In this document: positions 1-64,000 of the stretch, one piece after another | Position numbering within the stretch: the stretch's first letter is position 1 | How the letters are laid out: every line of letters begins with the position of its first letter | DNA from: Roseospira goensis | GTDB taxonomy: Bacteria > Pseudomonadota > Alphaproteobacteria > Rhodospirillales > Rhodospirillaceae | Direction: 5' to 3' | Assembly (NCBI RefSeq): GCF_014197795.1 | Contig: NZ_JACIGI010000015.1 | Coordinates: 43,262-107,261, forward strand | Length of the DNA: 64,000 nucleotides | The notes under the pieces: model-generated | What the model was told of the DNA's origin: nothing | The model's input: only the letters and a program-made list of their open reading frames with translations | The model's database searches: none | Program-made: the position numbers and the translations under genes

Positions 1-272
1 TGCGGCTGATCCACTTCGCCACCGGAGCGGCGCAGGCGGCCGGCATTCCGGTGTCGGTGTGCGGCGAGATGGCCGGCGACCCACGCCTGACGCCGCTGCT
101 GTTCGGTCTCGGGGTGCGCGAGCTGTCGATGGCCTCGTTCGCCATTCCCGCGGTCAAGCAGCGGGTCCGGCGCATCACCCAGCCGGCGGCGGAGCGCCAC
201 GCCCACCGGGTGCTGGGCCAGCCCGACGCCGCCCGCATCGGGGCCCTGATCGAGTCCTTTGATGCCGGCTGA
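1..272 (+). CDS. PEP-protein phosphotransferase (PtsI/PtsP type), C-terminal fragment
   Basis: Only the last ~90 residues are in the window; the gene begins upstream of base 1 and ends at TGA 270-272. The stretch reading VSVCGEMAGDPRLTPLL followed by GLGVRELSM is the hallmark of the C-terminal TIM-barrel, PEP-binding domain of enzyme I family proteins, with the conserved active-site Cys in CGEMAGD. Family knowledge: these enzymes autophosphorylate from phosphoenolpyruvate and pass the phosphate to HPr. In alphaproteobacteria this usually serves the nitrogen-PTS or a regulatory PTS rather than sugar uptake. Without the N-terminus I cannot tell PtsI from PtsP (GAF-containing). It is followed after 55 bases by rnhB in the same direction. 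Confidence 0.85.
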   Translation, partial: RLIHFATGAAQAAGIPVSVCGEMAGDPRLTPLLFGLGVRELSMASFAIPAVKQRVRRITQPAAERHAHRVLGQPDAARIGALIESFDAG

Positions 273-327
273 CCGCCGGCGCTGCCCCCGTGCCGTCCTC
301 TTCCCCGTCCCCGCGCCAGAGACCGCC

Positions 328-1002
328 ATGCCCGACTTCACCCTGGAATCCGCCCACGAGGGCCTGGTGTGCGGCGTCGACGAAGCCGGCCGCGGGCCGC
401 TGGCCGGGCCGCTGGTGGCCGCCGCCGCCGTCCTGGACCGCGCCCGCCTGCCGACCGCCCTGCGCGAGGGTCTGGACGATTCCAAGGCGCTGAAGCCGGC
501 GCGCCGCGCCGCCCTGCTGGGCGCCCTGGAGGCCAGCGACGCGGTGCGCCTGGCGGTGGCGGTGGTGGACGTGGCGGAGATCGAGCGCCGCAACGTCCTG
601 GGTGCCACCCTGGCCGGCATGGTCCGGGCGGTGGCGGCCCTGGGGGGGCCAGCGCCGACTCTGGCGCTGGTGGACGGCAACCAGCCGCCGCCGGACATGC
701 CCTGCCCGGTGCGCTGCGTGGTCCGCGGGGACGCCCGCTGCCTGTCCATCGCCGCCGCCTCCATCGCCGCCAAGGTGACGCGCGACCGCCTGATGATCGC
801 CCTGGATGCCGCGCACCCCGGCTATGGCTGGGCGCGCAACATGGGCTACGGCACCGCCGAGCATCTGGCGGCGCTAGGACGGCTGGGGGTGACGCCGCAG
901 CACCGGCGCGGCTATGCGCCGGTGCGGGCCGCGCTGGCAGCCGAGGCGGCGCCCCACGGGCTGTGGCCCCGCGACCACAGCGGACCCATCCCTGGCGCCT
1001 GA
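328..1002 (+). CDS. rnhB: Ribonuclease HII
   Basis: 224 residues. The N-terminal GVDEAGRGPLAGPLVAAAAV carries the conserved Asp-Glu metal-binding pair of type 2 RNase H. Further catalytic acidic positions lie in LVDGN (the third conserved Asp) and the SIAAASIAAKVTRDR block, which is the family signature. The enzyme cleaves the RNA strand of RNA/DNA hybrids and removes single misincorporated ribonucleotides in the cytoplasm. I chose ATG 328 (MPDFTLESAHEG) because the in-frame upstream start at 259 adds an arginine/proline-rich leader that overlaps the previous gene and is atypical for the family. It lies just upstream of ccrM, an arrangement I recall from other alphaproteobacteria. Confidence 0.95.
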   Translation: MPDFTLESAHEGLVCGVDEAGRGPLAGPLVAAAAVLDRARLPTALREGLDDSKALKPARRAALLGALEASDAVRLAVAVVDVAEIERRNVLGATLAGMVRAVAALGGPAPTLALVDGNQPPPDMPCPVRCVVRGDARCLSIAAASIAAKVTRDRLMIALDAAHPGYGWARNMGYGTAEHLAALGRLGVTPQHRRGYAPVRAALAAEAAPHGLWPRDHSGPIPGA

Positions 1003-1079
1003 CCGGGGCCGGACCCCCAACCCGTTGCGATCGTACGGGATGCGAGAAAACATCAATTTCACCTCCAAAACATCCCGTA

Positions 1080-1116
1080 GAGTCCTGAATTAAAACAAAC
1101 ATTGTCATGCCGACTC
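1080..1116 (+). promoter_or_regulatory. Two GANTC methylation sites in the ccrM leader
   Basis: GAGTC at 1080-1084 and GACTC at 1112-1116 sit 80-120 bases before ccrM. GANTC is the target of CcrM itself. In Caulobacter the ccrM promoter region carries GANTC sites whose methylation state helps time expression. A TTAA half-site at 1090-1093 resembles half of a CtrA box, but the second half is not convincing. The segment is noticeably AT-richer than its surroundings, as expected of a promoter. Confidence 0.5.
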
Positions 1117-1148
1117 GGCCGGCGTACAAACGTCAAACGGCTCGTGCC

Positions 1149-2396
<1,248 letters not shown>

Positions 2397-2397
2397 G

Positions 2398-2453
2398 GCC
2401 GATTGTTCGAAATCGGAACCGCAGATGCGGTCCGATTTCGAACGTGAATCGGC
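2398..2453. repeat. Large imperfect palindrome (family 1, copy A)
   Basis: Starting in GCCGATTG and ending in GAATCGGC, the element folds on itself. Arm 2405-2422 (GTTCGAAATCGGAACCGC) pairs with 2427-2443 (GCGGTCCGATTTCGAAC) with a single bulged base and a 4-base loop AGAT. It lies immediately after ccrM and may act as a terminator-like structure, although no T-run follows. The right arm recurs almost exactly in the palindrome at 32779-32837. Confidence 0.8.
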
Positions 2454-2469
2454 TCTACATTATTGATTT

Positions 2470-2533
2470 TACAGCCGATTATCGCGACAAACCGAAATCA
2501 CGGCGTGACCCCGACTTCGGGCGATCGGCTGTA
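2470..2533. repeat. Second palindrome (family 1, copy B)
   Basis: TACAGCCGAT at 2470-2479 is the exact reverse complement of ATCGGCTGTA at 2524-2533. The interior carries a further imperfect pairing (ACCGAAATC against GACTTCGG). It follows copy A by 16 bases, so the ccrM-ampG gap consists mostly of two successive stem-loops. The same two-palindrome arrangement recurs at 32706-32837. Confidence 0.7.
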
Positions 2534-2651
2534 GGCGGGGCACCGACGCCCGGGCGCCGGCGCGCCACCGACACGGCGCTTGCGTCCGCCGGCGCGGCGC
2601 GCCGATCATGGCGCCGCCGTGCCCCGCGCCCCGCAGCAGAAGGCCGCCGCC

Positions 2652-4052
2652 GTGTCCCGCACCGTGTCCCGTTCCGTGTCTCCCGCCCTGCGTGCCTGGT
2701 GGGACAGCCTCGCCGTCTACCGCGATATCCGGGTTCTCCGGGTGCTGTTCCTGGGCTTCTCCAGCGGGCTGCCACTGCTGCTGGTGTTCTCCACCCTGTC
2801 CTACTGGCTGTCGGAGGCCGGGGTCTCCAAGACCGCCATCGGCCTGTTCGCCTTCGCCAGCACCGCCTACGGCTTCAAGTTCCTGTGGTCGCCGCTGGTC
2901 GACCGGCTGCGGCTGCCGCTGCTGACGCCCTGGCTGGGGCAGCGGCGCGGCTGGCTGATCCTGGCCCAGCTCCTGATCATCGGGTGCATGATCGGCCTGG
3001 GCGCCACCGACCCGGCCACGGACCTGTGGTGGACCGCGCTGTGGGCTGTGCTGCTGGCCTTCGCCTCCGCGACCCAGGACATCGTCATCGACGCCTACCG
3101 CGTGGAGAGCCTGGAGGAGCACCAACTCGGCGCCGGCGCCGGCACCATCGTGCTGGGCTACCGCATCGGCATGGTGGCGGCCAGCGGCGGGGCGCTGATC
3201 GTCGCCGACCTTGCCGGCTGGTTCTGGGCCTACACCGCCATGGCCGGGCTGATGGGGGTGGGGATGCTGACCGCCCTTTTGAGCCCGGAACCGGACCGGA
3301 CCGCCGCCGTCGCCCAGGCCGCCGCCGAGGAGGACCGGGCGCGCGACTGGATGGCGCGGCGCGGTCCCCTGTCGCCGGCGCTGCGTCAGGCGCTGACGTT
3401 CCTCTACGGCGCCGTGGTGGCCCCGTTCCGCGACTTCATGACGCGCCGCCACTGGGTCATGATCCTGGTGTTCATCGCGCTCTACAAATACGGCGACGCC
3501 CTGCTGGGCATCATGGCGATGCCGTTCTACGAGGAGATCGGCTTCACCAAGACCGAGGTGGGGGTGATCTCCAAGGGCTACGGCGTGGTCATGACCATCG
3601 TCGGCGGGCTGGCCGGGGGGCTACTGGTGGCGCGGCTGGGGATCCTGCGGGCGCTGCTGATCTGCGGCGTGGCCCAGGCGGCCTCCAACCTGGTGTTCGC
3701 CTGGCAGGCCTACGTCGGCCCCGACGTGGGCTGGCTGGTGGTGACCATCAGCGTCGAGAACCTGACCGGCGGCATGGGCACGGCGGCCTTCGTGGCCTAC
3801 CTGTCGTCGCTGTGCAACATCGCCTATACGGCGACGCAGTATGCCCTGGTCTCCAGCCTGATGAGCTTCGCCCGCACCTTCTTCGCGGCCGGCGGCGGCT
3901 GGCTGGCCGAGCAGGTGGACTGGGTCAGCTACTTCCTCATCACCACGCTGGCGGCGGTGCCGGGCCTGCTGCTGCTGCTGTGGATGATGCGCACCTTCCC
4001 CAGCCGCGCCACCCGCGCCGACCCCCGCGCCGCCTGGGCGGACGATGATTGA
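2652..4052 (+). CDS. ampG: AmpG-like muropeptide MFS permease
   Basis: 466 residues with about 12-14 hydrophobic segments. Early motifs LGFSSGLPLLLVFSTLSYWL, KFLWSPLVDR and SATQDIVIDAYRVE are the AmpG signature within the major facilitator superfamily. AmpG imports GlcNAc-anhydroMurNAc muropeptides from periplasm to cytoplasm for cell-wall recycling; in some bacteria this feeds beta-lactamase induction. I chose GTG 2652 because AGAAGG lies 8 bases upstream and the protein then begins with a short polar leader; in-frame starts at 2580 and 2619 would only add an Arg/Pro-rich extension. It stands alone between the family 1 palindromes and the gene-free stretch from 4053. Confidence 0.88.
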   Translation: MSRTVSRSVSPALRAWWDSLAVYRDIRVLRVLFLGFSSGLPLLLVFSTLSYWLSEAGVSKTAIGLFAFASTAYGFKFLWSPLVDRLRLPLLTPWLGQRRGWLILAQLLIIGCMIGLGATDPATDLWWTALWAVLLAFASATQDIVIDAYRVESLEEHQLGAGAGTIVLGYRIGMVAASGGALIVADLAGWFWAYTAMAGLMGVGMLTALLSPEPDRTAAVAQAAAEEDRARDWMARRGPLSPALRQALTFLYGAVVAPFRDFMTRRHWVMILVFIALYKYGDALLGIMAMPFYEEIGFTKTEVGVISKGYGVVMTIVGGLAGGLLVARLGILRALLICGVAQAASNLVFAWQAYVGPDVGWLVVTISVENLTGGMGTAAFVAYLSSLCNIAYTATQYALVSSLMSFARTFFAAGGGWLAEQVDWVSYFLITTLAAVPGLLLLLWMMRTFPSRATRADPRAAWADDD

Positions 4053-4387
4053 GGGGGAAGACGGCCGGCCCAATCATTACGCCTACCGGCAAGCGACTCG
4101 GCGGCCTGACGAACATTCGTCAAAGGGCCAAGTGCGCTCGCGCTTCGCCGGAGTCGGCGTCGCGGCGGACGTTATTTGCACAAATGCGTATGCGCAGCGC
4201 ATAATTTTACCGGCGTTGGCCCGTCTTTAGCAAAAAGCACGACGATACTGCCCTCGCGAGCCAGAATCCCCTTGCAACCTGAGTGGACCGAACGTAGCGT
4301 AAACGAGCCGGGCGGGACGCACTATGCGGTACGTCCGATCCTTTTGGGCTACCAGATGTGGAGGCGCGAACGGCGATCCCGACACCT
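4053..4387. other. Lower-GC intergenic stretch without a recognisable gene
   Basis: No convincing coding sequence is visible; short open frames here lack family features. It holds a palindrome TATGCGC-A-GCGCATA (4189-4203) followed by ATTTTA, which could end the ampG transcript, and an inverted repeat GGACG/CGTCC around 4316-4337. Base composition is well below the window average, which suggests regulatory DNA or transferred DNA. Confidence 0.5.
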
Positions 4388-4433
4388 AAAAAAAGAAACC
4401 GCCCAAGACGGCGGTAGCCATCTGGGCGGTTTC
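4388..4433 (-). terminator. Rho-independent terminator, minus strand
   Basis: On the minus strand an 11-bp perfect stem, GAAACCGCCCA against TGGGCGGTTTC, is followed directly by seven T residues (A4388-4394 on the plus strand). This is the clearest intrinsic terminator in the window. It lies ~360 bases beyond the oxidoreductase stop codon, so it either ends that long transcript or belongs to a separate small RNA. Confidence 0.8.
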
Positions 4434-4560
4434 TCAACCGGTCGCTAGCCCACTACGGACCAGATCCCAGCGTGAACAACTAGGATCCTGGGCCAAAGTG
4501 GGTTTGCGATCAAGCGCAAACCGCTTTGGAGATACGAAACATTAACGATCGTATCGTTCA
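4388..4560 (-). ncRNA. Candidate small structured RNA
   Basis: Read on the minus strand from about 4560, the segment has three successive stem-loops. The first is a 37-base hairpin at 4493-4529 (CCAAAG and GGTTTGCG arms). The second is a weaker CCCAGGATCC-type hairpin around 4464-4492. The last is the T-run terminator at 4388-4433. An inverted repeat AACGAT-N3-ATCGTT at 4544-4558 sits where a promoter or operator might be. It has no coding potential and lower GC than its neighbours. I do not recognise a known RNA family; the alternative is a long structured 3' UTR of the oxidoreductase gene. Confidence 0.35.
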
Positions 4561-4699
4561 TGTGCGGGCTTACGTGCGCCTCCGGCATGGCCGGGATGAG
4601 TACGTGCGTGCGCACACCCGCCGGTGGCCGCGCAGGTAAGCGGGCTGCCATCGACACTGCGCCGCTGGTATTCGCGGCCAGACTCGTCAACGCAACAGG

Positions 4700-4783
4700 C
4701 CGGTCGGGGGTTGCTCCCCCGACCGGAACTGTTTCTGTACGTCGAAAGAAGACGGTTCGGGACGGGGGCAACCCCCCGTTCCG
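4700..4783. repeat. Pair of strong hairpins downstream of the oxidoreductase
   Basis: CCGGTCGGGGG (4700-4710) pairs perfectly with CCCCCGACCGG (4716-4726) around a 5-base loop. A second hairpin at 4758-4783 has a CGGGACGGGGG arm, a 3-base loop and one mismatch. Both have a core of five to six Gs and Cs around a TTGC or GCAA loop. The second ends 14 bases from the minus-strand stop codon, so it may protect the 3' end of the message. Confidence 0.6.
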
Positions 4784-4796
4784 CCATCTCGGCGTG

Positions 4797-7700
4797 TTAC
4801 TCCGCCGCCATCCGGGGCGCGGGGGCGTCGTGGGCGGCGCGCAGTTCGGCCTCCTTCGCCCTGGCCGCTTCCACGTTCGTCTCCAGCACATGGCCGAAAC
4901 CGCGCATCTCCAGCGGCAGCCGCGCCAAGTCCACCGCCAGCGCGTGGCTCTCCGGCGTCAGGTCGGCCAGCAGGCGGTCGACCGAGGCGCGGTATTCGGC
5001 GATGAGGCGGCGCTGCATGCGCCGCTCCCCGGTGTAGCCGAACGGGTCCAGCGGCGTGCCGCGCAGACCCTTCAGGCGCGCCATGACCCGGAAGGCGCCG
5101 AACACCCAGGGGCCGTATTCGCGCTTGATGAGGTGGCCGGTGCGCGGGTCGCGCTTCGCCAGCAGGGGCGGCGCGAGGTGGAAGGTCAGGCGCGGGCGCT
5201 CGCCCTCGAAGCGGGCCTTCAGGGACTCGGCGAAGCGGCCGTCGGTGTACAGCCGGGCGACCTCGTACTCGTCCTTGTAGGCCATCAGCTTGAACAGGGC
5301 GCGGGCCACGGCGTCGGTCAGGGCGGTCTCGTCCGGTCCCATGGCCGCCGCCTCGGCGGCGCGCACGCGCGCCACCAGCTTGCGGTAGCGCTTGGCGTAG
5401 CGCCCGCTCTGGTAGGCGCGCAGGGACGCAACCCGCCGCGCGATGGCCTCGTCCAGCGTCTCGGACAGCCGGCGGTCGCCGCTGGCCTCGGCCTGCGGAC
5501 CGACCAGCGCCAGCACCCGCTCGGGCTCCGCCGCCATGCGCCGGCCCCACAGGAAGGCGCCCAGGTTGCTCTGGACGGCGGCCCCGTTCAGCTCCACGGC
5601 GCGTTCGATGGCGGCGCGGGCGATCGGGATCAGGCCCTTCTGCCAGGCGTAGCCCACCATGAACAGGTTGGCGGCGATGCTGTCGCCCAGCAGCGCGGTG
5701 GCGACCCGGGTCGCGTCCACGTACTGCACGTCGTGGGCGGCGTCGGCGAGCACGTCCCGGATGGCCTGGTCGGGGAAGGCCAGGTCCGGCTTCTGGGTGA
5801 AGTCGGCGGTCATCACCGGATGCGCGTTCATCACCGCCACGCTGAGCCCCCGGCGCATCTTCGCCAGCACGTCGGCACCGGCCGCGGTGACCATGTCGCA
5901 GCCGAGCAGCAGGTTGGTGTTGCCGGCGGCGATGCGCACGGCGTGGATGTCCGCCGGCTTGTGGGCGAGGCGCACGTGGCTGACCACGGCGCCGTTCTTC
6001 TGCGCGAGGCCGGTCTGGTCGAGCACCGAGACGCCCTTGCCCTCCAGGTGGGCCGCCATGCCCAGGATGGCGCCGATGGTCACCACGCCGGTGCCGCCGA
6101 TGCCGGTGATGAGGATGTCGTAGGGCATGCTCTGGGTGATCGCGGTGTCCGGCTCGGGCAGGGCGGGGAAGCCGTCGTCCTGGTCCGGGGCGCCGGCCTT
6201 GGCCGACGCCTTCTTGGGCACCACCCCGGAGACGGTCACGAAGCTGGGGCAGAAGCCCTTGATGCAGGAGATGTCCTTGTTGCACGTGGACTGGTCGATG
6301 GCGCGCTTGCGGCCGAATTCGGTCTCCACCGGGGTGATCGAGACGCAGTTGGACTGCACGCCACAGTCGCCGCAGCCCTCGCATACCGCCTCGTTGATCA
6401 TGACGCGGACGTCCGGGTCCTCCATCAGGCCGCGCTTGCGGCGGCGGCGCTTCTCGGCGGCACAGGTCTGGTCGTAGATCAGGACGGTGACCCCCGCCAC
6501 CTCGCGCAGGTCGCGCTGGATCGCGTCCAGGCGGTCGCGGTGCGCCACCTGGGTTCCCGGCGGCAGCATCGCCCCGTCGCCATACTTCTCCGGGTCGTCG
6601 GAGACGACGACGATGCGCTTGACGCCTTCGCCCGCCATCTGGTGCGCGATCTGCGGCACGGTCAGGGTGCCGTCCACCGGCTGGCCGCCGGTCATGGCGA
6701 CGGCGTCGTTGTAGAGCAGCTTGTAGGTGATGTTGACCCCGGCGGCGACGGCCTGGCGGATCGCCAGCGAGCCGGAGTGGAAGTAGGTGCCGTCGCCCAG
6801 GTTGACGAACATGTGGCGGGTCTCGGTGAAGGGCGCCAGCCCGACCCAGCTCGCCCCTTCGCCGCCCATGTGGGTGAAGGTCTTCGTGTTCCGCTCCGGC
6901 ATCCACGTGACCATGTAGTGGCAGCCGATGCCGGCCAGGGCCTCGCTGCCCTCGGGTACGGTGGTCGAGGTGTTGTGCGGGCAGCCGGAGCAGTAGTAGG
7001 GCAGGCGCTTGGTGGCGACCCGCTCGGTGGACAGTTCGGCCTGCTTGCGCTCCAGCAGGGCGAGGCGCTGTTCCATCGTGTCCAGGGTGACGAAGCGGCG
7101 CAACTGCCCGGCGATGGCGCGGGCCACCATGGCCGGGGTCAGTTCGCCGGCGGAGGGCAGGATCCAGGTGCCCGCTTCGTCGAACTTGCCGACGATGCGC
7201 GGGCGCACGTCCTCGCGCCAGTTGTAGAGCTGCTCCTTCAACTGGTTCTCGATCAGGGCGCGTTTTTCCTCGACCACCAGGATCTCTTCGAGCCCCTCGG
7301 CGAAGCGGCGGATGCCGTCGCGCTCCAGTGGCCAGGGCATGCCGACCTTGTACAGCCGGATGCCGATATCGCGGGCGATGCGCTCGGTGATGCCCAGGTC
7401 GGCCAGGGCCTGGCGGACGTCCTTGTACGCCTTGCCCGACGCCACGATGCCCAGGCGCGGTTCGGGCGAATCGAAGACGACCCGGTCGATCCGGTTGGCG
7501 CGGGCGAAGGCGAGCGCGGCGTAGATCTTGTAGCGCATCAGCCGATATTCCTGCGCCAGGGGCGCGTCCGGCCAGCGGATGTGCACCCCGTCGGGCGGGA
7601 ACACGAAGTCCGTCGGGGTGACGATATCCAGCGCCAGCGGATCGACCAGCACCGAGCCGCCGCTGTCGCAGGTCTCGCTGATCGCCTTCATGGACACCCA

Positions 7701-8321
7701 CAGGCCGGCATAGCGGCTCATGGCAATGCCGAGCAGGCCGTAGTCCACCACCTCGTCGACCCCGGCCGGGTTCAGGACCGGGATCTGGGCGCCGGACAGC
7801 GCATGCTCGGACTGGTGGGCGATGGTCGAGGACTTGGCGGCGTGGTCGTCGCCGGCGATCACCAGCACGCCGCCGTGCGGCGACGTGCCGGCCATGGTGG
7901 CGTGCTTGAACACGTCCCCGGAGCGGTCGACGCCCGGGCCCTTGCCGTACCAGACGCCGAACACACCGTCGACCTTCGCCCCCCGGAACAGCCCGGTCTG
8001 TTGCGTGCCCCAGATGGCGGTGGCGGCCAAGTCCTCGTTGACACCGGGCTGGAAGACGATGTTTTCGGCCTCCAGGTACCGGCGCGCCTTCCACAGCTCC
8101 TTGTCGTAGGCGCCCAGGGGCGAGCCGCGATAGCCGCTGACGAAGCCGCCGGTGTTCAGGCCGGCGGCACGGTCGCGCTGGCGCTGGGCCAGCAGCAGGC
8201 GGGTCAGCGCCTGGATGCCGGTCATGAACACGCGGCCCTGGGCCAGGCGGTACTTGTCCTCCAGGCTGACCTGATCCATCGGGACCGGCTCCAGGGCGGG
8301 GGGCGGCGGGACGGCGGTCAT
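4797..8321 (-). CDS. Indolepyruvate ferredoxin oxidoreductase (fused alpha/beta/gamma)
   Basis: 1174 residues. The thiamine-diphosphate modules are N-terminal, followed by YYCSGCPHNTS. A central iron-sulfur region contains CEGCGDCGVQSNC and CNKDISCIKGFCPSF. A gamma-type domain begins at ITGIGGTGVVTIGAILGMAA, followed by a long C-terminal region typical of the single-chain form in proteobacteria. The family oxidatively decarboxylates aryl-pyruvates (indolepyruvate, phenylpyruvate) to aryl-acetyl-CoA with a ferredoxin or other low-potential acceptor, in aromatic amino-acid catabolism. I chose ATG 8321 because GGAGAG lies 6 bases upstream; in-frame ATGs at 8381 and 8366 lack a ribosome site. It is monocistronic, with hairpins and a distal terminator downstream. 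The exact substrate is inferred from the family. Confidence 0.9.
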   Translation of the reverse strand: MTAVPPPPALEPVPMDQVSLEDKYRLAQGRVFMTGIQALTRLLLAQRQRDRAAGLNTGGFVSGYRGSPLGAYDKELWKARRYLEAENIVFQPGVNEDLAATAIWGTQQTGLFRGAKVDGVFGVWYGKGPGVDRSGDVFKHATMAGTSPHGGVLVIAGDDHAAKSSTIAHQSEHALSGAQIPVLNPAGVDEVVDYGLLGIAMSRYAGLWVSMKAISETCDSGGSVLVDPLALDIVTPTDFVFPPDGVHIRWPDAPLAQEYRLMRYKIYAALAFARANRIDRVVFDSPEPRLGIVASGKAYKDVRQALADLGITERIARDIGIRLYKVGMPWPLERDGIRRFAEGLEEILVVEEKRALIENQLKEQLYNWREDVRPRIVGKFDEAGTWILPSAGELTPAMVARAIAGQLRRFVTLDTMEQRLALLERKQAELSTERVATKRLPYYCSGCPHNTSTTVPEGSEALAGIGCHYMVTWMPERNTKTFTHMGGEGASWVGLAPFTETRHMFVNLGDGTYFHSGSLAIRQAVAAGVNITYKLLYNDAVAMTGGQPVDGTLTVPQIAHQMAGEGVKRIVVVSDDPEKYGDGAMLPPGTQVAHRDRLDAIQRDLREVAGVTVLIYDQTCAAEKRRRRKRGLMEDPDVRVMINEAVCEGCGDCGVQSNCVSITPVETEFGRKRAIDQSTCNKDISCIKGFCPSFVTVSGVVPKKASAKAGAPDQDDGFPALPEPDTAITQSMPYDILITGIGGTGVVTIGAILGMAAHLEGKGVSVLDQTGLAQKNGAVVSHVRLAHKPADIHAVRIAAGNTNLLLGCDMVTAAGADVLAKMRRGLSVAVMNAHPVMTADFTQKPDLAFPDQAIRDVLADAAHDVQYVDATRVATALLGDSIAANLFMVGYAWQKGLIPIARAAIERAVELNGAAVQSNLGAFLWGRRMAAEPERVLALVGPQAEASGDRRLSETLDEAIARRVASLRAYQSGRYAKRYRKLVARVRAAEAAAMGPDETALTDAVARALFKLMAYKDEYEVARLYTDGRFAESLKARFEGERPRLTFHLAPPLLAKRDPRTGHLIKREYGPWVFGAFRVMARLKGLRGTPLDPFGYTGERRMQRRLIAEYRASVDRLLADLTPESHALAVDLARLPLEMRGFGHVLETNVEAARAKEAELRAAHDAPAPRMAAE

Positions 8322-8552
8322 GGCGGGCTCTCCGGACAGGGGGCGCGGATCGGGACGCGCCGTCATGTCATTTGAAGTCATGTGATTGGGAACATGTGGT
8401 CACGGCGCGGCGGCGGCGCCAATGCCCCATCCACGCGCTCAGGCTGGAGACAGTCTAACGCGCCGCGCGCACCCCTGCAAACGGGACAGCAATCCTGACG
8501 TTTTTTGGGGGATGGGGAGTGAGCGGCCTGGCCCTCGCGTCCTGTCACCCAC

Positions 8553-8566
8553 ATCTCATTTGAGAT
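8553..8566. promoter_or_regulatory. Palindromic operator before the antitoxin gene
   Basis: ATCTCA-TT-TGAGAT is a perfect inverted repeat 32 bases before the antitoxin ATG, followed by ACGATGAGG. Antitoxins of the RelB/DinJ class are ribbon-helix-helix proteins that bind such short palindromes to repress their own operon, so this is the probable autoregulatory site. Confidence 0.6.
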
Positions 8567-8597
8567 ACGATGAGGGCCCCAACAGACGAGGCGATCC

Positions 8598-8891
8598 ATG
8601 ACCGCTCGGACATCCATGCTGCACGTCCGCGTCGACGACAGGCTCAAGGCCGAAGCGACCGAGGTCCTGGCCGGCGTCGGCCTCTCGGTATCCGATGCCG
8701 TCCGCATCCTGCTCACGCGGGTCGCAGCGGAGGGCGGCCTGCCCGCCGGCCTGACGGCCGACCCCGACGCCTACGACTCCTGGTTCCGAGCCAAGGTACG
8801 TGAGGCTCTCGACGACCCCGGTGCGACGGTCCGTCACGATGCCGTGATGGCGGAGGCACAGGCGGCAATCCAAGACAGGCGCCGTGCCTGA
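8598..8891 (+). CDS. Type II antitoxin, RelB/DinJ family
   Basis: 97 residues. The N-terminal half, MLHVRVDDRLKAEATEVLAG then GLSVSDAVRILLTRV, is the ribbon-helix-helix pattern of RelB/DinJ antitoxins: a beta strand with alternating residues, then two helices. The C-terminal half is charged and would wrap the toxin. It neutralises the toxin encoded next and represses the operon through the palindrome upstream. GAGGCG precedes ATG 8598. Its last 8 bases overlap the toxin start (GTG 8884), the usual translational coupling. The antitoxin is intact although its partner is broken. Confidence 0.85.
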   Translation: MTARTSMLHVRVDDRLKAEATEVLAGVGLSVSDAVRILLTRVAAEGGLPAGLTADPDAYDSWFRAKVREALDDPGATVRHDAVMAEAQAAIQDRRRA

Positions 8892-9172
8892 GGTTACCTG
8901 GACGCAGGCCGCGCGGGCGGATCTGCTGTCCGTCGTCACGTACATCGCCGATGACAACCCGGCGACCGCGCGCGCTGATTGGCGAGATCGACGCCAAGGT
9001 GTCGCGGCTGCCGGAGACCCCAAGGCTGTCCCGGGCAGGCCGGGCGGCGGGCACCCGCGAGATGGTCGTGCGGCGGCGCTACGTGGTGGTTTACAGACAT
9101 GATGACGACGGGCTGGGCGGGACCGCCGTCACGGTGCTGCGTGTGCTGCCCGTGGCACAGCCGTGGCCGTGA
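8884..9172 (+). pseudogene. Frameshifted RelE/ParE-family toxin
   Basis: Frame 1 from GTG 8884 encodes WTQAARADLLSVVTYIADDN, the N-terminal helices of a ParE/RelE toxin. The remainder continues in the +1 frame: ALIGEIDAKVSRLPETPRL, then GTREMVVRRRYVVVYRH and TVLRVLPVAQPWP, ending at TGA 9170-9172. The join falls in a CG-dinucleotide tract (about 8968-8976). Two missing bases or one extra base there would explain the break, so slippage in that tract is likely. Restored, the protein would be ~96 residues, the normal family length. Either the toxin is inactivated or the base call in the CG run is wrong. Confidence 0.8.
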
Positions 9173-9214
9173 CCACGGGACAGCCATGGCCGCGACGAGA
9201 TGGCGTTTGCGTCG

Positions 9215-9243
9215 TTGACGCGGCGGGAGCGGCTCTGTAGGGT
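9215..9243 (+). promoter_or_regulatory. Candidate sigma-70 promoter for rpmJ
   Basis: TTGACG (9215-9220), a 17-base spacer and TAGGGT (9238-9243) lie ~115 bases before the L36 gene. The -35 is nearly consensus and the -10 is weak. It is the only plausible promoter in the 187-base gap between the toxin remnant and rpmJ. Confidence 0.35.
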
Positions 9244-9359
9244 GCGCGCCTCTTGCGACCGGCCCCCGGGCGGCCGCCCCGTGGCGTATGGACCGCCGGG
9301 GCCGGACACCGGGCAGCCCCCGAGGACAAAGCCCGACGATCGAGCCCGAGGACAGAACC

Positions 9360-9485
9360 ATGCGCGTGCGGAATTCCCTGAAGTCGGCCAAGACCCGCGA
9401 CAAGAACTGCCGCGTCGTGCGGCGCAAGGGCCGGGTCTACGTCATCAACAAGACCAACCCCCGCTACAAGGCCCGCCAGGGCTGA
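9360..9485 (+). CDS. rpmJ: 50S ribosomal protein L36 (zinc-free type)
   Basis: 41 residues: [20 protein letters not shown], then [21 protein letters not shown]. This is the longer L36 form common in alphaproteobacteria. It has a single Cys (position 17) and therefore lacks the Cys3His zinc site of the 37-residue form. It binds 23S rRNA in the large subunit. ATG 9360 follows an A-rich GAGGACAGAACC leader. It is transcribed alone, and the downstream DNA is the palindromic repeat array. Confidence 0.95.
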
Positions 9486-9596
9486 GGCCGGCCGCGCCGG
9501 CGTCGTCACGACGTTCCGGCGCGCCGACTCCTGGATGGCGTGACGACACAGCGGCCGGCCGCAGGGCGGGCCGCTGTGTCGTGCGCGGGGGGACCG

Positions 9597-10160
9597 GGAA
9601 GGGATAGGCTCTCGCGCCCACGCGGGAGCGTGGGCGCATGGGGTGCGCCGGGTCCCACGCGGGAGCGTGGGACCGAGACAGGATAGGCTCTTCCGCCCAC
9701 GCTCCTGCGTAGGCGCTTCTGCGTCGCGTGGTCCCACGCCGGCGCGTGGGACCGAGACAGGATTAGGCTCTCGCGCCCACGCTGCCGCGTGGGCGCCTTC
9801 ACGTCGCGTGGTCCCACGCCGGAGCGTGGGACCGAGACAGGATTAGGCTCTCCCGCCCGCGCTCCTGCGTGGGCGCCTTCGCGTCACATGGTCCCACGCC
9901 GGAGCGTGGGACCGAGACAGGATTAGGCTCTCCCGCCCGCGCTCCTGCGTGGGCGCCCTCACGTCGCGTGGTCCCACGCCGGAGCGTGGGACCGAGACAG
10001 GATAGCGCTCTCCCGCCCACGCTCCCGCGTGGGCGCCTTCGCGTCACATGGTCCCACGCGGGAGCGTGGGACCGAGACAGGATAGGCTCTTCCGCCCACG
10101 CTCCCGCGTGGGCGCTTCTGCGTCGCGCGGTCCCACGCCGGAGCGAGGGACCGGGGCGGG
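9597..10160. repeat. Tandem array of ~80-bp palindromic units
   Basis: Successive units begin with TCCCACGC at 9653, 9732, 9812, 9892, 9972, 10052 and 10131, giving six complete 79-80 bp units and partial ones at both ends. Each unit holds two hairpins, CCCACGC-N4-GCGTGGG and CGCCCACGC-N4-GCGTGGGCG, separated by GACCGAGACAGGAT. The hairpin loops alternate between forms such as CGGA, GGGA, TCCT and TCCC. No coding function is credible; the open frames across it are by-products of the 80-bp periodicity. Related single hairpins occur at 11014-11082 and 20664-20681. Confidence 0.9.
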
Positions 10161-10425
10161 GCGGCCGACACGCCCCCGGCGACCGACGCCGCCCCCTGCC
10201 ACCAAACCTTCCAGCGGCGTCATACTTTGTCACGACTGGCACCGGGTGCCGTCAAACCGGCGTCAATACCCCCGTCCATCGTCAGGGCATCGGACGCGCG
10301 GCCGTATCGGATCGCGCCGTTCCCTCCCGTCCGGACCGGCCTCCGGCCCCCAAGACCCGGCCTCGCGCGGCGGGGCCGGGGCGCCGTCGCCGCGTCCCCG
10401 ATGCCTGCGAAAGGACGCCTTGACC

Positions 10426-10998
10426 ATGCGACTCACCGATTCGAAGACCGGCTACGGGCTGGTCACCATCATCAACCACTGGGCCATCGCGGTCCTCATG
10501 CTGGGCCTGATCGCCTTCGGCCTGATCCTGGAGGGCATGCCGCGCACACCCGACAAGGGCGCGCTGGTCGGGCTGCACAAGTCGCTCGGCGTGCTGGCCC
10601 TGGCCCTGGCCCTGGTGCGCATCGGCTGGCGCGCCTGGCAGCCCGCCATCACCCCCTTCGCCCACCAGCCCAGGTGGGAGCCGACGCTGGCCCGCGCCAT
10701 GCACCTGACGCTGATCGCGGCCACCATCCTGATCCCGCTGTCCGGGGTTCTGTCCTCGGTGTTCGGGGGGCGCGACCTAACCGTCTTCGGCCTGTTCACC
10801 ATCCCCGCGCTGGGTGAGGTGGCGGCGGTGCGCAGCGTGGCGCATGTCATCCACGGCCCGGGCAGCTACCTGGTCCTGGCCCTGGTTGCCGGTCACGCGC
10901 TGGTGTCGCTGAAGCATCATTTCCTGGATCGCGACACCACCCTGCGGCGGATGCTGACCAGCCGCGTCGCCCAGGGCGCCGCCACGCCGGCGGAGTAG
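10426..10998 (+). CDS. Cytochrome b561 family protein
   Basis: 190 residues and four transmembrane helices. Haem-ligand histidines appear in IINHWAIAVLM (helix 1), GLHKSLGVLAL (helix 2), MHLTLIAATIL (helix 3) and GHALVSLKHHF (helix 4). The family is a diheme inner-membrane cytochrome that moves electrons between quinol and periplasmic or membrane acceptors. ATG 10426 is preceded by AAAGGA at 10410-10415. It is unlinked to other respiratory genes here, so its partner is unknown. A 230-base gap before it holds nothing further that I recognise beyond the repeat array. Confidence 0.9.
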   Translation: MRLTDSKTGYGLVTIINHWAIAVLMLGLIAFGLILEGMPRTPDKGALVGLHKSLGVLALALALVRIGWRAWQPAITPFAHQPRWEPTLARAMHLTLIAATILIPLSGVLSSVFGGRDLTVFGLFTIPALGEVAAVRSVAHVIHGPGSYLVLALVAGHALVSLKHHFLDRDTTLRRMLTSRVAQGAATPAE

Positions 10999-11013
10999 GG
11001 CACTGGGTGTGGG

Positions 11014-11082
11014 CGCACCCACGCAAGGCGCGTGGGTGCGAGACGGCCGCGCCCTCTGGCCCCACGCTGCCGCGTGGGGCCA
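11014..11082. repeat. Two hairpins of the CCCACGC family between convergent genes
   Basis: CGCACCCACGC (11014-11024) pairs with GCGTGGGTGCG (11030-11040), and TGGCCCCACGC (11057-11067) with GCGTGGGGCCA (11072-11082). All arms are perfect 11-mers. They occupy the 89-base gap between the convergent cytochrome b561 and ABC-F genes, where they could terminate transcription from both sides. The cores match the hairpins of the 9597-10160 array. Confidence 0.75.
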
Positions 11083-11087
11083 ACCGG

Positions 11088-13004
11088 TCACGCCGCCGCT
11101 TCGGCGGCCTCCAGGGCCTCCTGGGCCTCCATCCAGCGGGCCTCGGCGGCCTCGATCCGCCTGCCCACCGCGCCCAGGTCCTTCTGAAGCGCGGTGAGCC
11201 GCTCCGCCGGCCCTTGGTACAGGGCCGGGTCGGCCAGCGCCGCTTCCAGCCGGGCCTTCTCGGCCGTCAACCTCTCGATGTCTTTTTCCGCCGCCTGGAT
11301 CGCCTTGCGCAGCGGGGCGGTGCGCTGGCGCAACTCGGCGGCGGCGCGGCGCTCGTCCTTGCGCGTCTGGGCCGAGACCCCGCCGGCCGGGCCGCCGCCC
11401 TTGGCGGCCTCGCCCTCCGCCCGGGCCTCGCGCCGTTCCTCGCGCGCCCGCTCCAGCAAGAGCTTGCGGTAATCGGCCATGTCGCCGTCGAACGGCGCCA
11501 CGGTGCCGCCATCCACCAGCCACAGCCGGTCGGCCGCCAGCTCCACCAGGAGCGGGTCGTGGGTGATCAGCACCACCGCGCCCGAGAAGGCGTTCAGGGC
11601 CGCGACCAGGGCCTCGCGGGTGTCGATGTCCAGGTGGTTGGTGGGCTCGTCCAGGATCATCAGGTGCGGCGCGGTGCGGCTCATCAGCGCGATCAGCAGC
11701 CGCGCCTTCTCCCCGCCCGACAGGTTGCCGACCGGGGTCTCGACGTGCTGGGCGGTGAAGTCGAACCGCCCCAGATGGGCGCGCAACTTGGTCTCCGTGG
11801 CCTCCGGCATCTCCCGGCGCAGGTGCCACAGCGGGCTCTGGGTGGTCACCAGTTCATCCGTCTGGTGCTGGGCGAAATAGCCCACGGTCAGCTTAGACGA
11901 CGCCTGCATCCGCCCGCCCATCAGGTCGAGCCGCCCGGCCAGCACCTTGGCCAGCGTGGACTTGCCGTTGCCGTTCGCACCCAGCAGGGCGACGCGGTCG
12001 TCCATGTCCAGCCGCAGGTCGAGCCCGCGCAGCACCGGCCGACCGTCGTAGCCGGCCACGCCGCCCTCGATCGCGACCAGGGGCGGGGACAGCGGCGCCG
12101 GTTCGGGGAAGTCGAAGCTGACGGCGTGGTCTTCCACCACCGGGGCCAGCACCTCCATCTTCTCCAGCAGCTTGATGCGGCTCTGCGCCTGGCGGGCCTT
12201 GGTGGCCTTGGCGCGGAAGCGGTCGATGAAGCCCTGAATGCGCTGGCGCTGAGCCTGCTGCTTCTCGTAGGCGCGGGCCTGCAGGTCCATCTGCTGGCGG
12301 CGCGTGGTCTCGAAGGTGTCGTAAGGGCCGCCGTAGGCCACCAGCTTGCCCCGGTCCAGGTGCCAGATGCGGTCCACGGCCCGGTTCAGCAGGGCGCGGT
12401 CGTGGCTGATGATCAGCACCGTGCCGGGGTAGCTCGCCAGATGGCCTTCCAGCCACAGCGTGGCCTCCAGGTCCAGGTGGTTGGTGGGCTCGTCCAGCAG
12501 CAGCAGGTCGGGGCGCGCGAACAGCACCGCCGCCAGCGCGACGCGCATGCGCCAGCCGCCGGAGTAGTCGCCCACGGGGCGGCCGTGGTGCTCGGCGGGG
12601 AAGCCCAGGCCGGACAGGATGCGCCCGGCCCGGGCCTCGGCGGTGTGGGCCTCGATGGCGGTCAGGCGCTCGTGGATCTCCGCGATGCGGTGGCCGTCGG
12701 TGGTCGCGGCCTCCTCGGCCAGCAGCGCGGCGCGCTCGGTGTCGGCGGCCAGCACGCAGTCCAGCAGCGGCGTCTCGCCCTCCGGCGCCTCCTGCGCCAG
12801 CCGGCCGACGCGGGCGCGCGGGTGCACCGTGATAGCGCCCGAATCGGGGGCGGCCTCGCCCAGGATCAGGCGCAGCAGGGTCGACTTGCCGGTGCCGTTG
12901 CGGCCCACCAGGCCGACGCGCGCCCCGGCCGGCAGCGCCGCCGAGGCGCCGTCGAACAGCACGCGCCCGCCGATGCGGTATGTCAGGTCGCGGATCTGGA
13001 GCAT
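11088..13004 (-). CDS. ABC-F family ATPase (Uup/YheS-like)
   Basis: 638 residues, two ATP-binding cassettes and no membrane segment. Cassette 1 has GLVGRNGTGKSTLLRL, a YSGGWRMRV signature and LLLLDEPTNHLDLE. Cassette 2 has LLGANGNGKSTL, NLSGGEKARLLIAL and LMILDEPTNHLDID. Between them is the charged linker (about 240-300) typical of ABC-F proteins, and the C-terminus is a long Ala/Arg/Glu coiled coil. Members act on the ribosome (translation factors) or in DNA-repair roles rather than transport. ATG 13004 (MLQIRDLTYRIGG) starts directly at the first cassette; the in-frame start at 13073 adds an unlikely Arg-rich leader. Confidence 0.92.
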   Translation of the reverse strand: MLQIRDLTYRIGGRVLFDGASAALPAGARVGLVGRNGTGKSTLLRLILGEAAPDSGAITVHPRARVGRLAQEAPEGETPLLDCVLAADTERAALLAEEAATTDGHRIAEIHERLTAIEAHTAEARAGRILSGLGFPAEHHGRPVGDYSGGWRMRVALAAVLFARPDLLLLDEPTNHLDLEATLWLEGHLASYPGTVLIISHDRALLNRAVDRIWHLDRGKLVAYGGPYDTFETTRRQQMDLQARAYEKQQAQRQRIQGFIDRFRAKATKARQAQSRIKLLEKMEVLAPVVEDHAVSFDFPEPAPLSPPLVAIEGGVAGYDGRPVLRGLDLRLDMDDRVALLGANGNGKSTLAKVLAGRLDLMGGRMQASSKLTVGYFAQHQTDELVTTQSPLWHLRREMPEATETKLRAHLGRFDFTAQHVETPVGNLSGGEKARLLIALMSRTAPHLMILDEPTNHLDIDTREALVAALNAFSGAVVLITHDPLLVELAADRLWLVDGGTVAPFDGDMADYRKLLLERAREERREARAEGEAAKGGGPAGGVSAQTRKDERRAAAELRQRTAPLRKAIQAAEKDIERLTAEKARLEAALADPALYQGPAERLTALQKDLGAVGRRIEAAEARWMEAQEALEAAEAAA

Positions 13005-13125
13005 GGCCGGGGTGATAGCATGGGCGGACCGGCCGCGACAGGGGGCGCGGGTTGCCGCATCGGCCCGGGGCACCTATCGTGCGCGCCCAGGCCATCGTGC
13101 CTGCCATGCAAGACCCAGGGCTGCC

Positions 13126-13404
13126 ATGACCGCCGCACCGCCGCCGCATCGCGCCGACCGAAACCGCCGGCTTCGTGTCGACCCGGTCAACGTCGGCTGC
13201 AACCTGCTGTTCGGGCTGCTGCTGCTGATTCCGGTGTCGGCGCTGGCGGCGGGCGTCGTCGTGGCGGTGGCGAGCGTGCCGCTGGTGCTGGCGCTGTTCC
13301 CGATCACCCTCGCGGTGGGCGCGGTGGCGGTGGGGATCCTTTACCTGCGGCACCGCCGCGCCCGCCGGGCGCGGGCCAGGGCCGACACGGGCCGCCCGGG
13401 GTGA
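13126..13404 (+). CDS. Small hypothetical membrane protein
   Basis: 92 residues: a basic N-terminus (HRADRNRRLRVDP), two adjacent hydrophobic segments (about 25-45 and 48-72) and a strongly basic tail (RHRRARRARARAD). This suggests a two-helix inner-membrane protein with both ends in the cytoplasm. I do not recognise a family. It starts 121 bases from the divergent ABC-F gene and ends 8 bases from the convergent gene at 13412. The hydrophobic pattern and placement support coding, but there is no clear ribosome site. Confidence 0.55.
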   Translation: MTAAPPPHRADRNRRLRVDPVNVGCNLLFGLLLLIPVSALAAGVVVAVASVPLVLALFPITLAVGAVAVGILYLRHRRARRARARADTGRPG

Positions 13405-13411
13405 GGAGCCT

Positions 13412-14128
13412 CTACTGTGGCGGCATGCGCCCCTGCATCATGTCCTGCATTCGCATCGGCGGCGCCGGCAAGGTGAAGGCGTCGGCAGGCGGCGCCTCGG
13501 GCGAGATCGTCGCCAGCCGGAAGCGGTCGCCGTAGCGCAGCAGGCCGCGCCCGGCCAGCGCATCGGCACGGGCGTCCTCGGTGCGCTCCAGGGCGCGCCC
13601 GAAGGCCTGGAACGCCTGCGTGAACGCCACCGCCAGCGGATCGTCGCTGAGCACCAGGGTATCGGTGCGGGTGGCCCCGGTGCCGTCCACCCAGACCAGG
13701 TCGTGGACGTCCCCGGTCAGGCCGGCCAGGGTCTCGGTGCCGCCGGTCGGGGTCAGGCTGACCACGGCGGCGGCGGTGTGACGGTCGAGGAAGGCGCCGC
13801 CGTCCGGCGCCTGGGCCATCGGCGTGCCGGCGGCCGTCTCCGGCATGGGGCCCATCTCCATGACCAGGGGCACGCCGCCCTGACGCATCACCACATAGGC
13901 GCTGCCGTCGCGCACCAGCGTAAAGCCGGGGCGGCGCGGCATGTCCATGCGGGCGGTGTCGCCGTCGAGCCAACGCACCGTCATGGAGCGCGCCCCTTGC
14001 GGGGTCTCGGTCTCGACAGTGGCCGTGCCCGCGGCCAGCGCCGGGCCGGCCGCCACGACCAGGGCGAGGGCGGGGGCGAGGGCGAGGGCGGGGGCCAGCA
14101 GCGCGGCCAAGGCGCGGGTCATCGTCAT
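13412..14128 (-). CDS. Putative periplasmic protein (DUF4412-like)
   Basis: 238 residues. A signal peptide of ~33 residues (MTMTRALAALLAPALALAPA ending near GPALAAG) precedes a secreted domain with repeated beta strands (SMTVRWLDGDTARMDMP, GSAYVVMRQGG). This resembles DUF4412 or lipoprotein-sorting-like beta-barrel proteins, but the match is by feel only. The C-terminus is Met/Pro-rich (PPMRMQDMMQGRMPPQ). ATG 14128 follows CCCGGAGCCCC and gives a classical signal sequence; the upstream open frame to 14425 is discarded. Codons in the signal peptide form a GGGCGA-type microrepeat. It diverges from argD across a 383-base gap. Confidence 0.65.
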   Translation of the reverse strand: MTMTRALAALLAPALALAPALALVVAAGPALAAGTATVETETPQGARSMTVRWLDGDTARMDMPRRPGFTLVRDGSAYVVMRQGGVPLVMEMGPMPETAAGTPMAQAPDGGAFLDRHTAAAVVSLTPTGGTETLAGLTGDVHDLVWVDGTGATRTDTLVLSDDPLAVAFTQAFQAFGRALERTEDARADALAGRGLLRYGDRFRLATISPEAPPADAFTLPAPPMRMQDMMQGRMPPQ

Positions 14129-14287
14129 GGCGGGGCTCCGGGCGACGGGGTGGCAGACACGGGAAGCGCGTCGGCGGTCCGACAGGTCCCCGGCACATGG
14201 GCGCGGCGCGCCCATGCCGCAAGCCGCGCCCGGCCTCTCGGACCCGTCGTGTCGCGGAACCGTCACACCCGGCCCTGTTTGGCCGCG

Positions 14288-14316
14288 TTGACAACACCGG
14301 ACCGCCTCGGCAATAT
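14288..14316 (+). promoter_or_regulatory. Candidate promoter of argD-argF-hslO
   Basis: A perfect TTGACA (14288-14293) is followed after 17 bases by CAATAT (14311-14316), five of six matches to the alphaproteobacterial -10 form CTATAT. It lies ~195 bases before argD, in the only substantial gap upstream of the arginine genes. Apart from this site the 14129-14511 gap holds no gene that I can support. Confidence 0.5.
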
Positions 14317-14511
14317 CCACGCTTTCCTGGGCCGTGCGCCGGCAAGCGCGCGGCCCGTTGGTTTTCCTCCCGGGGGTGTCCCCGGCGCGAGGTATCGAGG
14401 GACCGGGACATCCGGGCGGGGCCACTGTTGAAGGGCGCCCGAGCGGGCGTCGCGGCGATCTGTCGTTCCGCGCCGGCCTGTCGTCCCCGGCGCGAGACGC
14501 GGACCACGCCC

Positions 14512-15687
14512 ATGACCATGCCGGCCCTTATGGAGACCTACGCCCGCGCGGACCTTGCCTTCGACCACGGCGAAGGCGCCTGGCTGACGACGACCGACGG
14601 GCGACGATTCCTGGACTTCGGCGCCGGCATCGCGGTCTCCGCCCTGGGCCACGCCCACCCCCGCCTGGTCGAGGCGCTGCGGACCCAGGCCGGCAAGCTG
14701 TGGCACACCTCCAATCTGTACCGCATCCCGGGCCAGGAGCGGGTGGCCGAGACCCTGGTGGCGCACAGCTTCGCGGACTCGGTGTTCTTCTGCTCCACCG
14801 GGCTGGAGGCCAACGAGGCCGCGCTCAAGATGGCGCGCAAGGTGGCCCACGACGCCGGCCATCCGGAGCGGGACCGCTTCGTCGTGGCCGGCGGGGCGTT
14901 CCACGGCCGCTCCTTCGCCTCGATGGCGGCCGGCGGCAATCCCAAACACATGACCGGGTTCGGCCCGCTGCTGGACGGCTTCGACCGGGTGGCCTTCGGG
15001 AACCTCAACGAGGCCCGCCAGGCCGTGGGCGAGCGGACCTGCGCCGTCCTGGTCGAGCCAGTGCAGGGCGAGGGCGGCATCCGCCCGGCGCCCGAGGACT
15101 ACCTGGCCGGCCTGCGGGCGCTGTGCGACGAGTTCGGCCTGCTGCTGATCCTGGACGAGATCCAGACCGGCGTCGGCCGCACCGGCACCCTGTTCGCCTA
15201 CGAGCACAGCGGCATCACCCCCGACATCCTGACCGCGGCCAAGGGCCTGGGCGGCGGCTTCCCGGTCGGGGCGCTGCTGGCCACCGAGGCGTGCGCCCGC
15301 GCCTTCACCGCCGGCAGCCACGGCACCACCTTCGGCGGCAATCCGCTGGCGATGGCGGTGGCCGAAGCGGTGCTGGCCGAGGTGCTGGCCCCGGACTTCC
15401 TGGCGCGCGTGCGCCGGATCGGCGCCGACCTGGGGGAGCGCCTGGACGCCGTGGTGCGGGACTATCCCACCGTCCTGGCCGGGGCGCGCGGCCTGGGCCT
15501 GATGCGGGGCCTGATCTGTAGGGTTCCCAACGGCGACGTGATCGCCGCCTGCCGCGACCAGGGTCTGCTGCTGGTGCCGGCCGCCGACAACGTGGCGCGC
15601 GTGCTGCCGCCGCTCATCATCGATTCCGCCGAGGTGGACGCCGCGATCGAGAAGCTGCGGGCCGCCTGCGCAACACTGGCGACGTGA
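14512..15687 (+). CDS. argD: Acetylornithine aminotransferase
   Basis: 391 residues, class III PLP aminotransferase. Visible motifs are [63 protein letters not shown] and the PLP lysine in [14 protein letters not shown]. It converts N-acetylglutamate semialdehyde to N-acetylornithine in arginine synthesis; many members also serve as succinyldiaminopimelate aminotransferase. Start ATG 14512 ([17 protein letters not shown]). The next gene, argF, begins one base after its stop codon, so the two are co-transcribed. Confidence 0.95.
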
Positions 15688-15688
15688 C

Positions 15689-16657
15689 ATGAACAAGCAG
15701 AGCTTCCCCAGCGGCCCGACCGCCCCCCGGTCCGGCGCCACCCCCCGCCATTTCCTCGACCTCGACCAGGTCGACGGCGCCGCCCTGACCGGCATCCTCG
15801 ACCTGGCCGAGCGCCTCAAGGACCAGGGCGCGGCCCGCGCCGTGGGCCGGGACCGACCGCTGGCCGGCAAGACCCTGGTGCTGATCTTCGAGAAGAACTC
15901 GACCCGCACCCGGGTCTCGTTCGAGGTCGCCATGCGCCAGCTCGGCGGCGACGTCATCGTGCTGGAGGGCGACAAGAGCCAGTTGGGCCGCGGCGAGACC
16001 GTCGCCGACACCGCGCGCGTGCTGTCGCGCTACGTCGACGCCATCATGATCCGCACCAGCGCGCCGGAGAAGCTGGCGGAGATGGCCCGCTTCGCCTCCG
16101 TGCCGGTCATCAACGGCCTGACCGACGTCGCCCACCCCTGCCAGCTCATGGCCGACATGCTGACCCTGCGCGCGCACAAGGGCGCCGACCTGCGCGGGCG
16201 CGTGGTGACCTGGGCCGGCGACGGCAACAACGTGGCCCAGTCCTGGGTCAAGGCCGCCGCCCGCTTCGGGTTCGAGCTGCGCCTGGCCTGCCCGGACCCG
16301 CTGCGGGTCGACCGCAGCGTGGTCGACTGGGCGCTGGCCCAGGGGGCGCGGGTGGTCGAGGGGACCGATCCGGAAACCCTGGTGGCGGGTGCCGACTGCG
16401 TGGTCACCGACACCTGGGTGTCGATGGGCGACAAGGACGCCGCCGACCGCCACAACATGCTGCGGCCGTATCAGGTCAACGAGGCCCTGATGGCCCGGGC
16501 CGCGCCCGACGCCGTCTTCATGCACTGCCTGCCGGCGCATCGCGGCGAGGAGGTGACCGACGCGGTCATCGACGGGCCGCAGTCGGTGGTGTGGGACGAG
16601 GCCGAGAACCGCCTGCACGCCCAGAAGGGGATCCTGGCGTGGTGCCTGGGGGATTGA
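15689..16657 (+). CDS. argF: Ornithine carbamoyltransferase
   Basis: 322 residues. The carbamoyl-phosphate site STRTRVSFE, the HPCQ motif in [11 protein letters not shown], the ornithine-binding [11 protein letters not shown] region and the catalytic [11 protein letters not shown] are all present. It makes citrulline from ornithine and carbamoyl phosphate in the cytoplasm. It forms an operon with argD upstream (1 base apart) and probably with hslO downstream, the order found in many alphaproteobacteria. Confidence 0.96.
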
Positions 16658-16736
16658 GGCCCGCGGCCGGCGGCCCCCGGTGACCACCCGACCCCGCCCC
16701 CCGACCCCACCCCCCGACCCCGGACATGGATCCGTC

Positions 16737-17708
16737 ATGAGTGAACAGACGCCCTGGGACGACACCCTTTACGGGTTCCACCTGGCGGGCGGTCTGGTGC
16801 GCGGCCGCCTGGTGCGGATGGGAAGCGCGCTCGACGACCTGCTGAGCCGCCACGACTACCCCCCGGTGGTCAACACCCTGGTCGCCGAGACCACGGTGCT
16901 GGCCGTCGCGCTGGCCGGCGGCCTCAAGTACGATGGTGTGTTCACCCTGCAGACCAGCAGCGGCGGCCCGATTCCGACCCTGATGGCCGACGTGACCAGC
17001 ACCGGCGACGTGCGCGCGGTGGCCCGGCTGGACCGCGACCGGCTGGACGCCGTGCTGGCCGGGCAGGGGCCGCAGGCCGACGCCGGCGATGCGGCCGCGA
17101 TCGGCCTGCCGGCCCTGCTGGGGCGCGGGCACGTGGCGTTCACCGTCGACCAGGGGCCCGGCACCGAGCGCTATCAGGGCATCACCGAACTGGTGGGCGC
17201 GACCCTGGCCGACAGCGTCGAGCACTACTTCCGCCAGTCCGAGCAGTTGCCCACGGTGATGCTGTCGGCGGCGCGCCGCGACCCCGCCGAGGGCTGGCGC
17301 GGCGGCTGCGTGCTGTTGCAGCGCATGCCGCCGGAGGCCGGCGGCCGCGAGGGGCCGGCGGCCGAGGACGCCTGGCAGACCGCCGGCGTGCTGCTGGACA
17401 GCCTGGGGGCGGACGAACTGCTGGACCCGGCCCTGACGCCGGAGCGCATCGTGCACCGCCTGTTCCACGGCGAGGCCCTGGTGCCCGGCGAGACCCGTCC
17501 GCTGCGCTTCGGCTGCCGCTGCTCGCGCGAAAAGGTGGAGGCGGCGCTGGGCCGCTTCCCGCGCGCCGAGCTGGAGAACATGAAGCAGGACGACGGCCTG
17601 GTGACCGCATCTTGCCAATTCTGCGCTGCACACTATACCTTTAGCGATAACGACCTCGACGCCCTGGCCAGCGACCGGGACGCCCCGGACGCCCCCGGCC
17701 CGGCATGA
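16737..17708 (+). CDS. hslO: Redox-regulated chaperone Hsp33
   Basis: 323 residues. The C-terminal zinc centre is complete: CRCS (about 255-258), then CQFC ~33 residues later. Oxidation of these four cysteines releases zinc and activates holdase activity. The N-terminal fold shows TTVLAVALAGGLKYDGVFTLQ, as in HslO. Start ATG 16737 (MSEQTPWDD); the upstream in-frame ATG at 16680 would add a proline-rich leader. Eighty bases separate it from argF, so co-transcription is likely. The tail beyond the zinc centre (DLDALASDRDAPDAPGPA) is short and acidic. Confidence 0.93.
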   Translation: MSEQTPWDDTLYGFHLAGGLVRGRLVRMGSALDDLLSRHDYPPVVNTLVAETTVLAVALAGGLKYDGVFTLQTSSGGPIPTLMADVTSTGDVRAVARLDRDRLDAVLAGQGPQADAGDAAAIGLPALLGRGHVAFTVDQGPGTERYQGITELVGATLADSVEHYFRQSEQLPTVMLSAARRDPAEGWRGGCVLLQRMPPEAGGREGPAAEDAWQTAGVLLDSLGADELLDPALTPERIVHRLFHGEALVPGETRPLRFGCRCSREKVEAALGRFPRAELENMKQDDGLVTASCQFCAAHYTFSDNDLDALASDRDAPDAPGPA

Positions 17709-17762
17709 TCGACAGCGCGACCCCGGGCCCGACCCGGGACGGATGGTGAACGGCGGCACCCC

Positions 17763-18425
17763 ATGGCGAGGCTTCCCCCGGGCGGTCCTTCGGTGCGATG
17801 CGCGACGCGCAGGCAGGTGATGCGCGTGCTGGCGGCGGCCGGCGCGGCGATCGGCACCGGGGGTCTGGCGGCCTGCACCGACCCGCCGGACCGCCCGGTG
17901 TTCCCGACCCTGGCCTTCTCGCACAAGCCGCCGTTCCTGTTCCGCGCCGCTAGGGTAGATGTAAGGTCTGAATACAACCGGCCGGGTCGCCCGCCCCACG
18001 TCGAGCACGAAATGCCGCTGGCCCCGGACCGCGCCGCCGGCCAGTGGGCGGAGGATCGCCTCCAGGCCAACGGCACCGGCGACGCCGTGGTGCGCTTCAC
18101 CGTGCACGACGCCAGCGTGGTCGAGAAGCGCCTGACGGTGGAACGCGGCCTGAGCGGCCTGCTGAAGAACGAGCAGGCGGAGAGCTACCACGCCCAGCTC
18201 GAAGGCACGGTCGAGATGGTCGATGCCCTCACCGGCATTGCGCTCGCCGCCGCCACCGCCAAGGTGTGGCGCAGCCAGACCCTGCCCGAGAGCGCCACCG
18301 CCAACGCCCGCGACCGCATGTGGTTCGACCTGGTCGAGGCCCTGATCACCGACTTCGACCGCACCATGACCGCGCGCATCGACACCCACCTGGGCGACTA
18401 CCTGGTGACCGGTCCGGCGGCGTAG
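17763..18425 (+). CDS. Putative lipoprotein
   Basis: 220 residues. A signal sequence with RRQVMRVLAAAGAAIGTGG runs into the lipobox LAAC, with acylated Cys ~38. The preceding Arg pair resembles a weak Tat motif. After the Cys, a Pro-rich linker leads to a mixed alpha/beta domain (VVRFTVHDASVVEKRLTV, WFDLVEALITDFDRTMTARI). An internal start at ATG 17820 with AGGCAGG upstream would give a shorter Sec-type signal and cannot be excluded. I do not recognise the family. It follows hslO by 54 bases in the same direction and ends before the convergent membrane protein gene. Confidence 0.7.
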   Translation: MARLPPGGPSVRCATRRQVMRVLAAAGAAIGTGGLAACTDPPDRPVFPTLAFSHKPPFLFRAARVDVRSEYNRPGRPPHVEHEMPLAPDRAAGQWAEDRLQANGTGDAVVRFTVHDASVVEKRLTVERGLSGLLKNEQAESYHAQLEGTVEMVDALTGIALAAATAKVWRSQTLPESATANARDRMWFDLVEALITDFDRTMTARIDTHLGDYLVTGPAA

Positions 18426-18490
18426 CGGCGCGCCGGGGCATCGGCGCGCCGTCCTGTCCCCCGGCGCGCCCCGTGGGTTCCCTACCGGGT

Positions 18491-18955
18491 CTACCCTCCG
18501 GGCAGGATGTCGCCGAGATTGTCGAGGATCGACACCAGGATCATGGCGCCGATGATCAGCAGCGCCAGCCAGACCGCGACCTGAAAGACGATGGCCCCGG
18601 CCCCGAGCCCGGCCCCGACCGCCAGCGCCCGCGGCGACTCCCCACGCAGCAGGCCCACGGCCGCGACCACCAGGGCGGCGCCGCCGGCCACCAGGGCCAC
18701 CACGACCATGATACGGTCGATGGTCCAGGGCGGGGCCTGCGGCTCGGGCTTCGGCTCGCCGGCCAGCTTGCGCGCGGCGGCGTCGCGGATGTCGCTGGCG
18801 ATGTCGACGATGGTGGTGCCGAGCGAGTCCTGCGGCGCGAACGGCCCGGCCGCGAACTGGATCAGCACCAGGAGCAGCGCGGCCCCCCCGAGAATGACCG
18901 CCACACCGGCGGCGCCGGTGAAGGGGCTCCTCGTCTGCGCGGTGTGTGCACCCAT
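18491..18955 (-). CDS. Hypothetical membrane protein
   Basis: 154 residues with an N-terminal transmembrane segment (AAGVAVILGGAALLLVLIQF), a polar central loop of ~45 residues, then two more hydrophobic stretches (IMVVVALVAGGAALVVAAVG and IVFQVAVWLALLIIGAMILV). The start at ATG 18955 is supported by GGAAGGAG eleven bases upstream. The family is not recognised; it could be a small envelope protein. The 250-base gap between it and mnmE contains an AT-rich TTTTTTCTATCTAAA block (near 19097-19111) that could be its promoter region. Confidence 0.7.
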   Translation of the reverse strand: MGAHTAQTRSPFTGAAGVAVILGGAALLLVLIQFAAGPFAPQDSLGTTIVDIASDIRDAAARKLAGEPKPEPQAPPWTIDRIMVVVALVAGGAALVVAAVGLLRGESPRALAVGAGLGAGAIVFQVAVWLALLIIGAMILVSILDNLGDILPGG

Positions 18956-19208
18956 CGGCCGGGCTCCTTCCGTTTGCGGAACGTCGAGGACGAAGACACT
19001 CGGAGGATACCCGAACCGGACACCGGGAGCGATGAGTCTGCACATGAGCCAGAGCAACCGGGTGACGGAAGCCGCGCGGCACGGGAAGAGACCCTTTAGA
19101 TAGAAAAAATGGGATCTTCGCCCGTATTTCGTCATTGCGCGCCTGCGTCTTCAGACGCGGGCATGGCCATCCAGGGCGACTGGTGCTGCCTCTTCGCCCG
19201 GGCCGCGC

Positions 19209-20567
19209 CTACTTGCCGATGCAGAAGTCGCGGAAGATGACGTCGAGCAGGTCCTCGACGTCGACCCGGCCGGTCAGCCGCCCCAGGGCGCGCGCGGCCA
19301 ACCTCAGGTCCTCCGCCACCAGTTCGGGCAGGGGGGCGTCCAGGGCGCGGACCAGAGCATCGTGGGTCTCGGCCAGGGCGTGGCGGTGGCGCGCCCGCGT
19401 CAGCGGCGGCGGCGCGCCGACCCCGGCCTCGGCCAGCGCCCGCACCCGCGTGCTCAGGGTCGCCAGCAGCGCGTCCAGCCCGGCCCCGGTGGCCAGCGAC
19501 AGGGGCAGGGGCGCCCGGCCGTCCGACAGCACCGCCGGCGGTGCGCCGCCCCGCACATCCATTTTGTTCAGAACCACGATCACCTCAGGATCCGCGGCCA
19601 GATCAACGACCGCCGGATCCAGCGGGTCCGCCGCCGCGCCGTCCAGCAACAGCAGCCGCAGGTCGGCCGCGTCGGCGCGGGCGTGGGCGCGGCGCACGCC
19701 TTCGCGTTCGATGAGGTCGGCCGTGTCGCGCAGGCCGGCGGTGTCGGCCAGCACCACCGGATAGCCGCCCAGGTCCAGGTGAACCTCCACGATATCGCGC
19801 GTCGTGCCGGCGAGGGCCGAGACGATGGCCGCCTCGCGCCGGGCCAGGGCGTTGACCAGGCTGGACTTGCCGGCGTTGGGCGGGCCGAGCACCGCCACGT
19901 GCACGCCGTCGCGCAGCCGTTCGCCCCGGGGCGGTTCGGCCAGGTGGGCGGCGATCTCTCCGGCCAGCGCAGTCATGTCGGTCCGCAGCGCCGGCAGCAG
20001 GGCTTCGGGCAGGTCCTCGTCGGAGAAGTCGATGGTCGCTTCCAGGTGGGCGAGGGTACGCACCAGCCGGTCGCGCCAGCCGTCGGTCAGGCGGGCCAGG
20101 GCGCCGTCCCTCTGGCGCAACGCCTGGCGACGTTGCGCGGCGGTCTCGGCGTCGATCAGGTCGGCCAGGCCCTCGACGGCGGTCAGGTCCAGCTTGCCGG
20201 CCTCGAAGGCGCGGCGGGTGAAGGCGCCGGGCTCGGCCGGGACCAGGCCGGGCAGGCCGGCCAGGGCGTCGAGGATCGCCCGCGTGACCGCGCGGCCGCC
20301 GTGGCCGTGCAGCTCGGCCACGTCCTCGCCGGTGAAGCTGTGCGGGGCGGGGAAGAACAGGGCCAGGCCGTCGTCCAGGATCTCCCCGCTGGCGGGGTCG
20401 CGGAAGCGGGCGCGCACGGCGCGGCGGGGTGGGGGAGGTGCAGGGCGGTCGGCGAGCGCACACAGGGCGGCGCCCGCCCGCGGTCCGCTGACGCGGATCA
20501 CCGCCACCCCGGCGCGGCCGGGGGCGGTGGACAGGGCGAACAGGGTCGGGGCGTCGGGGTGGGTCAT
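19209..20567 (-). CDS. mnmE: tRNA uridine-5-carboxymethylaminomethyl GTPase MnmE
   Basis: 452 residues. The N-terminal tetrahydrofolate-binding domain includes HSFTGEDVAELHGHGG and EPGAFTRRAFEAGKLDL. The inserted G domain has GPPNAGKSSLVNAL, AGTTRDIV, DTAGLRDT and NKMD. The C-terminus ends in FCIGK with the catalytic Cys. With MnmG it installs the cmnm5 group at wobble uridine 34 of certain tRNAs. ATG 20567 (MTHPDAPTLFALST) is the family-like start. Its partner mnmG is 5.7 kb away and on the other strand, separated by the repeat array; in many relatives the two lie closer together. Confidence 0.95.
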   Translation of the reverse strand: MTHPDAPTLFALSTAPGRAGVAVIRVSGPRAGAALCALADRPAPPPPRRAVRARFRDPASGEILDDGLALFFPAPHSFTGEDVAELHGHGGRAVTRAILDALAGLPGLVPAEPGAFTRRAFEAGKLDLTAVEGLADLIDAETAAQRRQALRQRDGALARLTDGWRDRLVRTLAHLEATIDFSDEDLPEALLPALRTDMTALAGEIAAHLAEPPRGERLRDGVHVAVLGPPNAGKSSLVNALARREAAIVSALAGTTRDIVEVHLDLGGYPVVLADTAGLRDTADLIEREGVRRAHARADAADLRLLLLDGAAADPLDPAVVDLAADPEVIVVLNKMDVRGGAPPAVLSDGRAPLPLSLATGAGLDALLATLSTRVRALAEAGVGAPPPLTRARHRHALAETHDALVRALDAPLPELVAEDLRLAARALGRLTGRVDVEDLLDVIFRDFCIGK

Positions 20568-20663
20568 GGCGGGGAGGATGCCGCTGCCCGCCTCGGACCG
20601 CAATCGGGTTGCCGAAGCCCGGTCGCCGCGGCCACGACGCTGCGCCTTTCCGGCGGTCTTGCC

Positions 20664-20681
20664 CCCACGCTCCTGCGTGGG
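20664..20681. repeat. Single CCCACGC-family hairpin
   Basis: CCCACGC-TCCT-GCGTGGG is identical in arms and loop to hairpins in the 9597-10160 array, 10.5 kb away. It stands alone upstream of mnmE and at the left edge of the 176-bp array, which shows that this hairpin family disperses as single copies. Confidence 0.7.
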
Positions 20682-20720
20682 CGACCGTCCTGTGACGCGC
20701 CGCCCGCGCGGAATCCCGCC

Positions 20721-21866
20721 GACGCCTTGGTGTCTTCGTGCCTTGGTGGTTCATTTTCGCGACCGGGGCGGAGGGAACCACCAAGACTCCAAGGCACCAA
20801 GGGCGCAGCCCCCGGCCGTGGCCCTGGCGCCCGCCTCGACGTCGGAAGACCGGATGCCGCATGTGCGGCGGCACACAGGACAATAGGGATCGGGCCGACG
20901 CCTTGGGGCCTTCGTGTCTTGGTGGTCAATCTTCGCGACCGGGGCAGAGGGAACCACCAAGGCTCCAAGGCACCAAGGGCGCAGCCCCCGGCCTCGGCCC
21001 TGGCGCCCGCCTCGGTGTCGGAAGACCGGATGCCGCATATGCGGCGGCACACAGGACGATAGGGATCGGGCCGACGCCTTGGCGCCTTCGTGCCTTGGTG
21101 GTTCATTTTCGCGACCGGGGTGGAGGAAGACCACCAAGGCTCCAAGGCACCAAGGGGACCGTCCCCGGCCTCACCCCTGGCGCCGGCCTCGGCGTCGGAA
21201 GACCGGTTGCTGCGTCCGTGGTGGTTCGGACCACCATCGGGATCTCGCCGACGCCTTGGTGTCTTCGTGCCTTGGTGGTCGATCCTCGCGACCGGGGCGG
21301 AGGGAACCCCCAAGGCTCCAAGGCACCAAGGGCGCAGCCCCCCGCCTTGGCCCTGGCGCCCGCCTCGGCGTCGGAAGACCAGATGCCGCATGTGCGGCGG
21401 CACACAGGACGATAGGGATCGGGCCAACGCCTTGGCGCCTTCGTGCCTTGGTGGTCAATCCTCGCGACCGGGGCGGTGGGAACCCCCAAGGCTCCAAGGC
21501 ACCAAGGGCGCAGCCCCCGGCCGTGGCCCTGGCGCCCGCCTCAGCGTCGGAAGACCGGATGCCGCATGTGCGGCGGCACACAGGACGATAGGGATCGGGC
21601 CAACGCCTTGGGGCCTTCGTGCCTTGGTGGTCGATCCTCGCGACCGGGGCGGAGGGAACCCCCAAGGCTCCAAGGCACCAAGGGCGCAGCCCCCGGCCGT
21701 GGCCCTGGCGCCCGCCTCAGCGTCGGAAGACCGGGGGCCGCATGTGCGGCGGCACACAGGACGATAGGGATCGGGCCAACGCCTTGGCGCCTTTGTGTCT
21801 TGGTGGTCGATCCTCGCGACCGGGGCGGAGGGAACCCCCAAGACTCCAAGGCACCAAGGGCGCAGC
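20721..21866. repeat. Tandem array of 176-bp repeats (six full units plus partial)
   Basis: Units start with (G/A)ACGCCTTGG at 20721, 20897, 21073, 21250, 21426, 21602 and 21778, a spacing of 176-177 bp. Each contains a large inverted repeat, with CCTTGGTGxCTTxGTGCCTTGG opposed to ACCACCAAGxCTCCAAGG about 25 bases later. A GC-rich linker with GGCGCCCGCCTC, then TCGGAAGACCGG, GCCGCATGTGCGGC and ACAGGACGATAGGGATCGGG, completes the unit. The third unit is diverged around 21200-21245. Open frames in all six frames are artefacts of the 176-bp period. The array ends 23 bases before a parS site. Confidence 0.92.
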
Positions 21867-21888
21867 GCGGGACGCCCCCATACGCGTC

Positions 21889-21904
21889 CGTTTCACGTGA
21901 AACA
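21889..21904. promoter_or_regulatory. parS site 1 (isolated)
   Basis: CGTTTCACGTGAAACA contains the perfect 14-base palindrome GTTTCACGTGAAAC, the core of the bacterial chromosomal parS bound by ParB. It is 3.9 kb from the main cluster and 8.8 kb from parB, at the edge of the 176-bp repeat array. Confidence 0.9.
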
Positions 21905-21975
21905 CCGCCGCCGCCGCTGGTCCCGGTCATCGCCCATCGCCGCGTCGGCGCGCGGGTCCGAGACCGCCGACGCCG

Positions 21976-22014
21976 ATCGGGACGCCGCCTATCGGGACGC
22001 CGCCTATCGGGACG
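21976..22014 (+). repeat. 15-bp tandem repeat
   Basis: atcgggacgccgcct is repeated at 21976 and 21991 and starts again at 22006. It lies in the ~200-base gap between parS site 1 and the end of the DUF6489 gene; nothing else is evident in that gap. Confidence 0.6.
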
Positions 22015-22103
22015 GGGGGGTGCCTGGCGGGTGGGTAGGCGTCCTCAAGCTCGCGTGCGCGGATATCGGCCACCACCTCGTCATCGGTGCGCGCCGCCCG
22101 GCC

Positions 22104-22382
22104 TCACGACTCCCGGTCCCCGCTGCTGCCGCTCCCGCCCGCGGCACGGCTGGCGGCGGTGGCGAACTGCTGCCAGAAGAACTTCTGCAACTGCTCCAGG
22201 TTGCCGATCTGGTGCGGCAGCCAGGTCCGGATCAGCACCTCGGGGTCGGTGGCGGCCAGGTTCGCTTCCAGCCGCTCCTGGAGCTGGGCCATCAGCGCGC
22301 TCTGCATCGGCTGCACGTCCGGCAGGCCGAGGAACGTCCGGGCCTCCTCCGGCGTGCAGTCCACGTCGATATGCAGCTTCAT
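22104..22382 (-). CDS. DUF6489 family protein
   Basis: 92 residues. [20 protein letters not shown] followed by [22 protein letters not shown] and [20 protein letters not shown] matches the small conserved alphaproteobacterial family DUF6489 as I remember it, which has no assigned function. It is helical and cytoplasmic, with a disordered Ala/Gly/Ser tail. ATG 22382 is preceded by GGAGGCACCC on the minus strand, deciding the start against the in-frame extension to 22538. It diverges from the thioredoxin-domain gene at 22537. Confidence 0.85.
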
Positions 22383-22536
22383 CGCGGGTGCCTCCCCGAG
22401 GGGGCCGGCGGTTGCATGCGCCCGGCCGGATGCCAATGTCCTCCCCAACGAAGGACCCAACCTAAGGCATTGCGCCCCCGAGTCCAACCCCGGGCGCGCG
22501 CGCAATTCCTGTCCCGAACCGCGGAGTCGGACCGCC

Positions 22537-24618
22537 ATGCCCCTTGACCAGGATCCCCGTAACCGTCTCGACGCCGAGACCAGCCCCTACCTGCTCCAGC
22601 ACAAGGACAACCCGGTGCACTGGTGGGCCTGGGGGCCGGAGGCCTTCGCCGCCGCCCGGGCCGAGCGCAAACCGGTGCTGCTGTCGATCGGCTATGCCGC
22701 CTGCCACTGGTGCCATGTCATGGCGCACGAGAGCTTCGAGGACCCGGAGATCGCCGCGGTCATGAACGACCTGTTCGTCAGCATCAAGGTCGACCGCGAG
22801 GAACGCCCGGACGTCGACGCGCTCTACATGGCGGCGCTGTCGATGATGGGCGAGCAGGGCGGCTGGCCCCTGACCATGTTCCTGACCCCGGACGGCACGC
22901 CCTTCACCGGCGGCACCTACTTCCCGCCCGAACCGCGCTACGGCCGACCCGGCTTTGCGCAGGTGCTGCGCCGGGTGGCAGAGATCTATCACGCCGGCGA
23001 CGGCCAGGTGGACCGCGCCGCGGCCAGCCTGAAGGAGGGCCTGGAGAGCCACACCCGGTCCGGCGCCGGGCCGGCGGACGCGCCGCTGCCGACCCTGGCC
23101 GACCTGGATGGCTGGGCGCGGTCGCTGGCGGGGCACGTGGATCCGGTGCACGGCGGCCTTCAGGGCGCGCCGAAGTTCCCCATGGCCTACGCCTTCGCCT
23201 TCCTGTGGCGGGCCTATCGCCGCACCGGCGAGGCCGCCCTGGGCGACGCCGTGCGGCTGACGATGGAGCGCATGAGCCAGGGCGGCATCTGGGACCACGT
23301 GGGCGGCGGCCTGGCGCGCTATTCCACCGATGCTCAGTGGCTGGCCCCGCACTTCGAGAAGATGCTGTACGACAACGCCCAATACATCGACCTGCTGACC
23401 CGACTGTGGACCGCCGACCGCACGCCGCTGTTCAAGACCCGGGTCGCGGAGACGGTGGCTTGGTTGGAGCGCGAGATGGGCACCGAGACCGGCGCCTTCG
23501 CCGCCGCCCTGGACGCCGACAGCGAGGGCGAGGAGGGCCGGTTCTACGTCTGGTCCGAGGCCGAGATCGACGCCGCGCTGGGCGACGATCCGGACACGCT
23601 GGCCCTGGTCAAGCGCGCCTACGACGTCACTCCGGCCGGCAACTGGGAGGGCAAGGTCATCCTCAACCGCTCCCAGCCGCAGCCCCGGCCCGCGTCGGGC
23701 GACACCGCCGAGGCGCTGGAGGCCCGCCTCGCGGCGGCGCGGGCGCGGCTGCTGGCGGTGCGCGAGACCCGGGTGCGCCCGGCCCGCGACGATAAGGTTC
23801 TCGCGGACTGGACCGGTTTGATGATCGCCGCCCTGGTGCGGGCCGGGCAGGCGTTCGACCGGCCGGACTGGACCGACCGGGCCGCCACGGCCTTCCGCGC
23901 CGTGGTCGACACCATGACCTGGACCGACGCCGACGGCCGGGTCCGCCTGGGCCATGCCTGGTGCCGGGGGCGGCTGCAACGGGCGGCGGTGCTGGACGAC
24001 TACGCCCACATGACGCTTGCCGCGCTGGCGCTGTATGAGGCGACGGGGGAGGGCGCCTACCTCGCCCAGGCGCGCGCCTGGGTCGACACCGCCGTGGCGC
24101 TGTATCACGACGCCGGGGCCGGCGGGTTCTTCCTCACCGCCCATGACGCCGACGACCTGATCGTGCGCTCGAAGACCGCGGTGGACAACCCGACCCCGTC
24201 CGGCAACGGCGCCCTGGCGGTGGCGCTGGCGCGGCTGCACCTGATCACCGGCGAGGCCCGCTACCGTGCCCTGGCCGAGGGCACCGTGCGGGCGTTCCTG
24301 GGGGTGCTGACGCGCATCTTCCCGCACTCGGGCACCCTGCTGGAGGCGCTGGAGCTGCTGGAGGCGGGGATCCAGGTGGTGCTGGTGGGGCCGGCCGCGG
24401 CCGACGACACCCGGGCGCTGGCCCGGGCGGTGACCGAGAGCCCGGCCGAGGGCCTCGTCGTCACCCGCCTGGCGCCCGAGGCCAGCCTGCCCCCGGGCCA
24501 TCCGGCCCACGGCAAGACGATGGTGGACGGCCGGCCCACGGCCTATGTCTGCCGGGGTCCGGTGTGCTCGGCCCCGGTCACCGACGCCGACGCGCTCGCC
24601 GCCCAGCTCGCCGCGTGA
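22537..24618 (+). CDS. Thioredoxin-domain protein, YyaL/DUF255 family
   Basis: 693 residues. The N-terminal thioredoxin-like domain has [20 protein letters not shown] and the motif [10 protein letters not shown] (Cys-His-Trp-Cys). It is followed by a long alpha/alpha toroid like that of N-acylglucosamine epimerases, with [17 protein letters not shown] and [18 protein letters not shown]. The family is widespread (human SPATA20, Bacillus YyaL) and of uncertain biochemical role. No signal peptide is present. ATG 22537 gives the usual [11 protein letters not shown] start. It is followed after 155 bases by a quinone oxidoreductase in the same direction. Confidence 0.9.
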
Positions 24619-24773
24619 GAGCGCGCCGGCGCCACGGACCCGAGACACCCGGCGGACCGCGTGGTAGGGGACCCCCTCGGGAGCGGCGACGGGGCGGCGT
24701 CCGGCGTCGGGGCGGCGCGGCGCCGCCCGCGCCAACACCACACCACCAACACCAGAACAAGACGAGGTTTCCC

Positions 24774-25754
24774 ATGGCGTCCGTCCATGCCATCCGCTTC
24801 CATGAGACCGGCGGCCCCGAGGTGCTGCGCTGGGAGGAGGTCGCGCTGCCCGACCCCGGCCCCGGCGAGGCGCTTGTGCGCCACGCGGCGGTGGGGCTGA
24901 ACTACATCGACACCTACCACCGCAGCGGCCTGTATCCGGTGACGCTGCCGTCGGGGATCGGCCTGGAGGGCGCCGGTGTCGTCGAGGCGGTCGGCGACGG
25001 CGTGACGGAGGTCGCGGTGGGCGACCGCGTGGCCTACGGCACCGGACCCCTGGGCGCCTACAGCGAGGCCCGGGTGATGCCGGCGGCGACGCTGGTGCGG
25101 CTGCCCGACACCATCGACGACCGGAGCGCCGCCGCCATGATGCTGCAGGGCCTGACGGCGCAGTACCTGATCCGCCGCCTGTTCCCGGTGCAGCCGGGCA
25201 TGACGGTGCTGTTCCATGCCGCTGCCGGCGGGGTGGGGCTGATCGCCTGCCAGTGGCTGAAGCACATCGGGGCCACGGTGATCGGCACCGTGGGCTCGCC
25301 GGAGAAGGCAGCGCTGGCGAAGGCCCACGGCTGCGACCACACCATCCTGTATCGTGACGAGGACTTCGTCGCCCGGGTCAAGGAGGTCACCGGCGGCGCC
25401 GGGGTGCCGGTGGTCTACGACGGGGTCGGCAAGGACGTGTTCGACGGCTCGCTGGACTGCCTGGCCCGGCGCGGCATGATGGTGACCTACGGCAATGCCT
25501 CGGGGCCGGTGCCCGACGTGGCGCCCCTGACCCTGAACGCCAAGGGCTCGCTGTTCCTGACCCGGCCCAAGCTGATGGACTATGTCGCCACGCGCAGCGA
25601 GCTGACCGCGGCGGCGGACGATCTGTTCGACGTGGTCGGCTCCGGCGCGGTGACCATCGCGGTCAACCAGACCTATGCGCTCAAGGACGCCGCCCAGGCC
25701 CACCGGGATCTGGAGGCGCGCAAGACCACCGGCTCGACGGTGCTGCTGCCGTAG
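24774..25754 (+). CDS. Quinone oxidoreductase (zeta-crystallin type, NADPH-dependent)
   Basis: 326 residues, zinc-free medium-chain dehydrogenase. VGLNYIDTYHRSGLYP, LPSGIGLEGAGVVEAVG and the NADPH-binding HAAAGGVGLIACQWLKHIGA define the QOR subfamily, and VYDGVGKDVFDGSLDCL follows. It reduces quinones by one electron, or acts more broadly on enones, in the cytoplasm. The start at ATG 24774 is preceded by GACGAGGTTTCCC. Its stop codon lies only 14 bases before the first parS site of the main cluster. Confidence 0.93.
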   Translation: MASVHAIRFHETGGPEVLRWEEVALPDPGPGEALVRHAAVGLNYIDTYHRSGLYPVTLPSGIGLEGAGVVEAVGDGVTEVAVGDRVAYGTGPLGAYSEARVMPAATLVRLPDTIDDRSAAAMMLQGLTAQYLIRRLFPVQPGMTVLFHAAAGGVGLIACQWLKHIGATVIGTVGSPEKAALAKAHGCDHTILYRDEDFVARVKEVTGGAGVPVVYDGVGKDVFDGSLDCLARRGMMVTYGNASGPVPDVAPLTLNAKGSLFLTRPKLMDYVATRSELTAAADDLFDVVGSGAVTIAVNQTYALKDAAQAHRDLEARKTTGSTVLLP

Positions 25755-25768
25755 GGGCGGGCCCGAGG

Positions 25769-25784
25769 CGTTTCATGTGAAACC
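25769..25784. promoter_or_regulatory. parS-like site 2 (one substitution)
   Basis: CGTTTCATGTGAAACC differs from the palindrome at one central base (T for C). It is the first of four sites spaced 38-45 bases apart right after the quinone oxidoreductase gene. Confidence 0.75.
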
Positions 25785-25813
25785 TGGGGCGGGGCAGGGC
25801 GGCCGGGGTCCCG

Positions 25814-25829
25814 CGTTTCACGTGAAACC
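25814..25829. promoter_or_regulatory. parS site 3
   Basis: CGTTTCACGTGAAACC has a perfect 14-base core. The spacer to the next site is a near-copy of the preceding spacer (GGGGCGGGGCAGGGCG), so sites 2-4 arose by local duplication. Confidence 0.92.
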
Positions 25830-25851
25830 CGGGGCGGGGCAGGGCGACCGG

Positions 25852-25867
25852 CGTTTCACGTGAAACA
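25852..25867. promoter_or_regulatory. parS site 4
   Basis: CGTTTCACGTGAAACA has a perfect core and lies 38 bases from site 3. The spacer pattern is the one duplicated in this cluster. Confidence 0.92.
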
Positions 25868-25889
25868 GGGGGCGAGCCCGGCCAACGGG

Positions 25890-25905
25890 TGTTTCACGTG
25901 AAACC
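25890..25905. promoter_or_regulatory. parS site 5
   Basis: TGTTTCACGTGAAACC has a perfect core and, with its 5' T, is closest to the classical 16-base consensus TGTTTCACGTGAAACA. It precedes the inverted copy of the 176-bp repeat. Confidence 0.92.
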
Positions 25906-25939
25906 GTGCGGCGCGGCCGTGGTGGGTCTTGCTGTCACG

Positions 25940-26112
25940 GCTGCGAGGATTGACCACCAAGGCACGAAGACACCAAGGCGTCGGCGGGATCCCGATGACC
26001 GCGCGTGCGGCCGCGCTGGCGGCACCCGAGTCTTCCGACGCCAAGGCCGGCACCAAGGGTGAGACCGGGTGGCGTGGCCTTGGTGCCTTGGAGCCTTGGT
26101 GGTTCTCTCTGC
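25940..26112 (-). repeat. Single inverted, permuted copy of the 176-bp repeat
   Basis: On the minus strand this reads ACCACCAAGGCTCCAAGGC, then GGCGTCGGAAGAC and CCGACGCCTTGGTGTC, ending at GCCTTGGTGGTCAATCCTCG. It is one full unit of the 20721-21866 array, circularly permuted and in opposite orientation. It sits between parS sites 5 and 6. Confidence 0.85.
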
Positions 26113-26128
26113 CGTCAACACCGGCCGC

Positions 26129-26144
26129 CGTTTCACGTGAAACA
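26129..26144. promoter_or_regulatory. parS site 6
   Basis: CGTTTCACGTGAAACA has a perfect core, lies 85 bases before mnmG and is separated from site 5 by the inverted repeat copy. Confidence 0.92.
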
Positions 26145-26228
26145 GCGTCCGGCTCTGGGCCGCCTTGACGCCACGGTCGGGCGGGCCGATGTTCCGCCCA
26201 ACCCCGCCTGTCCCGCCGTGATCCGCCC

Positions 26229-28187
<1,959 letters not shown>

Positions 28188-28206
28188 GCGGGGCGGGGCG
28201 GGGCGG

Positions 28207-28957
28207 GGACAAGACCCCCAAGACTCCAAGGCCCCAAGGGCGCAGCCCCCGGCCGTGGCCCTGGCGCCCGCCTCGGCGTCGGAAGACCGGGGGCTGCATG
28301 TGCGGCGGGCACGGAGGACGATAGGGGTCGGGCCAACGCCTTGGCGCCTTCCTGCCTTGGTGGTCGATCCTCGCGACCGGGGCGGAGGAAACCACCAAGA
28401 CTCCAAGGCCCCAAGGGCGCAGCCCCCGGCCGTGGCCCTGGCGCCCGCCTCAGCGTCGGAAGACCGGGGGCCGCATGTGCGGCGGGCACGGAGGACGATA
28501 GGGGTCGGGCCGACGCCTTGGGGCCTTCGTGCCTTGGTGGTCGATCTTCGCGACCGGGGCGGAGCGAACCACCAAGACTCCAAGGCCCCAAGGGCGCAGC
28601 CCCCGGCCGTGGCCCTGGCGCCCGCCTCGGCGTCGGAAGACCAGATGCCGCATGTGCGGCGGCACACAGGACGATAGGGATCGGGCCGACGCCTTGGGGC
28701 CTTTGTGTCTTGGTGGTCGATCCTCGCGACCGGGGCGGAGGGAACCACCAAGACACCAAGGCACCAAGGGCACAGCCCCCGGCCGTGGCCTTGGCGCCCG
28801 CCTCGGCGTCGGAAGACCGGGGGCCGCATGTGCGGCGGGCACGGAGGACGATAGGGGTCGGGCCAACGCCTTGGCGCCTTCCTGCCTTGGTGGTCGATCC
28901 TCGCGACCGGGGCGGAGGGAACCACCAAGACACCAAGGCCCCAAGGGCACACCACCC
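28207..28957. repeat. Second 176-bp repeat array (about 4.3 units)
   Basis: Same unit and orientation as 20721-21866, with unit starts at 28335, 28512, 28688 and 28865 and partial units at each end. The copies here more often read GGCCCCAAGG and GGCGGGCACGGAGGAC than the first array, so the two arrays have diverged as groups. It fills the mnmG-rsmG gap; after it only ~120 bases remain before rsmG. Confidence 0.92.
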
Positions 28958-29078
28958 GGCCGGACCGATGTGGCGAACCGGTCGGACCTTGGGAGGGTCG
29001 CGCTGGCGCTCGCCGCCGCGCTGGTGCTATCACCCGACCCGGACACCGAGACCAGCCCCGTCAAGGATCCCCGACCCC

Positions 29079-29879
29079 ATGTCCACCGTCCGTTCCCGTC
29101 CGCCCGGTCGCGGCCCGCGCGATCGCAGCACCGACCACCGCGACGGCCGGCGCACGGCGGCCCCGGCGCTCGGGCTGCCGCCGCCTGCGGACTGTCGCGC
29201 GGGCCTCGCCGCCGCCCTCGGCCGCGACCCCGCCGCCGTCCCCGCCGCCGTCCCTGACGAGACCGTCGCCCGCCTGCGCGCCCTCCTGGAGCTGCTCGCC
29301 ACCTGGACCCGGCGCATCAACCTGGTGGGGCCGGCCACCCTGCCGCAGGCCTGGGAGCGCCACGTGCTCGATTCGGCCCGCCTCGTCCCGCTGATCCCAC
29401 CCGGAGCCCGGCGCGTCGTCGACCTGGGGTCGGGCGCCGGCTTCCCCGGGCTGGTGCTGGCCCTTCTGGGGGCGCCTGACGTCCACCTCGTCGAATCGGA
29501 CCAGCGCAAGGCCGCCTTCCTGCGCGAGGTCGCGCGGGTGACCGGCGCCCCGGTGACGGTCCACGCGGCCCGCATCGAGGCCGTGCCCCCGCTCGCCGCC
29601 GACGTGGTGACCGCCCGCGCCCTGGCGCCGTTGCCCGATCTGCTGCCGCTCGTGACCCGCCACCTGACGCCCGACGGGGTCGCGCTGCTGCCGAAAGGCC
29701 GCGGCGCGGAGAGCGAATTGACCGCCTGCCGCGAACGATGGATCATGCGGGTCGACTCGCATCCCGGTCCCGGTCCGTCCGCCGCCGCCGCCGCGCCCGT
29801 GCGCGGCGGCGCCGACCCGGACTCGGCCGGGCCGATCCTCATCCTCCGGGAGATCCGCCGTGCCCCGTCCCCAGCTTGA
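29079..29879 (+). CDS. rsmG: 16S rRNA (guanine-N7)-methyltransferase RsmG
   Basis: 266 residues. The SAM-binding VDLGSGAGFPGLVLALLG, WTRRINLVGP and ERHVLDSARLVPLIPP identify GidB/RsmG, which methylates G527 of 16S rRNA. The N-terminal ~45 residues from ATG 29079 are Arg/Pro-rich and exceed the usual length (~210), so a later start is possible. The C-terminus also has an Ala/Gly/Pro insertion. The last 20 bases overlap parA, showing translational coupling of rsmG-parA-parB. Confidence 0.9.
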   Translation: MSTVRSRPPGRGPRDRSTDHRDGRRTAAPALGLPPPADCRAGLAAALGRDPAAVPAAVPDETVARLRALLELLATWTRRINLVGPATLPQAWERHVLDSARLVPLIPPGARRVVDLGSGAGFPGLVLALLGAPDVHLVESDQRKAAFLREVARVTGAPVTVHAARIEAVPPLAADVVTARALAPLPDLLPLVTRHLTPDGVALLPKGRGAESELTACRERWIMRVDSHPGPGPSAAAAAPVRGGADPDSAGPILILREIRRAPSPA

Positions 29880-30726
29880 CGCCCGTCCCGCGCCCGCGCG
29901 CGCTCCGGCCGATGCCGACGGTGGTGCGGGCGGCCCCGCGGGGCGCGCCCCGCACATCATCGCCATCGCCAACCAGAAGGGCGGGGTCGGCAAGACCACC
30001 ACCGCCATCAACCTGGCCACCGCCCTGGCCGCCACCAAGGTGCGCGTCCTGGTGATCGACCTCGACCCCCAGGGCAACGCCTCCACGGGCTTCGGCATCG
30101 CCCGCGAGGCGCGGCGTCAGGACACCTACCGCCTGCTGTCCGGCGACCTGCCGTTGTCGCAGGCGGCGATCCCGACCCAGGTCCCGGGGCTGTCGATCGT
30201 GCCGGCCGGCGTCGACCTGGCCGGCGCCGAGGTCGAGCTGGTGGCCACCGAACAGCGCGAACAGCGCCTGACCGAGGCCCTGGGCGCCGCCACCGGCGCC
30301 GGGGTGGACTACATCCTGATCGACTGCCCGCCGGCCCTGGGGCTGCTGACCATCAATGCCCTGGTGGCGGCGCACGCGGTGCTGATCCCGTTGCAGTGCG
30401 AGTTCTTCGCCCTGGAGGGCATCAGCCACCTGATGCGCACCATCGAGCGCGTGCGCGGGCGCTTCAACCCGGCCCTGGCGATCCAGGGCATCGTCCTGAC
30501 GATGTTCGACAAGCGCAACAACCTGTCCGACATGGTCGCCCAAGACGTCCGCAGCTACTTCGGCGACAAGGTTTATCGCACCGTGATCCCCCGCAACGTG
30601 CGCGTCTCCGAGGCCCCGTCACACGGCAAGCCGGTGTTGCTGTACGATGTCGGCTGCGCCGGCTCCAAGGCCTACATTCAACTGGCCGGGGAGTTGATCC
30701 GCCAACACCGCACCCTGGCGGCCTGA
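29860..30726 (+). CDS. parA: Chromosome partitioning ATPase ParA
   Basis: 288 residues. The deviant Walker A motif is ANQKGGVGKTTTAINLATAL, with VLVIDLDPQGNASTG, LIDCPPALGLLT and the DNA-binding region EAPSHGKPV. ParA dimerises on ATP, coats the nucleoid and draws ParB-parS complexes apart. GTG 29860 is the start, with GGGAGA seven bases upstream and overlap into rsmG. The first ~30 residues are a Pro/Ala-rich extension before the conserved domain. parB begins four bases after the stop codon. Confidence 0.96.
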   Translation: MPRPQLDARPAPARAPADADGGAGGPAGRAPHIIAIANQKGGVGKTTTAINLATALAATKVRVLVIDLDPQGNASTGFGIAREARRQDTYRLLSGDLPLSQAAIPTQVPGLSIVPAGVDLAGAEVELVATEQREQRLTEALGAATGAGVDYILIDCPPALGLLTINALVAAHAVLIPLQCEFFALEGISHLMRTIERVRGRFNPALAIQGIVLTMFDKRNNLSDMVAQDVRSYFGDKVYRTVIPRNVRVSEAPSHGKPVLLYDVGCAGSKAYIQLAGELIRQHRTLAA

Positions 30727-30730
30727 CCCG

Positions 30731-31699
30731 ATGGCGAAACGGCAGACCCTGGGCCGCGGGTTGTCCGCCCTGTTCGGCGAGGACGACGCGGGCGCGGGCG
30801 AGGATACGGCGCCCGCGACCGGCGCCGACGAGAGGGTGGGCGCCGCCGCCGCCGACGACGACGGCGCGGGCCGCCGCGGCGTGCGGCGGGTGGCCATCGA
30901 CCGGCTGGCCCCGAGCCGGTACCAGCCGCGGCGGGTGTTCGACGAAGACGGCATCGACGAACTGGCGGAGAGCCTGCGCGCACGCGGGGTTCTGCAACCC
31001 TTGCTGGCGCGCCCGGACGCGGCGCATCCGGGCCATTTCGAGATCGTTGCCGGTGAGCGGCGCTGGCGCGCGGCCCAGCGGGCCGGGCTGCACGAGGTGC
31101 CGATCCTGCTCCGCGACCTGTCCGACCGCGAAACCCTGGAGGTGGCGCTGGTCGAGAACCTCCAGCGCCGCGACCTCAACCCGATCGAGGAGGCCGAGGG
31201 CTACCGCCGCCTGGTCGAGGAATTCGACCACAGCCAGGACGCCCTGGCCGAGGTGGTGGGCAAGAGCCGCAGCCACGTCGCCAACACCCTGCGCCTGCTC
31301 CAGCTTCCCGCCGGGGTGCGCGACATGGTCTCCGACGGGGCGCTGTCGGCCGGCCACGCCCGCGCCATGCTGGCGCTGGACGACCCGACGGCGTTCGCCG
31401 AGGAGGTGGTGCGCAAGGGTCTGAACGTGCGCCAGACGGAGACCCTGGTGCGCGAGGCCCAGAAGCGCCGGGCGCAGGCCCGCCCGCGTCGGGGCAGCGC
31501 CGGCAAGGCGGACAAGGATGCCGATACCCTGGCGCTGGAACGCGACCTGAGCGCCCGGCTGGGCATGGCGGTCTCGATCGACGCCAAGGCCGAGGGCGCC
31601 GGCACGGTGACGGTGACCTGGCAATCGCTGGCCCAGCTCGACGAGATCCTGGCCCGGCTGTCCGGCGCCGAGTCGGCCTCCGCGCCGGAGAGCGACTGA
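30731..31699 (+). CDS. parB: Chromosome partitioning protein ParB (CTPase)
   Basis: 322 residues. N-terminal RGLSALFGEDD (the ParA-stimulating segment), then the CTP-binding/ParB domain with APSRYQPRRVFDEDGIDELA, VAGERRWRAAQRAGL and ALVENLQRRDLNPIEEAEGY. A helix-turn-helix around VVGKSRSHVANTLRLLQLP follows, then a linker and a C-terminal dimerisation domain. It loads on the parS palindromes at 21889 and 25769-26144 and spreads as a CTP-dependent clamp. It forms an operon with parA. Between 31700 and 31982 only an 11-bp triplicate (ccccggtccgc, 31710-31741) was noticed. Confidence 0.96.
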   Translation: MAKRQTLGRGLSALFGEDDAGAGEDTAPATGADERVGAAAADDDGAGRRGVRRVAIDRLAPSRYQPRRVFDEDGIDELAESLRARGVLQPLLARPDAAHPGHFEIVAGERRWRAAQRAGLHEVPILLRDLSDRETLEVALVENLQRRDLNPIEEAEGYRRLVEEFDHSQDALAEVVGKSRSHVANTLRLLQLPAGVRDMVSDGALSAGHARAMLALDDPTAFAEEVVRKGLNVRQTETLVREAQKRRAQARPRRGSAGKADKDADTLALERDLSARLGMAVSIDAKAEGAGTVTVTWQSLAQLDEILARLSGAESASAPESD

Positions 31700-31982
31700 C
31701 GGCACGCGCCCCCGGTCCGCCCCCGGTCCGCCCCCGGTCCGAGCGCATCGCCGCCGCCGCTGCGGCCGACGCGCGGCTGTGGCATTTCCACCCCGGCAAT
31801 GGTATCGTGAAACCGTTCGCGGCGCGACACAGCATCGTCGCGGCCGGTGATCCGGACGGGTTGGCGGATCGTACGGTCTTCAGGGAGAGGGGGCTTCCGG
31901 CGTCACCGCGCCCCGGAGACGGACGCAATGGAGCCCGAACCCCCGGGGATATCGCCCGGGCTCATGCTCACGAGGTGCCGCC

Positions 31983-32549
31983 ATGTTCGCTGACAAGACC
32001 CTGACACCGCGCGAGACCGTCCGTCTGTGCGCCCTCGGCCTGATCGCCGACGCGCCGGACTCCTACGCCACCATCGCCCGCCAGGTGCGCGACTTCGTCA
32101 CCCGCATCACCGGTCCGTCGCTGGACCTCCTGGGCAGCTCCATGGAACTGCTCCAGGTGGAGGGGTTGATCAGCTCGTCCGCCGGCGATCGGATCGACGA
32201 CACCGCCCGGCTGGAGATCACCGAAGCCGGTCACGTGGAGTTGCGCCGCCTGCTGACGGCCAACCTCAGGGCCTCGTCGGACCTGTCCAAGCTGGTGATG
32301 GCGCTGAAGTTCCGCTTCCTGCACCTGCTGCCGCCCGAGGACCAGCGCGCCCAGGCCGAACTGTTGCTGGACTCGCGCGAGACCGAGTTGAACCGTCTGC
32401 TCGACATGCGCCAGGCGCACGGGGACGGCGACGGGCCGTTCAATGATTGGTTGGAGCACGAGATCACCCAGGCCGAGCGCAGTCAGGCGTGGCTGGAGGC
32501 CTTCTGCGAGCGTCTGCCGGAGCCGACCCCGACCCCGACCCCAGCGTAA
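31983..32549 (+). CDS. Winged-helix-like (PadR-type?) hypothetical protein
   Basis: 188 residues, soluble and mostly helical. The N-terminus LTPRETVRLCALGLIADAPD followed by YATIARQVRDFVTRITGPSL and GLISSSAG..RLEITEAGHVELRRLL has the layout of a winged-helix DNA-binding domain. The C-terminal helices (SRETELNRLLDMRQ) resemble PadR-family dimerisation segments. It ends in a Pro-Thr repeat (PTPTPTPA). GAGGTG precedes ATG 31983. I am fairly sure it is a gene but only moderately sure of a regulatory role. Confidence 0.65.
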   Translation: MFADKTLTPRETVRLCALGLIADAPDSYATIARQVRDFVTRITGPSLDLLGSSMELLQVEGLISSSAGDRIDDTARLEITEAGHVELRRLLTANLRASSDLSKLVMALKFRFLHLLPPEDQRAQAELLLDSRETELNRLLDMRQAHGDGDGPFNDWLEHEITQAERSQAWLEAFCERLPEPTPTPTPA

Positions 32550-32605
32550 TGAGGGTGGCCCGGTTCCGGCCCGCACCCCGCGCACGCCTCAGACCAGCCG
32601 ACGAC

Positions 32606-32648
32606 TGCACAGACGTCTTTTTGCACAGACGTCATTTGCACAGACGTC
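32606..32648 (+). repeat. Three direct repeats of TGCACAGACGTC
   Basis: Copies begin at 32606, 32622 and 32637 (15-16 base spacing), each containing the palindrome AGACGTC(T). One and a half helical turns between copies is compatible with protein binding. They lie just downstream of the winged-helix-like gene and upstream of a hairpin. Confidence 0.6.
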
Positions 32649-32672
32649 TTTCGCCGGCTGGCCGGTATCAGA

Positions 32673-32698
32673 CGAGGGCCGCCCTGTGGCGGCCCTCG
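32673..32698 (+). terminator. Hairpin, probable terminator
   Basis: CGAGGGCCGCC-CTGT-GGCGGCCCTCG is a perfect 11-bp stem with a tetraloop. No strong T-run follows, so termination is inferred from stem strength and position after the gene ending at 32549. Confidence 0.45.
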
Positions 32699-32705
32699 CG
32701 TCATG

Positions 32706-32762
32706 GAGCGGAACGCTCGAATACGGACTCGGATGGTGAGTTCGAATTCGGGCGTTCCGCTC
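32706..32762. repeat. Large palindrome (family 1, copy C)
   Basis: GAGCGGAACGC (32706-32716) pairs perfectly with GCGTTCCGCTC (32752-32762); the interior also has opposed TCGAAT/TTCGAA blocks. It is followed 16 bases later by copy D, mirroring the paired palindromes downstream of ccrM. Confidence 0.75.
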
Positions 32763-32778
32763 TGAAACCAACTGATCG

Positions 32779-32837
32779 CGCCGATTCACGCTCGAAATTG
32801 GCCCCACCCCGGTGGTTCCGATTTCGAGCGATCGGCG
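32779..32837. repeat. Large palindrome (family 1, copy D)
   Basis: Outer arms CGCCGAT/ATCGGCG and inner arms GCTCGAAATTGG/CCGATTTCGAGC (one mismatch) flank a GC-rich loop. Its left half, GCCGATTCACGCTCGAAATTGG, is the reverse complement of the right half of copy A with two substitutions. The two loci, 30 kb apart, therefore carry related elements. Confidence 0.8.
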
Positions 32838-32891
32838 CTAAGGACAGTCCCCACCCCCCGTCACACCCCGTCACACGAGGATCCGCCCGCC

Positions 32892-33239
32892 ATGAGCGAC
32901 GCCGGGACCGCCGATCTGCCGCACCGCGATCCAGGGGCGTTGACGGCCGCCGCGCTGCGCCCGCTGGTGGGGGAGGGCCTGGTTATCGCCCATCCCGGCC
33001 TCGACGGCGCGCATACCCTGACGCTGGTGGCGGTCGAGGAACGCCCCGAGGCGACGCCGCCCGGGGCACCCCGCACCGGCTTCCGGCTGGTCCTGCGGGG
33101 CGCCGCCGACGCGGTGCTGCCCCAGGCGACCTACACGATCGGCCACCCGGATCTGGGCCAGGTTGCGCTGTTCATGGTGCCGGTCGGGCCGGTCCCGGGG
33201 GAGCGCGGGGCGGCGGATTACGAGATTATCATGAACTGA
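32892..33239 (+). CDS. DUF6916-type protein
   Basis: 115 residues, probably all beta. LRPLVGEGLVIAHPGLDGAH, GFRLVLRGAADAVLPQATYT and IGHPDLGQVALFMVPVGP match the small domain I know as DUF6916, seen beside microcystin-dependent/tail-collar proteins. Function is unknown; its fold may be related to phage-tail or structural beta modules. GAGGATCCGCCCGCC precedes ATG 32892. Its 3' end overlaps the convergent GNAT gene by 11 bases, so the two genes have probably stayed together for a long time. Confidence 0.75.
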   Translation: MSDAGTADLPHRDPGALTAAALRPLVGEGLVIAHPGLDGAHTLTLVAVEERPEATPPGAPRTGFRLVLRGAADAVLPQATYTIGHPDLGQVALFMVPVGPVPGERGAADYEIIMN

Positions 33240-33867
33240 CTGGCCCGGCCCCGGCGGTCGGGGCGGGCCGCGCGGGCCGTTCCATGTAAAGGTACACCCC
33301 CCGGTCCGCAACCGGCTGGAACCCCAGCCGGTCGTACAGTGCCCGGATCGGGTTGCGGTGTTCCACATGCAGGCTGACGGTGCGCGCCTCGGCGTCCGCT
33401 TGGGCGCAGAGCGCCGTGACCAGCCGGCGCCCGTATCCCCGGCCGCGCACGGCCGGCAGCAGGATCAGGTCCATGAGACGCAGCTCGGCGGGACCGTCCC
33501 AGACGTAGAACCGCCCGATCGGCGCGCCCGCCAGGGTGACGAAATCGAGGCGGGCGCCGGGATAGCTGTCGGTATAGGCCCGGTGCTGGGCGGTGAACTG
33601 CTGGTCGATGAAGCGCGCCCACGCCGCGTTCGGGTCGTCCGTCGGATCCGCCGCCGGCCCCCCCGCCAGGCCGGCCGCCAGCAGGGGCGCCATGGCCGCG
33701 CGGTCCTCTGCCCGGCCGGCCTCGTAGATCGCCCGCATGCGGGCCATACCGGCCGCGGTCAGGGGCGCCAGGCCGAGCGGCGCAATGGCCGCGCCCAGCG
33801 CGGCGCGCCGGTCCGCGGCGCCGGTCGCCCCGGGTGGAGCGGGCGAGGCGGGGCGATCGTCCGGCAT
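33229..33867 (-). CDS. GNAT family N-acetyltransferase
   Basis: 212 residues. The C-terminal GNAT domain shows LRLMDLILLPAVRGRGYGRR (motif A, acetyl-CoA pyrophosphate loop) and SLHVEHRNPIRALYDRLGFQ. The ~60 residues before it (FIDQQFTAQHRAYTDSYPGA) are typical of the subgroup found next to tail-collar genes. The N-terminal ~45 residues are Pro/Ala-rich. The acceptor substrate is unknown; modification of the neighbouring collar proteins is speculation. ATG 33867 is set by GAGGGAGA just upstream. It lies in the same direction as the three collar genes. Confidence 0.88.
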   Translation of the reverse strand: MPDDRPASPAPPGATGAADRRAALGAAIAPLGLAPLTAAGMARMRAIYEAGRAEDRAAMAPLLAAGLAGGPAADPTDDPNAAWARFIDQQFTAQHRAYTDSYPGARLDFVTLAGAPIGRFYVWDGPAELRLMDLILLPAVRGRGYGRRLVTALCAQADAEARTVSLHVEHRNPIRALYDRLGFQPVADRGVYLYMERPARPAPTAGAGPVSS

Positions 33868-33952
33868 CGGTCTCCCTCGCTCTCTCCCCGTTTTCTCTAC
33901 CGGGGCGCGCGGAGCGCCCCGCACCCGGGACGGGACGTGGCGCTCGTCCGCC

Positions 33953-34486
33953 TCAACTGCGCGGCGGATAGATCCCCTGCAGGGCGATCTGATAGTTCAG
34001 CATGAGGTAGGGCTGCCGGTTCTCGTGGGCTTGGTTGCCCCCCGTGTTGGAGACCGACTGGGCGTTCATGAGGGTGTAGGAATCCGGGATGTCGTACAGC
34101 GGCTTGGTGGCCCGGCCTGCAGGCGTCTTCGCCAGCACGACGTCGGGGCCGGGCGCGGTCTCTGCGGCGTTGCTGTCGACGGCATGGACGCTGTGGGTGT
34201 GCGGTGGGATCTCCGGCTGGCTGAGCGTCACGTCCGACACGCCGCCGGTCTCGCCCACGCGTCGCAGCGTCAGGCCGGGACCGCGGCCCTGGCCGACGGG
34301 CATGCGACCGCTCAGGTTCGGCAGCCCGAACGTGGTCCGCCCATCGCCGCCGAACGTCGTGCCCAACAGCGAGAACAGGGCGGTATACTGGGCGATGGCA
34401 AGCAGGCGGCCGTCGCAGGGCGCCCAGCCCTCGACGGTCCAGGTCAGGGGCCAGGCGCGGATCTCTCCGAGGAACGGTTCGCTCAC
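33953..34486 (-). CDS. Tail-collar (microcystin-dependent-type) protein 1
   Basis: 177 residues. The N-terminal EPFLGEIRAWPLTWTVEGWA followed by PCDGRLLAIAQYTALFSLLG and GGDGRTTFGLPNLSGRMPVG is the phage tail collar domain, as in MdpB-like proteins. HTHSVHA then introduces a variable segment, and the C-terminus NRQPYLMLNYQIALQGIYPP closes the domain. It has no signal peptide. Such proteins resemble the receptor-binding distal part of tail fibres. It is the last of three paralogues in tandem and diverges from the others in its central ~50 residues. A start at 34486 follows AAGGAGACGTGTC. Confidence 0.88.
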   Translation of the reverse strand: MSEPFLGEIRAWPLTWTVEGWAPCDGRLLAIAQYTALFSLLGTTFGGDGRTTFGLPNLSGRMPVGQGRGPGLTLRRVGETGGVSDVTLSQPEIPPHTHSVHAVDSNAAETAPGPDVVLAKTPAGRATKPLYDIPDSYTLMNAQSVSNTGGNQAHENRQPYLMLNYQIALQGIYPPRS

Positions 34487-34614
34487 GACACGTCTCCTTG
34501 CTCGACTCCGGGGTCGCGGGGGCCGCGACGGAGTCCGTCGTTCTCATGCCCGCTCTGGGTCGGACGCGCGGACCGGGGGGAGGGCTTCGGCATGACCGGG
34601 CCGCAACCGCGGCA

Positions 34615-35133
34615 TCAATGCCGGGACGGGTAGATGCCGACCAGGGCGATGCAGTAGCGGATGACCAGGAAGGGAGCCATGTTCTCGTGGGATTGCCCCT
34701 GGCCGTCGTCGACCAGCATGTTGGCTTCCATCGTGACCATCTGGGTCTGGTCCGGCACGCCGTAGTGCGGGGTCGTCGAGGCGGCCAGAACATGGTCCGT
34801 CGCCACGGTCTGCGTGGCGCCGTCCGTGCTGCCGTGGATCACATGGTTGTGGGCGGGCATTTCCGCGGTGGTCACGGTGACCCGCTCGGTGCCGAACCTC
34901 TGGCCCTCGAGGCGTAGCGACAGGCCCGGGCCATGGCCCATGTGCAGGGCGGCCCGGCCGCGCAGGTCGGGCAGGGCGAAGGTGGTGCGCCCGTCGCCGC
35001 CGTAGGTCGTGCCGATCAGCGAGAACAGGGCGTCGTTCGACGAGATGGCCATGAGCTGACCCTCGCAGGCGGCCCAGCCGCGCGGGGCATAGGTGTAGGG
35101 GAACGGGCGGATTTCACCGATGAAGGGGTCCAT
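34615..35133 (-). CDS. Tail-collar (microcystin-dependent-type) protein 2
   Basis: 172 residues with the same architecture: MDPFIGEIRPFPYTYAPRGW, CEGQLMAISSNDALFSLIGT, GGDGRTTFALPDLRGRAALH, then the variable region and a C-terminal MAPFLVIRYCIALVGIYPSR. It keeps EMPAHNHV, the conserved block after the collar core. CAGGGAGATCACGCC precedes ATG 35133. The 128-base gap to paralogue 1 contains two GANTC motifs and no gene. Confidence 0.9.
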   Translation of the reverse strand: MDPFIGEIRPFPYTYAPRGWAACEGQLMAISSNDALFSLIGTTYGGDGRTTFALPDLRGRAALHMGHGPGLSLRLEGQRFGTERVTVTTAEMPAHNHVIHGSTDGATQTVATDHVLAASTTPHYGVPDQTQMVTMEANMLVDDGQGQSHENMAPFLVIRYCIALVGIYPSRH

Positions 35134-35195
35134 GGCGTGATCTCCCTGGGCGGATCGGCGCGCAACTGTCGGCGCGGTCGGCAGTGGCGCGGTCG

Positions 35196-35696
35196 TCAGT
35201 TACGCGGCGGAAAGACGCCGAACAGCGAAATGCAGGCGTTCAGGACCAGGCTCGGCTGCATGTTCTCGTGCGCCCAGGTCTCCCCGGTGTTCGTCACCAT
35301 GGTCCCGTTCAGGGGCACCATCGCGGTGGCCGCGCCGTAGCTGGCGGCCTCGGTCTGCGCCACCAGGGCACCGCTGGGAGACTCGGTCTCGGCGCTGTCA
35401 TTGGTGGCCCGCATGCCGTGGGAATGCGCCGGCATCTCGGCCGTCGTCAGGGTCACGGTCTCGGTTCCGCCCTTGGCGCCCACGGGCTGCGTCTCGCTGT
35501 GATGCGTCGGCGCGCGGCCGCGCAGGTCGGGCAACGCGAACGTCGTGCGGCCGTCCCCGCCGTAGATCGTGCCAATCAGCGAGTACAGGGCCTGGTTCTG
35601 TGAAATCGCCATAAGCTGGCCATCGCACTTGGCCCAGCCCTTTGGCGCGAAGTTGAAAGCGAAAACGCGGATCTCAGAGATAAAGGGCTCGGCCAT
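35196..35696 (-). CDS. Tail-collar (microcystin-dependent-type) protein 3
   Basis: 166 residues: MAEPFISEIRVFAFNFAPKG, CDGQLMAISQNQALYSLIGT, GGDGRTTFALPDLRGRAPTH, EMPAHSHGMRA and C-terminal QPSLVLNACISLFGVFPPRN. It is the first gene of the collar group on the minus strand, preceded by a 341-base promoter-sized gap. ATG 35696 has GGAGG seven bases upstream, against an in-frame extension to 35816 that lacks a ribosome site. The three paralogues share collar cores but differ in the HxH-to-C-terminus segment, as if specialised for different ligands. Confidence 0.9.
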   Translation of the reverse strand: MAEPFISEIRVFAFNFAPKGWAKCDGQLMAISQNQALYSLIGTIYGGDGRTTFALPDLRGRAPTHHSETQPVGAKGGTETVTLTTAEMPAHSHGMRATNDSAETESPSGALVAQTEAASYGAATAMVPLNGTMVTNTGETWAHENMQPSLVLNACISLFGVFPPRN

Positions 35697-36037
35697 GCTT
35701 GCCTCCGGCGTGACGAAACCGAACACGCTGCTGGCGCGTGCAATCGGGAGCAAGCGTATGAGGCGAAACGACCCGCGGCAACCGAAAAGACACGCCAAGG
35801 CTAAAATGCAGCCCATATTCTCGTCCTGGGATGCATCACCGGCGCATAGGGACTACTCGAAGGCGAATATCCCCGAGAACACTCCGGTCCGGATTGGGAC
35901 CCCGGCGGCGCGTCGGACCGTGCGTCCGTGCGCGGGACGCCCGTCCGTTGCCGCAGCGAACCGGAGTCGGCGCGGGCCGCGCGATGCGGCGGGTTTGCGG
36001 GTTTCGGGGACCGCTTGCAGGCGCACGCGCGCGGCGC
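35697..36037. other. Intergenic, upstream of the collar genes
   Basis: The part next to the collar genes (35697-35880) is clearly AT-richer than the surroundings, with blocks such as GCTAAAATGCAGCCCATATTC; the promoter of the minus-strand collar operon should be here, but I could not pick a confident -35/-10 pair. The rest, to dksA, is GC-rich and shows no gene. Confidence 0.4.
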
Positions 36038-36454
36038 CTATTCCATGCGGTGCGTGCGCTCCATGCGCTCGTGGCGCTCCTGGGCTTCCAGGCTGAGCGT
36101 CGCGATCGGACGGGCCTCCAGCCGGCGCAGGCTGATCGGCTCGTGCGTTTCCTCGCAGTACCCGTAGCTGCCGTCCTCGACCCGTTGCAGGGCGGCGTCG
36201 ATCTTGGAGATCAGCTTGCGGGCGCGATCACGGGTCCGCAGTTCGAGGGCGCGGTCCATCTCGGCCGACGCGCGGTCGGCCAGATCCGGTTCCTGAAGAC
36301 CCCCCTCCTGCAGGTGTTCCAGGGTCTCCTCGGCCTCCTTGATGAGTTCAGCGCGCCACTTCAGCAGTTTGTTGCGGAAGTACTCGCGCTGCATCTCATT
36401 CATGAACTCTTCATGCTCACTCGGCCGATAATCCGGCGGCAGCGTGACGCTCAT
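36038..36454 (-). CDS. dksA: DksA-type RNA polymerase regulator (cysteine-poor)
   Basis: 138 residues. A coiled coil with acidic tip runs through EMQREYFRNKLLKWRAELIK and DLADRASAEMDRALELRTRD, then LISKIDAALQRVEDGSYGYC and EARPIATLSLEAQERHERME. DksA binds the secondary channel of RNA polymerase and works with ppGpp. Only one Cys of the four zinc ligands remains (YGYCEETHEPI), as in other alphaproteobacterial DksA proteins. ATG 36454 (MSVTLPPDYRPSEH) follows GAGGCGGACC; an in-frame ATG 12 bases earlier is less likely. It is monocistronic, next to fliX. Confidence 0.93.
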   Translation of the reverse strand: MSVTLPPDYRPSEHEEFMNEMQREYFRNKLLKWRAELIKEAEETLEHLQEGGLQEPDLADRASAEMDRALELRTRDRARKLISKIDAALQRVEDGSYGYCEETHEPISLRRLEARPIATLSLEAQERHERMERTHRME

Positions 36455-36721
36455 GGTCCGCCTCAAACCCTTCTTTGTGCTTCACCCGCCCCCCGGCCCT
36501 GCGGGAGTTCGGTCCTCCCCGTGACGCGGCGGACTATAGGCGGGCGGCTGCACCCTCGCAAGCGTTCCGGTGAATCCGGGGGCGAAATGTTGCACCGTCT
36601 CGATCGCGCCCGGTCCGGCCGCGCGCCCCCCCCTGGCCCCGGCGGGGCCAGGCCGGCCGACATCGGCCCCGGCGCCGCCGCCGCGGCGGGCGCGCGGCCC
36701 GGTGCCGTTCTGCGATGCGCT

Positions 36722-36799
36722 GATCCGATGCCCCGATCCGATGCCCCGATCCGATGCCCCGATCCGATGTTGGGGTCCGATGCTGGGGTCCGACGCCTG
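36722..36799 (+). repeat. 13-bp tandem repeat between fliX and dksA
   Basis: gatccgatgcccc occurs three times perfectly (36722, 36735, 36748), then in degraded form at 36761, 36774 and 36787. It ends 17 bases from the fliX stop codon, in the 362-base fliX-dksA gap, where nothing else was noticed. Confidence 0.75.
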
Positions 36800-36816
36800 G
36801 CGCGGCTCGGACCGCC

Positions 36817-37287
36817 CTACGTCTCGGCGCGGGCCAGCTTGGCCAGTTCCACCTCGGCCCGCAGCTCGATCTCGTCGAGCAGGGCGTCAAGCTGGCGGTC
36901 CGGCCCCTGCTCGCGCTTGGCGCGCACCATGCGGGCCAGATCCATGAGCCGATCCTTGGGAATCGCGCCCAGCAGCAGGCCGAGCCGGATCTCCTCCAGC
37001 CGGTCCAGCATCTCCTCGCCGTGCCGGACCAGCCGCCCGCGCCGCTGCCGGCCGCTGGTGGCGTCGTCGGCGGCCCCGGCCTCCTGCACCGCCAGCAGTC
37101 CGGTCAACGCGCCGGCCCCGCCGGCGGCGGCCGTGTCGCCGGCCGCGCCGACGGCGTCGGCGTCCTCGCCCAGGACCCCCTTCAGGGCGCGCTCAAACTC
37201 CAGTCCGGCCCTGTCCGACGGGCGGTCGGCACGCCGGCCCCGGCCCATGGCGACGGGCCGCCCGGACCCTTCGATCTTCATCGTCAT
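36817..37287 (-). CDS. fliX: Flagellar assembly regulator FliX
   Basis: 156 residues. The N-terminal MTMKIEGSGRPV, a low-complexity Ala/Gly middle, and C-terminal RHGEEMLDRLEEIRLGLLLG followed by IPKDRLMDLARMV and LDALLDEIELRAEVELAKLA fit FliX. In Caulobacter this trans-acting factor links early flagellar assembly to the sigma-54 activator FlbD. It is transcribed divergently from flgI, the arrangement known from Caulobacter. A sigma-54 type promoter lies ~110 bases upstream. GGACGGGTGAACC precedes ATG 37287. Confidence 0.85.
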   Translation of the reverse strand: MTMKIEGSGRPVAMGRGRRADRPSDRAGLEFERALKGVLGEDADAVGAAGDTAAAGGAGALTGLLAVQEAGAADDATSGRQRRGRLVRHGEEMLDRLEEIRLGLLLGAIPKDRLMDLARMVRAKREQGPDRQLDALLDEIELRAEVELAKLARAET

Positions 37288-37394
37288 GGTTCACCCGTCC
37301 GTTGCGGCCGCATGGCGATCCGACGGCGCGATCCCGCCCCGCCGAGCGCCGCGTGCGGCCTCGTCCCGCAGCTTGTGCAAGTCCATCTGCCACT

Positions 37395-37411
37395 TGCAAC
37401 TCTCGCGCCAA
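37395..37411 (-). promoter_or_regulatory. Sigma-54 promoter for fliX
   Basis: On the minus strand TTGGCGCG-AGAG-TTGCA matches the -24/-12 consensus YTGGCACG-N4-TTGCW with one mismatch and exact GG-N10-GC spacing. It is ~108 bases from the fliX start. Sigma-54 control fits the known FliX/FlbD flagellar hierarchy. Confidence 0.7.
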
Positions 37412-37658
37412 GTCGGCCCGGTCGCGAGTCTGTCAAGGGTAGACCGCCGTCTCGGGGCGATGCAAACCCCCTCTTCGTCCGTCGCGTCCGCCCGTGCGCA
37501 CCCGGCGGCCCTGCGCGGTCCGCGCGCCCGTGCCGCGGCCGGCAGTTCCTGCCCACCGGCCGGTCGACCGTGCCGACCGGCGTCCGGACGCGGCCCGGCC
37601 CCGGACCGCAGAGCCGTGTCGCGACAAGGGCTTGGGCCGCGCCGGCGGGACGCCCCGG

Positions 37659-37675
37659 TTGGCACACCGTTCGCA
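37659..37675 (+). promoter_or_regulatory. Sigma-54 promoter for flgI
   Basis: TTGGCACACCGTTCGCA keeps the full TTGGCAC and GG-N10-GC spacing with two mismatches to consensus. It lies 70 bases before flgI and points away from the fliX promoter, so the 457-base gap is a divergent sigma-54 control region. A FlbD-type activator site between the two promoters is expected, but I cannot recognise one. Confidence 0.6.
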
Positions 37676-37744
37676 TTGCCCCGGGCGAGGCGGTCTGCCT
37701 GCCGCCGTCCGCCGCCCTCGCTCGACGATCCCGGGGTTCCTGCC

Positions 37745-38902
37745 ATGACCCGACAGCCGCACCGCCCGCACCGCCGATGGCCGTCCCCGGTCGCCCTGCT
37801 GGGCGCCGCGCTGACGCTGGCCGCGGTTCTGCTGCTGGCCGCCCCGGGCGCCTGGGCGGCCTCGCGGATCAAGGACATCGCCGATTTCGAGGGCGTGCGC
37901 GACAACCTGCTGGTGGGCTACGGCCTGGTGGTGGGCCTGAACGGCACCGGCGACGACATGGACGACGATCCCTACACCCGGGAAAGCCTGATCGGCATGC
38001 TGGAGCGCATGGGCGTCAACACCCGCGACGGCGACCTGTCACCGGACAATGTGGCCGCCGTCATGGTCACCGCCACGCTGCCGCCGTTCGCCCGCCAGGG
38101 CAGCCGGATCGACGTCACCCTGAGCGCCCTCGGCACCGCCAGCAACCTGCTCGGCGGCACCCTTCTGGTCACCCCGCTGATGGGCGCCGACGGCGAAATC
38201 TACGCCGTCGCCCAGGGCCAGCTCCAGGTGGGCGGCTTCGTCGCCCAGGGCGAGGCCGAGACGGTCACCAAGGGTGTGCCCACCAACGGCCGCATCCCCG
38301 CCGGCGCCATCGTCGAGAACGAGGTGCCGTTCGAGCTGGCGGGCATGGAATCGGTCAAGATCAGCCTGCGCAACCCCGACCTCACCACCGGCCGGCGCAT
38401 CGCCAACGCCATCAACACGTTCCTCGGCACCGACCTGGCCCGGCCACTGGACCCCGGCACCGTGCTGATGCGGGTCCCGCGCGACTATCCCGGCGGCGTG
38501 GTGGCGCTGATGACCGACGTGGAACAGCTCCGCGTCGAGCCCGATCAGCTCGCCCGCGTGGTCATCGACGAACAGACCGGCACCATCGTGATCGGCGAGA
38601 ACGTGCGCATCGACACGGTCGCCATCGCCCAGGGCAACCTGACCATCCGCGTCACCGAGACACCGCAGGTCTCGCAGCCGGCGCCGTTCTCGACCACCGG
38701 CGACACCGTGGTGGTGCCGCGCACCGACATCGAGATCGACGAGGGCGAGGACAATCGACTGACGGTGGTCAACCCCGGCGTGACGTTGCAGGATCTGGTC
38801 AACGGCCTGAACGCCCTCGGCGTGGGACCGCGCGACATGATCTCGATCCTGCAGGCGATCAAGGCGGCCGGCGCGTTGCAGGCCGAAATCCAGGTGATGT
38901 GA
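37745..38902 (+). CDS. flgI: Flagellar P-ring protein FlgI
   Basis: 385 residues. A signal peptide (~38 residues, ending LLLAAPGAWAAS) is followed by RIKDIADFEGVRDNLLVGYG, LVVGLNGTGDD, VTATLPPFARQGSRIDVTLS, SALGTASNLLGGTLLVTPL and a C-terminal QDLVNGLNALGVGPRDMISI. It forms the periplasmic P ring around the rod. Start ATG 37745. First gene of flgI-flgJ-flgN, with 16-22 base gaps, behind a sigma-54 promoter. Confidence 0.96.
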   Translation: MTRQPHRPHRRWPSPVALLGAALTLAAVLLLAAPGAWAASRIKDIADFEGVRDNLLVGYGLVVGLNGTGDDMDDDPYTRESLIGMLERMGVNTRDGDLSPDNVAAVMVTATLPPFARQGSRIDVTLSALGTASNLLGGTLLVTPLMGADGEIYAVAQGQLQVGGFVAQGEAETVTKGVPTNGRIPAGAIVENEVPFELAGMESVKISLRNPDLTTGRRIANAINTFLGTDLARPLDPGTVLMRVPRDYPGGVVALMTDVEQLRVEPDQLARVVIDEQTGTIVIGENVRIDTVAIAQGNLTIRVTETPQVSQPAPFSTTGDTVVVPRTDIEIDEGEDNRLTVVNPGVTLQDLVNGLNALGVGPRDMISILQAIKAAGALQAEIQVM

Positions 38903-38918
38903 GGCCCGGAGGCACGCC

Positions 38919-39284
38919 ATGGACAGCATGCTCACCGCCCAGCTCGATCAGGCCGCCCGCCAGGCCACCGGGTCCGCGCCCGCGCTCGGCGCCGGCGGGG
39001 ACGAGAGCGGCCGGCGTTTCCGCACCGTCGAGCAGGCGCGCGGCGCGGCCCGCGAGTTCGAGGCCTTCTTCCTCAGCCAGATGCTGCAACCGATGTTCTC
39101 CGGCCTGTCGAGCGAACCGCCCTTCGGCGGCGGCCATGCCGAGCAGGTGTGGCGCTCGCTGCTGGTGGACGAGTACGGCAAGATGATGGCCCGGCGCGGT
39201 GGCGTCGGCATCGCCGATGCGGTGCTGAAGACCATGCTGGCGGCCCAGGAAGGCCAGGCCACGCCGCAGACCCGATCCCTCTGA
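38919..39284 (+). CDS. flgJ: Rod-binding protein (FlgJ N-terminal domain only)
   Basis: 121 residues, corresponding to the rod-binding half of FlgJ: AREFEAFFLSQMLQPMFSGL, FGGGHAEQVWRSLLVDEYGK and GVGIADAVLKTML. The C-terminal muramidase domain of enterobacterial FlgJ is absent, as usual in alphaproteobacteria, where a separate enzyme opens the peptidoglycan. It helps cap rod assembly in the periplasm. GGAGGCACGCC precedes ATG 38919. It is co-transcribed with flgI. Confidence 0.9.
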   Translation: MDSMLTAQLDQAARQATGSAPALGAGGDESGRRFRTVEQARGAAREFEAFFLSQMLQPMFSGLSSEPPFGGGHAEQVWRSLLVDEYGKMMARRGGVGIADAVLKTMLAAQEGQATPQTRSL

Positions 39285-39306
39285 GCCGGCCCGGGAGAGA
39301 CCGATC

Positions 39307-40209
39307 ATGTCCCAGGACAAGCCATCCCTTGGCCCGCCGCCCGCCCTCGGGCGTCCCGCGACCGCCGCACCCCGCGCCGCGACCGGGTCGGGTGCCGGAT
39401 CCCCGCCCGCGCCGGGCGCGCCGCGCGTGAACGTCGGTGTCGCGCCCCCGGCACGCGGGGCGGCATCCGCCAAGCCCGGGGCGGCGCCGCCATCCGCCGA
39501 GGGCGCCGCGCGCCCGGGGCCGCCGGCCCTGGCGATCGGCAGCGGAGCCGGACGCGACCGCCCCGGCGCCGGATCGGCCCCCGCTGCCCCCTCCAAAGCC
39601 CCCTCCCAAGCCCCCGCCGCCGGCCTCCGCCGACCCGCCGCCGGCCCCCAGGGCCGCCCCGGCCGGGGACCGCGCGCCGCCACCCCCGACCCGCGACGCA
39701 CGCCGGCGGGACGGGCGGAGATCCCCGCCGGCCACACGGTCCAGGGCCTGCGGCCCCCCACCGGAGCGGTGCGCAGCGACCCGGCGGCGGCCGAGGTGGT
39801 GCGGGCGGCGCGCGCGCTGGCCGACCTGCTGGTGGAGGAAAACGCCGCGCTGCGCCGCCACGACGTCGACGCCGTGCGCGCCCTGGCCGACCGCAAGGAG
39901 GCCACCACCCGCCTGTACCGCGAGCGCATGCTGGCGGTGCACAAGGACCCCGGCCACCTCACCGGGCTGCCGGAGGGCGAACGGGCGGTGGTGCGCCAGA
40001 CCGGCGTCTACCTGGACGCCCACCTGGCCGAGAACGCCCGGCTGCTGAAGGCCACGATGGAGGGCACCAACCGGCTGATGAGCCTGATCGTGGACGCGGT
40101 CAAGCACGTCAACGCGGAGCGCGCCCCCGGCTACGCCGCCGACGGGCGCATGAGTGACCCGACCCACAACCCGTCGCGCGTGACGATGGCGTACAACGAG
40201 AACCTCTAG
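39307..40209 (+). CDS. FlgN-like flagellar chaperone with long disordered N-terminus
   Basis: 300 residues in two parts. Residues 1-~150 are Pro/Ala/Gly/Arg low complexity and probably disordered. Residues ~155-275 are helical: VVRAARALADLLVEENAALR, then DRKEATTRLYRERMLAV and ENARLLKATMEGTNRLMSLI, which fits the FlgN/FlgJ-adjacent export chaperone family for hook-filament junction proteins. Position directly before flgK and flgL, its expected clients, supports this. The N-terminal extension roughly doubles the usual length. GGGAGAGACCGATC precedes ATG 39307, but a later start within the disordered part is possible. Confidence 0.75.
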   Translation: MSQDKPSLGPPPALGRPATAAPRAATGSGAGSPPAPGAPRVNVGVAPPARGAASAKPGAAPPSAEGAARPGPPALAIGSGAGRDRPGAGSAPAAPSKAPSQAPAAGLRRPAAGPQGRPGRGPRAATPDPRRTPAGRAEIPAGHTVQGLRPPTGAVRSDPAAAEVVRAARALADLLVEENAALRRHDVDAVRALADRKEATTRLYRERMLAVHKDPGHLTGLPEGERAVVRQTGVYLDAHLAENARLLKATMEGTNRLMSLIVDAVKHVNAERAPGYAADGRMSDPTHNPSRVTMAYNENL

Positions 40210-40220
40210 AGCCAATCCCG

Positions 40221-40312
40221 CGCGATCTGGCACGGATCGCGACGACGATTTGCTTCAATATCAAGACGCTAGAGCATTTTGCACGATGCAAGTGCTGGGC
40301 AAAATGCTCTAG
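40221..40312. repeat. Dispersed palindromic element between flgN-like gene and flgK
   Basis: CGCGATC/GATCGCG (40221-40241) is followed by a perfect 14-bp pair, CTAGAGCATTTTGC (40269-40282) and GCAAAATGCTCTAG (40299-40312). The CTAGAGCATTTTG ends resemble a repeat seen in many alphaproteobacterial intergenic regions. It could attenuate transcription between the flgI and flgK groups. No T-run follows. Confidence 0.7.
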
Positions 40313-40380
40313 GCCCCGACCCCAGCCCCCGGCCAAAGCCCCGGCCCCGACGGCGGGGCGGCGCGGAAAGGACCTGACCC

Positions 40381-42570
40381 ATGAGCCTGAACCTGGCCTT
40401 GAGCTCGGCGCTCAGCGGACTACAGACCAACCAGAAGGGTCTGGACCTGGTCTCGCGCAACATCGCCAACGTCAACACCGTCGGCTACACCAAGAAGATC
40501 TTCAACCAGGAGAGCCGGGTTCTCTCCGGCACCGGCGCCGGCGTCCAGGTCACCGAGGTGACCCGGCGCGTCGACTTCGGCCTGATCGAGGAACTCAACC
40601 GCGAGACCGCCAAGCTGGAAGAGCTGTCGGTCCGGAGCGACTACTACGACCGCATGCAGGACCTGTTCGGCACCCCCGCCGACAACAGCTCGATCGCCCA
40701 CATCATGGCGGAGCTGGTGGAGGAGGTGGAAACCCTGGCGCTGGAGCCGGACAAGACCGAGCAGCACCTGGCCACCGTGCAGCGCGCCGAGGACGCGGCG
40801 CGCAAGCTGAACAGCATGGGCACGCGGCTGCAACAGCTCCGCCTGGACGCTGACCAGGAGATCGAACGCACCGTCGACCAGGCCAACGGCCTGCTGCACG
40901 ACATCCAAACCCTGAACGAGGAGATCGCCTACGCGCTGGCCACCGGGCGCGACGGCACCGACCTGATCGACCAGCGCGACGTGGCGGTGCAACAACTGAC
41001 GTCGCTGATGAACGTCACCACCTTCACCCGCGGGTCGGGCGAGCTGACCGTCTACACCGAGGGCGGCAGCATCCTGGTCGACCGCGAGGTCAAGGAGCTG
41101 AACCACACCGCCCTGTCCGACATGAGCCCGTGGCAGACCAAGGGCGGCCGGGACATCCAGGGCATCACCCTGAACGGCGCCGACATCACCGACGACATCA
41201 CCGAGGGCAAGCTGTCGGCCCTGATCGACATGCGTGATTCGGTGCTGACCGACTATCAGGCCCAAATCGACGAACTGACCCGGGGCCTGGCCGACACCGT
41301 CAACCAGGTCAACAACCGCGGCACCAGCTATCCCAACCTCGCCAACGAGTACGTCGGCACCCGGACGTTCCTGGACACCACGGCCCAGGAAATCACCCTG
41401 GACGCCAGCCACGACACCGTGATCGGCCTGTTCGACGCCGACGGCACCCAGGTCGATTCGACCACCCTCAAGACCATTCTCGGCAGCCCCGGGCCGCACA
41501 CCCTGGAGGACGTCCGCGCCGACCTGGCCACCTGGCTGGCCGGGGCCGGCGGCGGCGCCCTGGCCTCGCCCAGCGTAACGTTCACCGACGGCAAGCTGGA
41601 CATCAAGCTGAACAGCAACGACTACGGCCTGTCATTCAAGGACGTGAAGACCGTCGACCCGGGCGACCCCGCCACCTGGGTGCATGAGGACGCGACGATT
41701 TCCTTCAACGCCGACGGTGACGGCGCCAGCACCACCGACAGCACCCACCAGGGCTTCGCCAGCTTCCTGGGGCTCAACGACGTCTACACCGCGCCGCGCG
41801 CCGACTGGGCCTGGGATTCGGGCGTCAAGAGCGCGGGCTGGCGGCCCTTCGTCGGCGGCGACCTGGTGTTCAGCGACAACGACCCCGCCGGCGGCCTGAA
41901 CCGGGGGACGCTGACCATCGCCGGCACCGATACGCTCCAGGACATTGCCGACAAGATCAACGACGACCCCGGTCTGAGCAGCTTCCTGGAGGCCGAGGTG
42001 GTGCGCGAGGGCGAGGGCGTGCGCCTGCGCGTCAAACACCGGGAAGGCTACGACATGGCGGTGACCCAGTCGGGCGCCGGCACCGACGTGATGACGGCGC
42101 TGGGCCTGGGCGTGAGCAGTGCCGGGTTGTCGAACGACATCGCCATCAAGGATGAGATCAGCGCCAACCCGTCCCTGATCTCGCGCGGCAGCATGCTGTA
42201 CAACGCCGACACCGGCGAGTACACGCTCAGCGCCGGCGACAACAGCACCGCCAACGCCATGGCCGAGGCCCTGCGCGGCACCCAGGCGTTCGACAGCGCC
42301 GGCCGCCTGCCCGCCACCACCCGGTCGCTGATCGACCACGCCACGCTGACGCTGTCGCTGAACGCGCGCGAGGCCTCGACGAACGAGACCCGCACCGACT
42401 ATCAGACCGGCCTGGTGGACACGCTGAACCGCAAGCACGCCGAGATCAGCGCCGTGAACATGGACGAGGAACTGGCGCAGCTCATCATCTTCGAGCAGAG
42501 CTACGCCGCCTCCGCCAAGGTGATCGCCACCACGGCCGAGATGTTCGACGTCCTCAACAGTATCGTCTAG
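40381..42570 (+). CDS. flgK: Flagellar hook-associated protein 1 FlgK
   Basis: 729 residues, longer than enteric FlgK (~550). The D0 start is ALSSALSGLQTNQKGLDLVS followed by RNIANVNTVGYTKKIFNQES. The middle has NGLLHDIQTLNEEIAYALAT and DGTDLIDQRDVAVQQLTSLM. The C-terminal D0 helix is VNMDEELAQLIIFEQSYAAS, then AKVIATTAEMFDVLNSIV. The extra length is in the surface-exposed central domains (about 330-560). GGAAAGGACC precedes ATG 40381. It is followed by flgL after 100 bases. Confidence 0.95.
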   Translation: MSLNLALSSALSGLQTNQKGLDLVSRNIANVNTVGYTKKIFNQESRVLSGTGAGVQVTEVTRRVDFGLIEELNRETAKLEELSVRSDYYDRMQDLFGTPADNSSIAHIMAELVEEVETLALEPDKTEQHLATVQRAEDAARKLNSMGTRLQQLRLDADQEIERTVDQANGLLHDIQTLNEEIAYALATGRDGTDLIDQRDVAVQQLTSLMNVTTFTRGSGELTVYTEGGSILVDREVKELNHTALSDMSPWQTKGGRDIQGITLNGADITDDITEGKLSALIDMRDSVLTDYQAQIDELTRGLADTVNQVNNRGTSYPNLANEYVGTRTFLDTTAQEITLDASHDTVIGLFDADGTQVDSTTLKTILGSPGPHTLEDVRADLATWLAGAGGGALASPSVTFTDGKLDIKLNSNDYGLSFKDVKTVDPGDPATWVHEDATISFNADGDGASTTDSTHQGFASFLGLNDVYTAPRADWAWDSGVKSAGWRPFVGGDLVFSDNDPAGGLNRGTLTIAGTDTLQDIADKINDDPGLSSFLEAEVVREGEGVRLRVKHREGYDMAVTQSGAGTDVMTALGLGVSSAGLSNDIAIKDEISANPSLISRGSMLYNADTGEYTLSAGDNSTANAMAEALRGTQAFDSAGRLPATTRSLIDHATLTLSLNAREASTNETRTDYQTGLVDTLNRKHAEISAVNMDEELAQLIIFEQSYAASAKVIATTAEMFDVLNSIV

Positions 42571-42670
42571 ACGGGAGGGTGGGCATCATGACAGCGCAGC
42601 GCCGCACCAGAACGGGGCCGCCGTCGCGCGTCGTCCGGCCCACCCGCCCCGGCACGCAGGAGGCCCGGCC

Positions 42671-43945
42671 ATGATGGGGATCTCGACCCGCGTGGGCACG
42701 TTCGCGCAGCGAACGTCGCTCGTGCAGCAGATGATGACGGTCCAGAAGCGCCTGTACGAGACGCAGACCCAGCTCAGCACCGAAAAGAAGTCGCAGGACT
42801 ACGCCGGTGTCTCCATCGACAGCTTCCGGCTGGTCAGCGTCGAGACCGAGAAGACCTCGGTGCAGCGCTTCACCCAGGGCAATCAGATCGCCAACGTCCG
42901 CCTGGGCACGATGGAGACCGCCGTCAGCGGCCTGCGCGAGAGCGTGCGCACGTTCCGCAACGATCTGATCGCGCTCAACAATCAGACCTTCGACCCGAGC
43001 AACGGCGACGACCTGCAGAAGCTGCGCGAGATCCAGGAGCGCGCCTTCGCCACCCTTCAGGACGTCTCCGGCTACCTGAACACCAGCACCGACGGGCGCT
43101 ACCTGTTCGCGGGCGGGCGCACCACCATCGCGCCGGTCGAGGTGCCCTACGGCGATCTGGACGCCTTCCAGGCGGACTACACCGGCGACGCCGGGACCGG
43201 CCTGATCTACCCGGACACCCGCCCGGCCAACGTGCCCGACATCAAGGTGACACCGGACGAAATGTCGGCGGCGCTGTCCTTCGGCGGCGGTCCCGGCGCC
43301 TACACAGTGACCGTCACCCCGGCCTCGGCGGTCAACAACATACCGGTGGGCGCGACGGTGCGCCTATCCGACTCGGATACCAGTGAGACCTACACCGTCA
43401 CCGCCAACGCCGCCGGCGTGCTGACCCTCGGCGAGGGGGCGAACGGCACCGCAGCGACGGCCGCAACCTTCGACACGAGCGGAACCACCATCGAGACCGT
43501 CAGCTACTACCGGGGCGACAGTCTGGCGATCGACCACCGGGTCAGCGCCGACCGTACCATCCAGCTCGGCGTCACCGCCAAGGATCCGGCGTTCGAGAAG
43601 GCGGTGCGCGCGCTCGGCACGCTGGCCCAGGGCGACCTGGAGAACAACCTGGGCCGGCTCGACACCGCGCTGACGTGGCTCAACGAATCGCTGGACGACA
43701 GCAGCACCGCGGCCAGCGACCTGGACACGGTGGCGCGCCGCATCGGCTTCCAGCAGGTCACCCTCAACCGGGCCATCGAGGAGGCCCAGTCCTACGAGGT
43801 GTTCCTGGAAAACCGGCAGACCGAGATCGAGAACGTCAACATCATCGACGCCGCCACCCGGTTGCAGGACGACGCCCGCGCGCTCGACGTCTCGTTCCAG
43901 AGCTACGCCCGCATCAGCCAGTTGTCGCTGCAGCAGTACATCTAG
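42671..43945 (+). CDS. flgL: Flagellar hook-associated protein 3 FlgL
   Basis: 424 residues. The flagellin-like N-terminus is ISTRVGTFAQRTSLVQQMMT, then VQKRLYETQTQLSTEKKSQD, and the C-terminal helix includes ENVNIIDAATRLQDDARALD. The central insertion with YLNTSTDGRYLFAGGRTTI is the FlgL hallmark. It forms the second ring of the hook-filament junction. AGGAGG at 42658-42663 sets the ATG at 42671 (a second ATG follows immediately). Downstream a GC-rich hairpin without T-run may end the transcript. Confidence 0.93.
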   Translation: MMGISTRVGTFAQRTSLVQQMMTVQKRLYETQTQLSTEKKSQDYAGVSIDSFRLVSVETEKTSVQRFTQGNQIANVRLGTMETAVSGLRESVRTFRNDLIALNNQTFDPSNGDDLQKLREIQERAFATLQDVSGYLNTSTDGRYLFAGGRTTIAPVEVPYGDLDAFQADYTGDAGTGLIYPDTRPANVPDIKVTPDEMSAALSFGGGPGAYTVTVTPASAVNNIPVGATVRLSDSDTSETYTVTANAAGVLTLGEGANGTAATAATFDTSGTTIETVSYYRGDSLAIDHRVSADRTIQLGVTAKDPAFEKAVRALGTLAQGDLENNLGRLDTALTWLNESLDDSSTAASDLDTVARRIGFQQVTLNRAIEEAQSYEVFLENRQTEIENVNIIDAATRLQDDARALDVSFQSYARISQLSLQQYI

Positions 43946-44192
43946 CCCGCGTTCCCCGCCAGCCCGAGAGCCGTGGCGCGCCCGCCTCCCCCCGGGGCGG
44001 GCGCCGCCGTGTGCGCCGGGCGTGCCGGTCACCCGCCGGGATCCGGCCCCGGCAGGAGTTGCCGAGCCCGCCGTGCAGTCCGTGCCGCACCGACCGGCGG
44101 GCGACAGCCACGGTCCCGCCCGGTTGTCCATGCCCCGGGTCGTCCGGCCAAGATACGCCGCGTTTCCAAGGACTTGACGATCGTTTTGTGGA

Positions 44193-44209
44193 TTGGCCCG
44201 GCGGTTGCT
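44193..44209 (+). promoter_or_regulatory. Sigma-54 promoter for fliK
   Basis: TTGGCCCG-GCGG-TTGCT matches YTGGCACG-N4-TTGCW with one mismatch and exact GG-N10-GC spacing. It lies 74 bases before fliK in the 337-base gap after flgL; nothing else of note is in that gap. Confidence 0.75.
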
Positions 44210-44282
44210 TGAGCCTGGGGCGGCGGCGTCCATGCCGCGCCCTGCCCACCCCGGGCTCCGATGCACCACCAGGATGGCCGTG

Positions 44283-46403
44283 ATGGACATCACTCCGGTT
44301 TCCCCCGCCTCCGCCGCCGGCCCCGCCGCCGGATCCGGCGCGCCGTCGAAGGCCCCCGCCCCCACCGCGGGCACGCTGTTCGCCGCCCTGATCGGCCGGG
44401 TGAGCACGGGCGCCGCGCCGGCGGCCGGCCTGACCGTGCCGATGACCGACACGCTGTTCGCCGCCCCGCCCGAGCCCGATCCGGCGCCCCGCCCTGCCCC
44501 CGCGCGCGAGACCCGAGACCGCGACGAGGGCGCTCCGGCGCGTCGGGCCGATCCCGAGCCCGAACCTGACCGCGAGTCCGAGACCGCCGCCGCGCCGCGC
44601 CGCGCCAACGACGCCGACGACGCCGCGGATGCCGCCAGCGCCGACGCCGCCCCCGCCGCCGCGCGCGCGACCCCCGCCGAGTCGCGCCCAGCCCCGGCCG
44701 CCGCCGCGCGGGCAACGGCCGCCGCCTCGGGCCTGACGGGCGCCAGCGCCGCCACGGCCTCGACCTCCGCGGCCGGCGCGGGCGCCGGGCAGACCGCCCC
44801 GTCGGGACAGGCCGCAACCACCCCGACCCCGGCCGACGCCGCCGCGACCGCCCACACCACCCCGTCCGGCCCGTTCCGGACGCAGGGCGCCGGCGCCGCA
44901 GCCCAGGACACCGCCACCGCTGCCAAGGCTGGCACCGAGGCCGGCGCCGAGACCGCCGCCGCACGCGCCGCCGGGGCGGCCGCCGCCCGCACCGCCAGCG
45001 CGGGCGACTCGGCCCCAGGCCGCGCCGCACCCGGGGCCACCCCGTCCCCGGGCACGGCCAGCGGATCCGCTCCCAAGGCGCCGACCGCCGCCGCGCCGCC
45101 GCGCACCGAGGGCGCCCGCGCCCAGGCCGACGCCCTGGCCCGCCAGGTCAAGCCCGACACCCCCGTCCAGGCCCGCGTCACCGTGCACGACGCGGGTTCG
45201 GGCGCCGGCTCCCGCCAGACCGCCGCCCAGGCGGCCACGCCCGAGACGCGCCCGGCGGCCGCCCCCGGTCCCGAAACCGCCGCACAGGCCCAGGCCGGCC
45301 GGACCGCCGCCGCCGGCGCGTCCGCATCGGGGAGCGAGCCGAGCGGCGCGACCGCCCTGCGCCAGCAGGTGCTGGACGGCCTGCGCCAGGCCCAGGGCGA
45401 GGGCTTCGTCAGCAACACCCCGGCCAAGCCCGGCAGCCCGGGCGCCCAGCCGACCACCGCCGAGTTGAACGCGGCCGCCGCCGACGCCCGCGCCCAGGCG
45501 CGCCAGCAGGCGCAGGCCCAGATGACCGCGCAGGCCGGCGCCCAGACCTCCGCCGCCGAAGGGCGCGGTGACACCGAGGCCGCCCAGGCCCAGCGCGCCG
45601 CCGCCGCCACGCTGGCCGCCGCCAATACGGCGCCCACGCCCCGCCCCGGCGAGGGCCGCCCGGCCTGGAGCGGCGCCCCCGGCGGCCGCACGCCCGGCGC
45701 CAGCGCGCCCGGCGACGGCGCCCTCGCCCGCGCCCCGGGGCGCGCCGGCGCACCGGGTCAAACCCAGGCCCAGGGCCAGGGCCAGGGCCAGACCGGGGCC
45801 GGCAGCGGCAGTCAGGCCCAGGGCGCCGCCACCCGCGCGGGCACCGCCCCCAGCGGCGCGATGCCGGCCGATGGCCCGGCCGCCTCCGGCAGCTTCGCCG
45901 AGCAGGTGGCCCGCACCGGCCAGGGCAGCGCCGCCGAACCGGCCCGTCCCGACCCCAAGACCCGTCCGGTCGTGGAGCAGCTCCGCGTCACCATCCACAA
46001 GGCCGCCAACCGCGGCATGGACCGGGTGACGCTTCAGCTCCATCCCAAGTCGCTGGGGCGTGTCGAGGTCAAGCTGGAGTTCGGCGCCGACGGCCGCGTC
46101 TCGGCCCATGTGACGGTCGACAAGGCCGACACCCTGGACCTGCTGCAACGCGACGCGCGCGGCCTGGAGCGGGCGCTGACCGACGCCGGCCTGAAGACCG
46201 ACGGCGGCGGCATCCAGTTCAGCCTGCGCGGCGACGGCGGGGCCGCCGCCCAGGGCGACGCGGACGGACGCGGCAGCGGTCCCGGCCAGACGCCGCAGGG
46301 CGGTGAGGACGCCGGTAACGCGCCGGTCGCCGAAGAGCCCGATCCCGAAACCCTGGCCGCGGCCGCCGCCCAGGCGCGCGGCGGCATCAACGTTCGCGTC
46401 TAA
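44283..46403 (+). CDS. fliK: Flagellar hook-length control protein FliK
   Basis: 706 residues. Residues 1-~560 are extremely Ala/Pro/Gly/Gln-rich and disordered, as expected for the molecular ruler. The C-terminal Flg_hook domain is clear: VEQLRVTIHKAANRGMDRVT, then LQLHPKSLGRVEVKLEFGAD and LDLLQRDARGLERALTDAGL. FliK switches the export apparatus from hook to filament substrates. ATG 44283 has AGGATGG just upstream; longer in-frame starts would begin inside the sigma-54 promoter. The stop codon falls inside a 14-bp tandem repeat leading to flgD. Confidence 0.9.
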   Translation: MDITPVSPASAAGPAAGSGAPSKAPAPTAGTLFAALIGRVSTGAAPAAGLTVPMTDTLFAAPPEPDPAPRPAPARETRDRDEGAPARRADPEPEPDRESETAAAPRRANDADDAADAASADAAPAAARATPAESRPAPAAAARATAAASGLTGASAATASTSAAGAGAGQTAPSGQAATTPTPADAAATAHTTPSGPFRTQGAGAAAQDTATAAKAGTEAGAETAAARAAGAAAARTASAGDSAPGRAAPGATPSPGTASGSAPKAPTAAAPPRTEGARAQADALARQVKPDTPVQARVTVHDAGSGAGSRQTAAQAATPETRPAAAPGPETAAQAQAGRTAAAGASASGSEPSGATALRQQVLDGLRQAQGEGFVSNTPAKPGSPGAQPTTAELNAAAADARAQARQQAQAQMTAQAGAQTSAAEGRGDTEAAQAQRAAAATLAAANTAPTPRPGEGRPAWSGAPGGRTPGASAPGDGALARAPGRAGAPGQTQAQGQGQGQTGAGSGSQAQGAATRAGTAPSGAMPADGPAASGSFAEQVARTGQGSAAEPARPDPKTRPVVEQLRVTIHKAANRGMDRVTLQLHPKSLGRVEVKLEFGADGRVSAHVTVDKADTLDLLQRDARGLERALTDAGLKTDGGGIQFSLRGDGGAAAQGDADGRGSGPGQTPQGGEDAGNAPVAEEPDPETLAAAAAQARGGINVRV

Positions 46404-46461
46404 CCGTCCGCGTCCAACCGTTCGCGTCCAACCGTTCGCGTCCAACCGTTCGCGTCGAGGA
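46392..46461 (+). repeat. 14-bp tandem repeat spanning the fliK stop codon
   Basis: Five units of gttcgcgtccaacc (46392, 46406, 46420, 46434, 46448) with small changes. The first contains the fliK TAA, where gtCTaacc replaces gtCCaacc, and the last runs into GAGGAG, the flgD ribosome site. Unit number would set the fliK-flgD spacing. Confidence 0.8.
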
Positions 46462-46471
46462 GAAGCCCGCC

Positions 46472-47284
46472 ATGGTCGATTCGGTCGCCGCCGCCGGCCT
46501 CATCAATCCGGAGGACGCCAGCAAGACGGGTCAGTCCCGCAACAAGCTGGCCAAGGATCTGGACAGCTTCCTGACGCTGTTGACCACACAGCTCAAGGCG
46601 CAGGACCCGCTGTCGCCGATGGACTCGACGGAGTTCACCAACCAGCTCGTCCAGTTCGCCCAGGTCGAGCAGCAGATCGCCCAGAACGAGAACCTGGAAA
46701 ACCTCCTGGCCTCGACGATCAAGACGCAGCAGGCCATGGCGGTGAACTTCCTCGACAGCTACGTCGAGGCGGAGACCAACAAGGTGATGCTCCAGAACGG
46801 CCAGGCGGTCTTCACCTACGGCCTGTCCGACCGCGCCAAGAACGTCACGGTGACGGTCAAGGACACCGACGGCAACGTGGTGCGCAGCTTCGCCGGCGAG
46901 CCCAGCCAGGGTCTGCACAAGATCACCTGGGACGGCACCGACTACAACGGCAACCCGGTCGAGGACGGCGTCTACCTGCTGGAGGTCAACGCCACCGAGC
47001 GCGACGACGCCAGCGAAGACGAGACCCTGGAGACCTGGACCACCGCCATCGGCCGGGTGACCGGCGTCGCCTCCGACGACAAGGCCACCTATCTGGCCAT
47101 CGGCGACCTGTCGGTGGACATGAACAAGGTGCTCGGCGTGTTCGCGACCCTGCCCGGTGAGGCCGGCGGCGACGCGGACGGCGGGGACGGCGGCGCGGGT
47201 GACGGCGCGGGTGACGGCGCGGGTGACGGCACCGGCGGCGGCGACGCCGGCGACGGGACCGATACCGACACCGCCGACGTCTAG
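46472..47284 (+). CDS. flgD: Flagellar hook scaffolding protein FlgD
   Basis: 270 residues. The conserved FLTLLTTQLKAQDPLSPMDS followed by TEFTNQLVQFAQVEQQI is at the N-terminus, then the FlgD tudor/Ig-like domain (VRSFAGEPSQGLHKITWDGT, GVYLLEVNATE). The last ~40 residues are an acidic Gly-Asp tail with repeated GDGAG, absent from typical FlgD (~230 residues). It caps the growing hook. GAGGAG eight bases before ATG 46472. It is followed by flgE after 135 bases. Confidence 0.93.
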   Translation: MVDSVAAAGLINPEDASKTGQSRNKLAKDLDSFLTLLTTQLKAQDPLSPMDSTEFTNQLVQFAQVEQQIAQNENLENLLASTIKTQQAMAVNFLDSYVEAETNKVMLQNGQAVFTYGLSDRAKNVTVTVKDTDGNVVRSFAGEPSQGLHKITWDGTDYNGNPVEDGVYLLEVNATERDDASEDETLETWTTAIGRVTGVASDDKATYLAIGDLSVDMNKVLGVFATLPGEAGGDADGGDGGAGDGAGDGAGDGTGGGDAGDGTDTDTADV

Positions 47285-47419
47285 CCCCTCGTCCGGGACC
47301 CCCGGGCGGCGCCACGCCGCCCCCTGAGCCCCCGGACCCGTGCGGCGCCCCGATGGCCCGCACCAAACAGAACGGACCCGGCGGAGAGACACCCCCGGGC
47401 ACCTTGAAGGAGAAGACCG

Positions 47420-49381
47420 ATGTCGCTGTACGGAGCCTTGTTCTCGGGCGTGTCCGGGCTGCAATCGCAGTCCAGCGCCATGGGTGCCATCTCGGACAAC
47501 GTCTCGAACGTCAACACGGTGGGCTACAAGGGCACCACGGTGAACTTCCAGACCCTGGTCACGGCCCAGGTGTCGGTGACCCAGTACTCACCCGGCGGCG
47601 TCCAGTCCGCGCCGCGGACCAACGTGGACGTACAGGGGCTGTTGCAGGCCACCACCTCCTCCACGGACTTCGGCATCTCCGGGCAGGGTTTCTTCGTCGT
47701 CTCCGACCAGGCGATCGACCCTTCGGGCTACGCCTACAGCCGCGCCGGCTCCTTCAAGGTGGACAAGGACGGCTACCTGCAGAACGTCTCCGGCTATTAC
47801 CTCCAGGGCTGGCCCCTGATCCAGGGCGCGGGTCCGGCCTCCTCGGCCATGGTCGAGTTCAACAACCAGACCTACACCAAGGCCTACAAGAAGGCCGACG
47901 GCGAGACCTTCTACATCAACGACAACGCCGTCGACAGCGTCAACATGCAGCCGCTGAACCTGAACACCATCGGCGGCACCGCGCGCGCCACCGGCAGCCT
48001 GTCCATCGGCGCCAACCTGCCGGCCGGCGCGGCCATCGGCAACACCGAGAAGACCAACGCGCTGATCTTCGACAGCCTGGGCAACAGCCACAACCTGAAC
48101 TACCAGTGGACCAAGCGCGGGCAGAACGTGTGGGACATGGAATTGCTGCCGCCGGCCGGCGCGCGCGACGTCAGCATCAAGGCGCAGGACGATACCAGCG
48201 TATACTTCTCGTCCGGCCGCATCGACTTCACCGATATTCCGGATGATGGCACGTCGTTTACGATCGACATCAGCGGAACCACCTACACCTTCGACTTCGA
48301 CTCCTCGACGCCCACCGACAGCGCCAACGTGACCCTGTCCGCCACCGGCGATGCCGGCCCGTTCACCATCGGCACCCAGGGGCGCACCCTGTCGCAGGTG
48401 CTGGACAGCCTGGGCGATGCGGTCGAGCAGGCCTCGCGTCATGCCTATGACGCCGAGTACACCGGCGGCGGCGACGGCACGGTCCAGAATATCACCGGCA
48501 AGACCCCGCCCGGCCGCTGGGCCGAGCGCCTGGCCGGCACCGACGCCATCATCTTCCGTCAGGGCTCGGAGTCCGACGAGATGTCGGTGGACACCTCGGC
48601 CCTGTTCACCGGCACCGACCCGTCGGTGATCCAGACCCCGGTCCCCGATGCCAGCGGCGTGCTGCAACCCTGGACCGTGGCCCAGCTCAGTGCGCCCGCC
48701 GGCGCGCCGCCGCTGCCCAACGAAAGCGACTGGCGCGGCTCCTGGGTAAACTCGAACGGCGTCACCAGCGCCACCGACCGCGACTATCCCTCGGGCATCG
48801 TGTTCAACGGCGACGGCACGCCGGCGCGCTTCTTCGGCTACTCGCCGCAAGGCGCCGACGACCCCGCGACCAGCGTGGAAATCGGCTGGTCGAACGGCGC
48901 CGCGGACATGCAGGGCAGCAGCGCGATCTCGCAGTTCCTGGGGAATTACAACACAAACGATGCCATGCAGCAGTTGTCTGGTGACTACCAGCTCAACTAT
49001 GTCAACCAGAACGGCAACCGCTTCGGCAACTTCACCGGCGTGACCGTCTCCGAGACCGGCATCGTCACGGCGCTGTTCGACAACGGCGTGCAGGCCCCGA
49101 TCTTCATGGTCCCGATCGCCACCTTCGTGAACCCGAACGGCATGAACGCCCTGACCGGCAACGTCTTCCAGCAGACCGACAACTCCGGCTTGCCGACGGT
49201 GCGCGAGGCCGGGACGGCCGGGGCCGGCACGGTGGCGCAGGCGACCCTGGAGTCGTCGACCGTCGACCTGGGCCAGGAGTTCACGACCATGATCACCACC
49301 CAGCGGGCCTATTCGGCGGCGGCGAAGATCATCACCACCTCGGACGACATGCTGGAGGAGCTGATCCGCATCAAGCGGTAG
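47420..49381 (+). CDS. flgE: Flagellar hook protein FlgE
   Basis: 653 residues, larger than enteric FlgE (~400). N-terminal GALFSGVSGLQSQSSAMGAI followed by SDNVSNVNTVGYKGTTVNFQ; the C-terminal helix is QEFTTMITTQRAYSAAAKII, then TTSDDMLEELIRIKR. Insertions are in the middle (about 200-480), giving an enlarged outer hook domain. AAGGAGAAGACCG sets ATG 47420. A strong intrinsic terminator follows. Confidence 0.95.
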   Translation: MSLYGALFSGVSGLQSQSSAMGAISDNVSNVNTVGYKGTTVNFQTLVTAQVSVTQYSPGGVQSAPRTNVDVQGLLQATTSSTDFGISGQGFFVVSDQAIDPSGYAYSRAGSFKVDKDGYLQNVSGYYLQGWPLIQGAGPASSAMVEFNNQTYTKAYKKADGETFYINDNAVDSVNMQPLNLNTIGGTARATGSLSIGANLPAGAAIGNTEKTNALIFDSLGNSHNLNYQWTKRGQNVWDMELLPPAGARDVSIKAQDDTSVYFSSGRIDFTDIPDDGTSFTIDISGTTYTFDFDSSTPTDSANVTLSATGDAGPFTIGTQGRTLSQVLDSLGDAVEQASRHAYDAEYTGGGDGTVQNITGKTPPGRWAERLAGTDAIIFRQGSESDEMSVDTSALFTGTDPSVIQTPVPDASGVLQPWTVAQLSAPAGAPPLPNESDWRGSWVNSNGVTSATDRDYPSGIVFNGDGTPARFFGYSPQGADDPATSVEIGWSNGAADMQGSSAISQFLGNYNTNDAMQQLSGDYQLNYVNQNGNRFGNFTGVTVSETGIVTALFDNGVQAPIFMVPIATFVNPNGMNALTGNVFQQTDNSGLPTVREAGTAGAGTVAQATLESSTVDLGQEFTTMITTQRAYSAAAKIITTSDDMLEELIRIKR

Positions 49382-49415
49382 GCGTATCCGGGTCTCCTGC
49401 TTCAAGATCACCTCA

Positions 49416-49445
49416 GGTCCCCGGCCCGCGCCGGGGACCCTTTTT
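49416..49445 (+). terminator. Intrinsic terminator after flgE
   Basis: GGTCCCCGG-CCCGCG-CCGGGGACC is a 9-bp perfect stem followed by CTTTTT. It ends the fliK-flgD-flgE transcript. A 14-base direct repeat (ttctgggtggtgcc at 49444 and 49462) follows. Confidence 0.85.
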
Positions 49446-49607
49446 CTGGGTGGTGCCGGTTTTCTGGGTGGTGCCAGCATCCGCTGTGCCATGCGGGATC
49501 GGTGCACGGCGCCCGGGACCGGCCGGTGTCACTGGACAAACGGCCGACCGCGGCCGATACCGGACGGCATCACCGCCCACCCCTTGCCCGCGCACAGGAG
49601 GCCGCCC

Positions 49608-50342
49608 ATGACCGCGTCCGCCCCGAAGGCCCCACACCGAGCCGCCACAGACGCCGCGCACGATGGTGCGCAGCCCAAGCGCCGCGTGGCGGTCTGGGAC
49701 CTGCCCACCCGCCTGTTCCATTGGGGTCTGGTGGCGGCCCTGGGGGTGGCCTGGTGGAGCGGCGAGGAGGGCGATTTCACGGTCCATTTCATCGCCGGCC
49801 ACGTGGTTGTCGGGCTGTTGGTGTTCCGCCTGCTGTGGGGGGTGATCGGCAGCCAGACGGCGCGCTTCTCCGACTTCGTGCGCGGCCCGGGCGCGGTGGG
49901 GCGCTACCTGCGCCGAACCTTCAGCAAGGCCCCGGACGACAGCATCGGCCACAACCCCGCCGGCGCGGTCATGGTGCTGCTGCTGCTGCTGATGGTCGGG
50001 GTCCAGGCCGGCACCGGCCTGTTCGCCAGCGAGAACACCTGGGCCTTCGTCTCCGGCCCGCTGGCCGGCCTGGTCGACGGCGCCACCTCCAGCGACCTGA
50101 CCAGCCTGCACAAGGGCGTGCTGTTCAACGCCCTGCTGGTGCTGGCCGGCCTGCACGTGCTGGCCGCCGTGGTGTATCTGGTGGTCAAGCGCGAGAACCT
50201 GATCGGCGCCATGGTGGTGGGCCGCAAGTGGCTGCCCGCCGACAAGGCCGACCCGCCGCCGCGCATGGCCAGCCGGGTGCTCGCGCTCGCGGTCGCCCTC
50301 GCCGCCGCCGGGCTGGCCGGGTGGCTGTACAGCCTGACGTGA
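49608..50342 (+). CDS. Cytochrome b561-domain (cytochrome b) protein
   Basis: 244 residues, four to five membrane helices. Haem-ligating histidines lie in PTRLFHWGLVAALG, FHFIAGHVVVGLLV, TSLHKGVLFNALL and LAGLHVLAAVVYLV. This is the YodB/hydrogenase-type cytochrome b fold that transfers electrons to or from quinones, often paired with a c-type cytochrome; no partner gene is next to it. The N-terminal ~25 residues are polar and cytoplasmic. AGGAGG at 49596-49601 sets ATG 49608. Confidence 0.88.
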   Translation: MTASAPKAPHRAATDAAHDGAQPKRRVAVWDLPTRLFHWGLVAALGVAWWSGEEGDFTVHFIAGHVVVGLLVFRLLWGVIGSQTARFSDFVRGPGAVGRYLRRTFSKAPDDSIGHNPAGAVMVLLLLLMVGVQAGTGLFASENTWAFVSGPLAGLVDGATSSDLTSLHKGVLFNALLVLAGLHVLAAVVYLVVKRENLIGAMVVGRKWLPADKADPPPRMASRVLALAVALAAAGLAGWLYSLT

Positions 50343-50447
50343 CGGCGCGGCGCGGCGCGGCACCGCCGGCCCGGTCGCGGTGCCGTCCGAAAGACCCGGT
50401 GTCACATAGCGTTGGCGCGCCCTGCCGGCCCCTGATAGCGTAGGCGG

Positions 50448-51128
50448 GTGTCCCTGGATCGTCCTCCGTCGCCGAGGGGTGCGGCTTTGCCCCAACGTCT
50501 CGCCCTATCCCCGTCCGCGCAGACCTCCCGCGACGGACCGGCCCTGATGACGCGCCTGCGCGCCGCCACGCGGGAGCCGCATGAGGCCCTGCACCGCGCC
50601 GCGCTGCTCGCGCCGTTGCAGGCGCCACGGCTGGAGGCCGCCCGCTATGGCCGCATCCTGGCCCGGTTCGACGCCTTCCTGACGGTCGCCGAGACCCAGG
50701 TCCTGATCCCCGCCGATCCGTGGCTGGCGCGCCAGGGTTTCGCGCGCGCCTCGCGCCGGCCGGCCCTGGCCGCAGACCTCGCCGATCTGGCCCGCGCCGG
50801 CGTGACGCCCACCGCCGACCCGCCCGCGCCCCCGGCCATCGCCCTGCCCTCGGGACCGGGGGCGGCGCTCGGCGTTCTGTACGTGACCGAGGGATCGCGC
50901 CTGGGCGGACGCGGCCTCGCCCGCCACCTGGCCGGCGCGCTGCCGGCGCCGGTGGCGGGGGCGACCCGCTTCCTAGGCTCCCCGGAGGTCGATCTGGCGA
51001 CGCACTGGCGCCGGGTCGGCGCGGTCATCGACACCGCCGGGCGCGATCCGGGCCACGCCGCCGCCGCCCTGGAGGCCGCCCGGCGCGCCTTCGCGCTTCT
51101 GCACCACTGGTTCGACGAGAGGCCATGA
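50448..51128 (+). CDS. bphO: Biliverdin-producing heme oxygenase (BphO type)
   Basis: 226 residues from GTG 50448. LRAATREPHEALH places the proximal haem histidine at about residue 45, and GVLYVTEGSRLGGRGLARHL is the distal-helix Gly-rich motif of bacterial heme oxygenases. It opens haem to biliverdin, the chromophore of the phytochrome encoded next, whose ATG lies inside this gene's last four bases (ATGA). The first ~33 residues are poorly conserved and ATG 50547 is an alternative start. Coupled translation implies a matched supply of chromophore and apoprotein. Confidence 0.85.
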   Translation: MSLDRPPSPRGAALPQRLALSPSAQTSRDGPALMTRLRAATREPHEALHRAALLAPLQAPRLEAARYGRILARFDAFLTVAETQVLIPADPWLARQGFARASRRPALAADLADLARAGVTPTADPPAPPAIALPSGPGAALGVLYVTEGSRLGGRGLARHLAGALPAPVAGATRFLGSPEVDLATHWRRVGAVIDTAGRDPGHAAAALEAARRAFALLHHWFDERP

Positions 51129-53929
51129 GCGACAGCCGGACCGATCTGCCGACGGTGGATCTCAGCGAATGCGAGAACGAGCCGATCCACCTGCTGGAGC
51201 TGGTGCAGGGCCACGGCTGCCTTCTGGTGCTGGGCGGATCGCCGCTGGCGGTGCTTCAGGCCAGCCAGAACACCGAGGCGTTCCTGGGCACCCCCGCCGA
51301 CGCGCTGCTCGGCCGGCCGCTGTCCCAGGTGCTCGACCCGCTGGCGGTGCGTGGCCTGGAGGGGCTGGCCGCCCAGGCCGGGCGCGCCGACCTGCCGCCG
51401 CTGGGGGTCTACGCCCGGCCGCCGGCGGACCGGGGCCGGCTCCGCCGTCTGCGGGCCACCGCCCACCGCGCCGACACCGCCGACGGCGCGGTGCGCCTGA
51501 TCGTCGATCTCGAGCCGGTCGACGAGCATGACGAGGAGGCCGCCGAAGCGACCTTCGAGGCCGAGGGCATCGCCCAGGCCGGCCTGACGGAAAGTGAAAA
51601 CCTGTACCAGTTTCTCGACCAGGCGGTGCATGCGATCGCGGGCGTGACCGACTACGACCGGGTCATGGCCTACATGTTCCATCCCGACTGGTCGGGCGAG
51701 GTGGTGGCGGAGGCGCGCAACCCCGACCTCACCCCGTTCCTGGGCCTGCGCTACCCCGCCTCGGACATCCCGTCGCAGGCCCGCCGCCTGTACCTCAGCA
51801 CGCTCCTGCGGGTCATCGCCGACGTCAACGGCCTGGCCGTCCCCCTGACCCGGGCCGACTCGGTGGCCGACGACGGCCCGCTCGATCTCAGCCGGGCGGT
51901 GCTACGCAGCGTCTCCAGCTATCACATCGAGTATCTGCGCAACATGGGCGTGGGGGCGACGCTGGTCACCTCGCTGGTGATCGACGGCGCCCTGTGGGGC
52001 CTGATCGCCTGCCACCACATGGGGCCGAAGACGGTCCCCTGGCACCGGCGCGAGGCGGTCGCACGCCTGACCGCCCGCACCTCCGACCGCATCGGCGACA
52101 TCCTCAGCCTGCAACGCACCCGCCAGGAGCGGCGCAGCCGGCGCTTCCTGGAGATGGTCCAGGGCCGCCTGGGCGCCCGGGGCAACCCGCTGGACGTGCT
52201 GTTCTTCGGCGGCCCGCGCCTGAGCGACGTGATCCGCTGCGACGGCATCGCGGTGCACAGCCCGGACCGCACCGCCACCACCGGCAACACCCCGGCACCG
52301 CGCACCCTGGCCGCCTTCTTCGCCCGCGCCGCGGCCCACGCCGAGAACGGGGTGTTCGTCTCCCAGGCCCTGGCCGACACCCACCTGTTCGACGACCTCG
52401 ACCTGCCCGGCTGTCGCGGCGCGCTGGTGGCGTTTCCCTCCCGCGAGCCGCTGGTGGCGCTGGCCTGCTTCCGCGACGAGCTGGTGCGCGAGGTGCACTG
52501 GGGCGGCGATCCCAACAAGCCGGTGGAGGTGGACGCCGCCTCGCAGCGGCTGTCCCCGCGCAAGTCGTTCAATCTGTGGCGCGAAGAGGTGCGGGGCCAC
52601 TCCCGCGCCTGGGAGCCGTGGACTCTCGACCTGATGCGGCGGCTGGCCGACACCCTGGCCCGCGGCCTGGGCGGCACGACCGGCGCGGCGCCCGACCCCG
52701 CGGCCGAGGTGGCGGCCCTGGCCGCGGCCATGGACGACCTGCTCGACCGCTTCGAGCGCCGCGCCGGGAACCTCCTGGAAAGCCTCGATCTGGCCGACAA
52801 CGGCGCGCTGCTGGCGACCCCCCAGTCCGTGCTGGGCTGGCCCGAGGACGTGGCGGTCGCCGCCAACGCCGTGTTCCGTGACCGCTTCGACGTCGACGAG
52901 GGCGACATCGCCGAGCAGCCGGTCAAGACCGTCCTGCGCGCGCTCGGGCTGCCCGGCACCATCACCCACCTGCCGCCGGGCGGCAGCATGGAGGTGGAAT
53001 GGTGGTCGGGCGTCTCGGGTCATCGCACCCTGCACGTGCTGCGGCGCGGCCTGTTCGCGCTGGCGCGGGGCGAGGCCGAGCGCGCCTGGGTGATCTACGC
53101 CTTCGACGACGTGACCAGCTTCTACCGCACCCAGAAGGCCCTGGGCGCAGCGCGCACCCAGGCGATGGCGCGCACCCGGGGCCGCACCGAGTTCCTGGCC
53201 CAGCTCGCCCGGGAGCTGCGCGCGCCTCTGCACGCCATTCAGGGGTTCGCGGACTCCCTGACCCAGGACCGGACCGAGACCCACGCCGACCGCTACCGCG
53301 ACTATGCAGGGGAGATCCGCTCCCTCAGCGGCAACCTTCTCGACCTGCTGAACGACCTGCTGGACGTCGCCCGCCTGGAGGGCGGCGGCGAGCCCGGCGG
53401 CAGCGGCGTCTTCGACCTGACCCTGCTGGTGGGCGACATCTGCCGCGAGGTGCGCGACAGCGGACGCGACCACGGCATGGCCTGGGACTGGCACCTGCCC
53501 AACGAGCGGATCCTGGTTCAGGGCGACGTGGGCGCGCTGCGTCATGCCCTGGCGACCCTCATCACCGCGGCGTTGCGGGCCAGCCTGCCCGACGGCCCGG
53601 TGATGGTGCGCCTGACCATGGAACGCGGCGGCGAGCCGCGCGTCTCGGTCAGCGACACCGGCCTGGGGCTGGGCGAGGACGACCTGATCGCCCTGCGCCG
53701 GCCGCTGGACGCCACCCTGGCCCACGGCGGCGAGCCGCACCGGGGCATCGGCCTGGCACTGGTGCGCGGCCTGGTGGACCTGCACGGCGGCGGGGTGACG
53801 GTGACCAGCAACCCGGACTCCGGGACCACCGTGCACGTGACCCTGCCGCGCCACCGCGTGGTCGACCGCGACAACCTGCCTGGCGGCGGTGCCGCGGCGG
53901 CCACCCGCCCGACCCTGCGGACCCCGTAG
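51125..53929 (+). CDS. bphP: Bacteriophytochrome with degenerate histidine-kinase module
   Basis: 934 residues. The PAS domain carries the biliverdin-attaching Cys16 (LSECENEPIH). The GAF domain has PASDIPSQARRLYL (Asp214) and YHIEYLRNMGVGATLVTSLV (His267). The PHY domain includes the tongue motif SPRKSFNLWREEV. An extra PAS-like domain (~560-680) precedes the dimerisation helices. There the expected phosphoacceptor motif SHELRTPLNAI reads ARELRAPLHAI, so the histidine is Arg696 (codon 53210-53212), and the ATPase N-box Asn is also lost (LITAALRAS). G1 (DTGLGLG) and G2 (GIGLALVRGL) remain. It should sense red/far-red light, but autophosphorylation at the usual site is not possible. It shares a 4-base overlap with the heme oxygenase gene. 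Confidence 0.9.
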   Translation: MSDSRTDLPTVDLSECENEPIHLLELVQGHGCLLVLGGSPLAVLQASQNTEAFLGTPADALLGRPLSQVLDPLAVRGLEGLAAQAGRADLPPLGVYARPPADRGRLRRLRATAHRADTADGAVRLIVDLEPVDEHDEEAAEATFEAEGIAQAGLTESENLYQFLDQAVHAIAGVTDYDRVMAYMFHPDWSGEVVAEARNPDLTPFLGLRYPASDIPSQARRLYLSTLLRVIADVNGLAVPLTRADSVADDGPLDLSRAVLRSVSSYHIEYLRNMGVGATLVTSLVIDGALWGLIACHHMGPKTVPWHRREAVARLTARTSDRIGDILSLQRTRQERRSRRFLEMVQGRLGARGNPLDVLFFGGPRLSDVIRCDGIAVHSPDRTATTGNTPAPRTLAAFFARAAAHAENGVFVSQALADTHLFDDLDLPGCRGALVAFPSREPLVALACFRDELVREVHWGGDPNKPVEVDAASQRLSPRKSFNLWREEVRGHSRAWEPWTLDLMRRLADTLARGLGGTTGAAPDPAAEVAALAAAMDDLLDRFERRAGNLLESLDLADNGALLATPQSVLGWPEDVAVAANAVFRDRFDVDEGDIAEQPVKTVLRALGLPGTITHLPPGGSMEVEWWSGVSGHRTLHVLRRGLFALARGEAERAWVIYAFDDVTSFYRTQKALGAARTQAMARTRGRTEFLAQLARELRAPLHAIQGFADSLTQDRTETHADRYRDYAGEIRSLSGNLLDLLNDLLDVARLEGGGEPGGSGVFDLTLLVGDICREVRDSGRDHGMAWDWHLPNERILVQGDVGALRHALATLITAALRASLPDGPVMVRLTMERGGEPRVSVSDTGLGLGEDDLIALRRPLDATLAHGGEPHRGIGLALVRGLVDLHGGGVTVTSNPDSGTTVHVTLPRHRVVDRDNLPGGGAAAATRPTLRTP

Positions 53930-53977
53930 GACCACGCCGGGCGCCCGCCGCCCCTTGCGTTCCGGACCCGAGCGCGT

Positions 53978-55723
53978 ATGGTGCCGACCGCCGCCGGCCA
54001 CCGCTTCGGCCGGCGCGCCGTTCGCAACCGGGGGGTCAGTCGGGAGGCCCGAACCATCGCGTACCGCGCCCGTCTTCGTCGTCCGGGCCCCTGGACCTGG
54101 GGCAGCCTGCTCGTCGCCGGCCTGGTGGCGCTCCCGCTGGTCGCGGTGTTCGTCATGGCGCTGTGGCCGGAGGAGAACATCTGGCCACATCTGGCCGCCA
54201 CGGTGCTGCCGCGCTACCTCACCACCACCGTGCTGCTGATGACCGCCGTCGGCGCCGGCACCCTGACCATCGGGATCACCGGCGCCTGGCTGGTCACCAT
54301 GTACCGCTTCCCCGGCCGGCGCCTGTTCGAGTGGGCGCTGCTGATGCCGCTGGCGGTGCCGGCCTACGTCATCGCCTACGTCTACACCGACCTGCTGGAA
54401 TACGCCGGGCCGGTGCAGGGGGCGATCCGGGCCGTGTTCGGGTTCGACAGCGCGGCCGACTACTGGTTCCCCGAAATCCGCTCGCTGCCGGGCGCGGCCA
54501 TCATGATGACGGCGGTGTTCTACCCTTACGTCTACCTGCTGGCCCGGGCCGCCTTTCTGGAACAGTCCCTGTGCGTGCTGGAGGTCAGCCGCACCCTGGG
54601 CTGCGGCCCCTGGGCCTCGTTCCGCCGGGTGGCGCTGCCGCTGGCCCGGCCGTCCATTGTGGTCGGCCTGGCACTAGTGCTGATGGAGACCCTGAACGAC
54701 TTCGGCACCGTGGACTACTTCGCGGTGCAGACCCTGACCGCCGGGCTCTACAATGTCTGGCTGATCCTGCACAACCGGGCCGGCGCGGCCCAGATCGCCC
54801 TGGTGCTGATGGGCTTCGTGGTGCTGCTGATCGTGGCCGAGCGCCTGGGCCGACGCCGGCGCGGCTATCAGGCCACCAGCACCCGCACCCGCAGCAGCGC
54901 CGGCGTGCGCCTGACCGGCTGGCACGCCCCGCTCGCGACCGTCGCCTGCGCCCTGCCCATCGTGGTGGGGTTCGTCGTCCCGGTGGCCGTGCTGACCCGC
55001 CACGCCGTGGTGCGGTTCGAGGAGTCGTGGAACGCCGGGTTTCTGACCCATGCCCTCAGCAGCCTGGGCCTGTCGGCCGGCGCCGCCCTGATCGCGGTTG
55101 CCATCGGGCTGTTCCTGGCCTACGCCGTGCGCCTCGACGGCGGCCGCGGCCTGCGCCTGCTGGTGCGCTTCGCCAGCCTGGGCTACGCCATCCCGGGCGC
55201 GGTGCTGGCGGTGGGGGTGCTGACCGTGCTGGCCGGGATCGACAACACCGTGGACGCGATCATGGAAGGCACCTTCGGGATCGACACCGGCCTGCTGCTC
55301 AGCGGCACCGTGTTCGCGCTGCTGTTCGCCTACACCGTGCGCTTCCTCGCCCTGTCGCACGGCACCCTGGAGGCCGGCCTGGGCCGGGTGCGCCCCAGCC
55401 TGGACATGGCGGCGCGCACCCTGGGGCGCACGCCCGGGCAGGTGCTGCGCGAGGTGCACGCCCCCCTGGTGCGCGGCAGCCTGCTGACCGCCGCCCTGCT
55501 GGTGTTCGTGGACTGCATGAAGGAGCTGCCGGCCACCCTGATCCTGCGCCCGTTCAACTTCGAGACCCTGGCCACCCATGTCTACCAGTTCGCCTCCGAC
55601 GAGTTGCTGGAACAGTCCGCCCTGGCCGCGCTCAGCATCGTTCTGGTGGGCCTGATCCCGGTGCTGCTGCTGAGCCGCTCGATCTCGCGCGCCCGCGACT
55701 GGGGTCAGGGGGGGCCGGCATGA
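53978..55723 (+). CDS. Iron-type ABC transporter permease (FbpB/SfuB-like)
   Basis: 581 residues with two fused permease halves, about 12 membrane helices. Each half has an EAA-type loop: EVSRTLGCGPWASFRRVALP and MAARTLGRTPGQVLREVHAP. LMETLNDFGTVDYFAVQTLT and KELPATLILRPFNFETLATH are typical of ferric-iron permeases. It would import Fe3+ delivered by a periplasmic binding protein, which is not encoded nearby. ATG 53978; the ATPase gene overlaps its stop codon (ATGA). Confidence 0.9.
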   Translation: MVPTAAGHRFGRRAVRNRGVSREARTIAYRARLRRPGPWTWGSLLVAGLVALPLVAVFVMALWPEENIWPHLAATVLPRYLTTTVLLMTAVGAGTLTIGITGAWLVTMYRFPGRRLFEWALLMPLAVPAYVIAYVYTDLLEYAGPVQGAIRAVFGFDSAADYWFPEIRSLPGAAIMMTAVFYPYVYLLARAAFLEQSLCVLEVSRTLGCGPWASFRRVALPLARPSIVVGLALVLMETLNDFGTVDYFAVQTLTAGLYNVWLILHNRAGAAQIALVLMGFVVLLIVAERLGRRRRGYQATSTRTRSSAGVRLTGWHAPLATVACALPIVVGFVVPVAVLTRHAVVRFEESWNAGFLTHALSSLGLSAGAALIAVAIGLFLAYAVRLDGGRGLRLLVRFASLGYAIPGAVLAVGVLTVLAGIDNTVDAIMEGTFGIDTGLLLSGTVFALLFAYTVRFLALSHGTLEAGLGRVRPSLDMAARTLGRTPGQVLREVHAPLVRGSLLTAALLVFVDCMKELPATLILRPFNFETLATHVYQFASDELLEQSALAALSIVLVGLIPVLLLSRSISRARDWGQGGPA

Positions 55724-56844
55724 CGGCTGCGGCTGCGGCGCCCGCCCTCGCCTTCAAGGGGGTCACCCACGGCTACGACGACGGCCGCCCGGTGGTGCGC
55801 GCCCTGGACCTGACCCTGGCGCCGGGCGAGGTGGTGTGCCTGCTCGGCCCGTCCGGCTGCGGCAAGACGACGACATTGCGCCTCGCCGCGGGCCTGGAGC
55901 GGCCCTGGACCGGCACCGTGCGCATCGGCGGGGCGACGGTGGCCGACGCCGGCGCGGCGCCGCCGGTGCACGTGCCACCGGAGCGGCGCCGGGTCGGGTT
56001 CCTGTTCCAGGACTTCGCCCTGTTTCCGCATCTGACCGTGCTCAACAACGTCCTGTTCGGCCTCAAGGGCCGGCCGCGCAAGGCGGCGCAGGCGCGCGCC
56101 CGGGCGGTGCTCGCCGACGTCGGCATGGCCGACCACGCCCGCGCCTGGCCGCACCAGCTCTCCGGCGGCCAGCAGCAGCGGGTGGCGCTGGCCCGGGCGC
56201 TGGCGCCGGAACCGGCCCTGCTGCTGCTGGACGAGCCGTTCTCCGGCCTGGACACCCGCCTGCGCCGCACGGTGCGCGAGCAGACCCTGCGTGTCCTCCA
56301 GGAAACCGGGGTGGCCGCTTTGATGGTCACCCACGATCCGGAAGAGGCCATGTTCATGTCCGACCGCATCGCCCTGATGCAGGCCGGCCGCATCGTCCAG
56401 ATCGACAGCCCGATGCAGCTTCACCACCGGCCGCGCTCGCCCTTCGCGGTGCGCTTCTTCAGCGAGGTGAACGAGTGCGCCGGGGTGATCCGGAACGGCG
56501 CGCTGGACACCCCGCTCGGCCGCTTCGACGCCCCCGAGCTGGCCGACGGCACCCCGGCGCGGGTGCTGGCGCGGCCCGAAGCCCTGATCCCCACCCTGTC
56601 GGGCGACACCGGGTTCGCCGCCCGCGTGGTCTCGGTGCGGCCGCTGGGGCACGAGACCATCCTGCTGCTGGGTCTGACCGCCCCCGGCCGGCCGGAGAGC
56701 GAGGCCCTGCCGCTGACCGCGCGGGTGCCGGGCCGGCCGCGCTGCGATCCCGGCGACATCATCGCGCTGGCGGTGGAGGCCGACGAGTGCTTCGTCTTTC
56801 CCGACGCCGGCCCGGACCCGGAGGACGCCGGCGGCACCGGGTGA
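55720..56844 (+). CDS. Iron-type ABC transporter ATP-binding protein (FbpC-like)
   Basis: 374 residues. LLGPSGCGKTTTLRLAAGLE (Walker A), FLFQDFALFPHLTVLNNVLF (Q-loop), QLSGGQQQRVALARAL (signature) and ALLLLDEPFSGLDTRLR (Walker B) are followed by a C-terminal TOBE-like domain (ARVLARPEALIPTL, GHETILLLGL) as in FbpC/PotA. It energises the permease encoded immediately upstream, with a 4-base overlap. Substrate is inferred from the permease as ferric iron. Confidence 0.92.
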   Translation: MTAAAAAPALAFKGVTHGYDDGRPVVRALDLTLAPGEVVCLLGPSGCGKTTTLRLAAGLERPWTGTVRIGGATVADAGAAPPVHVPPERRRVGFLFQDFALFPHLTVLNNVLFGLKGRPRKAAQARARAVLADVGMADHARAWPHQLSGGQQQRVALARALAPEPALLLLDEPFSGLDTRLRRTVREQTLRVLQETGVAALMVTHDPEEAMFMSDRIALMQAGRIVQIDSPMQLHHRPRSPFAVRFFSEVNECAGVIRNGALDTPLGRFDAPELADGTPARVLARPEALIPTLSGDTGFAARVVSVRPLGHETILLLGLTAPGRPESEALPLTARVPGRPRCDPGDIIALAVEADECFVFPDAGPDPEDAGGTG

Positions 56845-57050
56845 AGACCACCGGCGAGTCTCTTGGCCCCCTTCCGCCGTTGGGGCACACTACCGGCATC
56901 GGAACCAACGGGCGTCGGGCCGGGCACCCCGGCGCCGCCAAGACCCGCCGTCAACAAGACCCGCCGTCAAACAGGGGGGCGCCGTCCCGGCATGGCCGGA
57001 CGCCCCGCCACGTGTGACCACTGGCGCGTGAGAACACCGGGAGGACGACC

Positions 57051-59006
<1,956 letters not shown>

Positions 59007-59186
59007 GCCGAGCGCGCCGGATCCGGACGCGGCCGGCCCCCTTGCCAGGACCGCAGCCGGGCGCCAGAGTCGGGGCATCGGCACCGCCGTGATCCGGCCG
59101 TCGGGGCGGCGGTGGACGGCGGGGCGCCGCCGCCCGACCGCCCCGACCGCCCCGACCGCTCCGAGCGAGGGCGAGCGAGGGAGAGC

Positions 59187-60677
59187 ATGACCGTGGACAC
59201 GCGCATCCTGTGGGGGGGCGGCGCCGTCGTCGGCGCGGCGGCGCTGGCCGTGGCGGCGTACCTGCTGCTGACCGGTCCGCCCGGCCCGGTCTCGGAGGAT
59301 CCGGTCGCCGAGGCCCCGGGTCGCGGGGACGCGTCGCGCCCCGGCGGTGCCCCGGAGTCCACCGGCAGCGCCGCCCTCGATCGCGCCCTGTCGGAGGCCC
59401 GCGACACCCTGTCGGCGGTGCCCGGCCCCGCCACCCCGGACGACCCGGCCGCCGCCCCCTCCGCTGACCCGGTCACCAACCCGGTCACCGACCCATCGGC
59501 CGCCGACTCGTCGGTTGCGGTCCGGCCGGCGCCCAACAGCGGACCCGCCGCGATCCCCGACACCGCCATCGACGCCGGCCCGGACGGTCCCGACGCCCCC
59601 ACCTTCGACATCGTGCGGGTGGAGCCGGACGGCAGCGCCGTGATGGCCGGCCGCGCCGCGCCGGGCGCCACGGTCTCGATCCTCGACGACGGCGAGACCC
59701 TGGGCGAGACCACCGCCGACGACCGCGGCCAGTGGGTGTTTCTGCCCGACCGGCCGCTGACCCCGGGCCAACGCGAACTGTCGCTGACCGCGCGCGGCGG
59801 CCACCCCGCCGAGACCACGCCCGCGCCGGCCGCATCGGCCCCGGCCGTCCCGGCCGCGCCGCAGGGGGCCGACGCCATCACCGCGCAGGCCGGCACCACC
59901 CCCGACCCGGCCCCGGCTGCCCCCGCCGCGACGGCTTCGGCCGGCGGCGGCGGGTCGGTATCCGCCTCCGCCGGCGCCCCGCCGGACGCGCGCCGCTCCG
60001 AGACGGTGGTGGTGCTGGCCGTGCCCGGCGCCGACAGCCCCGACGCCCCGGTCATCGCCCTGGAGGCGCCCCGGGTCGGCGGCGGCACCGGCCGCCTGCT
60101 CCAGGGACCGGCGCCGGCGATGGCCAGCGGCACGTTGCAGCTCTCGCGCGTCGATTACGCCAGTGGCGGCGCGCTGGCGTTGTCCGGCACCGCGCGGCCG
60201 GGGGCGACGCTCCAGCTCTACCTCGACAACGCGCCGGTGGCCCGGGTCGAGGCCGACGCCGGCGGCACCTGGCGCGCCAGCCCCGAGACCGCCGGCCTGG
60301 ACGAGAAGGTCTACACCCTGCGCGTCGACGAGGTGCGCGCCGACGGCGCCGTGCGGCGGCGGGTGGAACTGCCGTTCCAGCACACCGACCTTGCGCTCGG
60401 TGCGGGCGCCGACGGCGAAACCATGGTGGTGGTGCAACCCGGCAACAATCTTTGGCGGGTGGCGCGCGCGGTCTACGGCCGCGGCATCGACTACACCCTG
60501 ATCTACGCCGCCAACGCCGACCAGATCCGCGACCCGGACCTGATCTACCCCGGGCAGGTGTTCCACATCCCCGACGCCCGGGACGACGCCCGGGACGGGG
60601 ACGGGGACGGGGACGCGGCCGGCGCCGACACCCCCGCCGGCCCCACCCCGCGCGACGGCGCACCGGCGGTCCGGTGA
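59187..60677 (+). CDS. LysM-domain envelope protein with Ig-like repeats
   Basis: 496 residues. An N-terminal membrane anchor ([20 protein letters not shown], ~8-28), a Pro/Ala-rich linker, two Ig-like repeats ([40 protein letters not shown]) and a C-terminal LysM domain ([20 protein letters not shown], then [20 protein letters not shown]). It would sit in the inner membrane with the LysM domain binding peptidoglycan. The related architecture is seen in LysM proteins of many alphaproteobacteria. GAGGGAGAGC sets ATG 59187. Its stop codon overlaps the next gene start (GTGA), so the two are coupled. Confidence 0.85.
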
Positions 60678-62242
60678 GCCGCCCCAACGTGTCCGACCGC
60701 CGCCCCATCCGCGTCCTCCAGGCCCGCCCGCCCGGCATACCCGGGGCGGCCGCGCTGGACGATCTGGCGCTGATCACCGTGGAGGGCCTGCGCGAGCTGG
60801 GCCACCCGGTCGAGCGGGTGTCCGATCCGGGCGCGGGCGGCATCGACGCGGACGCCCTCACGCTGCTGATCGGCGGCCACCTGCTGGAGGGGCGCGGCGT
60901 CGACGCGCTGCCGCCCGAGGTGGTGGTCTACAACGCGCTGCCGATCCCCTCCGGCGGGGTGGCCGCGCGCTTCCCGGAGTACGCCCGCCTGTTGGCCCGC
61001 AACCCCGTGTGGGACGTGGCGCGGCCGTCGCTGGACGCCCTGGCCGAGGCCAGCAGCCGCGACGGCGACGGCCTTCAGCACGTCCCGCCCGGGTGGGTGC
61101 CGGCGCTGGGCCGGCTGCCGGTGGCGCGGGCGCAGGACATCGCGGTGCTGTTCATGGGGCCGATGGACCGGCGCCGCTGGCGCCTGATGGCCGAGCTGGA
61201 GGCCCAGGGCCAGAGCCTGCGCCACGTCGCCGACGTGACCGGCAGCAAGCGCGACGCCCTGGTGGCGCGCGCCCGCCTGGTGCTGGAGCTGGCGCCGCTG
61301 GAGGACCAGATTCCGGAGCCGACCCGGCTGGTCTACCTGCTCGCCAACCGCAAGGCGGTGCTGGCCGAAGCGACGCCGGAGCTGGAGAACGACCCGGTTC
61401 TGCGGGCCGGGCTGCGGCTGGCGCCGTTCGACGAGATCGCGCGGGCTCTGCAACGGCTGGGCCACGACGTCGACGGTCGCCACGCGCTGGAACTGCGCGG
61501 CCTGGATGCGGTGCGCCGGCGCGATGCCGCCACCGTGCTCAAGCGCGCGCTGGCGCGGCTGCCGGCGGCGCTGACGCGGGCGGCACCGGCCCGCGCCCGG
61601 GCCGCCGTCGCCGGTCCCGCCCGCCCGGCCGTCGCCGGTCCTGCCCGCCCGACCGCGGCCGCGACGGTCGCCGGACCCGCGCCCACGGTGCTGAACCTGA
61701 ACGGCGGCCGCGACCCGATCGAGGAGGCCCTGAACCTGGAGCTGCCGGACACCCCGATGCCGGCCGGCGTGGCCGCCCCGGACATCGTCGCCGACCCCTG
61801 CGACCCGGAGCTGATCGGGCGGGTGTTCGACACCGCGCGCTTCGGCGCCGTGGTCTTGGGGGCCGGCGGCTTCGGCCGTATCCTGGCGCCCTGGGTGCCG
61901 GCCCGGGTGCCCGACCTGGTGGCCTTCATGGCCACCTGCCTGACCCTGCTGGCGGAGGACGGCGCGCTAGAGCTGCTGGTGCCCTACGACCTGTCGCACG
62001 GCGCCTGGTCCGACCCGGCCAACCGGCGGGCCTTCAACGAGCATTCCTTCACCGCCTTCACCGAGGGCCACGCCGCCATCGGCTGGACCGAGGCGCGGTT
62101 CCACCTGGACAGCCTGGAGTTCGCCTTCACCGCGCTGGGCGAGCGGCTGGAGCGCGACGGCGCGGCGGTCGAGACCATCCTGGGCACGCCGCGCGCCGTC
62201 GACGCCATGCGAGTTGTTCTGCGCAAACGCTCTCTTCGTTAG
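60674..62242 (+). CDS. Possible glycosyltransferase/methyltransferase-like fusion protein
   Basis: 522 residues. The N-terminal ~310 residues ([44 protein letters not shown]-type segments) suggest a Rossmann-like glycosyltransferase-type region, by overall pattern only. A ~50-residue linker has tandem AVAGPARP repeats. The C-terminal part ([52 protein letters not shown]) matches the second half of a small family of SAM-dependent methyltransferases, though no clear GxGxG SAM loop precedes it. The GTG start at 60674 overlaps the LysM gene. Function not known. Confidence 0.6.
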
Positions 62243-62429
62243 CGCAGGTCGCACTCAGCAGTTCGCACTCAATGGATGATACCGGCCGCCGGACGGACGG
62301 ACCTCTCCGTCGACCGGCTGGCGCCGCTGGTGCCGCATGAGCACCGGCGGCAACCGCGCCAAGGTGGCGCGATTCCGGGACCGGGCCGCCCCGCCAGCGG
62401 CCCGCGCAAGCGACCCATGAGAGGCGTAA

Positions 62430-62475
62430 AATACTTATTTATTAGTATCTTATATCATTTTCTTGACACGATACT
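62430..62475 (+). promoter_or_regulatory. AT-rich block upstream of a small gene
   Basis: About 45 bases (AAAATACTTATTTATTAGTA, then TCTTATATCATTTTCTTGAC) are far richer in A+T than anything else nearby. They contain ATACT-N8-AGTAT and a TTGACA at 62463-62468. This looks like a promoter or operator for the gene at 62566, but I cannot assign a -10 with confidence. The 62243-62565 gap otherwise shows no gene. Confidence 0.45.
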
Positions 62476-62565
62476 TCCGCCATGCCCTGATGATCGCACA
62501 GGGCGCGGCACGTTCGCGTCCCCCGGATCCCGGACTCGCCCCGGACGCATCAAGGAGGGCCTGTC

Positions 62566-62787
62566 ATGCGACTGCTGGTACGTACACCCGACGCGGAATC
62601 CTTTCTGCGTGCCCTCACCATCGCGGTGCCGGACGCCGCCGCGGTGATCGAAATCCCCGAGATGTACCTGATCGCGGTGGACGACCTGCCCCCCGCCACC
62701 GTGGCGCGCCTGGAGGACCTGGGCGCCTGGGTGCGCCCGGCGCCCTGGTTGCACGCGTCGCGCCGGCCGGAGACCGTCGCCGCCTGA
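62566..62787 (+). CDS. Small hypothetical protein
   Basis: 73 residues: MRLLVRTPDAESFLRALTIA, then VPDAAAVIEIPEMYLIAVDD and LPPATVARLEDLGAWVRPAP. A strong ribosome site, AAGGAGG, lies seven bases upstream of ATG 62566, which with the AT-rich block makes this a real gene. The alternation of strands and helices suggests a compact alpha/beta fold. No family is recognised and there are no cysteines. It precedes cobD by 92 bases in the same direction. Confidence 0.65.
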   Translation: MRLLVRTPDAESFLRALTIAVPDAAAVIEIPEMYLIAVDDLPPATVARLEDLGAWVRPAPWLHASRRPETVAA

Positions 62788-62879
62788 TCCGCCGGGCGCC
62801 CGACCGCCCGACCGCGCCGCCCCCGCGCCCCGCAAGTGGCTTGCCGACGGCGGCGCGTGGTGGGATGGTCCCGCCCGTC

Positions 62880-63896
62880 ATGCTGCTCCTGTTCGACTAC
62901 ACCGGAACCGACGTCTTCGATCCCCTCGTGCTGCTGCTGGCCGCGATGGTGCTGGACGCCTATCTGGGCGAATTCGGCCCCGTGTTCCGCGTTCTGCCGC
63001 ATCCGGTGGTGGTCATGGGCCATTGGATCGGCGTCGCCGACGCCCGCCTCAACCGGCCGCAGAGGTCCGAGACCGACCGCCGCGTGCGCGGGGTGATGAC
63101 CGCGCTTGGCCTGACCGCCGCCGCGGCCGGCGTTGGCCTGCTGGTGCAATGGTTTGCCACCACCGCACCGGCGGGCTGGGTCCTCGAACTGCTGCTGGTG
63201 GCCCTGCTGCTGGCCCAGAAGAGCCTGCACGACCATGTGCGCGCCGTCGCCCATGCCCTGGAGAGCGACGGCGTGGCGGCCGCCCGCAGCGTCATCCGCC
63301 ATCTGGTGGGCCGCGACCCGGAGACCCTGGACGGCGGCGGCATCGGCCGCGCCGCGGTCGAATCCCTGGCCGAGAATTTCTCCGACGGCGTGGTGGCCCC
63401 GGTGGTCTGGTACGTGATGTTGGGGCTGCCGGGCCTGCTGGCCTACAAGATGATCAACACCCTCGATTCCATGATCGGTCACCGCACGCCCCGGCACGAG
63501 GCGTTCGGCTGGGCCTCGGCCCGGCTGGACGATGCCGCGAACTGGGTTCCGGCGCGGCTGGCCGGCGCGCTGCTGGTGGCCGCCGCGGCGACGCTGCGCT
63601 TCGCCGATGCGCGAGCATCGCTGCGCATCCTGCGCCGCGACGCGCGCCGCCACCGCTCGCCCAACGCCGGCTGGCCGGAGGCGGCCACCGCCGGGGCGCT
63701 GGGACTGGCGCTGTCGGGGCCGCGTCGCTACCACGGCCGGGTGACGGACGAACCCTGGGTCGGCGACGGCCGCGCCACCGTGACCCCGAAGGACATCCGC
63801 CGCGCCCTGCGGCTGTACGTGCGCGCGTGTTTCGGCCTCGGGATCCTGGTCGCGCTGGGGCTGGTGCTCAAGCTGGCGACGGCCGGCCCCGGGTGA
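62880..63896 (+). CDS. cobD: Adenosylcobinamide-phosphate synthase CobD/CbiB
   Basis: 338 residues, integral membrane. AAMVLDAYLGEFGPVFRVLP, HPVVVMGHWIGVADARLNRP, SLAENFSDGVVAPVVWYVML, LPGLLAYKMINTLDSMIGHR and the C-terminal DEPWVGDGRATVTPKDIRRA are typical. It attaches the aminopropanol arm to adenosylcobyric acid in vitamin B12 synthesis. An in-frame ATG at 62865 is an alternative start; neither has a strong ribosome site. Other cobalamin genes, if present, must lie beyond the window. Confidence 0.93.
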   Translation: MLLLFDYTGTDVFDPLVLLLAAMVLDAYLGEFGPVFRVLPHPVVVMGHWIGVADARLNRPQRSETDRRVRGVMTALGLTAAAAGVGLLVQWFATTAPAGWVLELLLVALLLAQKSLHDHVRAVAHALESDGVAAARSVIRHLVGRDPETLDGGGIGRAAVESLAENFSDGVVAPVVWYVMLGLPGLLAYKMINTLDSMIGHRTPRHEAFGWASARLDDAANWVPARLAGALLVAAAATLRFADARASLRILRRDARRHRSPNAGWPEAATAGALGLALSGPRRYHGRVTDEPWVGDGRATVTPKDIRRALRLYVRACFGLGILVALGLVLKLATAGPG

Positions 63897-63909
63897 AAAC
63901 CCAGGCTAG

Positions 63910-64000
63910 CAGGCTGCGGAAAAAGCGGTGTGGTTTCCCCCTTTCCCCATCGACAGCGGCGAAAATCGGTGCTGTCGGTGAGGTTAGGACCGCCGTTTCC
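63910..64000. mobile_element. Probable left end of an insertion sequence
   Basis: CAGGCTGCGGAAAAAG at 63910-63925, just after cobD, resembles the terminal inverted repeat of IS1182-type elements as I recall them. The following sequence has no resemblance to the neighbouring genes. The window ends before a transposase or the other terminus, so this is tentative. Confidence 0.35.

Follow-up and report, generated by a model that had tools for sequence, protein, structure and literature searches.

Loss of phosphotransfer residues from a conserved bacteriophytochrome kinase module in Roseospira and Rhodospira suggests light signaling by protein binding

Introduction

Bacterial phytochromes canonically signal by His-Asp phosphotransfer (PMC10813442; this source, PMC12471899 and PMC6899989 are cited from excerpts throughout). 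A bacteriophytochrome gene in the 64,000-nucleotide stretch of Roseospira goensis DNA that we analyzed (hereafter, the window) raises the question of how a light sensor signals when its histidine kinase (HK) module has no phosphoacceptor histidine. An earlier note on this DNA had described this loss and proposed three other routes: protein-protein interaction, ATP binding only, or heterodimers. We addressed the question by comparing the window protein with its relatives, first of all in a genus sample of seven genomes of Roseospira and Rhodospira, purple non-sulfur phototrophs, the window genome included. A literature search limited to the pairing of Roseospira with phytochrome found no paper that links the two.

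Results

An intact photosensor gene is coupled to a heme oxygenase gene

The bacteriophytochrome (bphP) reading frame runs on the plus strand from an ATG at 51125 to a stop at 53929 and encodes 934 amino acids. It belongs to a trio, cytochrome b561-heme oxygenase-bphP, whose gene order and strand are kept in all seven genus genomes, and the heme oxygenase stop overlaps the bphP start by 4 bp (ATGA). The genes and the domains of the bacteriophytochrome are the following:

49491..50342, plus strand: cytochrome b561 family protein (PF01292; Pfam 77.6 bits), which opens the conserved trio (order and strand 7/7)
50448..51128, plus strand: heme oxygenase (PF01126; Pfam 50 bits), the expected biliverdin maker (conserved 7/7)
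51125..53929, plus strand: bacteriophytochrome with a dead histidine-kinase module, PAS-GAF-PHY-PAS-DHp-CA, 934 aa (sequence, Pfam, alignment, AlphaFold model)
51170..52660, plus strand: photosensory core, residues 16-512 (PAS_2 16-132, GAF 161-310, PHY 353-512; Pfam, sequence, alignment)
52802..53110, plus strand: second PAS-like domain linking PHY and DHp, residues 560-662 (strands and helices of the AlphaFold model, model residues 46-148)
53114..53380, plus strand: DHp (HisKA) helical hairpin, residues 664-752 (AlphaFold model residues 150-238; Pfam HisKA 687-754)
53522..53851, plus strand: CA (HATPase_c) domain, residues 800-909 (Pfam 64.6 bits; model)

The PAS_2, GAF and PHY matches (68.1, 52.2 and 112.7 bits) all exceed the Pfam cut-offs. 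Cys16, Asp214, His267 and the PRKSF tongue are intact in the translated frame, and the alignment places equivalents of the three residues in all seven orthologs. By these features, the window protein is a bacteriophytochrome with the sequence hallmarks of a biliverdin-binding photosensor; the intact chromophore features and the heme oxygenase coupling described in the earlier note were both borne out. The second PAS-like domain has no Pfam PAS match at residues 560-662, and profile comparison found it homologous to the corresponding region of canonical paralogs. As the HisKA match (47.3 bits) still lies above its cut-off of 26.9, automatic annotation probably labels this protein a kinase. The AlphaFold model predicts a DHp-CA fold for the module (pLDDT 87.3). 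Many active kinases are among the fold matches of this model, so the fold is uninformative on function.

The kinase module has lost its catalytic residues

The dimerization-helix motif of the window protein reads LARELRAPLHAI. The sites that bear on catalysis are listed below:

53210..53212, plus strand: codon 696, CGG, Arg replacing the phosphoacceptor His (sequence, alignment; Arg in 6/7 orthologs, window counted)
53222..53224, plus strand: codon 700, Ala replacing the presumed Thr/Asn of the HExxT/N phosphatase motif (His+4; alignment)
53567..53569, plus strand: codon 815, Ala replacing the Mg-ATP binding N-box Asn (alignment)
53654..53674, plus strand: G1 box DTGLGLG, residues 844-850, kept (D-x-G-L-G-L in 7/7 orthologs)
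53744..53752, plus strand: G2 box remnant GIG, residues 874-876 (the leading Gly of canonical G2 is missing)

The replacement of the phosphoacceptor His by Arg696 was therefore confirmed in the sequence, as was the loss of the N-box Asn, where the window protein reads TLITAALRAS with Ala815 at the Asn site. This Asn is present in none of the seven orthologs and in all four canonical paralogs. The His+4 site, which we take to be the Thr/Asn of the phosphatase motif, holds Thr or Asn in none of the orthologs and Thr in all four paralogs; the His+4 Thr is needed for phosphatase activity. The G1 and G2 boxes had both been described as kept. This stands for G1 and only in part for G2, where canonical GxGLGL reads HRGIGL in the window protein, the first Gly is gone from all seven orthologs, and two of them read GSVSL. 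Among 37 histidine-kinase matches in the window genome, the 30 with a locus were read (7 of the 37 had none): the phosphoacceptor site holds His in 28 of them, Tyr in one (a DivL-like protein) and Arg in one, the bacteriophytochrome. Judged by alignment, the module is without the phosphoacceptor His, N-box Asn and His+4 Thr/Asn of an active enzyme. It has thereby lost what autophosphorylation, the binding of Mg-ATP and phosphatase activity require, while its DHp-CA fold is predicted to be kept.

The loss is shared across the genus sample

A bphP ortholog is present in all seven genus genomes, at 59-67% identity to the window protein. The H-to-R change that the earlier note suggested seeking in relatives was found: six of the seven orthologs have Arg at position 696, and its codons differ among assemblies (CGG and CGC). 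Since every genus genome carries the ortholog in the same trio order and six have Arg, Arg696 is not a sequencing error. The seventh ortholog (L019, from the metagenome-assembled genome [MAG] G034) has His, encoded by CAT, and is nested beside an Arg-bearing sister (L018, codon CGG). Six Arg and one His in this position need two changes either way, and by these codons a loss with a return is indistinguishable from two losses. The His-bearing ortholog still lacks the N-box Asn and the His+4 Thr.

A search of the seven loci, with flanks that reach ~6 kb to either side of the gene (downstream in L019, 2.7 kb), found no conserved regulator gene beside bphP. In L018, kinase-like and response-regulator-like reading frames, recognized by eye, lie ~1 to 3 kb downstream; these were not seen at the other loci. 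Of the six genus genomes besides that of the window, three encode a canonical second bacteriophytochrome.

In a tree of the sensor (98 rows, 12 of them from our own set), the seven orthologs formed one clade (support 100), which joins the canonical paralogs (L009, L011, L012 and L013) in a group of 11 rows (support 96). Outside the genus, our survey covered 90 regions among the matches listed (genus and G040 excluded). These yielded 95 reading frames with a sensor match, some being fragments of one gene, and nine whose stretch was too short were dropped from the tree. An HK-profile match was present in 41 surveyed frames, of which 32 have His and nine have no letter at the His column (L182 has Glu; in L145, L149, L150 and L151 the His stands within AHEI[GN]N; L173 belongs to the HWE type; L106, L133 and L135 make up the remainder). 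In the HK tree (71 rows after short rows were dropped), the seven orthologs group with bacteriophytochrome paralogs, and the forks near the DivL-like protein being open. The structure alignment took 36 of 43 stretches.

The dead module evolved quickly and was then constrained

We asked how selection has acted on the module. In the CA domain, omega was below 1 in all 21 ortholog pairs (0.21-0.69), compared with 0.24-0.47 in the sensor and 0.41-0.64 in the CA of the canonical paralogs (6 pairs); these values are rough, with saturation of synonymous changes in DHp for 2 of the 21 pairs. CA had a higher omega than the sensor in 13 of the 21 pairs, so it may be under somewhat weaker constraint. Identity among the seven orthologs was 0.62 in CA and 0.64 in DHp, compared with 0.51, 0.76 and 0.58 in PAS, GAF and PHY. 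DHp identity was 0.68 among the paralogs, although the sensor is more alike among the orthologs. Within the ortholog CA, conservation was 0.61 in the N-box, 0.55 in the lid-G2 region and 0.81 in the last strands (the highest measured), whereas in the paralogs the N-box, at 0.72, was the most conserved of the compared pieces. DHp alpha1 (0.76) is also among the most conserved parts of the orthologs.

On the stem of the clade we estimated 1.69 changes per site for the HK module and 0.90 for the sensor, the HK length being approximate because the canonical paralogs do not form a clade in the HK tree used for it. The corresponding window tips are of equal length (0.159 for HK, 0.157 for the sensor). 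The long HK stem and equal tips point to a burst of change followed by constraint, the sequence signature of repurposing rather than decay. With an HK fold that is predicted to be intact and kept under selection, and catalytic residues that the alignment places as lost, the module is a pseudo-histidine-kinase.

Discussion

From these comparisons, we consider it likely that this protein is a light-gated pseudo-histidine-kinase that acts through protein binding, whatever its partner, with parallels in DivL, RetS and the kinase-like domains of plant phytochromes: a red-light sensor of related purple phototrophs, with a kinase that has lost its phosphate-transfer parts yet remains under selection, probably signals by binding another protein. 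Genus-wide loss, the absence of both kinase and phosphatase residues, and purifying selection all argue for an output other than His-Asp phosphotransfer, as the earlier note had suggested. Its three routes fare differently. ATP binding only is weakened by the loss of the N-box Asn and of the first G2 Gly from all seven orthologs, although G1 is kept in all of them. A heterodimer with a second phytochrome is unlikely in the window genome, because its assembly (98.6% complete) yielded one PHY-domain gene. A heterodimer with another histidine kinase may form, or another protein may be bound.

We envisage that red/far-red photoconversion would shift the signaling helix and the PAS domain, and that this shift would rearrange the DHp helices and CA domains. 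The DHp-CA module would then serve as a docking surface, with partner affinity set by light. The likeliest class of partner would be another two-component protein, favored because CA is kept and because the DHp positions that correspond to the response-regulator specificity positions of HK853 are mostly unchanged while the catalytic ones are gone (His+15 is altered in five of seven orthologs, two helix-2 positions fall outside the comparison, and Ala+8 and Gly+11 may owe their conservation to structure). By analogy with DivL-DivK, the DHp helices might offer a docking site to a response regulator; by analogy with RetS-GacS, the module might capture a histidine kinase in a heterodimer. In a bolder version, a real possibility that we stop short of favoring, a complete DHp-CA has been wholly converted into a light-gated docking platform that couples red/far-red light to a two-component partner in Roseospira and Rhodospira. 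This would be a new output mode of bacterial phytochromes, independent in origin from RpBphP1, and a bacterial parallel to the kinase-like module of plant phytochromes. It would also exemplify an intermediate stage, with PAS inserted and the kinase dead but CA still in place, such as has been suggested for how type 3 bacteriophytochromes arose.

The strongest alternative, which we regard as unlikely, is one choice of partner inside the protein-binding reading, so the likelihoods of the two overlap. It holds that the protein acts like RpBphP1, by light-dependent binding and neutralization of the photosynthesis repressor PpsR/CrtJ, a mode reached independently by killing rather than deleting the kinase. 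RpBphP1 is described as binding PpsR2 in far-red light through its DHp-like HOS domain (PMC6899989). The genus is phototrophic, with PpsR (TIGR02040) above the cut-off in six of seven genomes, the window genome included, and reaction-centre genes in six of seven. BchH and LHC genes are present in the seventh, G034 (88% complete, ~750 contigs), so the lack of PpsR and reaction-centre matches is most likely an assembly gap; a link between its kept His and loss of phototrophy was dropped on the same ground. A search of flanks for PpsR matched five type 3 loci and L184, a His-bearing bacteriophytochrome outside the genus with a PpsR-like gene in its locus, so proximity to PpsR is not confined to the type 3 kind of output. 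This choice of partner is opposed by gene position: ppsR lies on contig C1 and bphP on C15 in the window genome, and no PpsR match was found in the six other ortholog loci (L014-L019), compared with an adjacent ppsR in all five RpBphP1-type loci. CA is kept in the window clade and absent from the HOS type, and the C-termini of the window clade and five type 3 proteins gave no profile match, a weak test with shallow alignments. Descent from the RpBphP1 type is rejected by the sensor tree; the missing profile match is a weaker argument, given the shallow alignments and the description of HOS as a distant homologue of DHp (PMC6899989).

It is improbable that the HK fold is a dimerization platform only, with the sensor or the PAS-like domain, for example, binding the partner. 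DHp-type domains are described as dimerizing bacteriophytochromes (PMC6899989), and this would suit the strong conservation of DHp alpha1, but the CA domain, which is not needed for dimerization, is kept in all seven orthologs, is constrained in every pair and contains the most conserved stretch. We give very little credence to residual phosphotransfer, either at another residue or onto DHp in trans by another kinase. One ortholog has His at 696 and four have His at 703, but 703 is Gln in the other three, and His703 was therefore rejected as an alternative phosphoacceptor. Even the ortholog with His at 696 has neither the N-box Asn nor the His+4 Thr. To our knowledge, no Arg carries a relay of the His-Asp type. 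A decaying gene or sequencing artefact, which the joint loss of several catalytic residues might suggest, can be set aside given Arg in six assemblies under two codons, open frames, purifying selection and gene order kept in all seven genomes.

An intact sensor that is joined, throughout a clade, to a dead kinase provides a natural experiment that separates DHp-CA binding from catalysis, and the canonical paralogs in three sister genomes permit direct comparison with the dead-kinase orthologs. If the protein-binding reading is true, this clade would show that bacterial phytochromes came to signal without phosphotransfer a second time, independently of RpBphP1-PpsR2, an interaction already applied in optogenetics (PMC10813442). 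Type 3 proteins have been suggested to derive from type 1 proteins that gained PAS9, lost the kinase and acquired point mutations in DHp (PMC6899989); the window clade has a comparable half-way architecture, yet stands off that lineage.

Among the closest known systems are the canonical HisKA bacteriophytochromes with a PAS-like domain (the sister paralogs L009, L011, L012 and L013), which share the domain order of the window clade and match its C-terminal profile over 390 columns (E 7e-68). They keep the His, the His+4 Thr, G2 and the N-box Asn together with the Lys and Phe of that box, whereas the window clade has lost all of these save the His of one ortholog. RpBphP1 is likewise a phytochrome of a purple phototroph without a working kinase (for the window protein, as predicted from sequence). 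Its type differs in having no CA, a length of 727-747 aa, an adjacent ppsR and a distant position in the sensor tree. DrBphP and Agp2 have a kinase module for which, in the excerpts, autophosphorylation was not found, and DrBphP is a phosphatase (PMC10813442, PMC12471899); the window clade lacks the His+4 Thr. Plant phytochromes have a C-terminal kinase-like module described as without phosphorylating function, and two extra PAS domains between PHY and this module (PMC10813442). The fold matches of the window module include structures of AtphyA.

DivL of Caulobacter has Tyr in place of His, keeps the remaining boxes, still binds an ATP analogue weakly and is not a photoreceptor; the window protein has Arg, and elsewhere the window genome encodes a DivL-like protein that has Tyr (L219). 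RetS captures GacS and NifL binds NifA, both being HK-like transmitters that act by binding. By entry titles, RetS appears in both of our fold lists, whereas NifL-NifA (9qq6) appears in just the one from Foldseek; RetS and NifL are non-phytochromes with different sensors and partners.

Catalytic residues are lost from the histidine kinase module of a bacteriophytochrome

The product of R. goensis bphP matches PAS_2, GAF, PHY, HisKA and HATPase_c, each above its own Pfam cut-off, and the ATG of the gene lies in a 4-bp overlap with the stop of the heme oxygenase ORF, in agreement with the coupling of the two genes described in an earlier note.

51125-53929, + strand: bphP ORF, 934 aa
53210-53212, + strand: codon CGG, Arg696 at the phosphoacceptor His site of the DHp helix
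49491-50342: cytochrome b561 family gene, preceding heme oxygenase-bphP in 7/7 genomes

Taking the names and roles of the kinase boxes to be the conventional ones, we assigned Arg696 to the phosphoacceptor position and Ala815 to that of the N-box Asn, both as the earlier note had read them, and Ala700 to that of the His+4 Thr, which serves the phosphatase activity of DHp domains. All the chromophore residues that the note had named are present. It had also described G1 and G2 as kept; this holds for G1, found in 7/7 Roseospira/Rhodospira orthologs, and only in part for G2, which reads HRGIGL against the canonical GxGLGL.

The substitutions are conserved in Roseospira/Rhodospira

The organism falls in the Roseospira/Rhodospira group, and the best tblastn segments were 57-65% identical in R. 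marina, R. navarrensis, R. visakhapatnamensis, Rhodospira trueperi and two MAGs; the same search returned loci in Acetobacter oeni (34%) and a Burkholderiales MAG (29%). Across 74 genomes of the family, matches at E <= 1e-60 occurred in nine, namely all seven of the genus (the window's own included), G040 and G059, and the genus orthologs were 59-67% identical to the window protein. The same His-to-Arg change, which the note had proposed seeking in relatives, is present in 6/7 orthologs, encoded by CGG or CGC. The N-box Asn is lost in all seven (Ala in five, Lys in two), as are the His+4 Thr and the Lys and Phe that follow the N-box Asn, this Lys being Arg in five. Four other BphPs retain all these residues: one is L009, from G040, and the others are L011, L012 and L013, each carried as a second copy by one of three genomes of the genus. 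The PHY-domain search found no second such gene beyond bphP in the window's own genome.

Only ortholog L019 (MAG Rhodospira sp. PL23b, G034) has His, with CAT at the position of 53210-53212; it has lost the N-box Asn, His+4 Thr and G2 despite this His, and its sister L018 has Arg.

The phosphoacceptor site in other bacteriophytochromes and kinases

A search for PHY-domain genes was positive in 48 of 318 genomes from the order and in 32 of 385 from the class, two overlapping sets, and we read 95 ORFs with a sensor match from 90 fetched regions. A histidine kinase profile matched 41 of these ORFs, with His in 32, no letter at that column in nine, and Arg in none of the 41. One of the nine, L182 (G415:C103, minus strand), from another family of the class, is a 913-aa BphP of similar architecture in which Glu replaces His and the N-box is kept, apparently a separate, independent loss. 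In family f23, 497-aa ORFs (L119, L122, L124, L129, L130, L131), near-identical across six genomes, contain a PAS-GAF-PHY core and lack any output domain.

Among histidine kinase loci of the window's own genome (30 read of 37 matches), 28 have His, one Tyr and one Arg. The Tyr belongs to a DivL-like protein (L219, G000:C3:156782-157489; SYELRTPLTTI) with no recognisable G1 box in the alignment of these loci; it looks more degenerate than Caulobacter DivL is described to be.

Loss of kinase function is independent of the RpBphP1 type

In a sensor tree of 98 rows (quick search, SH-aLRT support only), the seven orthologs formed one clade (100) and the four canonical BphPs stood next to it (96), whereas the RpBphP1-type sequences made up a distant clade of their own (100). 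A profile of their C-terminus matched the canonical paralogs over 390 columns (E 7e-68) and did not match the C-termini of five RpBphP1-type loci (L099, L101, L102, L154, L155). These five were identified by architecture; L155, the one compared with the PDB, was closest to 4gw9, RpBphP1. ppsR adjoins bphP in 5/5 of them. The tree placement and, as a weaker argument given the shallow alignments, the missing profile match support the conclusion that kinase function was lost here independently of RpBphP1.

L154 and L155 lie in the window's class and L099, L101 and L102 in its order; since three of the five are in the order, the pairing with ppsR extends beyond Bradyrhizobium and Rhodopseudomonas, for which PMC10813442 names it. 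L184 holds a PpsR-like gene (G464:C122, ~278-1705, minus strand) upstream of its BphP, which has the His and is of another kinase type.

The three-gene order ending in bphP is conserved

The order cytochrome b561-heme oxygenase-bphP is the same in 7/7 genomes. The cytochrome gene may be part of the operon and could perhaps, as a guess, encode an electron source for heme oxygenase. No conserved response regulator or other regulator was found beside the trio in the flanks examined.

A gene at 59112-60677, with a LysM-type match below cut-off, lies downstream in the window, beyond ABC transporter genes and an AMP-binding synthetase gene; in the six other genomes a similar gene sits on the opposite strand, upstream of cytochrome b561. 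From this difference in position we conclude that the region 53978-60677 was rearranged.

The module remains constrained and is predicted to fold

Omega values from a Nei-Gojobori-type script for 21 ortholog pairs were 0.24-0.47 for the sensor and 0.21-0.69 for CA (CA > sensor in 13/21 pairs), 0.11-0.46 for DHp in the 19 pairs with unsaturated synonymous change, and 0.41-0.64 for the CA of the canonical paralogs (6 pairs). Identity among the seven orthologs was 0.51 for PAS, 0.76 for GAF, 0.58 for PHY, 0.53 for the linker PAS, 0.64 for DHp and 0.62 for CA. Identity inside CA was lower at the N-box (0.61) and in lid-G2 (0.55) than at G1 (0.73) or in the final strands (0.81); the canonical paralogs gave 0.72, 0.58 (lid-G2), 0.58 (G1) and 0.63, respectively, and 0.52 for the whole CA. 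In 13-row trees the sensor had a stem of 0.90 and a tip for the window's protein of 0.157; for the kinase module these lengths were 1.69 and 0.159, the stem being approximate as the paralogs form no clade in that tree. The picture is one not of decay but of a single episode of fast change at the loss of catalysis, after which the module stayed constrained.

Residues 515-934 were modelled with AlphaFold from a 36-row alignment; the model had a mean pLDDT of 87.3 and contained PAS-like, DHp and CA parts, with lower confidence around the lid. We conclude that the sensor is complete and the catalytic residues are lost, and that the module is constrained and predicted to fold.

A light sensor that would act through a partner

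These comparisons lend good support to the earlier note's main inference, that the protein would be a light sensor signalling by another route. Light would alter the DHp-CA arrangement and thereby partner binding. We tentatively favour a two-component protein as partner, because CA is kept and the DHp positions for response-regulator specificity are mostly retained (Ala+8 in 7/7, Gly+11 in 6/7; +15 is changed in 5/7) while the catalytic residues are gone; these positions suggest such a partner only weakly, since the residues may be structural. The chief alternative is PpsR, the photosynthesis repressor, encoded elsewhere in the genome in 6/7 genus genomes; reaction-centre genes were found in 6/7, and BchH and LHC in 7/7. 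A role like that of DrBphP, a phosphatase without kinase activity according to PMC12471899, is unlikely for the window protein, as the His+4 Thr is lost.

No earlier description of this protein or variant was found in the literature searched. By its sequence, it is a pseudo-histidine kinase, a known kind of protein, and new as a variant within bacteriophytochromes. There are precedents for a module that would act through partner binding: DivL has Tyr at the His site and senses DivK~P through this module (PMC4211667), the HOS helices of RpBphP1 are modelled as opening for PpsR2 in response to light (PMC6899989), and the kinase-like module of plant phytochromes does not serve phosphorylation (PMC10813442).
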